DNA of 36,797 nt, from assembly GCA_020725525.1 (NCBI GenBank), contig DYEX01000156.1:1-36797 (forward strand), written 5' to 3'. Of this stretch, positions 1 through 36,797 are shown in pieces. The notes below the pieces were generated by a model. The model was not told the DNA's origin, searched no databases, and was given only the letters and a program-made list of their open reading frames with translations. Position 1 is the first letter of the stretch, and each line of letters starts with the position of its first letter. Position numbers and translations under genes: made by a program. Source of the DNA: Desulfovirgula sp. GTDB lineage: Bacteria > Bacillota > Desulfotomaculia > Desulfotomaculales > Desulfovirgulaceae.

Positions 1-1115
1 GTGAGGCCAAGTTCCCTCATACAGGCCAGGGCCTGTGCGGCAAAGGCTTCATTCAGTTCCACCACGTCTACATCCTGGATGGCAAGTCCCGCCTTTTTGA
101 GGGCTTTTCTGACGGCCGGAACCGGCCCGATGCCCATGTAGGCCGGGTCCACCCCGCCGGAAGCGTAGGCTTTAATCGCCACCCAGGGCTTTAGCCCCAG
201 CTCCTTCGCCTTTTCCCGGGACATCAGCACCACTGCCGCCGCAGCGTCATTTATGCCCGAGGCGTTGCCCGCAGTAACTGTACCGTCGGCCCGGAAGACA
301 GGGCGTAATTTGGCCATCTTTTCCATACTGGTATCCATGGGCCGCTCGTCGGTGTCAAAGACTACCGGCTCGCCTTTCTTCTGGGGCAGGGGTACGGGCA
401 CAATTTCTTCTTTAAAAAGCCCCTCTTTAATGGCGGCCCTGGCCCGCTGGTGGCTGAGCAGGCCGAGCTCATCCTGCTCCTGGCGGGTGATACCGTATTT
501 AGCGGCGATGTTTTCGGCAGTATTACCCATGTGGTAGCCGTAAAAAATTTCCCACAACCCATCATAAACCATCAGGTCAATGCATTCGCCTCTGGCATTG
601 ACATCCATCCGGTATCCCCAGCGGGCCCGGGGCAGGATATAAGGCGCCTGGCTCATATTCTCCATGCCACCGGCCACCACCACCTCCGCCTCGCCGGCCA
701 TGATGGCCTGGGCGCCCAGGGCAATGGCCTTTAAGCCCGAGCCGCAAACCTTGTTTACCGTAAAGGCGTTGGATTCTTTGGGAATGCCTGCATAAATGGC
801 GGCCTGGCGGGCGGTGTTCTGGCCGCTGCCACCCTGGAGCACATGCCCCATAATCACTTCGTCAACCTGTACTTCCTGCAGGGAGTCGTCCCAGTCATAG
901 TAGGTCTTTTCTAAATCCGTTACCGGTGCACCTTGCAGGGCATCGGGACCGTAACTTAGAAGCTCCGGGCTGGAGACGGGCCTTAAACCGGCCCGTTTTA
1001 AGGCTTCTTTAATCACCAGAGCACCCAGTTTAACCACCGGCACATCTCTCAACGAACCGCCGAAGGCGCCGATGGCTGTGCGCGCTCCGCTCACTATAAC
1101 TACTTCTTTCACCAC
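1..1115 (-). CDS. Acetyl-CoA acetyltransferase / 3-ketoacyl-CoA thiolase, C-terminus cut by window edge
   Basis: Thiolase that cleaves a 3-ketoacyl-CoA with CoA, or condenses two acetyl-CoA. The start is a GTG doublet (1115 or 1112) behind GGAG. The N-terminus reads [18 protein letters not shown], the nucleophilic Cys sits in NKVCGSGLK, and the [11 protein letters not shown] and NEAFAAQA (with the conserved His region before it) segments follow. About 371 codons are present, so roughly 20-30 C-terminal residues, including the last catalytic Cys, lie outside the window. An extra stretch of about 30 residues (around residues 37-70, containing [16 protein letters not shown]) lies between the first helix and DEVIMG; I recall similar insertions in thiolases of anaerobes. 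It is the last visible gene of the mutase operon, 31 bases after the dehydrogenase, so cleavage is its likely role. Confidence 0.9.
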
Positions 1116-1146
1116 AATCAACTCCCGAAGGATACTCAGTAGTTAA

Positions 1147-1887
1147 TTAAAGAACCAAACCGCCATCTACGCTTAAGACCACTCCGTTGATATAGGCCGC
1201 CTCATCGGAGGCCAGGAATAGATAGGCGTAGGCTACGTCGCGGGGCTGGCCCAGTCGACCAAGGGGAGTCTTTTCCTTCATCATTTCCAACACCTTTTCC
1301 GGCACTTTGGCCGTCATGTCAGTGATGATAAAACCCGGGGCAACGGCGTTGACTGTAATCCCTTTGCGACCAAGTTCCTTTGCCCAGGTACGGGTCATAC
1401 CGATAACCCCGGCTTTGGTGGCCGCATAGTTGGTCTGGCCCATATTGCCGTAGAGGCCCACCACCGAAGCGGCGTTCAAGATTCGCCCGCTACCCTGGCT
1501 GATCATCACCGGGACGACAGCCCTGGTGCAGTTAAAAACCCCGGTCAGGTTGACGGCAATGACCTGATTCCACTGCTCGGGAGTCATTTTAGTTAAAAAG
1601 GCATCCCTGGTGATACCCGCATTGTTCACCAGGATATCTATGCGGCCGAATCCTCCCAGTGTCCCGTCCACCATGAGCTGCACTTGCTTAATATCGGTAA
1701 CGTCCACCGAAAAGAAAAGTGCCTCTCCTCCCATCTGGCAGATTTCCTGGACCGTAGCCGCCCCGGCCTCCCTATCAAAGTCCCCTATTGCCACTTTTGC
1801 CCCTTCCCGGGCGAATAGCAAAGCTGTTTCTCTGCCAATACCCCGAGCTCCTCCGGTGATGATGGCCACTTTGTCTTTTAAGCGCAT
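1147..1887 (-). CDS. Short-chain dehydrogenase (FabG/PhaB-like), probable 3-hydroxyacyl-CoA dehydrogenase
   Basis: A 246-residue classical SDR. The nucleotide-binding motif TGGARGIG is at residues 11-18, NNAG at 88-91, and the catalytic tetrad is Asn113-Ser141-Tyr154-Lys158. The PGFIITDMT segment is also typical. Asp36 at the end of the second beta strand (AIGDFD) is a known sign of NAD rather than NADP preference, which suits a catabolic oxidation better than fatty acid synthesis. The start ATG has GGAG eight bases upstream. It sits between a mutase subunit gene and a thiolase gene, so the likely step is oxidation of a 3-hydroxyacyl-CoA to the 3-ketoacyl-CoA. From sequence alone it could also be annotated 3-oxoacyl-ACP reductase (fabG). 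Confidence 0.9.
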   Translation of the reverse strand: MRLKDKVAIITGGARGIGRETALLFAREGAKVAIGDFDREAGAATVQEICQMGGEALFFSVDVTDIKQVQLMVDGTLGGFGRIDILVNNAGITRDAFLTKMTPEQWNQVIAVNLTGVFNCTRAVVPVMISQGSGRILNAASVVGLYGNMGQTNYAATKAGVIGMTRTWAKELGRKGITVNAVAPGFIITDMTAKVPEKVLEMMKEKTPLGRLGQPRDVAYAYLFLASDEAAYINGVVLSVDGGLVL

Positions 1888-1953
1888 TTTTATATCTCCT
1901 CTCCGTAAACAGGCTTCAATGACGCCGTGAAAACCATGGTTTTGACTATCACC

Positions 1954-2367
1954 CTACTGCATACCCACGACCTGCGCAGCTTTTTTCATGCAACCAACGA
2001 TTTCCTCCCTGGTTGACCCGCTGGGACATACTTCCATAAACCCCATTTCTTTTAATACCGGTATATCCCTGGGTGGAATTACTCCGCCCATAATAAAAGC
2101 TATCCGTCCTTCCAATCCGCGACTCCTGGCCAGGTCCATAAGAGCTTTCCCCAGGCGCAGGTGAGCACCCGACAGGGAACTCACTCCCACCACCTGCACG
2201 TCCTCCTCTACCGCCGCTTTTATAGCCTCTTCCGGCGAGGCATTTCCCAGGTACACCACCTCCACCCCGGCTTCCCTGAGCATGCTGCTGACTGTGATAA
2301 TCCCCCGGTTATGGGTTTCCGGCCCGAGACAGCACATCAATATCTTAATTTTCCTCTCCTGAGTCAT
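1954..2367 (-). CDS. B12-binding small subunit of acyl-CoA mutase
   Basis: Cobalamin-binding Rossmann-like subunit of about 137 residues, the normal size of a free-standing mutase small subunit. The lower axial ligand motif normally DxHxxG appears as E-T-H-N-R-G: the His is kept but the Asp is Glu. The Lys four residues before that Asp in P. shermanii methylmalonyl-CoA mutase is Cys here. Later motifs VVGVSSLSGAHL and IMGGVIPPRDI are typical of the family. The frame is open to 2409, but the ATG at 2367 has AAGGAG eight bases upstream and is the better start. That start lies 17 bases beyond the stop of the large subunit gene. Confidence 0.9.
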   Translation of the reverse strand: MTQERKIKILMCCLGPETHNRGIITVSSMLREAGVEVVYLGNASPEEAIKAAVEEDVQVVGVSSLSGAHLRLGKALMDLARSRGLEGRIAFIMGGVIPPRDIPVLKEMGFMEVCPSGSTREEIVGCMKKAAQVVGMQ

Positions 2368-2384
2368 GGCGGTCACTCCTTCCC

Positions 2385-4157
2385 TTAGAAAAAGCTGGGT
2401 CTTTTCCATAATCCAAAAGCTTCTTTAAAAATTTTCCACTGTTCTCCTACGGTACAACCGGCCCGGGCACAGTTCAGGGTGTAAGGAACGATATTAACTC
2501 CTTTTTTACAGGCCTCTTTCAGTGCCTTTAAGGCACTCTCAACTTCCTGCGGGTCCCTTTCCGATTTAAATTTTTGTAGCCTGGCCAGTTGTTTTTGCTC
2601 CGCTTCTTCAGGATAACGGAATGCTTCAATATCTTCGCTGTGGGCACTTTTCTGCCAGTTGTGAGCGACGATTTTTATCTCTCCCCGTTCAATTTTTTTC
2701 TGTTCCTCATAAAAGTAGTTGTAAATTTTTCTCAAAAGAAAACCATTACTCACTGCTTCCACATAACCGCCCTGCTTCTCAATTTCAGTAATCTCATCCA
2801 TGATTCTTTCCTCGATTTCATTGGTTAACGCTTCTACGTAGAATGATCCTCCCAGGGGATCCACCACTTTGGTAATGCCCGTTTCATGCTCTATAATCTG
2901 CTGGGTACGAAGCGACAAAAGGGAAGCTTCCTCCGAAGGAACCGCAAAGGCTTCATCATAAGAATCCACGTGCAGGGACTGAACGCCTCCCAGCACCGCC
3001 GCCAGGGCCTCAAAAGCCGATCTGATAATGTTGTTTAATGGCTCTTCCCTCACCAGGCTGATCCCGGAAGTCTGCACGTGACACCTCATCCACATGGACC
3101 GGGAATTCCGGGCACGGTATTTATATTTCATGATTTTGTACCAGAGCCTCCTGGCTGCCCGCAGCCGGCAAACTTCTTCGAAGAAGTCCATGCCTACTGA
3201 CCAGAAAAAGGCCAGTCTTTCCCCCACCCAGTCCACATCGTGCCCCCTGCGGATCATTTCATCCAGAATTGCCATGGCATGGGCAAAGGCCACCGCAATT
3301 TCAGTAATCCCCGAAGTACCAAACTCACGCAGGTTGTATCCATTGAGGGTAATGAAGTTCCAGCGCGGCACATGGCTCCTGATGAATTCGATATTATCAC
3401 ACTCTATACGGAAGCAGTCGCGGGGAGGAATATACTCAGCGGCATTCCGCACTACTTCCTCCAGTGTAACATCATTCTGCACGCTACCCCTCAGCTGTTC
3501 CCACGGAATGCCCCTGCGCTCGGCCATAACCAGGTACATGGGAAATAAGATGGCTGTATTTGAGGGATAATGGGTGACTATGGAAACGGTTTCCCTCGCT
3601 ATATCTATTCCCTGGAACAACAGCTCCCAGTCACCCACATGGTTAACGCTAACCCCGCAGGAACCGACGGAGCCCCTGGACATGGGGTCGTCACAGTCAT
3701 ACATCTGAATGGTGGGCATATCAAAAAGAAGATTTATCCCGGTAGCCCCGTGCTCTAGCAGGAAACGAATTCTGGCATTGGTATCTTCCGGGGCACCAAA
3801 GCCGACCAGCTGGCGCTGGGTGAAGGTCCTACCCCGGTACATATTGCTGTGAATGCCCCGGGTAAAGGGTTCCTGTCCGGGATGGCCCAGATGGGTATCG
3901 TAGTCGAAATCGGCAAGGTTAAGGGGGGTATAAACCAGCTCCCTGGGAATATCAGAACCCAGCACCGTACGCGGTACTTGATGCCACTGTTCGAGATCTT
4001 CCTTTCGAACCATCTGGTTTTTCCATTGTTCAAAACCAGCATGCAATTTAGAGAGGGCTTCGGAGTTATAAAGTGGGGTATGTTCTTTTCGGGGAAAACT
4101 TTCTTTCAAAACATCCCTCGTAGTTTTCTTTATGGCATCAATTTTTTCTTCCTGCAT
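2385..4157 (-). CDS. Large subunit of an atypical B12-dependent acyl-CoA mutase
   Basis: 590-residue TIM-barrel subunit of the methylmalonyl-CoA mutase superfamily, which moves a CoA-thioester group by a radical mechanism. Family landmarks: PFTRGIHSNMYRGR (97-110), FDMPT (145-149), QND (227-229), RLAFFWSVGMDFFEE (314-328), LRAARRLW (332-339), QSLHVDSYDEAFAVPSEE (393-410), VDPLGGSFYVE (432-442). Compared from memory with P. shermanii MutB, Tyr89 is Leu117, Ser114 is Asn142, Ala116 is Leu144, Thr195 is Ser225 and His244 is Asn275. Gln197 (Gln227), Arg207 (Arg237), His328 (His360) and Gln330 (Gln362) are kept. The codons for Leu117 and Asn275 were read directly. This pattern matches none of the methylmalonyl-, isobutyryl-, ethylmalonyl- or 2-hydroxyisobutyryl-CoA mutases as I know them, so the substrate is unknown. 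The B12 domain is encoded separately, just downstream. Confidence 0.93.
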   Translation of the reverse strand: MQEEKIDAIKKTTRDVLKESFPRKEHTPLYNSEALSKLHAGFEQWKNQMVRKEDLEQWHQVPRTVLGSDIPRELVYTPLNLADFDYDTHLGHPGQEPFTRGIHSNMYRGRTFTQRQLVGFGAPEDTNARIRFLLEHGATGINLLFDMPTIQMYDCDDPMSRGSVGSCGVSVNHVGDWELLFQGIDIARETVSIVTHYPSNTAILFPMYLVMAERRGIPWEQLRGSVQNDVTLEEVVRNAAEYIPPRDCFRIECDNIEFIRSHVPRWNFITLNGYNLREFGTSGITEIAVAFAHAMAILDEMIRRGHDVDWVGERLAFFWSVGMDFFEEVCRLRAARRLWYKIMKYKYRARNSRSMWMRCHVQTSGISLVREEPLNNIIRSAFEALAAVLGGVQSLHVDSYDEAFAVPSEEASLLSLRTQQIIEHETGITKVVDPLGGSFYVEALTNEIEERIMDEITEIEKQGGYVEAVSNGFLLRKIYNYFYEEQKKIERGEIKIVAHNWQKSAHSEDIEAFRYPEEAEQKQLARLQKFKSERDPQEVESALKALKEACKKGVNIVPYTLNCARAGCTVGEQWKIFKEAFGLWKRPSFF

Positions 4158-4190
4158 ATAAACCCTTCCCTCCTGTATAAGAAATGAATT

Positions 4191-5162
4191 TCAGCGAGTC
4201 ATTTGAGCAAGCAATTCTTTGATTAGACAATCTGCTCCCGTATAAGGATCCATTTCACCCCTTTTTACTCTTTCCATAAGGCCACTTAAGCCGGCCACCT
4301 CCTTGATTTTTTGTTGAACATACCTTTTTAGTGCTTCTTCCACCATGAATAAACAGGTTACCTCTCGTCGCCGGTACCGTTTTTCCTGCCACTGACCGGT
4401 TTGAAGCAGGTATTCTTTGTGTTCCTGGATGGCCTCGTGTAACCGGTCCATACCCTGGTTTTTGAAGGCTACTGCGGTCAGCACCCCAGGACGCCATCCC
4501 CGGCGAGGCAGCCCATCCAGCATCAGGTTTAAATCCCGTACCATATCCTGAGCGCCTTCCAGGTCGGCCTTGTTAACCACGAATAAATCGGCAATTTCCA
4601 TAATGCCTGCCTTCAAAAGTTGCATCTGATCCCCCAGGCCAGGAACGGTTACCACCAAAACTGTGTCTGCCCAGTTCAAAATGTCCGCTTCCACCTGCCC
4701 GGCCCCGACGGTTTCTACGATAATCACATCTTTTCCTAGAGCATCCAGCAGTTGAATAACTTCCTTTGCTCTGGGGGCCAGACCCCCCAGTTCACCCCGG
4801 TTGGCCAGGCTACGTATGAAAACTCCCTCATCCCTGGAGGAAAGGCTCATTCGAACTCTATCACCCAGAAAGGCGCCGCCACTAAAAGGGCTGGTGGGAT
4901 CTATGCAGAGCACACCTACCGACAATCCCTGTCGCCGGAAAAGAGGAACCAGCTTATCCACAATGGTGCTTTTTCCCGCTCCAGGCGGGCCGGTAATCCC
5001 CAGGACATAAGCATTTCCAGTAAACCGGCTTACACGGCGCATGATCTCTTGTGCCACCGGGCTTTCATTTTCCACCAGGGTGATCAACCGGCTGGCAGCC
5101 AGGACATCCCCCTCCAGCAAGCCGCCAAGCAATTTCTCCACTGTTCCCGGAGCCATATCCAT
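4191..5162 (-). CDS. meaB: MeaB/ArgK-type GTPase, mutase chaperone
   Basis: G3E-family GTPase that loads and protects B12-dependent acyl-CoA mutases. The P-loop GPPGAGKS is at residues 58-65, followed by IDPTSPFSGGAFLGDRVRM, ETVGAGQVEADI (switch region) and the base-recognition motif NKAD. Length, about 323 residues, is normal. Three in-frame ATGs (5171, 5162, 5156) lie at the start; AGGAG abuts the first and is nine bases from the second, so 5162 is preferred. It is the first gene of the mutase operon, 33 bases before the large subunit, which supports a dedicated chaperone role. Confidence 0.95.
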   Translation of the reverse strand: MDMAPGTVEKLLGGLLEGDVLAASRLITLVENESPVAQEIMRRVSRFTGNAYVLGITGPPGAGKSTIVDKLVPLFRRQGLSVGVLCIDPTSPFSGGAFLGDRVRMSLSSRDEGVFIRSLANRGELGGLAPRAKEVIQLLDALGKDVIIVETVGAGQVEADILNWADTVLVVTVPGLGDQMQLLKAGIMEIADLFVVNKADLEGAQDMVRDLNLMLDGLPRRGWRPGVLTAVAFKNQGMDRLHEAIQEHKEYLLQTGQWQEKRYRRREVTCLFMVEEALKRYVQQKIKEVAGLSGLMERVKRGEMDPYTGADCLIKELLAQMTR

Positions 5163-5175
5163 GTTATCCATCTCC

Positions 5176-5190
5176 TATGGTAATACCATA
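5176..5190. promoter_or_regulatory. Putative FadR/GntR-type operator of the mutase operon
   Basis: TATGGTAATACCATA has perfect six-base arms around a three-base centre and matches TGGTNNNACCA, the known style of FadR-subfamily sites. It lies about 15-30 bases downstream of the predicted start of transcription and just before the meaB ribosome-binding site, a plausible roadblock position. An extra GGTAT half-site lies next to it. Binding by the neighbouring GntR protein is inferred. Confidence 0.65.
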
Positions 5191-5210
5191 ATACCATTCT
5201 ATTAGTTATT

Positions 5211-5239
5211 ATATTAGTACCGCCCCCTGGTTCTGTCAA
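5211..5239 (-). promoter_or_regulatory. Sigma-A-type promoter of the meaB-mutase operon
   Basis: On the minus strand TTGACA (5234-5239) is followed by a 17-base spacer and TAATAT (5211-5216). The -35 box is perfect and the spacing ideal. Transcription would begin near 5204, about 40 bases before meaB. Confidence 0.7.
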
Positions 5240-5280
5240 TAATTTTTTAAATATTTAACTATACACCCATACCGGGGGCA

Positions 5281-5308
5281 CAAAAAAACCCCGGAAATAC
5301 TCCGGAGT
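5281..5308 (-). terminator. Rho-independent terminator after the gntR gene
   Basis: Read on the minus strand, ACTCCGGA and TCCGGGGT form an eight-base stem (one G-U pair) followed by seven T. It lies about 130 bases beyond the regulator's stop and before the mutase operon promoter, separating the two units. The bases between it and 5438 show no gene. Confidence 0.75.
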
Positions 5309-5437
5309 TCATATCAACCTGAGAACATCGTTTACAAAGGGATGGCTAATTCCGCCAGTTTTCTATAAATACTTTCCCTGTGCTCGAGCTGATTTTACTG
5401 GAGGCATGACATTTTGGATGGGCAGAATCAGGTCTCG

Positions 5438-6181
5438 TTACAGAATATCTTTGTAAAAAGTGATTATGTGAGATACCATTAAATCTCGAGCCCTTTCGGC
5501 ATCCCGGTTACGAATAGCCTCCAGAATGGCCCGGTGTTCCTGGATAATGGCATCCCGGGCCTGCCGCCTGGTCATCAAAGTTTTAAAGACGTTGCGCATA
5601 ACCCGGATCATGGTCTGCCGGACGGCCTTCATTACGATGAGGTTAATCCGGTTCTTTGCCGCTTCAGCCACGGCCAGATGAAATTCAACATCCGCATCAT
5701 GAAATTCATCCCACCGGATGTCACCCGGCTCTGTGTTATCCACAATTTCCTGAATCCTTCTTATGTCTTCGTCCGTAGCACGTTTGGCGGCCCAGTAACC
5801 GGTAATCCCCTCCACCGCCTGGCGAAATTCTACCAGTTCTCTTTCACTGATTTTTTCCAGTAAAAATAACCTCTGCAGTGCTTCTACCGTAGTAGCGGTG
5901 GAAATTGGCTTAACAAAAATTCCTCCGGAAACGGCGCCCGTTCTCACTTCTACCATGCCATTACTTTCCAGCACCCGGATAGCTTCCCTCACTGAAGCCC
6001 GTCCAACTCCGAAAATCTGCTGCAATTCCCTTTCACTTGGCAGACGTTCATGGGGTTTCAACTCACCACTAATAATGGCTTCCTCTATTTGACGTACAAT
6101 GTCCTCAAAAGCCCTGGTTGGTGCGGCTTTTTGAAATATATGGCGCACTTGATGGGAATTATTGTCATGTTCAAGACCCAT
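5438..6181 (-). CDS. FadR-subfamily GntR transcriptional regulator
   Basis: 247 residues. The N-terminal winged helix (about 20-90) contains LPSERELQQIFGVGRASVREAIRVLESNGMV (split over about 46-76), the GntR signature. The C-terminal all-helical FCD domain carries Asp/His residues (for example in HDADVEFH and EHRAIL) that bind a metal or an acidic ligand in this family. The ATG has AAAGGAGG eight bases upstream. The gene sits between the mutase operon and the CoA-transferase operon, so it is the likely local repressor, responding perhaps to the pathway acid or its CoA ester. Ligand and binding sites are inferred. Confidence 0.93.
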   Translation of the reverse strand: MGLEHDNNSHQVRHIFQKAAPTRAFEDIVRQIEEAIISGELKPHERLPSERELQQIFGVGRASVREAIRVLESNGMVEVRTGAVSGGIFVKPISTATTVEALQRLFLLEKISERELVEFRQAVEGITGYWAAKRATDEDIRRIQEIVDNTEPGDIRWDEFHDADVEFHLAVAEAAKNRINLIVMKAVRQTMIRVMRNVFKTLMTRRQARDAIIQEHRAILEAIRNRDAERARDLMVSHIITFYKDIL

Positions 6182-6246
6182 GGACCTGGCCTCCTTTCTA
6201 TATAAAGAAAAAAATATGGGCTCTAAAATTCTGGACCTTTTGGTAT

Positions 6247-6274
6247 ATTATACTAATCATGAACCCAAAATCAA
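6247..6274 (-). promoter_or_regulatory. Promoter of the gntR gene
   Basis: TTGATT (6269-6274), a 16-base spacer and a perfect TATAAT (6247-6252) on the minus strand. The -10 box lies inside a quasi-palindrome (TTAGTATA/TATACCAA), which could allow autoregulation, but it does not match TGGTNNNACCA. Confidence 0.6.
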
Positions 6275-6340
6275 GGGCTTACATTTAATTTTATAAGAAT
6301 GGAAGAACCATTACACTCCTTTTTCTTTAAACTACTGTAC

Positions 6341-6376
6341 AAAAAAAACGCCGTCCGGGTAATTAACCACGGAGGC
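6341..6376 (-). terminator. Rho-independent terminator after the CoA-transferase operon
   Basis: Minus-strand hairpin with GCCTCCG on one side and CGGACGGC on the other (one bulged base) followed by eight T, just beyond the stop of the beta subunit gene. Confidence 0.7.
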
Positions 6377-6385
6377 TGTTCACCA

Positions 6386-7186
6386 TTAATTCATAAAAAT
6401 TCCTTCTGGATCTACCAACGTCCGCAGGATGTCAAGCTCTTCTCCGGTCGGCGGCTCGGCAGGCACAGCACGGGAAACGTCAATTTTAAAGCCCGTATTC
6501 TCTTTAATCATATCTGGGGTAATTCCCAGGTGGGCAAAATATTCGGCCACATACATCTCCTTCGTATCCTGGTCAAACTTCATGATCCCCATAGTAGTAA
6601 CCACAGCCTCAGGACCACCTCTTAGTCCCAGTTCCTCCCGCCTGACCAGTTTCCTGGATGAAAAATCCCGATAGCATTGCCACCCAGGGCTGGTTAGATA
6701 GTCCACCCGTTCCACCAAACGCCGTGCTTCATGGGCAATGATGATGTAAAACCTGCGGGCCAGAGCGGCAATATCGCTGGCACCCCCTGAACCCTCCAGG
6801 CGCACCTGAGGATGACGGTAATCCCCTATGCAGGTGGAATTGACATTACCATATTTGTCTATCTGAGCCCCACCCAGAAACCCTACATCGATACGACCTT
6901 TCTGGAGAAATTGCCCCATTAACTGGACCGGGTCACAGATCAGCGGAACCCGGTAGAATCCCCTGGGATCTGCCACGCAGGAAGGGAGGGCCAGGGGGTA
7001 ACCATCATAAGGACCTGCTTCCATTATCAGTATGGCATCCCGGGCGTGGGTGTGCTTGGCCAGAATGGCGGCTACCAGGGGAAGACCGGTGCCTACTATT
7101 ACCCGATCACCATTTTTAATTAGTCGACTGGCTGAAACAGCCATTGCTTCCCGCGGTGTATAACTTAACTTTTTCACCAAATACAT
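6386..7186 (-). CDS. Class I CoA-transferase, beta subunit (GctB/IpdB-like)
   Basis: 266 residues, matching the glutaconate CoA-transferase beta subunit in length. Glu56 in IMEAGPYDG falls where GctB carries its catalytic Glu54, so transferase activity is plausible. GFLGGAQIDKYGNVNST and RLEGSGGASDIA are typical of the fold. It follows the alpha subunit by eight bases. The ATG at 7186 is only one base from GGGGG, so TTG at 7180 or GTG at 7177 may be the real start. The family also contains IpdAB, which opens a steroid ring rather than moving CoA, so the activity should not be assumed. Its likely job is activation of the acid used by the mutase pathway. Confidence 0.88.
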   Translation of the reverse strand: MYLVKKLSYTPREAMAVSASRLIKNGDRVIVGTGLPLVAAILAKHTHARDAILIMEAGPYDGYPLALPSCVADPRGFYRVPLICDPVQLMGQFLQKGRIDVGFLGGAQIDKYGNVNSTCIGDYRHPQVRLEGSGGASDIAALARRFYIIIAHEARRLVERVDYLTSPGWQCYRDFSSRKLVRREELGLRGGPEAVVTTMGIMKFDQDTKEMYVAEYFAHLGITPDMIKENTGFKIDVSRAVPAEPPTGEELDILRTLVDPEGIFMN

Positions 7187-7194
7187 ACCCCCTT

Positions 7195-8205
7195 TTATCC
7201 CGTAGCCAGAGTTTTTTCCTGCGGTTCTTTCTTACGCCTTTTCAACGCCGCATTATATCCCAGAGCCGGATCTGCCCTTAAGGATAAGAGCCGCCGCACC
7301 CCCAGTTTTTCCAGATAACACATATGATCCGGTATCTCCAGTACCCATTCAGAAAGCCATTTTTTAAAAGCCAGTTCGCTCTTGCTGGCAGCCACATATT
7401 CATTGAAAAAGGCGGAATCGGTATCGTACATGCCGGCTAATGTAGTGGGATGAGCACCAAAGGGCACTTCTACAATGACGTCCACCACTTCTTTGGGGAT
7501 GACGTTCAGTTCCGGCTGGGAACGGAGATAGTCCTCAGAAGTAATGTATTCGGCCGTAACTATGGTTGTTCTGGCGGCCATGGCAGCGTAATAGTCCAGG
7601 AAAGGCCCCCCGTAAATGCGCACAGTTCCTTCCTCACCCACCATTTGAACATGAATAATGGCAAAATCCGGCTTTAAGGCTGGAACCAGTACGACCTCTC
7701 CTTCTCCCCAGAAAGGATCGTTCATAACCTGTACTTTTTGACGCGGTACTTTTGGATCCTTACCACGATGAGGAGCCAGAAGATCATACTCCGGGTTGAT
7801 TATGTCCGTACCGCGCAGGGACAGCGTGGGCATGAAGGGCACACCCATCGCTCCCGCCAAAAGACGCAGCGCACCCGTCTGCACCGTCCAGTCATCGTGG
7901 AGATACCCGGTTCTATCCAGCCCGCCTTTTTCGTAATAACGCCTGAAACAGTACGGGTGGCCCAGAACTTCATGGCCAATGTAGTTGGTCTCACACAACC
8001 GAATACAACCGGCTCCAATCAAAAGGTCATTCTCCGGCCCACCGGGGTTACTAACCAGATGCAAATTCTTTTTCCCCTGCCGGATAATTTCATAGACTGC
8101 TGCCATAGGCTTGCGTGTAACTGTCCAGCCGCCAAAAACCACGGTCGCTCCATCAGGAATCAGGGCCACAGCCTCAGATAAACTCATGCGTTTGCTCGTT
8201 TTCAT
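7195..8205 (-). CDS. Class I CoA-transferase, alpha subunit (GctA/IpdA-like)
   Basis: About 336 residues. VVFGGWTVTRKPMAAVYEI near the N-terminus and SNPGGPENDLLIGAG are typical of the alpha subunit of CoA-transferase family I. FAIIHVQMVGEEGTVRIYG and the VIVEVPFGAHPTTLAGMYD segment follow. Two ATGs lie six bases apart; GGGGAG abuts the first (8211) and is six bases from the second (8205), which is preferred. It forms a two-gene operon with the beta subunit, from the promoter at 8458-8486. The homologues use dicarboxylic acids (glutaconate) or CoA esters; the substrate here is unknown. Confidence 0.88.
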   Translation of the reverse strand: MKTSKRMSLSEAVALIPDGATVVFGGWTVTRKPMAAVYEIIRQGKKNLHLVSNPGGPENDLLIGAGCIRLCETNYIGHEVLGHPYCFRRYYEKGGLDRTGYLHDDWTVQTGALRLLAGAMGVPFMPTLSLRGTDIINPEYDLLAPHRGKDPKVPRQKVQVMNDPFWGEGEVVLVPALKPDFAIIHVQMVGEEGTVRIYGGPFLDYYAAMAARTTIVTAEYITSEDYLRSQPELNVIPKEVVDVIVEVPFGAHPTTLAGMYDTDSAFFNEYVAASKSELAFKKWLSEWVLEIPDHMCYLEKLGVRRLLSLRADPALGYNAALKRRKKEPQEKTLATG

Positions 8206-8216
8206 TTCCATCTCCC

Positions 8217-8399
8217 CTATTCAGTTACGGGTTTTGCCGAAATTAAAGCAAAATAATTACAATACCCGGTATCGAACATCCTATGGCCACTGAAGGGCGT
8301 ATATCCAGAGCCGGTGGTGTTGATCATAAAACCGTACAGGAAAATCGCACTTCCCACCAAGGAGATGTAAAGAATAATCTTGCGCGCTCCGGTTAATAC
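8217..8399 (-). pseudogene. Possible decayed or non-AUG small membrane ORF ahead of the CoA-transferase
   Basis: On the minus strand about 60 sense codons run to a TAG at 8217 that touches the next gene's ribosome-binding site. The translation has a hydrophobic segment (KIILYISLVGSAIFLYGF) followed by TTGSGYTPFSGHRMFDTGY and ends AKPVTE, which looks protein-like. There is no good start: upstream in frame come a GTG and then a TAA, and only ATT (8378) has a GGAG at suitable distance. It could be a gene with a rare start, a gene broken by a stop codon, or chance. Confidence 0.35.
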
Positions 8400-8429
8400 T
8401 TAATAAAACACCCCCTCGACAAATGGCAT

Positions 8430-8446
8430 TAATGGTCCTACCATTA
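8430..8446. promoter_or_regulatory. Putative FadR/GntR-type operator of the CoA-transferase operon
   Basis: TAATGGTCCTACCATTA has perfect seven-base arms around three central bases and contains TGGTNNNACCA. It begins about 12 bases beyond the -10 box of the promoter at 8458-8486, over the first transcribed bases. It has the same core as the site before meaB. Confidence 0.65.
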
Positions 8447-8457
8447 TATTTGTTACT

Positions 8458-8486
8458 ATATTATTACCACTTGCCATTATTGTCAA
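8458..8486 (-). promoter_or_regulatory. Sigma-A-type promoter of the CoA-transferase operon
   Basis: TTGACA (8481-8486), 17 bases, TAATAT (8458-8463) on the minus strand. Both boxes and the spacing are identical to those of the meaB promoter. Confidence 0.7.
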
Positions 8487-8651
8487 TAGTCTGTCTAATC
8501 AAGAAATCTTTGAAGTAACCGCCTCTACCAGGCCACGCCATTTATGAAAACGTGCTAACTTTTCCAAACTTTGCCCTAAAAAACTCCTGGTAATATGCCG
8601 AACCACAGGAGGAATTCGCCACAAAAAGAGCGAATATTTTAAAACGTATGG

Positions 8652-8662
8652 TGGTCATACCA
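8652..8662. promoter_or_regulatory. Third TGGTNNNACCA site, upstream of the glcD-like gene
   Basis: TGGTCATACCA lies 32 bases before the glcD-like start codon. Its flanks are less symmetric than those of the other two sites. The rest of the gap (8487-8694) shows no gene: there is a short hairpin (ATTCGC/GCGAAT, 8614-8635) followed by ATTTT, and an AGGAGG at about 8608 with no start codon behind it. No clear promoter for the glcD-like gene was found. Confidence 0.5.
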
Positions 8663-8694
8663 TCAGACTATTATCTTTCCGAGGGGGAAGTTCT

Positions 8695-10092
8695 ATGTTC
8701 GTCGCACAGGCCATCGCAGCGTTGCGCCGGGAACTGGGCGAAGAAAATGTAATTACCTCGCCCGAAGACTTGCTCTGTTACTCCTATGACGCCACGGCCG
8801 ACCTGCCCGAGCAAAAGCCCGATGTGGTAGTCACCCCGGAAAACGTGGATCAGGTGGTGAAAGTGGTCAAGATTGCCCGCCAGTTTCGTTTGCCCATTTA
8901 CCCCCGCGGTTCGGGAACAAATTTAAGCGGCGGCACAGTTCCCATCAAAGGGGGAATTGTGCTCAGCACTTTAAAAATGAACCGCATTCTGGAAATAGAT
9001 CCTTCCAACCTGACGGCCACGGTGCAGCCCGGGGTGATCATTCAGGACTTGAATAATGCCGTGGCCCCCTACGGTTTGATTTACCCGCCCGACCCGGGCA
9101 CGGTGGCCACCGCCACCATGGGAGGAAGCGTGGCCGAGTGTTCCGGAGGACTGAGGGGGCTCAAGTACGGGGTCACCAGGCATTATGTCATGGGGCTGGA
9201 AGTAGTGCTGGCCGGCGGGGAGGTAATCCGGTATGGAGGCAAGACGGTGAAAAATGTAACGGGCTACGACCTGGTCCGGTTGTTTACCGGCTCCGAAGGC
9301 ACCCTGGGGATCATTACGGAAATTATTGTCCGCCTGATCCCGGCTCCCCAGGCCAGGGAAACCATGCTGGCCGGTTTCAGCCGCCTGGCCGGCGCGGGAA
9401 ATGCCGTTGCTGATATCATCGGGCAAAAGGTAATCCCGGCCACCCTGGAAATTATGGACCGGGTTACGGTGGAAACCGTAGAAAATTTTGCCCACGTCGG
9501 CTTGCCCACCGATGTGGCGGCCATCCTGCTCATCGAGGTGGACGGGATTCCCGAAGTGGTAAAATCCGAGGCGGCCGCCGTCAGGCAGGTTATTGCCAAA
9601 AACGGTGGCTGGGTCAAAACGGCGGAAAATGATGAAGAACGGGAAAAATTATGGAATGCCCGCCGGGCCGCCCTGCCCGCCCTGGCCCGCCGCAAGCCCA
9701 CCACCATCCTGGAGGACGCCACCGTGCCCAGGAGCAAGATCACGGATATGCTCCTGGCCGTAGAAGACATCGGCAGGCGTTACAACCTGGTTATCGGCAC
9801 CTTTGGGCACGCCGGTGACGGCAACCTGCACCCGACCATCCTGGCCGATGCCCGCAACGAGGAGGAGATGGAGCGGGTACGCCAGGCCGTGGAAGAAATC
9901 TTCCGCGCGGCCTTGAGCCTGGGAGGCACCCTTTCCGGGGAGCACGGGATCGGCATCGCCAAAAAGCAATTTCTCCCCTGGGAGATGGGCAATTCGGGCG
10001 TGCAGGTACTCAAGAAAATCAAGCAGGCCTTAGATCCGGACAATCTCCTCAACCCGGGCAAAATTGTGGATCTTGAGGAGGGGCAGGCATGA
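8695..10092 (+). CDS. GlcD-like FAD-binding 2-hydroxyacid dehydrogenase subunit
   Basis: 465-residue FAD oxidoreductase of the PCMH/vanillyl-alcohol-oxidase fold, the family of GlcD, D-lactate and D-2-hydroxyglutarate dehydrogenases. The FAD pyrophosphate loop PRGSGTNLSGGTVP is at 70-83, with VTGYDLVRLFTGSEGTLGIITE in the middle. The C-terminal substrate domain holds FGHAGDGNLHP and SGEHGIG. The ATG is five bases after GAGGGGGAAG. It overlaps the next gene by four bases (ATGA), so the two are translated together. The electron acceptor partner is the Fe-S protein next door. The substrate cannot be told; glycolate, D-lactate or another 2-hydroxyacid are options. It is divergent from the CoA-transferase operon. 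Confidence 0.9.
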   Translation: MFVAQAIAALRRELGEENVITSPEDLLCYSYDATADLPEQKPDVVVTPENVDQVVKVVKIARQFRLPIYPRGSGTNLSGGTVPIKGGIVLSTLKMNRILEIDPSNLTATVQPGVIIQDLNNAVAPYGLIYPPDPGTVATATMGGSVAECSGGLRGLKYGVTRHYVMGLEVVLAGGEVIRYGGKTVKNVTGYDLVRLFTGSEGTLGIITEIIVRLIPAPQARETMLAGFSRLAGAGNAVADIIGQKVIPATLEIMDRVTVETVENFAHVGLPTDVAAILLIEVDGIPEVVKSEAAAVRQVIAKNGGWVKTAENDEEREKLWNARRAALPALARRKPTTILEDATVPRSKITDMLLAVEDIGRRYNLVIGTFGHAGDGNLHPTILADARNEEEMERVRQAVEEIFRAALSLGGTLSGEHGIGIAKKQFLPWEMGNSGVQVLKKIKQALDPDNLLNPGKIVDLEEGQA

Positions 10093-11357
10093 GCATTTTT
10101 GACGGGCTGGCGGCGGTGGAAGAAGAAATACTTAAATGCATGAAATGCGGCAACTGCCAGGCTGTTTGCCCTTTATACCAGGAATCCCGGCGGGAACCGG
10201 CCGTGGCCCGGGGGAAAATCCGCCTGGCCGCGGCGGTCCTGGAGGGCAAGCTGGAACCAACGGCCGGGCTGGCCGAGCGCTTCGCCCTTTGTCTCACCTG
10301 CCTGGCCTGTGTGGCCTCGTGTCCCTCCGGCGTGAAGGTGGACCGGATCATCCTGGCCGCCAGAACGGCCCTGACCCAGCGGAAAGGGCTGCCCTTCATA
10401 AAGAAGACCGTGTTTACCGGCCTCAGCCGCCCCCGCCTTTTTGATCTGGGGGTAAAAACCGCCGCCCGCATACAGGGACTGTTATTTAAACACATTGAGC
10501 CGGGAAAGATGCAGCCCCGCTTCCCTATCGGCCTGGAACTGCGCCGGATCCTTCCTCCTCTGGCACCGGTTCCCTTCCGGGACCAGGTGGCGGAAAAGCA
10601 TACGGTCGAACGGCCCGTGGCCACGGTGGCCTTCTTTACCGGCTGTATGACCAATTACCTTTATCCCGGGATCGGACAGGCCGCCCTGCGCGTCCTGAAG
10701 GCCCACGGGGTGGACGTGATTATCCCCCGTCTGCAGCACTGCTGCGGTGCTCCCATCCTGTACAACGGTGCGGCGGACATGGCCCTGGAAATGGCCAGAT
10801 CCCACGTGGATTTATTCAGCGGTGTGCAGGCCGACGCCATTATCACCGTGTGCGGGACGTGCGGGGAAGCCTTTAAACACCTGTACCCGGAACTGCTGGA
10901 GGATATTTCCGGATACGGGAAAAGGGCACGGGAAGTGGCCGCCAAAATCCTTGATATAACCCAGTTCCTGCACAGGCTGCCCTTTGACCCGAAGCTGTTC
11001 AAGGCGTTGGAACTGGCCGTCACCTACCACCAGCCCTGTCACCTGGGCCGCGGTCTGGGCGTAGCGCAGGAGCCCCTTTCCATCATCCGGAGCATTCCCG
11101 GGGTCAATTACCTGCCCCTCAAGGAACCGGCCCGGTGCTGCGGCAATGCCGGCTCCTTCAGCCTGACCCATTACGATTTGTCCTATCAGATTCTCACCCG
11201 CAAGTTAAAAGATATCGAAGGAACCGGCGCACAACTGGTGGTTACCGGTTGTCCCGCCTGCCGGATGCACCTGACCGACGGGCTGACCCAGGAGCAGATG
11301 CCCCAGAATGTGGTGCACACGGTGGAGCTGCTGGCCAGGTCCCTTGATGAAGAGTAA
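10089..11357 (+). CDS. GlcF-like iron-sulfur heterodisulfide-reductase-type subunit
   Basis: 422 residues. Two [4Fe-4S] ferredoxin motifs are visible, Cys17-20-23-27 and Cys68-71-74-78, followed by two CCG domains: FFTGCMTNYLYPG with CCGAPILYNG, and YHQPCHLGRGLG with CCGNAGSFSL. This layout is that of GlcF and related subunits that pass electrons from the FAD partner to quinone or another carrier. It is translationally coupled to the glcD-like gene and ends at a terminator. No GlcE-like subunit is present, so this is the two-subunit form. Confidence 0.92.
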   Translation: MSIFDGLAAVEEEILKCMKCGNCQAVCPLYQESRREPAVARGKIRLAAAVLEGKLEPTAGLAERFALCLTCLACVASCPSGVKVDRIILAARTALTQRKGLPFIKKTVFTGLSRPRLFDLGVKTAARIQGLLFKHIEPGKMQPRFPIGLELRRILPPLAPVPFRDQVAEKHTVERPVATVAFFTGCMTNYLYPGIGQAALRVLKAHGVDVIIPRLQHCCGAPILYNGAADMALEMARSHVDLFSGVQADAIITVCGTCGEAFKHLYPELLEDISGYGKRAREVAAKILDITQFLHRLPFDPKLFKALELAVTYHQPCHLGRGLGVAQEPLSIIRSIPGVNYLPLKEPARCCGNAGSFSLTHYDLSYQILTRKLKDIEGTGAQLVVTGCPACRMHLTDGLTQEQMPQNVVHTVELLARSLDEE

Positions 11358-11360
11358 AAG

Positions 11361-11384
11361 AGGGGGTTAAAGCCCCCCTTTTTT
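11361..11384 (+). terminator. Rho-independent terminator after the glcF-like gene
   Basis: AGGGGG pairs with CCCCCT around a seven-base loop and runs into six T. It lies between convergent genes and may also help end transcripts from the terC side. Confidence 0.8.
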
Positions 11385-11385
11385 G

Positions 11386-12096
11386 TTACCCCTGTTGGGT
11401 AGGTACCTCCCGCTTAAGTGGCGCCTGCTTATGCCCGCGCCGCTTCAGGTACCAACCGGCACCCAGCACGAGCAGGGTTACCCCGGCCGGAATAATAATT
11501 TCCACCGGTACATAATCAATGTTCGAAACCAGCCGGTGCACCACCCTGTCTTCCACCAGCATTTTGCCGGCCGTCCAGGCCAGCACACCAGCCCCGGCAA
11601 AAATAAGAATGGGGTACCTTTCCACCAGCAGGGAAACTAACTGGCTGCCAAAAATGACAATGGGAATACTTAAGACAAGCCCAAAGACAACCAGCGCAAT
11701 GCTCCCGTGGGCCGCGGCGGCTACGGCCAGTACATTGTCCAGGCTCATTACCACATCGGCTATAATAATAGTTTTGATGGCACCGGTGAGATTCTCTGCG
11801 GCATCAACGCCTACTTCTTTGTGCGGCAACAATAATTTCAAGGCCACCCAGGTTAACAATATTCCCCCGGCCGCCTGCAGGAAGGGGATGGCAAGCAGCA
11901 AAGTCACGCCGCAAGTTAAAATGATGCGCAGGACAACCGCACCGCCCGTACCCCAAAGGAGAGCCCGGCGTTTTTGTGCCGGCGGCAACCCCCGGCAGGC
12001 CAGGCCAATGACCAGGGCGTTATCGCCGGCAAGCAATAAGTCGGCAATGATAATAGTAAGTATGGCGAACAGGTTTTGGGCGTTCAGCCATTCCAT
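11386..12096 (-). CDS. TerC-family integral membrane protein, probable manganese exporter
   Basis: 236-residue hydrophobic protein with about seven membrane helices. The conserved acidic motifs LLAGDNALVIGLA near the N-terminus and DVVMSLDNVLAVAAAA near the middle are the metal-site signatures of the TerC / YceF / YkoY group. The C-terminus is basic. An upstream RNA resembles the yybP-ykoY Mn2+ riboswitch, which in Bacillus controls YkoY and related TerC proteins, so manganese efflux or metalation of exported proteins is the likely role. Confidence 0.88.
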   Translation of the reverse strand: MEWLNAQNLFAILTIIIADLLLAGDNALVIGLACRGLPPAQKRRALLWGTGGAVVLRIILTCGVTLLLAIPFLQAAGGILLTWVALKLLLPHKEVGVDAAENLTGAIKTIIIADVVMSLDNVLAVAAAAHGSIALVVFGLVLSIPIVIFGSQLVSLLVERYPILIFAGAGVLAWTAGKMLVEDRVVHRLVSNIDYVPVEIIIPAGVTLLVLGAGWYLKRRGHKQAPLKREVPTQQG

Positions 12097-12149
12097 TGAT
12101 TGTTCACCTCCAATCAGACAATATGGGTTTCCAATTTCCCGCCGGCAGG

Positions 12150-12189
12150 AAAAATGAAGACCTTCACCTTTTTCACAGGTGAAGGTCTT
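12150..12189 (-). terminator. Intrinsic terminator forming the riboswitch expression platform
   Basis: Minus-strand hairpin AAGACCTTCACCT / AGGTGAAGGTCTT, a perfect 13-base stem with a seven-base loop, followed by CATTTTT. It stands between the aptamer and the terC-family start codon, as expected for an attenuating riboswitch. Confidence 0.85.
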
Positions 12190-12270
12190 GCAAACGGCTT
12201 AAAACCGCCCCGGCAGCGGGCCTGCAGGCCGAACTGACGCCACCGGGAAAGCTTGCTACTCCCCTTCTGA
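12190..12270 (-). ncRNA. yybP-ykoY (manganese) riboswitch aptamer
   Basis: The minus-strand leader starts AAGGGGAGTAGC, the hallmark first segment of the yybP-ykoY element, followed by a GC-rich arm with GGCCTGCAGGCC and a closing segment before the terminator hairpin. The element is directly upstream of a TerC-family gene, its classic context. I judged this from motif and position, without a covariance model. Confidence 0.75.
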
Positions 12271-12275
12271 AATTT

Positions 12276-12304
12276 AGCATAGCAGGGACCAGGGGGTTTG
12301 TCAA
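12276..12304 (-). promoter_or_regulatory. Promoter of the riboswitch-terC unit
   Basis: TTGACA (12299-12304), 17 bases, TATGCT (12276-12281) on the minus strand. Transcription would start at about 12270, right at the aptamer. Confidence 0.65.
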
Positions 12305-12345
12305 TGATAAAATTGTACAGGGAGGCACTTCCAGAAGAAGTTATT

Positions 12346-12924
12346 CTACTGGTTGCTTAATTTTTCCACAGCCTTCTCCAGCATCTCCACGGTCATGGGC
12401 CCGGTGTGTATATCCCGGATGATGCCTTCCCGGTCGATAAAGAAGGTGGTGGGAATGGCCCGCACCAGGTATTCCTGCGCCGTGCTATTCCTGGTATCCA
12501 GCAAAACTGGGAAAGTGTAGCCCCCGGCCTTCAAAAAGTCCTTTACATGGGCGGCAGATTTTTCGCTGGCCGTGAGGTTAACTGCCAGCACCTGAATCTC
12601 CCGGCCCCTTTTTTCATAGAAACTCTGGATGGCGGGCATCTCCTCCCGGCAGGGAGGGCACCAGGTGGCCCAGAAATTGAGCACTACCGGCCGGCCCCTG
12701 AAGTTAGAAAGGGAAACCGCCTTCCCGCCGGTGGTGGTCAGGGTGAAATCGGGGGCCCGCTGGCCCACTCCCGTGCCCGTTTGAACACCGTTCTCCCCTT
12801 TAACGGCAGCGCCGGGTGGTGTGACGTCCTTCCCCCTTTCCTTGCCAAAGGACCAAACGTAAGCAGCAATAAGGCTTACAATTACCACAGAGAGGACGAC
12901 CACAGAAAACAGCCTTTTATTCAC
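12346..12924 (-). CDS. TlpA/ResA-like membrane-anchored thioredoxin
   Basis: 192 residues with an N-terminal membrane anchor (about 5-25) and a thioredoxin-fold domain facing outward. The redox motif W-C-P-P-C is at Cys89/Cys92 in [15 protein letters not shown], and the cis-Pro segment is [10 protein letters not shown]. Start is GTG with AGGAGGAGG about seven bases upstream. It lies 21 bases downstream of ccdA. The pair would pass reducing equivalents from the cytoplasm to apocytochrome c or other exported thiol proteins. Confidence 0.9.
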
Positions 12925-12945
12925 CTTAAAGCCTCCTCCTATTCA

Positions 12946-13707
12946 TCAAAGAGAAAATGGGACGTAGCCCGAGAGGCGGGCGAAGGAATTGGTAAGCACC
13001 AGCAAACCCACACCAATCATCAACCAGCCGCCCACCCTGGTCACCAGGGGCAGAAGGGAAGCATGGCGGCGTAAAGCCTGCACCAGGTGGCCCAGGCCCA
13101 GGGCGGCTGCTAAAAAGGGCAGGGCCAGGCCCAGGGCGTAGATTACCAGCAGGCAGGCTCCCTGGATAAGGCTTTCGCTCTGGCCGGCCAGCAGTAAAAT
13201 CGAAGCGAGAATGGGGCTGATGCAGGGCACCCAGCCGGCGGAAAAAGCCATGCCCATCACAAGGGAGTTTATCCAGCCTGCTTTTTGGGGTACAAAATGA
13301 ACCCTCTTTTCCCTCATCAGCCAGTTAAGGCGCAGCAGGCCCGCCATGTGCAGCCCGAAGAAGATAATCAACAATCCGCTCACCTGCCGCAGCAGGTTCT
13401 GGTGGCGGAGCAGCAGTTTGCCCAGGGCGCTGGCGGAAAGCCCGAGGACTACGAAAACCAGGCTGAAGCCGGCCACAAACAAAAGGGCGTTGGTCAGGAG
13501 CAAAAAGCGCAGGCGCGCCGTCCCCGGTGCCGTTAACTCCGTTACCGAAACTCCGGTTAAATACGCCATGTAGGTGGGTATTAAAGGCAGTACGCACGGG
13601 GACAGGAACGAAACCAGCCCGGCGAGAAAGGCCGCCCCCAGGGAAACATTCACTTCCGGCAACAACAACCCCCCTGTTCCAGTGTTTGCCTCACCCACTG
13701 CCCGCAC
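12946..13707 (-). CDS. ccdA: CcdA-type thiol-disulfide transporter
   Basis: 253-residue six-helix membrane protein of the CcdA/DsbD core family. The two redox cysteines lie in SFLSPCVLPLIPTY (Cys38) and GWVPCISPILAS. It passes electrons across the membrane to partners such as the TlpA/ResA-like protein encoded next. Start is a GTG with GGGGAG nine bases upstream, which gives about 20 more N-terminal residues than many CcdA proteins; TTG codons near 13670 are an alternative after a GGGGGG run. Confidence 0.9.
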   Translation of the reverse strand: MRAVGEANTGTGGLLLPEVNVSLGAAFLAGLVSFLSPCVLPLIPTYMAYLTGVSVTELTAPGTARLRFLLLTNALLFVAGFSLVFVVLGLSASALGKLLLRHQNLLRQVSGLLIIFFGLHMAGLLRLNWLMREKRVHFVPQKAGWINSLVMGMAFSAGWVPCISPILASILLLAGQSESLIQGACLLVIYALGLALPFLAAALGLGHLVQALRRHASLLPLVTRVGGWLMIGVGLLVLTNSFARLSGYVPFSL

Positions 13708-13822
13708 CGTACCGGACTCCCCGGTAAAAGGTGCTTATTGCCAGGGAAAACTGAAATAGCTTCTTACGGCAGGGGTAATTATCTATATATCGCAATTATA
13801 CGATACAAATGCCGGGAAGGAA

Positions 13823-13849
13823 AGAAAAAAATCCCGGTTTGACCGGGAC
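13823..13849 (-). terminator. Rho-independent terminator after the SLH protein gene
   Basis: Minus-strand TCCCGGT-CAA-ACCGGGA, a perfect seven-base stem, followed by seven T, 17 bases past the stop codon. Confidence 0.88.
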
Positions 13850-13865
13850 AGTAAGCAGGTTCGGG

Positions 13866-15848
13866 TTAAATCATCGTGATGCTGTCTATCTCCCCGTCTT
13901 TCAGGCGCACTTCCACCTGGTACCCTTTGACATCCTCCAAAGCCACCGGTTTGCCGTTGCGGTCTAGAATTGTGGCCCGGGACGCCAGGGAATAGGTGAA
14001 GTAACGGCCGTTGATCTCCAGGGTGACCCGCCGGCGCTCCTGGTTTACGCTGGACACCCGGCACTGTACGGTAAGGTTTTGATCGTCCAGAACCTCTATT
14101 TCCTTTATCCGGCCGTCTTCAACCCGGATGCTGATCCTCGAGCCGGGAACGATGTCGCTCAAGTTAATCTTATCCCCATCCCGCAAGACGGTGGCGCTTG
14201 TGGAAACCTCGTATTCCATTTCCAGGCCGCCGGTGGTGACAATGGTTACCCACGGCCGGGGATACAAAACAAGGTGTTTCAGCGTGCCTTCAAAATCGCC
14301 CTTTTTCTCGTCCAGGATCTCAATGGTAATGATATACCCGCGGCTGTCCACCTCGAAGTTTACGTAGTCTCCGCGGCGCAGTTTGTCCAGGCCCACCAGG
14401 CGCCCGTCCTTGATCACTTCCACCCGTTCATCCAGCTCGTAGCGTTTTTCCTCATCTCCCACGTACAGGTATATGGCCTTACTGTGCACCCGGGAAACCA
14501 TGCCGCTCTGTCCGGTAAGCACATCGGAAAGGAGATTAATCTGGAATATGGTCCTGTTCATGACCACAACTTCCACCCGGTCGCCGCGCTTTAATTCGCC
14601 GTAGTTCATTCCGCGGATGAAGTTCCTGGTTACCTGCACCCGGGAGCTCACCTTGTATTCCGTCTCTATACCCTGTCTCTTGAGGGTTAAGGTAGATCTC
14701 CCCGCTTCCACCACGGTACCGCTGATTCTTTCCGGCGCGTATGCCTCTATCCTGACAATCCGGTTGTTCCCGTCCAGGCCGATTTCCACGTAGTCATTTT
14801 CCACCACCGCGGAGGCGGCGATTTCCTTGCCCGCCCTGATCAACCGGGCATCGTCCTCCACCGGGTAGGTGAGCCGGTTCTCCTCATTGGTTTCCAGGGT
14901 GAGGGAGTAACCCCGGCTGCCTTTGGCAAAGGAAACGACCACCCCTTCCACCGTGGTCTTTATAGAAGCGGAACCCTCCACTAAAGATGCATAACGGACA
15001 CGGTACTGTCCATCGGTAATGCACTTCAGGCGGTCGCCGGTCTTCAGGGACCCCGGGGTAGTGGTCCCGGAGGCGGTGAACACGGTCATATCCGCGGGCA
15101 AATAGACGGTTTTTTCTCCTTCCAGGCTGCGCAAGACGACTTTCTGTTTATCCACGTCTATGGAGGCAATCCGGCCCACCACCAGGTTCATGGGTGCCGG
15201 CGGGGGCACCAGTTTCTGGTCAATCAGGCGGGATAAAGTGGCACATAATTGGGCCCGGGTAACGGGCTCGTTGGGTAAAAACATGTTGCCGGGCATTCCC
15301 CGCATGATATTGTGTTTCACTACAGCTCCCACGTAACCCCGGTATTTCTCGGGTATCTCACCGGTATCGAAAAAGGTTACCTGGCTGGAATCGGGGGTCA
15401 AGCCCAGGGCCAGGCAAACCAGGGCCGCCACTTCCACCCGGCTGGCCAGCCGCCGGTTATCTATCTGCGGCAGGCCCTGCCGGGTAAGCATGCCGTTCTC
15501 CACCGCCAGGGCCAGGTGCCCTTTCCCCCAGCTTACCGAAGGGTGAAACTGCAGGCCGGAAAGATCCGCCTGCCCGGCTTTTTCGTTCAACCCCAGGGTG
15601 TTGAGGATCATCACCACCGCTTCCAGCATGGTCACCCGGCTGTTGGGACGAAATTCCCCCCCGGGATACCCGTGCACAATATCGTAAGCGTTCATTTCCA
15701 GCATGACCTTTTCCGCCCAGTGACCCCGGATATCTTTAAACGGCCCCCCGGCTGCCAGAGCCGCACTTACAGAAAACAGGCCGGAGAGTAAAACCACCAG
15801 GGCCGATAACAGGCATGTTAAGCGCAACCTCATGTGCAGCAAAACCAC
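13866..15848 (-). CDS. SLH-domain surface protein with six tandem beta-rich repeats
   Basis: 660 residues with a signal peptide (hydrophobic segment ending SVSAALA). Three S-layer-homology domains follow at about 36-215 (FKDIRGHWAEKVMLEM, HPSVSWGKGHLALAVENGML, YRGYVGAVVKHNIMRGMP), which anchor proteins to cell-wall polysaccharide. From about 225 to the end are six degenerate repeats of about 65-75 residues. Each begins like GRIASID, EGVVVSF, GTVVEAG, GMVSRVH, GTLKHLV or CRVSSVN, has a central gd-type turn and ends like IVRIEAY or IKEIEVL; they resemble DUF5666-like small beta domains. The GTG at 15848 is very close to the ribosome-binding site; TTG at 15842 or ATG at 15833 may be the true start. 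Function is probably structural. Confidence 0.85.
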   Translation of the reverse strand: MVLLHMRLRLTCLLSALVVLLSGLFSVSAALAAGGPFKDIRGHWAEKVMLEMNAYDIVHGYPGGEFRPNSRVTMLEAVVMILNTLGLNEKAGQADLSGLQFHPSVSWGKGHLALAVENGMLTRQGLPQIDNRRLASRVEVAALVCLALGLTPDSSQVTFFDTGEIPEKYRGYVGAVVKHNIMRGMPGNMFLPNEPVTRAQLCATLSRLIDQKLVPPPAPMNLVVGRIASIDVDKQKVVLRSLEGEKTVYLPADMTVFTASGTTTPGSLKTGDRLKCITDGQYRVRYASLVEGSASIKTTVEGVVVSFAKGSRGYSLTLETNEENRLTYPVEDDARLIRAGKEIAASAVVENDYVEIGLDGNNRIVRIEAYAPERISGTVVEAGRSTLTLKRQGIETEYKVSSRVQVTRNFIRGMNYGELKRGDRVEVVVMNRTIFQINLLSDVLTGQSGMVSRVHSKAIYLYVGDEEKRYELDERVEVIKDGRLVGLDKLRRGDYVNFEVDSRGYIITIEILDEKKGDFEGTLKHLVLYPRPWVTIVTTGGLEMEYEVSTSATVLRDGDKINLSDIVPGSRISIRVEDGRIKEIEVLDDQNLTVQCRVSSVNQERRRVTLEINGRYFTYSLASRATILDRNGKPVALEDVKGYQVEVRLKDGEIDSITMI

Positions 15849-15926
15849 TCCCTCCCCTTTGGTTCAATTTACCTGTTTCCCTTCGACGGGGAGGGAGGAA
15901 AATCCTGCAAATTTTCTATAAAAGAT

Positions 15927-15998
15927 AGCCCGTCCCGGGCCAATCGATCAGGTGCAGGTAAGGGACTACTTAAACAGGCACCTTCCCCGGAACGGGCT
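15927..15998 (-). ncRNA. Structured RNA element, terminator or leader, family unknown
   Basis: Minus-strand arms AGCCCGTTCCGGG and CCCGGGACGGGCT enclose a second stem AGGTGC/GCACCT with a loop of about 22 bases. It is followed by ATCTTTTATAG, a weak T run. It lies 20 bases after the UPF0180 gene and about 80 bases before the SLH gene. It could be a terminator for the first or a regulatory leader for the second. It matches no riboswitch class I can recognise. Confidence 0.5.
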
Positions 15999-16018
15999 TG
16001 ACTTTACGCAAGGTATGA

Positions 16019-16285
16019 TCAGGCTTTTCTTTCCCCGGTCACTTCCCGGATGCGTTGCAGGATTTCTTCCGGGGACTTCCCAGCGGCGTTAATAACCGGG
16101 GCATAGGTGGTAATGGTCGGGTTGGTGGCCAGGGCCAGGGTCTGCTCCTCCTCCCGGGCATCGATGTCCCCGGTAACGACCATGGCGGCCGCACCCAGGG
16201 CATTGGAAGGACTGACCACCTCGTACCCCTGGGAAGCCAGAAAATTTCTTACCTCTTCCAGGTTGTCCTGAACGGCAATTTTCAT
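16019..16285 (-). CDS. UPF0180 (YkuS-like) small protein
   Basis: 88 residues, MKIAVQDNLEEVRNFLASQG at the start, then VVTGDIDAREEEQ and NAAGKSPEEILQRI. This matches the UPF0180 / YkuS family of Firmicutes, whose function is unknown. The frame is open from a GTG at 16297, but that codon is inside the AAAGGTGG ribosome-binding site; the ATG at 16285 has the right spacing and gives the family's usual N-terminus. It is divergent from the zinc-ribbon gene. Confidence 0.85.
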   Translation of the reverse strand: MKIAVQDNLEEVRNFLASQGYEVVSPSNALGAAAMVVTGDIDAREEEQTLALATNPTITTYAPVINAAGKSPEEILQRIREVTGERKA

Positions 16286-16410
16286 TTCAGCATCCACCTT
16301 TCATTTTTTGATATTTTCCCTGATTCACCGGATAGTGTGACCATACTCACAGATTTCTATTGCCCTAAATATTATGATCAATTTACCACCGGCAAAAGGA
16401 GGGATGCGAT

Positions 16411-16986
16411 ATGTCCATCTGGAAGTGTCCCGGACAGGACCGCAGTTTCTGGAAACCTGAAGATATCTTTGAATCTCCCTGCCCCCACTGCGGCCACAGC
16501 ATCGAATTCTGGAAAGATGATATAACCCTGCGCTGCCCCAATTGCAAGCAACTGGTGGGCAATCCCAGGTTCGACCCCGGTTGTGCCGCCTGGTGCTCCT
16601 ATGCCGGCAAATGTCTTGGCGAAATGGCCAGGACAATTCAAAGCCAGCCCCAGATCATCCGGAACCGGCTGGAAGTAGCGCTGCGCAAAAAACTCAGGCC
16701 GGAGGACCATGACTTGTTGAACCGGTCCTTGAAAGCGGCCCAAAAGGCGGAAGCAACGGCCCTGGCCGAAAAAACGGAGCCTCTCATTCCAGTGGCGGCC
16801 AGCCTGGTCGGTCCCGCGGCCCGGGCGAAGGGCTGGTCCCGGGAGGAAGTGCTGGCCCTGCTGGGGGAAGCGGGTATCGACGAAAACACTGCCGGCAGGA
16901 TCTACCAGTTGCTCGAGTCCGGCGATGACGCCGGCAATCCTTATCGCAATATCATCGACCAGGCCACGGCCCGAACCAACCTCTAA
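16411..16986 (+). CDS. Zinc-ribbon protein of unknown function
   Basis: 191 residues. The N-terminal 70 residues hold eight Cys: Cys6, Cys24/Cys27, Cys42/Cys45 and Cys58/Cys62/Cys68. The two CxxC pairs flank IEFWKDD as in a zinc ribbon, and the CAAWCSYAGKC stretch could bind a second metal. The C-terminal 120 residues are predicted helical and have no motif I recognise; EVLALLGEAGIDENTAGRIYQLL looks like a small helical-bundle segment. I recall proteins of this N-terminal type in anaerobic Firmicutes and deltaproteobacteria, without a function. AAAGGAGG lies eight bases before the ATG. The 125-base gap before it shows no clear promoter. Confidence 0.75.
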   Translation: MSIWKCPGQDRSFWKPEDIFESPCPHCGHSIEFWKDDITLRCPNCKQLVGNPRFDPGCAAWCSYAGKCLGEMARTIQSQPQIIRNRLEVALRKKLRPEDHDLLNRSLKAAQKAEATALAEKTEPLIPVAASLVGPAARAKGWSREEVLALLGEAGIDENTAGRIYQLLESGDDAGNPYRNIIDQATARTNL

Positions 16987-17087
16987 CCTCCATTCCCGGC
17001 CCTTTTCCCAAAGGGCCCTTTTCGCTTGCCGGGGACTTCTTTCCCTGCTATGCTAGAAGGGACAGGTTGTACCGGGAGGTCCACTGC

Positions 17088-17255
17088 ATGAGCAGGAGCT
17101 TTTTGCCCATGATGCTAACCGTAACCGCATCAGTGGGGGTGTATTACTTCTGGTCGGTATCCCTGGGCTTGAATGATAGTGCCGGGATGGCCCTGGGGGT
17201 AGGCACGGCCGTGGTTCTATCGGCCCTCTTCGCCCGTTTTCGCGCCAAAAAATGA
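17088..17255 (+). CDS. Small membrane protein, 55 residues
   Basis: MSRSFLPMMLTVTASVGVYY begins a protein with two likely membrane helices (about 6-24 and 31-48) and a basic tail ARFRAKK. GGGAGG eight bases before the ATG at 17088 decides this start over a TTG at 17067. A hairpin terminator follows at once. I recognise no family; it may be transcribed with the zinc-ribbon gene 100 bases upstream. Confidence 0.6.
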   Translation: MSRSFLPMMLTVTASVGVYYFWSVSLGLNDSAGMALGVGTAVVLSALFARFRAKK

Positions 17256-17256
17256 T

Positions 17257-17284
17257 AAAAGGAAGGGAACCTGCCCTTCCTTTA
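17257..17284. terminator. Bidirectional terminator between the small membrane gene and rpsI
   Basis: AAAGGAAGGG and CCCTTCCTTT form a perfect ten-base stem with a six-base loop. T-rich sequence follows on the minus strand (TTTTATCATTTTTT), so it mainly ends the rplM-rpsI transcript, and it can serve the plus-strand gene too. Confidence 0.8.
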
Positions 17285-17307
17285 ATAATCTTAACTTCGC
17301 ACAGGCA

Positions 17308-17700
17308 TTAACGCTTGGAGTATTGCGGCGCCCGGCGGGCCTTCTTCAAACCGTACTTCCTTCTTTCCTTCATCCGCGGATCCCGGGTGAGAAAACCGGC
17401 CTTTTTCAGCACGGGACGCAGGTTGGGATCGGCCTGGACCAGCGCCCGGGCAATGCCATGCCTTACCGCCCCGGCCTGGCCGCTGATGCCACCACCCTTT
17501 ACCCGGGCCAGCACATCAAAACGTCCTTCCGTACCCGTCAACTCCAGGGGTTGCCGCACCAGCACCTCCAGGGTTTTCCGCCCCAGATAGACTTCCACCG
17601 GCCGGTCGTTGATGATTATCCGGCCTTCGCCGGGAACAAGGTAAACCCGCGCCACGGCATTCTTACGCCGCCCGGTACCATAAAACTTTATGACAGCCAT
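17308..17700 (-). CDS. rpsI: 30S ribosomal protein S9
   Basis: 130 residues starting [19 protein letters not shown], with [19 protein letters not shown] and the basic C-terminal tail ending QYSKR that reaches the P-site tRNA. The frame is open 11 codons further upstream, but GGAGG six bases before the ATG at 17700 fixes the start. It follows rplM by 20 bases, the usual bacterial pair. Confidence 0.98.
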
Positions 17701-17720
17701 TGCTGACCTCCTTCCCCTCG

Positions 17721-18152
17721 CTACATGGACCAAACTTCTGGTTTCTGGGCCTGGTGGGGATGATTCTCTCCCCGGTACACCCGCAACTTTTTGGCCATTC
17801 TGGCGCCAAGCCGGTTATGGGGCAGCATCCCCACAATGGCCTTGCGCACGGCCAGTTCGGGACGCCTGGCCAGGAGTTCATCGTATCCCGTTACCTTTAA
17901 ACCGCCGGGATAACCGGAATGCCGGATGTACTTTTTCTTCTTGAGTTTATTACCGGTAAGGATCACCTTTTCGGCATTGATCACAATGACGTGATCTCCC
18001 GTATCCACGTGGGGCGTGAACTGGGGGCGGTGTTTGCCCCGTAAAATGCGGGCGGCCTCGGCGGCCAGCCTCCCCAGGGGCTTATCCGTGGCATCGAGAA
18101 TATACCACTTGCGCTCTATTTCATCTGGCTTGGCCATATACGTTTTATTCAT
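17721..18152 (-). CDS. rplM: 50S ribosomal protein L13
   Basis: 143 residues with [52 protein letters not shown] and HPHQAQKPE, all standard for L13, an early 50S assembly protein. AGGTGA is six bases before the ATG. The gene has its own promoter and a leader of about 245 bases, so it is not simply the tail of the long operon upstream. Confidence 0.98.
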
Positions 18153-18398
18153 GCCAGCTCACCTGGTACAGCCTGGTATACGGCCTCCCCCTGACCAGGT
18201 TTTCGCTCCTTTCGGCTGGATTTGCCCACTCCTCTTGCGTGGGCGGCACACTGGGGAGACCCGGTTGTTGTTTAAAAATACCGGATCCCGGGCTATAGGG
18301 CACAAAACCCGGGCGAGAAAGAACCGGAAATAAAAGGAGCTTCCATGACTTCTTGCCCCCAACCCCGGGGCTCATAGGGCCGGGGCAGAAACCCACAT
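18153..18398 (-). ncRNA. Structured 5' leader of rplM-rpsI, possible autoregulatory RNA
   Basis: No gene is seen in this stretch. The minus-strand transcript contains hairpins CCCGGG/CCCGGG (about 18286-18313) and GCCCAC/GTGGGC (about 18224-18244). Near the start codon, ACCTGGT (18194-18200) can pair either with ACCAGG (18172-18177) or perfectly with ACCAGGT (18161-18167), which overlaps the rplM ribosome-binding site AGGTGAG. That suggests two exclusive folds. L13 leaders are known in Bacillus; homology was not tested. Confidence 0.5.
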
Positions 18399-18404
18399 AA
18401 TAGT

Positions 18405-18433
18405 ATTTTAATGCCCCGCTTTGCCAGTGTCAA
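18405..18433 (-). promoter_or_regulatory. Sigma-A promoter of rplM-rpsI
   Basis: TTGACA (18428-18433), 17 bases, TAAAAT (18405-18410) on the minus strand. Transcription starts near 18398. No clear terminator was seen between truA and this promoter, so read-through from the long operon is possible. Confidence 0.8.
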
Positions 18434-18487
18434 GAACGTGATCTAATGAGACTCGTCTTGAACGAATCCGGTGCGCTGCCTGCTTCT

Positions 18488-19240
18488 TCAGTACTCCACC
18501 CGCTCCAGGCACAAACCTTCGGGCGGCGCGGTGGGACCGGCCCGGGTGCGGTCCCGGGCAGCCAAAATGGCTTCCATGTCATCCGGGTCCCGTTTTCCCA
18601 GCCCCACTTCGATTAGCGTACCCACCATGATCCGCACCATATTGTAAAGAAAGCCGTTGCCGCGAAAGGTCAGGTGGATCAGCTCTTTTCCCTCCCGGCA
18701 GACATCCGCAGAAAACAGCGTGCGCACGGTATTTTTAATTGGCGAACCCGCCGCTTGAAAGGAAGCAAAATCGTGCGTCCCCACCAGCTTTTGGGCCGCC
18801 TTTTCCATGGCTTCCACGTCCAGGGGACGGGGCACGAAATGACTGTACAACCGCCAGAAAGGTGAAGGGATGCGGCTGTTGTAAATGGTATAGCGGTAGG
18901 TCTTGGCCAGGGCCGAATAGCGGGCGTGGAACTCCGGGCCTACCTCCTCCGCCTCCAGTGCGGCAATGTCCCGGGGTAGCATGCCGTTTAAGGCCAGGAC
19001 AATGCGTTCCGCAGGAATATTCCAGCCGGCGGCATCAAAATTGACCACCTGACCCCGGGCGTGGACTCCCGCATCGGTGCGCCCGGCACCGGTGACCCGT
19101 ATTTCCCTGCCGGCCAGGCGCCTCAAGCACTTTTCCAGAACCTCCTGGATGGTCACCAGACCCGTACTCCGCTGCTCCTGAAACCCGTGGTAATTGGTTC
19201 CGTCGTAGGCAATGGTCAACTTAATGTTGCGCAAAGTCAT
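18488..19240 (-). CDS. truA: tRNA pseudouridine(38-40) synthase TruA
   Basis: 250 residues. The catalytic Asp56 is in [15 protein letters not shown], and the RYTIYN and [11 protein letters not shown] segments fit the family. The enzyme modifies U38-U40 in tRNA anticodon arms. The ATG at 19240 overlaps the ecfT stop (ATGA), so the long upstream extension of the frame is not used. The ecfA1-ecfA2-ecfT-truA order is a common Firmicute arrangement. Confidence 0.96.
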
Positions 19241-20037
19241 CCCCACCAGCGCAGGGCGAAAGTAGCCGCCAGCACCGCCCCCGCCCCGACCAGCACTATG
19301 TAATCCCGCCGGGAATACCGCAGCTGGTGCATGCGGGTGCGGTTTGCCCCCACCCGGTAGCATCGTATTTCCATGGCCGTGGCCAGTTCCTCCGCCCGGC
19401 GAAAGGCCCCGGCAAATAGGGGCACCAGCAACGGCACCAGTCCCCGGACGCGCCGGGTCAAACCGCCCCGGCTAAAAACCGCCCCCCGGGATTGCTGCGC
19501 CTTGATGATCTGCTGGGCCTCTTGCAGCAGGGTGGGAATGAAACGAAGGGCAATGGTCATCATCATGGCCAGGTCGAAGGCCGGCACCCCCAACCGCTTC
19601 AGGGGCTTTAAAAGGCTCTCCAGGGCGGCGGTCAGCATTAAGGGAGAGGTGGTCAGGGTTAAAAGTGAACTGAAAATAATTAAAAGGGTTAAACGCCACA
19701 GGATCTGTCCTCCCAGGACCAGCCCCTCCCTGGTCACATGGAGGGGCCCCAGGGCGAACAACGCCAGCCCGGGAGTGAAAAAAAGCTGCAAAACCAGGGT
19801 TAGCGTGAGGATAATCCAAAAAGGACGCAGCACGCTCATCACAAGCCGCGGGGATGTGCCGGCACCCCCCAGGGCCAGCAGTGTGCCCAGGGTCAATATG
19901 GCATATCCTGCCGGCCGGTTGCACACCAGCACGGCCAGGATAAGCATGGCACAGGCAAGAATCTTGGTCCGGGGATCCAGGCGGTGGATAAAGGACCGGC
20001 CCGGGACATACTGGCCGAGGGTAATACCGCTTAACAT
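19237..20037 (-). CDS. ecfT: ECF transporter transmembrane subunit EcfT
   Basis: 266 residues with several membrane helices (about 25-60, 65-90, 105-130, 245-263). The N-terminus has the typical [10 protein letters not shown]. The coupling-helix motifs appear as QQSRGA and AMEIRCYR; the second is usually A-R-G and is Ile-Arg-Cys here. It joins the two ATPases EcfA1/A2 and an interchangeable substrate-binding S component, none of which is encoded in this window. It begins 22 bases after ecfA2. Confidence 0.95.
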
Positions 20038-20059
20038 ATTTCACTTCCCACCATGAAGT

Positions 20060-20920
20060 TTACTTCGTGGAATTCATCTCATGGGGTGCCAGTTTTTTGA
20101 GTTCCGCCTCGGCCTCGTCCAGGGTCAGGACACCGGTATTAACGGGCAGGCCCCTCTGCCGCAGGCGGTACATCAGCTCATTGGGCATGGGGACGTCCAG
20201 CCCCACAGCCCGCAGGCCTTCGGGATCGCTGAATACCTGGCGCGGCGGTCCCTGGCGATATATTTTCCCCCGGTGGAGCACCACCACCCGGCCGGCATAC
20301 CGGGCGGCATCCTCCATGTGGTGGGTGATCACCACCACCGTATGGCCGTGCTGCTGCATCCCTTTGAGCACCTGCCAGATCTGTTCCCTGGCAGCCGGGT
20401 CCAGGCCGGAGGTGGGCTCATCCAGGACCAGCACCCGGGGGCGGTAGGCCAGCACGCCGGCCAGCGCCACCCGGCGCCGCTGGCCCTGGCTTAAGGCAAA
20501 AGGTGACAACGTTTCAAACCGGCCGGGATCCAGCCCCACCATTTCCAGGGCCCGGCGGACCCGGACCTTGATGCTCCCCTCATCCAGGCCCAGATTGCGG
20601 CACCCGAAGGCCACCTCGGCAAAAACATTCTCCTCAAAGAGCTGCTGTTCGGGGTTTTGAAAAAGCAACCCCACCGTACGCCACAATTCCCGGCGTACCC
20701 GTTTATCCCGGGTATCCCGGCCGCCGACCAGTACCCGGCCGGCGGTGGGCAAAAGCAGGCCGTTGAAGTGCTGGACCAGGGTGGTTTTGCCCGAACCGGT
20801 AGCCCCGGCCAGAACAATAAATTCCCCTTCCTCTATACGCAGGGAAACATCCTCCAGGGACGTCAGAGCAAGGGGAGTACCGGGGGCATAGATATGGGTC
20901 AGGTGTTCCACCAGGATCAT
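20060..20920 (-). CDS. ecfA2: ECF transporter ATPase EcfA2
   Basis: 286 residues. Walker A GATGSGKT, Q-loop LFQNPEQQLFEENVFAEVAFG, ABC signature LSQGQRRRVALAG, Walker B VLVLDEPTSGLDP and switch His in VVITHHMED are all present. The ATG at 20920 overlaps the stop of ecfA1 (ATGA); the frame is open five codons further upstream. It works with EcfA1 and EcfT to power vitamin or metal uptake. Confidence 0.96.
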   Translation of the reverse strand: MILVEHLTHIYAPGTPLALTSLEDVSLRIEEGEFIVLAGATGSGKTTLVQHFNGLLLPTAGRVLVGGRDTRDKRVRRELWRTVGLLFQNPEQQLFEENVFAEVAFGCRNLGLDEGSIKVRVRRALEMVGLDPGRFETLSPFALSQGQRRRVALAGVLAYRPRVLVLDEPTSGLDPAAREQIWQVLKGMQQHGHTVVVITHHMEDAARYAGRVVVLHRGKIYRQGPPRQVFSDPEGLRAVGLDVPMPNELMYRLRQRGLPVNTGVLTLDEAEAELKKLAPHEMNSTK

Positions 20921-21786
20921 TGCCGCCGCCCCCATCCAGTTTCAGACAGCAAACCTGCCAGGCAGGCAACCAGATCGTCTAAAGTCAGAATGCCGTCAGG
21001 GACGGGCCACCCGGAGCTGCGCAATCGCCAGGCCAGTTCCGCCGGCCCGGGCAGGGCTAGGCCAATTTTTTGCATGCCTTCCCGTTGACTGAAAACTTGC
21101 GCCGGTGTTCCCTCCAGTACCAGCCGGCCCCCCGAGAGGACCCAAACCCTGTCCGCAAGGACAGCCTCTTCCATGAAATGGGTGACCAGTACTACGGTGA
21201 GACCCTCTTCCCGGTTCAAACCAAGGAGCGTCTGGAGAACCTCCCGCCTCCCGGCAGGGTCCAGCATGGCCGTAGGCTCGTCCAGTACCAGGCAGGATGG
21301 CTTCATGGCCAGGGCACCGGCAATGGCCAGCCGCTGTTTCTGCCCGCCGGAAAGTAAATGGGGAGGACGCAGCCGCTGTTCGCCAAGCCCGACCAGGGCC
21401 AGGGCCCGGTCGACCCGCCGCCGCACTTCTTCCGGGGGCAGGCCTAAATTTTCGGGGCCAAAGGCCACATCTTCCTCCACCACCGACGCCACCAGCTGGT
21501 TGTCCGGGTTTTGCAGAACCATCCCCACCCGGCAGCGGATCTCCCACCGGTTGGCCGGATCGGTGGTGGATAAGCCATCTACCGTTACGGTTCCCCGGGT
21601 CGGCAGAAGCAGGGCATTAAAGTGACGGGCCAGGGTAGATTTGCCCGAACCATTGGGGCCAATGATGGCCAGCAACTCCCCCTGGCAAATATCACCGTTA
21701 ATATCTTGCAGGGCAATTCTTTCCCCGGGCCGGCCCGGGTGATAGATATGGGTTAACCCCCGGATGGAAATCTGCGCCTTACACAA
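20917..21786 (-). CDS. ecfA1: ECF transporter ATPase EcfA1
   Basis: 289 residues. Walker [10 protein letters not shown]-loop [21 protein letters not shown], signature [13 protein letters not shown], Walker [14 protein letters not shown] and the switch His in LVTHFMEEA. The start is a TTG that overlaps the rplQ stop by eight bases, so translation is coupled to L17. This rplQ-ecfA1 junction is common in Firmicutes. Confidence 0.95.
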
Positions 21787-22117
21787 GTTCCAGGATCACC
21801 ATGGGTGCGGCATCGCCCCGGCGGTAACCCATCTTGATAATGCGGGTATAGCCGCCCGGACGGTCGGCATACCTGGGAGCCAGGTCGTTAAAAAGCTTGC
21901 GCACCACCCGCTCATCGTAGATGTAAGCCAGCGCCTGGCGCCGGGCTGCCAGGTCACCCCTTTTCGCCAGGGTAACCATTTTATCGGCAATGCTTTTAAC
22001 TTCCTTAGCCCGGGGTTCGGTGGTCTCGATACGGTTGTCGCGGAAAAGGGACGTAACCAGATTCCTGAGCATGGCCCGGCGGTGACCGGTGTTACGTCCC
22101 AGCTTCCGATACGCCAT
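21779..22117 (-). CDS. rplQ: 50S ribosomal protein L17
   Basis: 112 residues, [20 protein letters not shown] at the start, with [18 protein letters not shown] and the C-terminal [17 protein letters not shown]. Length is normal. It follows rpoA by 14 bases and its stop overlaps the start of ecfA1. Confidence 0.98.
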
Positions 22118-22131
22118 TTCTTACTCCCCCC

Positions 22132-23079
22132 TTATTCATCACTCTTGCGCAGGGACAGGCCCAGCTCACTTAATTTGTTGATCACTTCTTCCAGGGATTT
22201 CTTACCCAGGTTGCGCACCTTCATCATCTCGTCCTCGTTGCGCTGGATCAGTTCCTCCACCGTGTTGATGCCGGCGCGCTTCAGGCAGTTATAGGAACGA
22301 ACGGAGAGATCCAGCTCTTCAATGGTCATTTCCAGGATCTTGTTCTTCTTTTCCTCTTCCTTTTCCACCATTATTTCTACATCTTTAACCGCTTCGGTGA
22401 GTCCAATGAACAAACGCAGGTGTTCACCCAGGATTTTAGCCGACAGGCTGGTGGCCTCATCGGGCCTGATGCTGCCGTCGGTCCACACTTCCAGGGTGAG
22501 CTTGTCGTAGTCGGTGCGCTGGCCCACGCGGGTGTTTTCCACCGTGTAGTTGACTTTACGTACCGGGGTAAACACGGAATCCACGGGAATCACGCCGATG
22601 ATATGATCCCCTTTCTTATTCCTTTCCGCCGGTACATAGCCCCGTCCCTTGGCCACGGTAATTTCCATGAACAGGCGGCCGTTGGGGGCCAGGGTGGCAA
22701 TATGCAGGTCGGGATTTAAAATTTCCACATCCTGGTCGTGGATGATGTCGCCGGCCTTAACCTCCCCCTCCCCACTGGCCTCAATCCGCAGGATCTTTTC
22801 CTCATCGGTGTGCAGCTTCAGGCACAGGCTCTTCAAATTGAGGATGATGTCGGTCACGTCTTCCCGTACTCCAGGAATGGTGGAAAACTCATGTAGCACA
22901 CCCTCGATTTTCACCGAGGTTACAGCTGCCCCGGGAAGGGATGACAGCAGGATCCTGCGCAGGGAATTACCCAGCGTAATGCCGTATCCCCTCTCCAGGG
23001 GTTCAACCACAAACCTGGCGTAGGTGTTATCGGGACTGCTTTCCACGCACTCAATTCTGGGCTTCTCAATTTCCAGCAT
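22132..23079 (-). CDS. rpoA: RNA polymerase alpha subunit
   Basis: 315 residues. The N-terminal dimerisation domain (about 1-228) includes [19 protein letters not shown] and [19 protein letters not shown]. An acidic/basic linker rich in Glu and Lys leads to the C-terminal domain (about 248-315) with [17 protein letters not shown] and [10 protein letters not shown], which binds UP elements and activators. It sits between rpsD and rplQ as in most bacteria. Confidence 0.98.
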
Positions 23080-23132
23080 ACGGCAACCCCCTCAAGAGCC
23101 GGTTCCGGCCATCAGAGTTTCCCCAGGCCATC

Positions 23133-23759
23133 TTATCTGGAGTACAGCTCCACAATCAGGTGTTCCTGCACGGGAGTATCAATCTGGTCCCTGGTTGGGA
23201 GGGCCACCACGCGACCTTGTGCCTGATTCTCCTCATATTCCAGCCAGGGCGGGGGTGTTCTGTCAGCCGCCCGCTCCATCAGCTCTTTAATGCGCGGGGA
23301 CTCCTTGCTCTTTTCCCGCACGGCAATGACGTCACCAACCCGTACCAGATAGGACGGGATATTCACCTTCCGGCCGTTAACGGTAAAGTGCCCGTGACGC
23401 ACCAGCTGCCTGGCTTCCATGCGGGAAGTGGCCAGGCCCAAACGATAGACCACATTGTCCAGACGGCGTTCTAACAAGCGGAGCAGGTTTTCACCGGTAA
23501 CCCCCGGCTGGCGCTCGGCACGCTCAAAGTAATTGCGAAACTGGGTTTCCAGAACCCCGTAAATACGCCGGGCCTTTTGTTTTTCCCGCAATTGCAAACC
23601 GTATTCGCTAACCTTCCGGCGCGCCTGCCCGTGGGCGCCCGGCGCATAGGGCCGCCGGTCAATGGCACACTTGCCGGTATAACAGCGGTCTCCTTTCAAA
23701 TATAGCTTAATTCCCTCACGGCGACACAGCCGGCACTGCGGACCTGCGTATCTGGCCAT
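23133..23759 (-). CDS. rpsD: 30S ribosomal protein S4, zinc-binding type
   Basis: 208 residues. Cys9, Cys12, Cys26 and Cys31 near the N-terminus form the zinc-binding version of S4; other lineages lack them. The S4 RNA-binding domain ([20 protein letters not shown]) follows. S4 starts 30S assembly and in many bacteria represses its own operon. The gene is 19 bases downstream of rpsK. Confidence 0.98.
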
Positions 23760-23778
23760 CTAGTTCCTTGATACCTCC

Positions 23779-24168
23779 TTATACTCTCCGGCGCTTTGGC
23801 GGCCGGCATCCATTGTGGGGAATGGGTGTAACGTCCTTAATCAGGCTTACTTCCAGCCCCGCTGCCTGCAGGGAGCGAATGGCCGCCTCCCGGCCCGCCC
23901 CGGGGCCCTTGACCATCACTTCTACTGTTTTCATGCCGTGCTCCATGGCCTCTTTTGCCGCCGCCTCGGCGGCCATCTGGGCGGCAAAGGGCGTGCTTTT
24001 GCGCGAACCCTTGAATCCCACAGTCCCGGCACTGGCCCAGGAAATGGCATTACCCCGGCTGTCGGTTATGGTCACGATGGTATTATTAAAGGTAGAACGG
24101 ATGTGAGCCACCCCGTGTTCCACATTCTTGCGCTCCCGCCTTTTAGTACGTGCTGCTTTTCTGGCCAT
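23779..24168 (-). CDS. rpsK: 30S ribosomal protein S11
   Basis: 129 residues with [39 protein letters not shown], and the C-terminal [18 protein letters not shown]. Standard length. It lies between rpsM and rpsD and belongs to the 30S platform. Confidence 0.98.
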
Positions 24169-24183
24169 TTTCCTTACCCCCTT

Positions 24184-24555
24184 CTACTTCTTCCGCCGCA
24201 CACCCACGGTTTTCCGCGGACCTTTGCGCGTCCGGGCATTGGTTTTGGTACGCTGGCCCCGCACCGGGAGGCCCCGGCGGTGACGCAAGCCACGGTAGCA
24301 GCCGATTTCGATCAGCCGTTTAATATTCATGGCCACTTCCCGGCGGAGATCGCCCTCCACCCGGTAGTTCTTTTCAATGACATCCCTTAAACGGTTGACC
24401 TCATCTTCAGTGAGGTTGCGTACCCGGGTATCGGGGTTAATCCCTGTTTGGGCCAGGATCTTCTTTGATGTAGGCCTGCCGATGCCGTAAATATAGGTCA
24501 GGGCGATCTCTACCCGTTTATCCCTGGGCAGGTCAACCCCTGCAATACGTGCCAT
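24184..24555 (-). CDS. rpsM: 30S ribosomal protein S13
   Basis: 123 residues beginning [20 protein letters not shown], with [12 protein letters not shown] and the basic C-terminal [20 protein letters not shown] that contacts tRNA and the subunit bridge. The frame is open four codons upstream to a GTG, but that GTG overlaps the GGAGG box, so the ATG giving the family N-terminus is used. Confidence 0.97.
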
Positions 24556-24574
24556 GCGTGAAAACACACCTCCA

Positions 24575-24691
<117 letters not shown>

Positions 24692-24719
24692 CTAAACCTC
24701 CTTTGCCCGGACCAACACC

Positions 24720-24944
24720 TTATTTATAACGATAAACAATCCGGCCACGGCTCAAATCATAGGGTGACAGCTCAACCAGCACCCGGTCACCGGGTAGAAT
24801 CCGGATAAAGTTCATCCGGATTTTCCCCGAAACGTGAGCTAAAACTTTATGGCCGTTCTGCAGTTCGACACGGAACATGGCATTGGGAAGTGGCTCAATC
24901 ACAGTGCCCTCAACTTCAATAACATCCTTCTCCTGTTTGGACAT
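24720..24944 (-). CDS. infA: Translation initiation factor IF-1
   Basis: 74 residues forming one S1-type OB fold: [40 protein letters not shown] and [17 protein letters not shown]. It blocks the A site during initiation. It follows the KOW-domain gene by 32 bases. Confidence 0.98.
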
Positions 24945-24976
24945 GGGCTTTAGCCAACCTCCTTTCCGGAGCTGGT

Positions 24977-25306
24977 TTAGCTCTGCTCCAGTTTTCCATC
25001 CGATGGCTTGTTATCTGCAGGTGTTGCCTGCCCGTAGTGAGCCAGCAGTTCTTGCAGGGCCCTGCGGACATCCAGATCGGTAACCCGCTGCCCGGTGCTG
25101 ACCTTATGGGCAATTTCACCGGCCACCAGCGGATAAACCTTTAAATGCCTGGTATTTTTTAACTTCGGCCCGCTAACCTTGCGGTCTGTCCCATTAACCA
25201 CCCGTACCCTTGTCTCGTTGACTCGCTCGAGAATGAGGTAATACTTGCCGCTGTCCCGGCCGGCAGTGGAACTTACCAGCCGGCCCGGCGTGAAATAATC
25301 CTGCAC
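24977..25306 (-). CDS. KOW-domain RNA-binding protein (L14e-like)
   Basis: 109 residues. The first half ([40 protein letters not shown]) is a KOW fold like the L14e/L6e/L27e group, found between map and infA in many Firmicutes. The second half is helical and variable. It probably binds ribosomal RNA; no function is established that I know of. GGAGG abuts a GTG at 25315 and is eight bases from the GTG at 25306, which is therefore chosen. Confidence 0.88.
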
Positions 25307-25321
25307 CGGGACCACCTCCAG

Positions 25322-26068
25322 TTACAACCGGGTAAGGATCTCCGGTTCTCCATCGGTGATGGCAATGGTGTGTTCAAAATGGGCCGATAACCTGGAATCC
25401 CTGGTTACTACCGTCCAGTTGTCCCCAAGGGTGCACACTTCATGGGTACCCGCATTGACCATCGGTTCAATGGCTAAAGTCATTCCCGCCTTCAGCCTGG
25501 GACCGCGCCCCGGTTTTCCGAAGTTGGGGACCTGTGGCTCCTCATGCATGCTCCGGCCGATACCGTGGCCCACGTAGTCCCGGACCACAGAGAACCCGTT
25601 TTTTTCCACATAACTCTGTACGGCATGGGAAATGTCCGACAACCGGTTACCCTGCCGGGCAAAGCGAATTCCTTCATACAAAGCTTCCTCGGTTACCTGC
25701 AGTAATTTTTTTGCCTCCGGGGAAACCTCACCTACCGGAAAGGTGGCCGCACTGTCCCCATAATATCCATTTATTTCCGCCCCGACATCAATACTGATAA
25801 TATCTCCACTTTCCAGTTTTCTTAAACCGGGAATACCGTGCACCACCTGCTCATTGACCGAAGTGCAGATGCTGGCCGGAAAACCATAGAGGCCCTTGAA
25901 CGCGGGCCTGGCACCCCGGGCCAGGATAAAGTCCTCAGCCAGCCGGTCCAGTTCTCCGGTGGTCACCCCCGGTTTAATGGCCCGGGAGAGCTCGCCCAGG
26001 ACACCCGCCACCACGCGGCCGGCATCGCGCATGTAGCGCAGTTCCCGCTGCGATTTAATGATAATCAT
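25322..26068 (-). CDS. map: Type I methionine aminopeptidase
   Basis: 248 residues. The metal ligands Asp94, Asp105, His168, Glu201 and Glu232 and the substrate-binding His78 are all present ([44 protein letters not shown]). It removes the start methionine from new proteins. It follows secY by only 15 bases, with no adk between them. Confidence 0.97.
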
Positions 26069-26083
26069 TGAAAGGTCATCTCC

Positions 26084-27349
26084 CTACCTGATAAAACCCT
26101 GGTAGCTACGCATCAACATGTGGGATTCAACCTGCTTCATGGTATCCAGGGCCACCCCGACCACAATTAACAGAGCCGTACCGCCAAAGTAAATGTTGGG
26201 GATACGGGTAGCCAGCAGGATAAAGTTCGGCAGGATGGCAATTAAGGCCAGGAAAATGGCACCTGCCAGGGTTACCCGGCTCATGACCCGGCTGATGTAC
26301 TCCGCCGTGGGGCGTCCGGGCCGGATACCCGGGATAAAGCCGCCGTACTTCTTTATGTTTTCAGCAATATCCACCGGGTTCATGATCACTGCCGTGTAGA
26401 AGTAGGTAAAACCAATTACCAGCAGGGCGTAAATGACGGTATGCAGTGCCGTACCCCAGGCAAAAAAGGTGACGTACCAGTTGCCGAACCAGGTGTTACT
26501 GAACCAGCGGGCAATCTGTTCCGGAAACATCATAATCGATGAAGCAAAGATCACCGGAATGACGCCGGCCTGGTTTACCCTTAACGGCAGGTGGGTAGCC
26601 TGCCCCCCGTAAACCCGGCGTCCCACCACGCGCTTGGCATACTGCACGGGTATACGCCGCTGTCCTTCGTTTACGGCCACAATGGCGGCAATAACCAGGG
26701 CGCCAATGACCACGAGCAAAAGTACGCTTAAAATGTTGATTGTCCCGGCCTGCAGGTATTCCACCACCCGCACCACACCCGCCGGCACCCGGGAGACAAT
26801 ACCGGCAAAGATCAACAAGGAGATGCCGTTACCAATGCCCTTTTCGGTGATTTGTTCCCCGATCCACATCAGGAAGGCCGTCCCGGCTGTCAGGGTCAGG
26901 GCCACCAGGAGGTAATGCCCAACAGTCGGGCTGACCAGCACGTGCTGGTTCCGCAGGGCCACGCTGATCCCGATGGCCTGGATAAAAGCCAGCACCACGG
27001 TGAGATAGCGCGTGTACTGGACGATTCTTTTCCGCCCCTCTTCCCCTTCCTTGGCCAGCCGCTCCAGGGAGGGAATGACCACCGTCAGGAGCTGCATGAT
27101 GATGGAAGCGTTAATATAGGGGGTAATACTCATGGCAAAGATGGAAAAATTTTTAAAGGCCCCGCCGGAAATCACGTCAAAGAAACCGAAAAGTACGCCG
27201 GTTTGGATCAGTTCCGCAAAAACCTCGGCATTGACCCCCGGTACGGGAATATGGGCGCCAATGCGAAAAACAAAGAGCATGGCCAGGGTAAAAAGAAGTT
27301 TCGTACGCAACTCATCAATTTTGACGGCACTTTTGAGGCTGTTCAGCAC
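26084..27349 (-). CDS. secY: Preprotein translocase subunit SecY
   Basis: 421 residues with ten predicted membrane helices. FRIGAHIPVPGVN, the plug region ISGGAFKNFSIFAMSITPYI, GIGNGISLLIFAGI and GGFIPGIRPGRPTAEYI are diagnostic. Start is GTG directly after the rplO stop TAG, so the two genes are translationally coupled. Confidence 0.98.
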   Translation of the reverse strand: MLNSLKSAVKIDELRTKLLFTLAMLFVFRIGAHIPVPGVNAEVFAELIQTGVLFGFFDVISGGAFKNFSIFAMSITPYINASIIMQLLTVVIPSLERLAKEGEEGRKRIVQYTRYLTVVLAFIQAIGISVALRNQHVLVSPTVGHYLLVALTLTAGTAFLMWIGEQITEKGIGNGISLLIFAGIVSRVPAGVVRVVEYLQAGTINILSVLLLVVIGALVIAAIVAVNEGQRRIPVQYAKRVVGRRVYGGQATHLPLRVNQAGVIPVIFASSIMMFPEQIARWFSNTWFGNWYVTFFAWGTALHTVIYALLVIGFTYFYTAVIMNPVDIAENIKKYGGFIPGIRPGRPTAEYISRVMSRVTLAGAIFLALIAILPNFILLATRIPNIYFGGTALLIVVGVALDTMKQVESHMLMRSYQGFIR

Positions 27350-27796
27350 CTAGATCACCTCAGCTTTGCCGCCGGCAGCTTCAATCTTTTCCACTGCTGA
27401 TTTGCTGAAGGCGTGGGCACGCACGGTGAGCGCCTTTTCCAGCTGTCCGCCGCCCAGGATCTTCACCCCATCACCCAGCTTTTTGATTACCCGTTCCGAC
27501 AGGAGTATTTCCGGCGTTACCACCGCACCATCTTCAAAACGGTTTAAAACATCAATATTTACGGCCACCATCTCCTTCTTAAAGGGCGCATTGGTAAAAC
27601 CCCGCTTGGGTACGCGCCGCTGCAAGGGCATCTGGCCCCCTTCAAAACCGGGCCTTACCCCGCCGCCGGAGCGCGCCTTTTGACCCTTATGCCCCCGGCC
27701 GGCTGTCTTGCCTAACCCGGAACCGATACCCTGTCCCTTGCGGGTTGGCTTGGTACGCGCCCCCGGGTTGGGACGCAGGTCGTGCAGTTGAACCAC
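27350..27796 (-). CDS. rplO: 50S ribosomal protein L15
   Basis: 148 residues beginning [20 protein letters not shown], with the Gly-rich [20 protein letters not shown] and [14 protein letters not shown] at 27802 is one base from GGAGG; the GTG at 27796 has a seven-base spacing and matches the family start, so it is used. It is coupled to secY. Confidence 0.95.
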
Positions 27797-27844
27797 AATC
27801 ACACCTCCAGTTGGCTGCTGGTCACAGGCCGCAGGTACCTGTTC

Positions 27845-28024
27845 TTATATTTCCTCGACCTTGACCAGGTGAGATACTTTATTGATCATGCCCCTTATCT
27901 GAGGAGTATCCTCTTGAACCACCGAACTGTACAGTTTGCGCAAGCCCAGAGTACGTACGGTTACGCGCTGGTCTTCGGGGCGGCCGATGAGGCTTCTGAT
28001 CAGGGTAATCTTCAACTTGGCCAT
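27845..28024 (-). CDS. rpmD: 50S ribosomal protein L30
   Basis: 59 residues translated by hand: [20 protein letters not shown], then [17 protein letters not shown] and the end [11 protein letters not shown]. This is the normal short bacterial L30 between rpsE and rplO. Confidence 0.97.
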
Positions 28025-28036
28025 ATTCTTACCCCC

Positions 28037-28537
28037 TTACCCCAGTAATTCTTCCACCGTTTTACCCCGCAGCCGGGCCACCTCTTCCGGGGTCTTCAGG
28101 CTCTTCAAAGCCACCATGGTGGCATGAACCATGTTGTTGGCATTGTGCGAACCCAGGGACTTGGTGAGGATGTCCCGGATCCCGGCACACTCCAAAATCG
28201 CCCGCACGGGGCCGCCGGCAATTACCCCGGTACCGGGAGCGGCCGGTTTGAGAAGCACCTTGCCCGCACCAAACTCACCAATTACTTCATGGGGAATGGT
28301 GGTACCCGATAGGGGCACCTGAATCATGTTTTTCTTGGCATCTTCAATGCCCTTGCGAATGGCCTCGGGCACCTCGCCGGCCTTGCCCAGTCCGGCACCG
28401 ACCCGGCCGTTGCCATCGCCTACCACTACCAGGGCCGAAAAACTAAAGCGCCGTCCACCTTTGACCACCTTGGCCACGCGGTTAATGGAAACTACTTTCT
28501 CGGTAAGCTCAAGCTTACTGGCGTCAATCCTGGTCAC
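28037..28537 (-). CDS. rpsE: 30S ribosomal protein S5
   Basis: 166 residues. The double-stranded RNA-binding domain with [19 protein letters not shown] and the C-terminal domain with [21 protein letters not shown] (split) and [12 protein letters not shown] are standard. It acts in decoding accuracy. Located between rplR and rpmD. Confidence 0.98.
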
Positions 28538-28556
28538 CCGTTTCCCTCCTTCATTC

Positions 28557-28925
28557 CTAGAATTCCAGACCGGCTTCCCGGGCGGCCTCGGCTAAAGCCT
28601 TCACCCGGCCGTGATAAATATACCCGGCCCGGTCAAACACCACTTTTTTAATCCCGCGCTCCAGGGCTTTCCGGGCCACCAAACGGCCTACCGCGGCAGC
28701 TGCTTCCTTGTTGCCACCTGCTTTGAACTGCTCCCTCAATTCGGGGGAAAGGGTCGATGCGCTGACCAGGGTGATTCCCCGTTCGTCATCAATAATCTGG
28801 GCATACATGTGCTTTAAGCTCCGGAAGACATTCAACCTGGGGCGCTGGGCGGTACCAGAGATCTTTTTGCGTACCCGTAAATGTCTCCTGGCCCGCAACG
28901 CCTTGCGATCCGGTTTGTTAATCAA
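28557..28925 (-). CDS. rplR: 50S ribosomal protein L18
   Basis: 122 residues with [20 protein letters not shown] at the start and [20 protein letters not shown] near the end; it binds 5S rRNA. Two TTG codons compete: the first (28934) is one base from GGGAGG, the second (28925) is ten bases away and gives the family start [11 protein letters not shown], so it is chosen. Confidence 0.93.
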
Positions 28926-28940
28926 AGCAATCAAGCCTCC

Positions 28941-29492
28941 CTACTTCTTACCTTTACCGCCAGCCTTACCGGCCTTACGCCGGATTTGTTCGTTTTCGTA
29001 CCTGATACCCTTGCCCTTGTAGGGTTCCGGTTCCCGTACGCCGCGAATAACCGCAGCCAGGGCACCGACCTTTTCTTTATCCGTTCCCTTGACCACGATT
29101 TTGGTTGGCGCGGGGACTTCTATTTCCAATCCCGGCGGGGGTACAATCTCTACCGGGTGGGAGTAACCCACCGACAGCACCAGTTTGTTACCCTGCTTGG
29201 TGGCCCGGTAACCCACGCCGACCAGTTCCAGGGTTTTTGCAAACCCCCTGGTCACTCCTTCCACCATATTGAACAGCAGGGTGCGGGTCAAACCATGCAG
29301 GGACCGGTGGAGCTTCTCGTCCGAAGGACGTTCCACCACCAGACGGCCCTCCTCGTCCAGACGGATGCGCATATCCCGGTGGAATTCCCGCTCCAGCTGG
29401 CCCTTGGGCCCCTTTATGCGCACGGTATTGCCTTCTATTTGCACATCAACCCCCTGGGGCAGGGTAATGGGCTTTTTGCCAATCCTGGACAC
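28941..29492 (-). CDS. rplF: 50S ribosomal protein L6
   Basis: 183 residues beginning [20 protein letters not shown], with the duplicated beta domains and the C-terminal signature [20 protein letters not shown]. Standard length and position between rpsH and rplR. Confidence 0.98.
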
Positions 29493-29507
29493 AAGCCTTC
29501 CCTCCTC

Positions 29508-29906
29508 CTACCATACGTAGCAGATTACTTCGCCGCCTACACCCAGTTTCCGGGCCTGCTTATCGGTCATAATGCCCTTGGAAGTGGACAGGATGGCAAT
29601 GCCCAGGCCACCCAGCACCTTCGGGATAGAATCCTTACGGGCATAGACCCGTAGTCCCGGCCTGGAGATCCGTTTCAATCCGGTAATTACCCGCTTTTTG
29701 TCAGGGCCGTACTTCAAATATACGCGGATGATGCCCTGCTTGCCGTCGTCAATTATTTCGTAATCCTTAATCAGGCCCTCTTCCTTGAGAATTTCGGCAA
29801 TGGCCTTTTTCAAGCGGGAAGCAGGGGCCTCCACTTTATCAAGATAAACCGTATTGGCATTGCGAATACGGGTCAGAAAATCCGCGATTGGGTCAGTCAT
29901 GACCAT
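29508..29906 (-). CDS. rpsH: 30S ribosomal protein S8
   Basis: 132 residues with [19 protein letters not shown] and the C-terminal [20 protein letters not shown] signature. The ATG at 29906 is eight bases from GGGGG; a second ATG two codons on is possible. S8 represses the spc operon in E. coli; whether it does so here is unknown. Confidence 0.97.
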
Positions 29907-29926
29907 GGCAACTACCCCCTTCCTCT

Positions 29927-30112
29927 TTACCAGCTGGCCTTACGAACGCCGGGAATCTCGCCGCGGTAGGCAAGCACCCGGAAACAGATGCGGCAAATGC
30001 CGAACTTGCGCATGTACGCCCGGGGACGACCGCAGAGCTTGCAGCGGTTGTGCTGGCGTACCTTGAATTTGGGTTCGCGCATTGCCTTGGCGATCATTGA
30101 CTTTTTGGCCAC
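29927..30112 (-). CDS. rpsZ: 30S ribosomal protein S14, zinc type
   Basis: 61 residues with [20 protein letters not shown], the four-Cys zinc site of the short S14. The start is probably GTG (30112), six bases after GGGGGG, which gives [11 protein letters not shown]; an ATG one codon upstream is closer to the ribosome-binding site than usual. Confidence 0.95.
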
Positions 30113-30161
30113 CATCTTCCCCCCTTACCTGCGGGTTTCAAGTTTTTTTGAAAAATCATTA

Positions 30162-30704
30162 CTATGCAGCTGCAAAGGGCATGCCCAGCAGGCGCAAAAG
30201 TTCCCGCGCTTCCTCATCGGTTTTGGCCGTGGTCACAAAAATAATGTCCATTCCCCGTACCTTGTCGATTTTGTCATATTCGATTTCCGGGAAAATTAAC
30301 TGCTCCCGGATGCCCAGGCTGTAATTACCGCGACCGTCAAAGGACCTGGGAGAAACCCCCCGGAAGTCCCGCACCCTGGGGAGAGCCACGTTGAAAAGCT
30401 TGTCGATAAACTCATACATGCGGTCTCCCCGCAGGGTCACCTTGCAACCCACGGTCATCCCCTGGCGCACCTTAAAGGCGGCAATGGATTTTTTGGCCCT
30501 GGTGATCACCGGACGCTGGCCGGTGATAGTGGCCAGATCGCTGACCGCCGCATCCATGGCTTTACTGTTATGGGTGGCCTCGCCCACACCCATGTTGATG
30601 ACCACCTTTTCCAGCCTGGGCACCTGCATAACATTTTTATAGCCAAATTTCTGCATCATGGCCTTAACTACTTCGTTTCTATATTTATCTTTAAGTCTCG
30701 GCAC
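30162..30704 (-). CDS. rplE: 50S ribosomal protein L5
   Basis: 180 residues with [40 protein letters not shown] and [20 protein letters not shown]. It binds 5S rRNA in the central protuberance. Normal length and place between rplX and rpsZ. Confidence 0.98.
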
Positions 30705-30720
30705 GTTTCTTCACCTGCCT

Positions 30721-31041
30721 TTAGCCTAGTTCTTCCCCGCATTTTTTACATACCCGCACCTTTTTGCCGTCTTCTAAAAACTTTTTGGCTATGCGGGTAG
30801 GTCTGTTACATTTATTGCAGACCAGCATGACGTTGGAGGCATGGATGGGCGCTTCCTTCTCCACAATACCTCCCTGGGGCAGGCGCGCGCTGGGTCTGGT
30901 ATGGCGCTTCACTATGTTTACACCTTCAACAATTACCCGCCCTTCAGCTGGTAATGCCGCCAGCACCTTGCCTCTTTTGCCGGCATATTTGCCGGTCAAC
31001 ACCAGCACCGTATCGCCTTTGCGCACGTGTAACTTGGGCAT
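30721..31041 (-). CDS. rplX: 50S ribosomal protein L24 with C-terminal Cys pairs
   Basis: 106 residues. The KOW motif region [18 protein letters not shown] is near the N-terminus. Two CxxC pairs (CNKC in [11 protein letters not shown] and CKKC in [12 protein letters not shown]) near the C-terminus could bind zinc; many L24 proteins lack them. L24 is an early 50S assembly starter. Confidence 0.97.
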
Positions 31042-31066
31042 CTTGACCCACCTCCAGCTTCCCCGG

Positions 31067-31435
31067 CTAAATTACCTCCGGAGCCAGGGAAATAATCTTC
31101 ATGAAGTCCCGCTCCCGTAATTCCCGGGCCACCGGTCCAAAGATACGGGTGCCCCGGGGGCTCTTGTCGTCCTTGATAATCACCGCCGCGTTTTCGTCAA
31201 ATTTAATGTATGAACCGTCCGGGCGGCGCACTTCCTTGTTGGTCCGCACAACCACCGCCCGCACCACATCGCCTTTCTTTACAACGCCTCCGGGCGTAGC
31301 CTCCTTGACGGAACAAATGATTTCATCTCCCAAACTGGCATAACGGCGCATGCTGCCGCCGAGCACGCGAATGCACATCAAGCGGCGGGCACCGGTGTTG
31401 TCGGCGACGTTGAGCATGGATTGTACCTGGATCAT
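31067..31435 (-). CDS. rplN: 50S ribosomal protein L14
   Basis: 122 residues beginning [20 protein letters not shown], with [18 protein letters not shown] and [20 protein letters not shown]. Fully standard; it forms part of an intersubunit bridge. Confidence 0.98.
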
Positions 31436-31464
31436 CGGCTTTTACCTCCCTTCACAAGGGTTTT

Positions 31465-31728
31465 TTAAATCCGCTCAGCCCGTTCCAGGATTTCAACCAC
31501 CCGCCAGCGTTTTTCTTTCGAAAGGGGCCGGGTTTCCATAATGCGCACCTTATCGCCGACGCGACAGGCATTTTCCTCGTCATGGGCTTTGAATTTCTTT
31601 GTTTTGCGGATGGTGCGCTGGTAGAGCGGGTGCCGCACCAGGGTTTCCACCGCCACCACTACCGTTTTGTCCATTTTATCGCTAACCACGCGGCCCGTCC
31701 GGACTTTGCGCTGATTACGACCTTCCAC
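31465..31728 (-). CDS. rpsQ: 30S ribosomal protein S17
   Basis: 87 residues with [40 protein letters not shown] and [22 protein letters not shown]-fold 16S rRNA binder, normal length, between rpmC and rplN. Confidence 0.98.
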
Positions 31729-31746
31729 CTTGTTACTCCCCTTTCG

Positions 31747-31950
31747 TTAGGCCCGCCGGATGCCCAGCTCCCGCTCCCGGAGCACAGTCTTCAAACGGGC
31801 AATGTTCCGGCGCACTTCCCTGATTTTCATGGGGTTATCCAGCTGGTTGGTAGCCAGTTGGAACCGCAGCTTGAAGAGTTCGTCCTTGGAATCGTCCAGC
31901 TTCTTGACCAGCTCCTCATCGGACAGTTCCCGCAAATCCTTAGCCTTCAT
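31747..31950 (-). CDS. rpmC: 50S ribosomal protein L29
   Basis: 67 residues beginning [20 protein letters not shown], with [20 protein letters not shown]. The frame is open eight codons further upstream, but GGGAG eight bases before the ATG at 31950 and the family length support this start. It overlaps the end of rplP by 11 bases. L29 sits by the polypeptide exit tunnel. Confidence 0.96.
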
Positions 31951-32368
31951 TTGCCTCACTCCCACGTTTGACAAACTTTGTTTTGATGGGTAACTTGTGA
32001 GACGCTAGGCGCATGGCCTCCCGGGCCACCTCCTCGTCAATACCGGCCAGTTCAAACAGTATCCGCCCGGGTTTGACGACCGCCACCCAGTATTCGGGAG
32101 CACCTTTCCCGCTACCCATCCGGGTTTCGGCAGGCTTGGCGGTTATCGGCCTGTCGGGAAATATTCTGATCCACACCTTCCCGCCCCGGCGAATGTAACG
32201 GGTCATGGCAATACGGGCCGCTTCAATTTGACGGCTGGTAATCCAGGCCGGCTCCAGGGCCATCAGCCCGTACTCACCAAAGTGTACCTCCGTGCCCCCC
32301 TTGGCCCTGCCGCTCAGATTTCTTACCCGGTGCTGTTTACGATATTTAACCCTCTTGGGCATGAGCAT
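31940..32368 (-). CDS. rplP: 50S ribosomal protein L16
   Basis: 142 residues, [20 protein letters not shown] at the start, with the conserved [20 protein letters not shown] loop near the A-site. The start overlaps the end of rpsC by 23 bases and its end overlaps rpmC, so three genes are tightly packed. Confidence 0.98.
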
Positions 32369-33035
32369 AGGCCTTCTCTCCTCCCTGGCCGGCCACAGCC
32401 TTGGCCTCCGGCAGCACTTCTCCCTTATAAATCCATACCTTTATGCCGATCTTGCCGTAAGTGGTATCCGCTTCGGCAAAGCCGTAATCGATATCCGCCC
32501 GCAGGGTGTGCAGGGGTACCTTGCCCTCGCTGTACCACTCGGTGCGGGCAATTTCCGCTCCGGCCAGCCGGCCACTGACGGAAACCTTGATCCCTTTAGC
32601 GCCCATCTTCATGGCCCGCGACACGGCCTGTTTCATGGCCCGCCTGAAGGCAACCCGCTTTTCAATCTGGGCGGCCACGTTTTCCGCCACCAGCTGGGCA
32701 TCCAGTTCGGGCACCTTAATTTCCACGATGTTCACATGGACCTGCTTGCCCGTCATTTTTTCCAGTTCCCGGCGCAGGTTTTCCACTTCCGCACCGCCCC
32801 GGCCAATGACAATCCCCGGCTTGGCCGTATAAATGCTGATGCGGATGCGGTTGGCCGCCCGTTCAATGGCGATGCGGGAGATGCCGGCGGCATAAAGCTT
32901 TTGCTTGATATATCTGCGGATCTTTACATCTTCTAAAAGCAGGCTGGCAAAATTCTTCTTATCGGCAAACCATTTGGCGTCCCAGTCTTTGATAATGCCA
33001 ATGCGCAATCCTTTGGGATGTACCTTCTGGCCCAC
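32346..33035 (-). CDS. rpsC: 30S ribosomal protein S3
   Basis: 229 residues. N-terminal [20 protein letters not shown], the KH RNA-binding loop [13 protein letters not shown] and the C-terminal domain with [20 protein letters not shown]. It is part of the mRNA entry channel. Position between rplV and rplP is canonical. Confidence 0.98.
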
Positions 33036-33050
33036 ACTACTCCTCCTTTT

Positions 33051-33386
33051 CTATTCCTTTTCCTTGACCACCACGGTGATGTGGCTGGTCCGCCTGCGCA
33101 GCAAATCCGCCCGGCCCATGGCCCGGGCCTGGTAACGTTTCCAGGTGGGACCCTGGTCCACATAAGCCGCCGCAATATAGAGATTATCCGGATTCATATC
33201 ATAGTTGTGTTCGGCGTTGGCCGCAGCCGATTTGATTACCTTGGCCACCGGAACCGCGGCCCTTTTAGGCGTAAACCTCAGGATGGCCAGTGCCTCACGC
33301 ACATCCTTACCCCGGATGAGATCCACCACCTGGCGTACCTTGCGGGGCGAAATGCGCACGTACCTGGCCACTGCTCTGGCTTCCAT
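33051..33386 (-). CDS. rplV: 50S ribosomal protein L22
   Basis: 111 residues, [20 protein letters not shown] at the start and [20 protein letters not shown] in the exit-tunnel hairpin region. Standard length and context. Confidence 0.98.
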
Positions 33387-33404
33387 CCCAAACCCTCCTT
33401 GTGA

Positions 33405-33689
33405 TTACTTCAGGGCCGTAGATCTTTCGGTGTGGGCACCGTGGCCCCGGAACAACCGGGTGGGAGCAAACTCACCCAGCTTATGCCCCACCATGTCTTC
33501 GGTAATATATATGGGAACGTGTTTCCGGCCGTCGTGTACGGCAATAGTATGACCGATCATCTGCGGGAAAATGGTTGAACGGCGGGACCAGGTCTTGATG
33601 ACCCGCTTTTCACCCCTGGCGTTCATTTCCTCTATTTTTTTCAAAAGCTTGGGGTCACAGTAGGGGCCCTTTTTTAAAGAACGTCCCAT
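33405..33689 (-). CDS. rpsS: 30S ribosomal protein S19
   Basis: 94 residues beginning [20 protein letters not shown], with [20 protein letters not shown] and the C-terminal [15 protein letters not shown]. Binds the 30S head with S13. Confidence 0.98.
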
Positions 33690-33734
33690 AACCTTTTCAC
33701 CTACCTCCTTTCGGCAGCTACCCGGATTTCCGGA

Positions 33735-34559
33735 TTACCTCGCCCTTCTCTTGATGATCAGGCGATCGCTGGGTTTCTTCCTCCGCGTACGCGCACCCAG
33801 GGCCGGCTTGCCCCAGGGAGTAACCGGGTGACGGCCAATGGGGGAACGGCCTTCACCGCCGCCGTGGGGGTGATCCACCGGGTTCATGACCACACCGCGC
33901 ACGGTCGGCCTGATGCCCAGCCAGCGTGAGCGGCCGGCTTTACCGATGGTGATGTTTTCATGCTCCACATTACCCACCTGGCCGATGGTCGCCCGGCAAT
34001 CCAAAAGGAGCAGGCGCATTTCACCCGAGGGCATACGAATGTGGGCGTACTTCCCTTCCTTGGCCATAACCTGGGCCGCCGCACCCGCCGAGCGCACCAG
34101 CTGGCCGCCGCCGCCGGGATAGAGCTCCAGGTTGTGCACCAGGGTACCCACCGGGATATTCCGCAGGGGCAGCGTGTTACCCACCTTGATGTCGGCATCG
34201 GGACCGGAGACTACCGTCATGCCCACTTCCAGGCCCACGGGAGCCAGGATGTAGCGCTTTTCCCCGTCGGCATAGTGCAACAGGGCAATACGGGCCGAAC
34301 GGTTGGGATCGTATTCAATGCTGGCTACCCTGGCCGGGATGCCGTCCTTATTCCGCTTGAAGTCAATGATCCGGTACATGCGCTTGTGACCGCCGCCCCG
34401 GTGCCTTACGGTAATCCTGCCCTGGAAATTGCGGCCGGCCTTTTTCTTCAGCGGCGCCAGCAAGGATTTTTCCGGTTCGGTTTTGGTAATCTCTTCAAAA
34501 GTAGATACGGTCACAAACCGCCGCCCGGGAGATGTCGGTTTGAATTTTTTAATACCCAA
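33735..34559 (-). CDS. rplB: 50S ribosomal protein L2
   Basis: 274 residues. The N-terminal [20 protein letters not shown], the [20 protein letters not shown] region and the peptidyl-transferase-near loop [20 protein letters not shown] are diagnostic. It is needed for subunit joining. Confidence 0.98.
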
Positions 34560-34618
34560 CTGGTTTCCCTCCTTCCAGAATAAACCGTCCGCGCACCCAA
34601 ATCGGGGGGAGGGAAGTT

Positions 34619-34906
34619 TTACACACCCTCAAAGAGTTCGATTTTATCCCCTTTTCGCAGGGTGACGATGGCTTTCTTGACGTCGGGGCGGCGACCAACG
34701 ACATTCCGCACCCGTTTTGTTTTCCCTTTAACCCGCATGGTGTTTACCTTTTCCACCTTCACCTTGAACAGTTCTTCTACCGCTCTCTTGATTTCCACCT
34801 TGTTGGCATGGGGATCGACGATAAAAGTATACTTGTTGTCGGCCAGCAGGGACATGCTCTTCTCCGTAATTACCGGGCGCTTTAAAATATCCCGGGGATT
34901 CTTCAC
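34619..34906 (-). CDS. rplW: 50S ribosomal protein L23
   Basis: 95 residues with [20 protein letters not shown] and [18 protein letters not shown]. Start is GTG and overlaps the rplD stop by four bases (GTGA). It forms the docking site for trigger factor and SRP at the tunnel exit. Confidence 0.98.
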
Positions 34907-35529
34907 TGGGCCAGCACCTCCTGGACCCTGGCCACCGCGTCCTTTGTTATGACCAGCGTATTGTGGGCCAAAAGGTCGTATACATTAAGACCATCAGCCG
35001 CCATGGGTTTAATGCCGGGGATATTCCGGGCCGACTTGATCACGTTTTCCTCCCGGCCGGCAGTAACCACCAGGGCCTTGTCATTTACCTTGAGGTTCCC
35101 CAGAATGCGCACCATATCCCTGGTGCGGGGCTGTTCCAACTTCAGGTCCTCCAGGACCACTATCTTGCCGTCCTGCACCTTGGCCGACAGGGCGGACTTC
35201 AGCGCCAGACGCCGCACCTTGCGGGGCAACCGGTAACTGTAGTCCCGGGGATGGGGACCAAAAACGATGCCGCCTTTCCGCCAGATCGGGGAACGGATGC
35301 TGCCGTGGCGGGCACGGCCGGTACCCTTCTGGCGCCAGGGCTTGCGCCCGCCGCCGCGAACCTCGGCACGGGTCTTGGTATCGTGGGTACCCAGACGGCG
35401 TCCGGCCAGCTGCCAGACTACGGCATCGTGCAGCACGGACATATGCACGGGAATGCCGAAAACATCGTCCCGTAAGTGAATTTCCCCCACCTGGTCCCCG
35501 TTGGTATTGTACAGAGCAACTGTAGGCAT
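34903..35529 (-). CDS. rplD: 50S ribosomal protein L4
   Basis: 208 residues with the extended tunnel loop [20 protein letters not shown] and [20 protein letters not shown]. In E. coli L4 represses the S10 operon; that is not shown here. Overlaps rplW. Confidence 0.98.
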
Positions 35530-35557
35530 AACGCTTCCTCCTTCCGGTGCCTGGTTA

Positions 35558-36187
35558 CTAGCGGGCCTTAACGGTTTCCTTAACCAGCAAGAGACCGCCT
35601 CGAGGGCCAGGGACAGCTCCTTTCACGGCCAGCAGATTTCTCTGGGGGTCCACCCGCACTACTTCCAGGTTCTGCACCGTTACCCGCTCCACACCGTAAT
35701 GTCCGGGTAACTTTCTTCCCTTGAAAACCCGGGCCGGACCTTTGGCCCCCAGGGAGCCTGGCCGGCGGTGGTACTTGGAACCGTGGGCCATGGGCCCCCG
35801 GTGAAAGCCGTGGCGCTTAATGCCGCCGGCAAATCCACGCCCCCTGGATGTGCCGACCACATCCACCCTTTCACCAATGGCAAAGACGTCGGCCTTAATT
35901 TCCTGACCCACCTGGTAATCTTCCACATTTTCCACGCGCAATTCCCGCAAAAAACGCAAAGGCCGCACGCCGGCTTTAGCAAAATGCCCCTTTAAGGGTT
36001 TATTCACCAAACGCTCGGGCTTTTCGCCAAAGCCCAGCTGAATCGCGCTGTATCCGTCCCGCTCGGGGGTCTTCTTTTGCACCACTATGCAGGGACCGGC
36101 TTCGATGACCGTAACGGGAATGGCCTGCCCGGCATCGTTGAATATCTGGGTCATGCCGACTTTACGGCCGAGGATGCCCTTGGGCAT
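35558..36187 (-). CDS. rplC: 50S ribosomal protein L3
   Basis: 209 residues beginning [20 protein letters not shown], with [20 protein letters not shown] and [20 protein letters not shown]. The frame is open to a GTG at 36199 that directly touches AGGAG; the ATG at 36187 gives the family N-terminus. Confidence 0.97.
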
Positions 36188-36208
36188 GGTCCTTTGCACC
36201 TCCTAATC

Positions 36209-36517
36209 CTAAAGCTTGATTTCAATGTCCACCCCGGCAGGCAGATCCAGGCGCATTAAAGCATCCACGGTTTTAGGCGTGGGTTCCAGGATATCAATCA
36301 AGCGCTTGTGCGTGCGTATCTCAAACTGCTCACGCGAGTCCTTGTTGACGTGGGGTGAACGTAAAATGGTGTAAATATTTTTCTCCGTGGGTAAAGGAAT
36401 CGGACCGGCTACCTGGGCGCCCGTACGCCGGGCGGTTTCGACTATTTTCTGGGCCGACTGATCCAGCATGTGGTGATCGTAGGCCTTCAGCCGGATGCGG
36501 ATTTTTTGCTTTTTCAA
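36209..36517 (-). CDS. rpsJ: 30S ribosomal protein S10
   Basis: 102 residues with [20 protein letters not shown] and [20 protein letters not shown]. The start is TTG at 36517 with AAAGGAGG six bases upstream; the longer frame to 36601 would run through an intergenic repeat and is rejected. S10 also joins transcription antitermination (NusE). Confidence 0.96.
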
Positions 36518-36563
36518 AGGTCTACCTCCTTTCAACCCCTGCATAAGGGGTTTTCGTAAATAT

Positions 36564-36613
36564 GAGAAGTGGGATGTGGGATGTTCTTTAGCCAATCCCA
36601 CCTTCCACTTCTC
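36564..36613. repeat. Intergenic inverted repeat between tuf and rpsJ
   Basis: GAGAAGTGGGATGTGGGAT and ATCCCACCTTCCACTTCTC form a 19-base stem with two mismatches and a 12-base loop; another GAGAAGT copy follows to 36620. A second small hairpin AACCCCT/AGGGGTT lies next to it near 36535-36553. The GAGAAGTGGGA style recalls simple intergenic repeats of thermophilic clostridia. It may act as a partial terminator or RNA stabiliser. Confidence 0.6.
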
Positions 36614-36631
36614 ACTTCTCGTTCCAGCCGG

Positions 36632-36797
36632 CTACTCGATAATCGAGGTAACCACCCCGGCGCCGACGGTCCGGCCACCTTCCCGGATGGCAAAGCGCAG
36701 CCCTTCTTCAATGGCAATGGGGGTGATCAGCTTGATCTCCAGACGAACGTTGTCCCCAGGCATGACCATCTCTACCCCTTCCGGCAGGGCAATCGTA
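36632..36797 (-). CDS. tuf: Elongation factor Tu, C-terminal fragment at window edge
   Basis: The last 55 residues are visible: [20 protein letters not shown], then [20 protein letters not shown] and [12 protein letters not shown] before TAG. This is domain III of EF-Tu. The gene continues beyond 36797. Its place before rpsJ fits a str-S10 arrangement. Confidence 0.98.

Follow-up and report, generated by a model that had tools for sequence, protein, structure and literature searches.

FadR-subfamily (FCD) GntR regulators bind TKGT-N3-ACMA operators, which can have further boxes at 7-12 nt from their centre, and divergent operons with double sites occur (PMC4494728). In the 2-hydroxyisobutyryl-CoA mutase clusters, HcmAB/RcmAB are accompanied by MeaH, an HCL ligase and, as a rule, a GntR gene (PMC7176365); acetone clusters have been described in sulfate reducers (PMC7888143, PMC8084838). 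We investigated a contig of Desulfovirgula sp. (36,797 nt, hereafter the window; Table 1) with a cluster that resembles these systems in its two-subunit mutase, G-protein chaperone, 3-hydroxyacyl-CoA dehydrogenase candidate, thiolase and GntR. Unlike the 2-hydroxyisobutyryl-CoA mutase clusters, it contains a glutaconate-type CoA-transferase, and neither HCL ligase nor TPP lyase was found among the cluster genes searched.

Table 1. Features of the window; roles given to sites and promoters are predictions.
Feature	Positions	Strand	Basis or remark
Thiolase, cut by contig end, start codon uncertain	1..1115	-	Open frame and C147 match
SDR, 3-hydroxyacyl-CoA dehydrogenase candidate	1147..1887	-	Domain searches
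Mutase B12-binding small subunit	1954..2409	-	PF02310
B12-dependent acyl-CoA mutase large subunit	2385..4157	-	PF01642
meaB, mutase G-protein chaperone, first gene of mutase operon	4191..5171	-	PF03308, TIGR00750
Site 1	5176..5190 (core 5178-5188)	-	Operator TATGGTAATACCATA (plus-strand reading) of meaB-mutase promoter
Extra ACCA box beside site 1	5193..5196	+	TGGT in transcription direction; 11.5 nt from operator centre
meaB promoter, predicted	5211..5239	-	-35 TTGACA (5239-5234), 17-bp spacer, -10 TAATAT (5216-5211)
FCD/FadR-type GntR, last gene of CoA-transferase operon, presumed repressor of sites 1 and 2	5438..6181	-	PF00392 and PF07729
CoA-transferase beta subunit	6386..7186	-	PF01144
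CoA-transferase alpha subunit, glutaconate CoA-transferase type	7195..8211	-	PF01144; best solved relative 1poi
Decayed MFS transporter gene remnant	8211..8388	-	blastn 75% over 126 nt, 83% over 54 nt; tblastn
Site 2	8430..8446 (core 8433-8443)	-	Operator TAATGGTCCTACCATTA (plus-strand reading) of CoA-transferase-gntR promoter
CoA-transferase operon promoter, predicted	8458..8486	-	-35 TTGACA (8486-8481), 17-bp spacer, -10 TAATAT (8463-8458)
Approximate cluster insertion boundary	8570..8631	.	blastn; start of similarity to glcD upstream region, five same-genus genomes
Site 3	8652..8662	+	TGGTCATACCA, predicted LldR-type lactate operator before glcD, predating the cluster at this place
glcD-like FAD subunit	8695..10092	+	PF02913/PF01565; TIGR00387 match below its cut-off
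glcF/ldhH-like Fe-S subunit	10089..11357	+	Domain searches

The best solved relative of the mutase large subunit is 4r3u, a 2-hydroxyisobutyryl-CoA mutase, but positions 117 and 144 are Leu/Leu in the window protein versus Ile and Asp in this chain. An HcmA type was rejected on the grounds that Leu117 and Leu144 occupy the positions aligned with the specificity residues, which we take to be Ile90/Asp117; for the RcmA type, the named records yielded no sequence to compare with. The order-level search comprised 113 genomes, and the class-level search covered the same 113 with no additions. Mutase orthologues at 78-79% identity were found at four loci (G015, G017, G072 and G067:C156), where the 5 to 19 kb read contain no exact TGGTNNNACCA except one inside an SDR ORF (L089:7977, ORF 7516-8256). 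The G017 protein is 79% identical to the window mutase and has MaoC, a sigma54 activator, an M24 peptidase, a Zn-dehydrogenase and MeaB as neighbours, an arrangement similar to that of the D. arcticum acetone cluster in the literature; a sigma54-type regulator was present at both loci looked at, G017 and G067:C156. The window cluster resembles 2-hydroxyisobutyrate/acetone mutase pathways; its substrate and inducer are inferred. The thiolase call for the window copy rests on contig C147, which matches it at 95% over 433 bp and has PF02803/PF00108; this match is not exact, so an exact overlap was discarded and the physical joining of both contigs is presumptive. C147 also carries TRAP, CobO and GNAT genes. 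The counterpart of the MFS remnant is intact in Desulfotomaculum copahuensis (PF07690).

A first-pass annotation had placed three TGGTNNNACCA sites in front of the mutase operon, the CoA-transferase operon and the glcD-like gene, and read them as one local regulon. The sites are where it located them, with the flanks it quoted, and are the only exact matches in the window (n = 3), all intergenic. It expected about 0.6 sites per window; the genome rate is 0.62-0.65 per window (57 sites in 3.24 Mb), and 100 dinucleotide shuffles of the window gave a mean of 0.49, three matches being reached in 1 of 100. Three sites in these intergenic spots it considered notable, but their number is by itself weak evidence, with a Poisson P(>=3) of 0.025-0.028. 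The backwards control pattern has 121 matches in the genome, and sites with one mismatch are not enriched in the window (15 seen vs 15.4 expected). Their position is stronger evidence. Among the 50 of 57 genomic sites classified by a simple ORF rule, the other 7 being left out, 44 lie within ORFs, so that the bare core has many matches in coding DNA; the window sites are 3 of the 6 outside ORFs (Fisher p = 0.001), one of these 6 touching an ORF start. The genome has 6 matches to the longer form ATGGTNNNACCAT, against 5 to its backwards control. Two of the 6 are sites 1 and 2, and the remaining 4, falling within ORFs according to the ORF lists, were rejected as further regulon members. A one-mismatch site before gntR (TGGAAGAACCA, 6300-6310) was also rejected as an operator, not being conserved in D. 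copahuensis.

As the first-pass annotation had proposed, the cluster encodes a FadR-subfamily GntR, with PF00392 (68.5 bits) and PF07729 (89.3 bits) both over cut-off. Orthologues are 82% identical in D. copahuensis, 63% in HGW-Firmicutes-12 and 46% in a more distant one, whose contig (6.3 kb) has no TGGTNNNACCA-type site. The residues D164/H168/H216/H238 are invariant throughout an alignment of four GntR orthologues with two LldR (6/6 proteins) and correspond to the D, H, H, H that presumably make up the FCD metal/carboxylate site. The stretch R61-A67 (RASVREA) is identical to that of LldR. No characterised orthologue was found in NCBIfam, where the best match, PdhR, is far under cut-off (139 of 330 bits), or among solved structures, the best being 2di3 (85.7 bits), named C. 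glutamicum LldR in PMC4494728. Scanning the genome contigs with the single GntR sequence gave no match, while an alignment-based scan gave matches; five FCD proteins are encoded in this genome. Winged helix and FCD domain, metal-site residues and a TKGT-N3-ACMA operator near the targets, kept along with the GntR in 3 genomes, place the protein in the FadR subfamily. Also shared with the systems in PMC4494728 are the 3-nt spacer, the AT-rich flanks, the regulator gene beside its targets and, at site 1, an additional box in the 7-12 nt range.

Sites 1 and 2 lie 14-22 bp downstream of a predicted TTGACA-N17-TAATAT promoter. Site 1 has equivalents in D. copahuensis (L052:5811-5821) and HGW-Firmicutes-12 (L108:1361-1371), and site 2 in D. 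copahuensis (L052:364-374). The five readable cluster promoters (2 from the window, 2 from D. copahuensis and 1 from HGW-Firmicutes-12, thus from two genomes besides our own) all contain TTGACA, a 17-18 bp spacer, a -10 box (TAATAT in three, TACTAT, TATAAT) and a TGGT 11-22 nt past it. In the direction of transcription, 5/5 operators fit (A/T)ATGGTA(G/T)(G/T)ACCA, and nothing else in the alignments is as well conserved as the block from the -10 to the operator. A point against is that the site 1 palindrome is displaced by 8 bp relative to the others, with the neighbouring ACCA box apparently due to an 8-bp tandem duplication. Taken together, the FCD/FadR-type GntR encoded in the cluster very probably has its operators at sites 1 and 2, and the local regulon first proposed holds for the mutase and CoA-transferase operons, with sites after a strong promoter and kept in two other genomes.

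It does not extend to site 3. Our genome and G061, G062, G063 and G065 share the same 25 bp around this site, from which G064 differs at one position, and none of these five same-genus genomes (G061-G065) has the GntR or the cluster. The glcD spacer contains TGGTNNNACCA in 10/10 genomes read (our own, G061-G066, G068, G001 and G002, drawn from the genus, its family and family f2), although farther upstream, at -145, in G066. Among these, a GntR match exceeding 37% identity exists in our own genome alone (0/9 relatives). Beyond them the site is not universal in the order, since 18/30 glcD loci read had no exact TGGTNNNACCA within 350 bp upstream. A search around site 3 for a TTGACA/TATAAT-like pair (spacer 16-18, at most 3 mismatches) gave none. 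Similarity to the five same-genus genomes starts at 8570, 8575, 8575, 8595 and 8631 (blastn), leaving site 3 on the ancestral side. The pattern TGGTCAKRCCAYC, written after site 3 and the permease sites had been seen, matches in our genome site 3, two places before lctP and one more that falls within an ORF (the backwards controls gave 1 and 0); sites 1 and 2 do not have this form. The product of the glcD-like gene is probably a D-lactate dehydrogenase.

An LldR orthologue is encoded elsewhere in the genome (G000:C137), adjoining a PF02652 lactate permease, and is 83.5% identical to a GntR of G002 whose gene is divergent from glcDF, G002 being the one relative in which this linkage was read; the LldR orthologue is present in 9/9 family genomes. 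As in lactate-utilisation systems, an FCD GntR is found beside a lactate permease and a LUD-domain gene, with sites before the permease and glcDF. The motif of site 3 recurs before the lactate permease of the same genome, which also encodes a candidate cognate LldR. Unlike G002, where permease-lldR and glcDF are neighbours, our genome has them on C137 and C135, respectively.

Quite probably, then, there are two regulons, the cluster GntR acting on sites 1 and 2 and a separate LldR-type regulator on site 3. It is unlikely that all three sites are targets of the cluster GntR, with GlcDF as a regulon member or captured after the insertion, despite the common TGGTNNNACCA core, the RASVREA identical in GntR and LldR, the distance of 219 bp that separates sites 2 and 3 between divergent operons, and the double sites of such operons reported for the FadR subfamily in PMC4494728. 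Site 3 does not co-occur with the GntR or the cluster as a single three-operator regulon would have it, being unchanged in genomes without the GntR; it resembles the lactate-permease sites, and it is preceded by G where A precedes TGGT in 5/5 cluster sites. In D. copahuensis (G067), where the cluster is present together with both operators, glcD gave no match at E<=1e-150. Therefore the single regulon holds for two sites and not for GlcDF, and the phylogenetic profile of site 3 rules out three sites under one regulator as the simplest reading; the tie of GlcDF to the pathway first drawn from it is not supported.

Another FCD regulator, such as LldR or a paralogue, could in principle occupy sites 1 and 2, given the five FCD proteins and the shared RASVREA; we regard it as very unlikely, since in each of the three genomes having these sites the cluster GntR is the regulator encoded next to them, and sites 1 and 2 do not have the TGGTCAKRCCAYC form. 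Hardly credible is that all three sites are chance occurrences: the count alone (P about 0.03) and the 44/50 classified genomic matches in ORFs would allow it, but all three are intergenic (p = 0.001) and none was lost at orthologous loci, each being conserved at orthologous promoters while the adjacent spacer diverged. Position and conservation rule out chance as a full explanation, despite the weak raw count.

Under the two-regulon reading, the cluster GntR would be an FCD-domain repressor, presumably dimeric, which occupies sites 1 and 2, a short way past the -10 boxes, and blocks transcription of meaB-mutase and CoA-transferase-gntR, its own gene included. Release would follow when the FCD pocket takes up an inducer, either a carboxylate or a CoA ester and probably a short 2-hydroxy acid, for instance 2-hydroxyisobutyrate. 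Site 3 would be the glcDF operator of the LldR-type regulator encoded with the lactate permease, in place before the catabolic cluster was inserted beside it. We attribute the common TGGTNNNACCA core to the identical recognition-helix stretch RASVREA in both regulators and not to one regulon. Because site 3 read on the reverse strand, TGGTATGACCA, fits the cluster consensus core too and RASVREA is identical, cross-binding of site 3 by the cluster GntR is plausible. A further, rather unlikely reading is that a mobile 2-hydroxyisobutyrate-type island with its own GntR and operators was inserted beside the lactate operon and, as both repressors read TGGTNNNACCA, created a hybrid divergent region, with competition between the cluster GntR and LldR over sites 2 and 3. 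Such an island would comprise CoA-transferase, B12 mutase, MeaB, SDR, thiolase and possibly a TRAP importer and CobO. If true, this would be a new lactate/branched-hydroxyacid cross-control.

The three look-alike sites are real and most likely belong to two separate systems, a newly arrived B12-enzyme cluster and, next door, what appears to be an older lactate-utilisation switch. Adjacent operators with the same core would thus most likely have different histories and different regulators, a clean example against merging family-level motifs into one regulon. A regulator for which no characterised orthologue was found gains a defined pair of predicted operators and a predicted inducer class, and the cluster suggests that Desulfotomaculum-type bacteria have a variant of the 2-hydroxyisobutyryl-CoA mutase pathway that uses a CoA-transferase.

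The operator core TGGTNNNACCA has three exact matches in the window, sites 1, 2 and 3 (Table), where the first-pass annotation had placed them. The estimate of about 0.6 chance sites per window also held, with 0.49 by shuffling and 0.62-0.65 at the rate of its own genome (57 sites per 3.24 Mb; P about 0.03), so that the count of three by itself is modest evidence. Where they lie says more: classification of 50 listed sites out of these 57 put 44 inside ORFs, and three of the six others are the window sites (p = 0.001). Matches in coding DNA, taken beforehand as a sign against an operator, thus prevail in the genome, but the window sites are intergenic. The longer form ATGGTNNNACCAT occurs six times in the genome, and outside ORFs only at sites 1 and 2.

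Table. Coordinates of the sites and related features
Feature	Source	Position	Remarks
Site 1	window	5178-5188	ahead of meaB-mutase
gntR	window	5438-6181	cluster regulator, minus strand
Gap before gntR	window	6182-6385	204 bp; near-operator AATGGTTCTTCCATT (minus strand); possible second gntR promoter (by eye)
MFS transporter gene fragments	window	8211-8388	two, in CoA-transferase leader; 75% over 126 nt and 83% over 54 nt against the intact gene of D. copahuensis
Site 2	window	8433-8443	ahead of CoA-transferase-gntR
Start of similarity to same-genus genomes	window	8570-8631	between sites 2 and 3
Site 3	window	8652-8662	ahead of glcD
Transposase-like insertion	D. copahuensis L052	2915-3881	between CoA-transferase alpha and beta; two ORFs, first without Pfam match, second DDE_Tnp_1
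IS21-type IstA/IstB pair	G062 (same genus) L160	4099-6380	in GNAT-glcD gap
Contig C147	own genome L227	1-4602	CobO, DctPQM TRAP transporter, thiolase C-terminal part, beside GNAT gene

The minus-strand cluster consists of two units, one with meaB, the large and small mutase subunits, SDR and a thiolase truncated at the end of the contig, and the other with CoA-transferase alpha, beta and gntR, while GlcD and GlcF are divergent from them. The regulator contains wHTH and FCD domains, in line with its assignment to the FadR subfamily, and all 6 aligned FCD proteins (four orthologues and two of the lactate-type LldR) retain the FCD metal-site residues D164, H168, H216 and H238.

The local regulon proposed for the three sites is supported for sites 1 and 2, which are kept at the orthologous promoters of Desulfotomaculum copahuensis and HGW-Firmicutes-12, but not for site 3, which belongs to the ancestral glcDF locus. 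D. copahuensis keeps the order CoA-transferase alpha-beta-gntR-meaB, preceded by an intact MFS transporter, and both promoters have a site (TAATGGTAGTACCATAATACC and TAATGGTAGGACCATAGG); its mutase is on another contig, which starts within meaB. The order in HGW-Firmicutes-12 is gntR-site-meaB-mutase. In all five promoters (two from the window, two from D. copahuensis, one from HGW-Firmicutes-12), a TTGACA -35 and a TAATAT-like -10 are 17-18 bp apart, and TGGT follows 11-22 nt beyond the -10, a position that would suit a repressor. A third half-box at site 1, the product of an apparent 8-bp tandem duplication, has its TGGT 14 nt from the -10 (the standard spacing) and is similar to the extra boxes 7-12 nt from the operator centre that passages of PMC4494728 describe for the FadR subfamily. 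The MFS transporter gene has decayed in the window, and the near-operator before gntR shows no conservation in D. copahuensis.

This GntR has few close relatives. Of the 113 genomes of the order, D. copahuensis alone has one (82%; next best 39%), and the phylum sample (398 genomes, E<=1e-45) gave, besides the own genome, only G234 (46%). In the named collection, D. copahuensis, Firmicutes bacterium HGW-Firmicutes-12 (63%) and SKS3.bin89 (46%) are followed by relatives at 37% and less. The G234 gene adjoins different genes, judged from ORFs alone, and no TGGTNNNACCA-type site was found in its 6.3-kb contig (L053). Sites resembling AATGGTNNNACCATT lie just upstream of the starts of more distant FCD GntR genes (L110, L111, L112, L114, L115, L116; 30-37% identity, mostly from deltaproteobacterial MAGs); this form of operator is therefore common across the subfamily.

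Within 350 bp upstream of glcD, read in 30 loci of the order (own included) of the 48 matches listed, exact TGGTNNNACCA was found in 12. It is present in all five same-genus genomes (G061-G065), in G066 (at -145) and G068, the two remaining family members that have a glcD match, and in G001 and G002. None of these nine relatives has a GntR match above 37% identity, and the annotated tie of GlcDF to the pathway is not borne out. The same-genus genomes have no close mutase or CoA-transferase (best about 43% and 47%). The window 25-mer ACGTATGGTGGTCATACCATCAGAC is identical in G061, G062, G063 and G065, with one change in G064, and TerC and redoxin genes lie downstream in 4 of the 7 glcD loci searched, that is, in 4 of the 5 same-genus loci. 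The glcD-upstream sites in genomes lacking this GntR and cluster, the conserved 25-mer and the point where similarity starts place site 3 in the ancestral glcDF locus and site 2 on the incoming side.

In G002, glcDF is divergent from genes for an FCD GntR, a lactate permease and a LUD-domain protein. Contig C137 of the own genome encodes a GntR 83.5% identical to that one, also beside a lactate permease and a LUD gene, and an LldR-type match of 75-89% is present in 9 of 9 family genomes searched. The pattern TGGTCAKRCCAYC, formulated once site 3 and the permease sites were known, matches the own genome at site 3, at two positions upstream of the permease and at one within a C62 ORF (backwards control 1 and 0). 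Of the 9 family loci, 8 have TGGTCNNRCCAYC downstream of lldR on the permease side; the remaining one (G068) is truncated by its contig end. The simplest reading is that site 3 and the permease sites form a lactate regulon, with LldR probably binding site 3. It is possible that the cluster GntR also binds site 3: the recognition-helix stretch RASVREA is identical in both proteins and so are the operator cores, hence look-alike sites are expected for both. In the five cluster sites, TGGT is preceded by A and ACCA is followed by A or T, and the lactate sites have in common TGGTC..RCCAYC, a correlation drawn from a small number of sites.

In G063 and G062, glcD is preceded by a GNAT gene, with an IS21-type insertion between the two in G062. 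The counterpart of this GNAT gene in the own genome (82%) is on C147, where the thiolase part is 95% identical over 433 bp to the window thiolase; CobO also follows the mutase in HGW-Firmicutes-12. The C147-matching stretch stops 55 and 59 bp before the window-matching one in G063 and G064, 148 bp in G061, 269 bp in G065 and about 2,800 bp in G062. From these distances, both contigs look like opposite sides of a single insertion between GNAT and glcD, and C147 is possibly the other half of the same catabolic island. No TGGTNNNACCA was found in the 9 kb of C147 read. As the IstA/IstB pair of G062 lies in the same gap, this gap took insertions more than once.

Among solved structures, the mutase is closest to the 2-hydroxyisobutyryl-CoA mutase 4r3u, and the CoA-transferase is glutaconate-type (1poi). 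The mutase was not filed as HcmA because Leu117 and Leu144, at the positions aligned with the HcmA specificity residues, do not match these. A 79% identical mutase in G017 adjoins MaoC, 2-hydroxyacyl-CoA dehydratase genes, a sigma54 activator, an M24 peptidase and a Zn-dehydrogenase, resembling the acetone clusters of Desulfotomaculum arcticum and D. geothermicum as outlined in parts of PMC8084838; their TPP enzyme was not found among the 12 neighbouring G017 ORFs searched. A second D. copahuensis mutase (78%) is beside a TPP enzyme, SDR and thiolase. According to sections of PMC7888143, such mutases of sulfate reducers convert 2-hydroxyisobutyryl-CoA to 3-hydroxybutyryl-CoA, then oxidised to acetoacetyl-CoA. 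A gntR gene is usual in mutase-ligase clusters according to portions of PMC7176365, the only match in the literature searched for 2-hydroxyisobutyrate, CoA-transferase and GntR together. With its CoA-transferase, SDR and thiolase, the cluster would suit 2-hydroxyisobutyrate, or an acid like it, as its substrate. GlcDF is unnecessary for such a route and is better explained by lactate oxidation.
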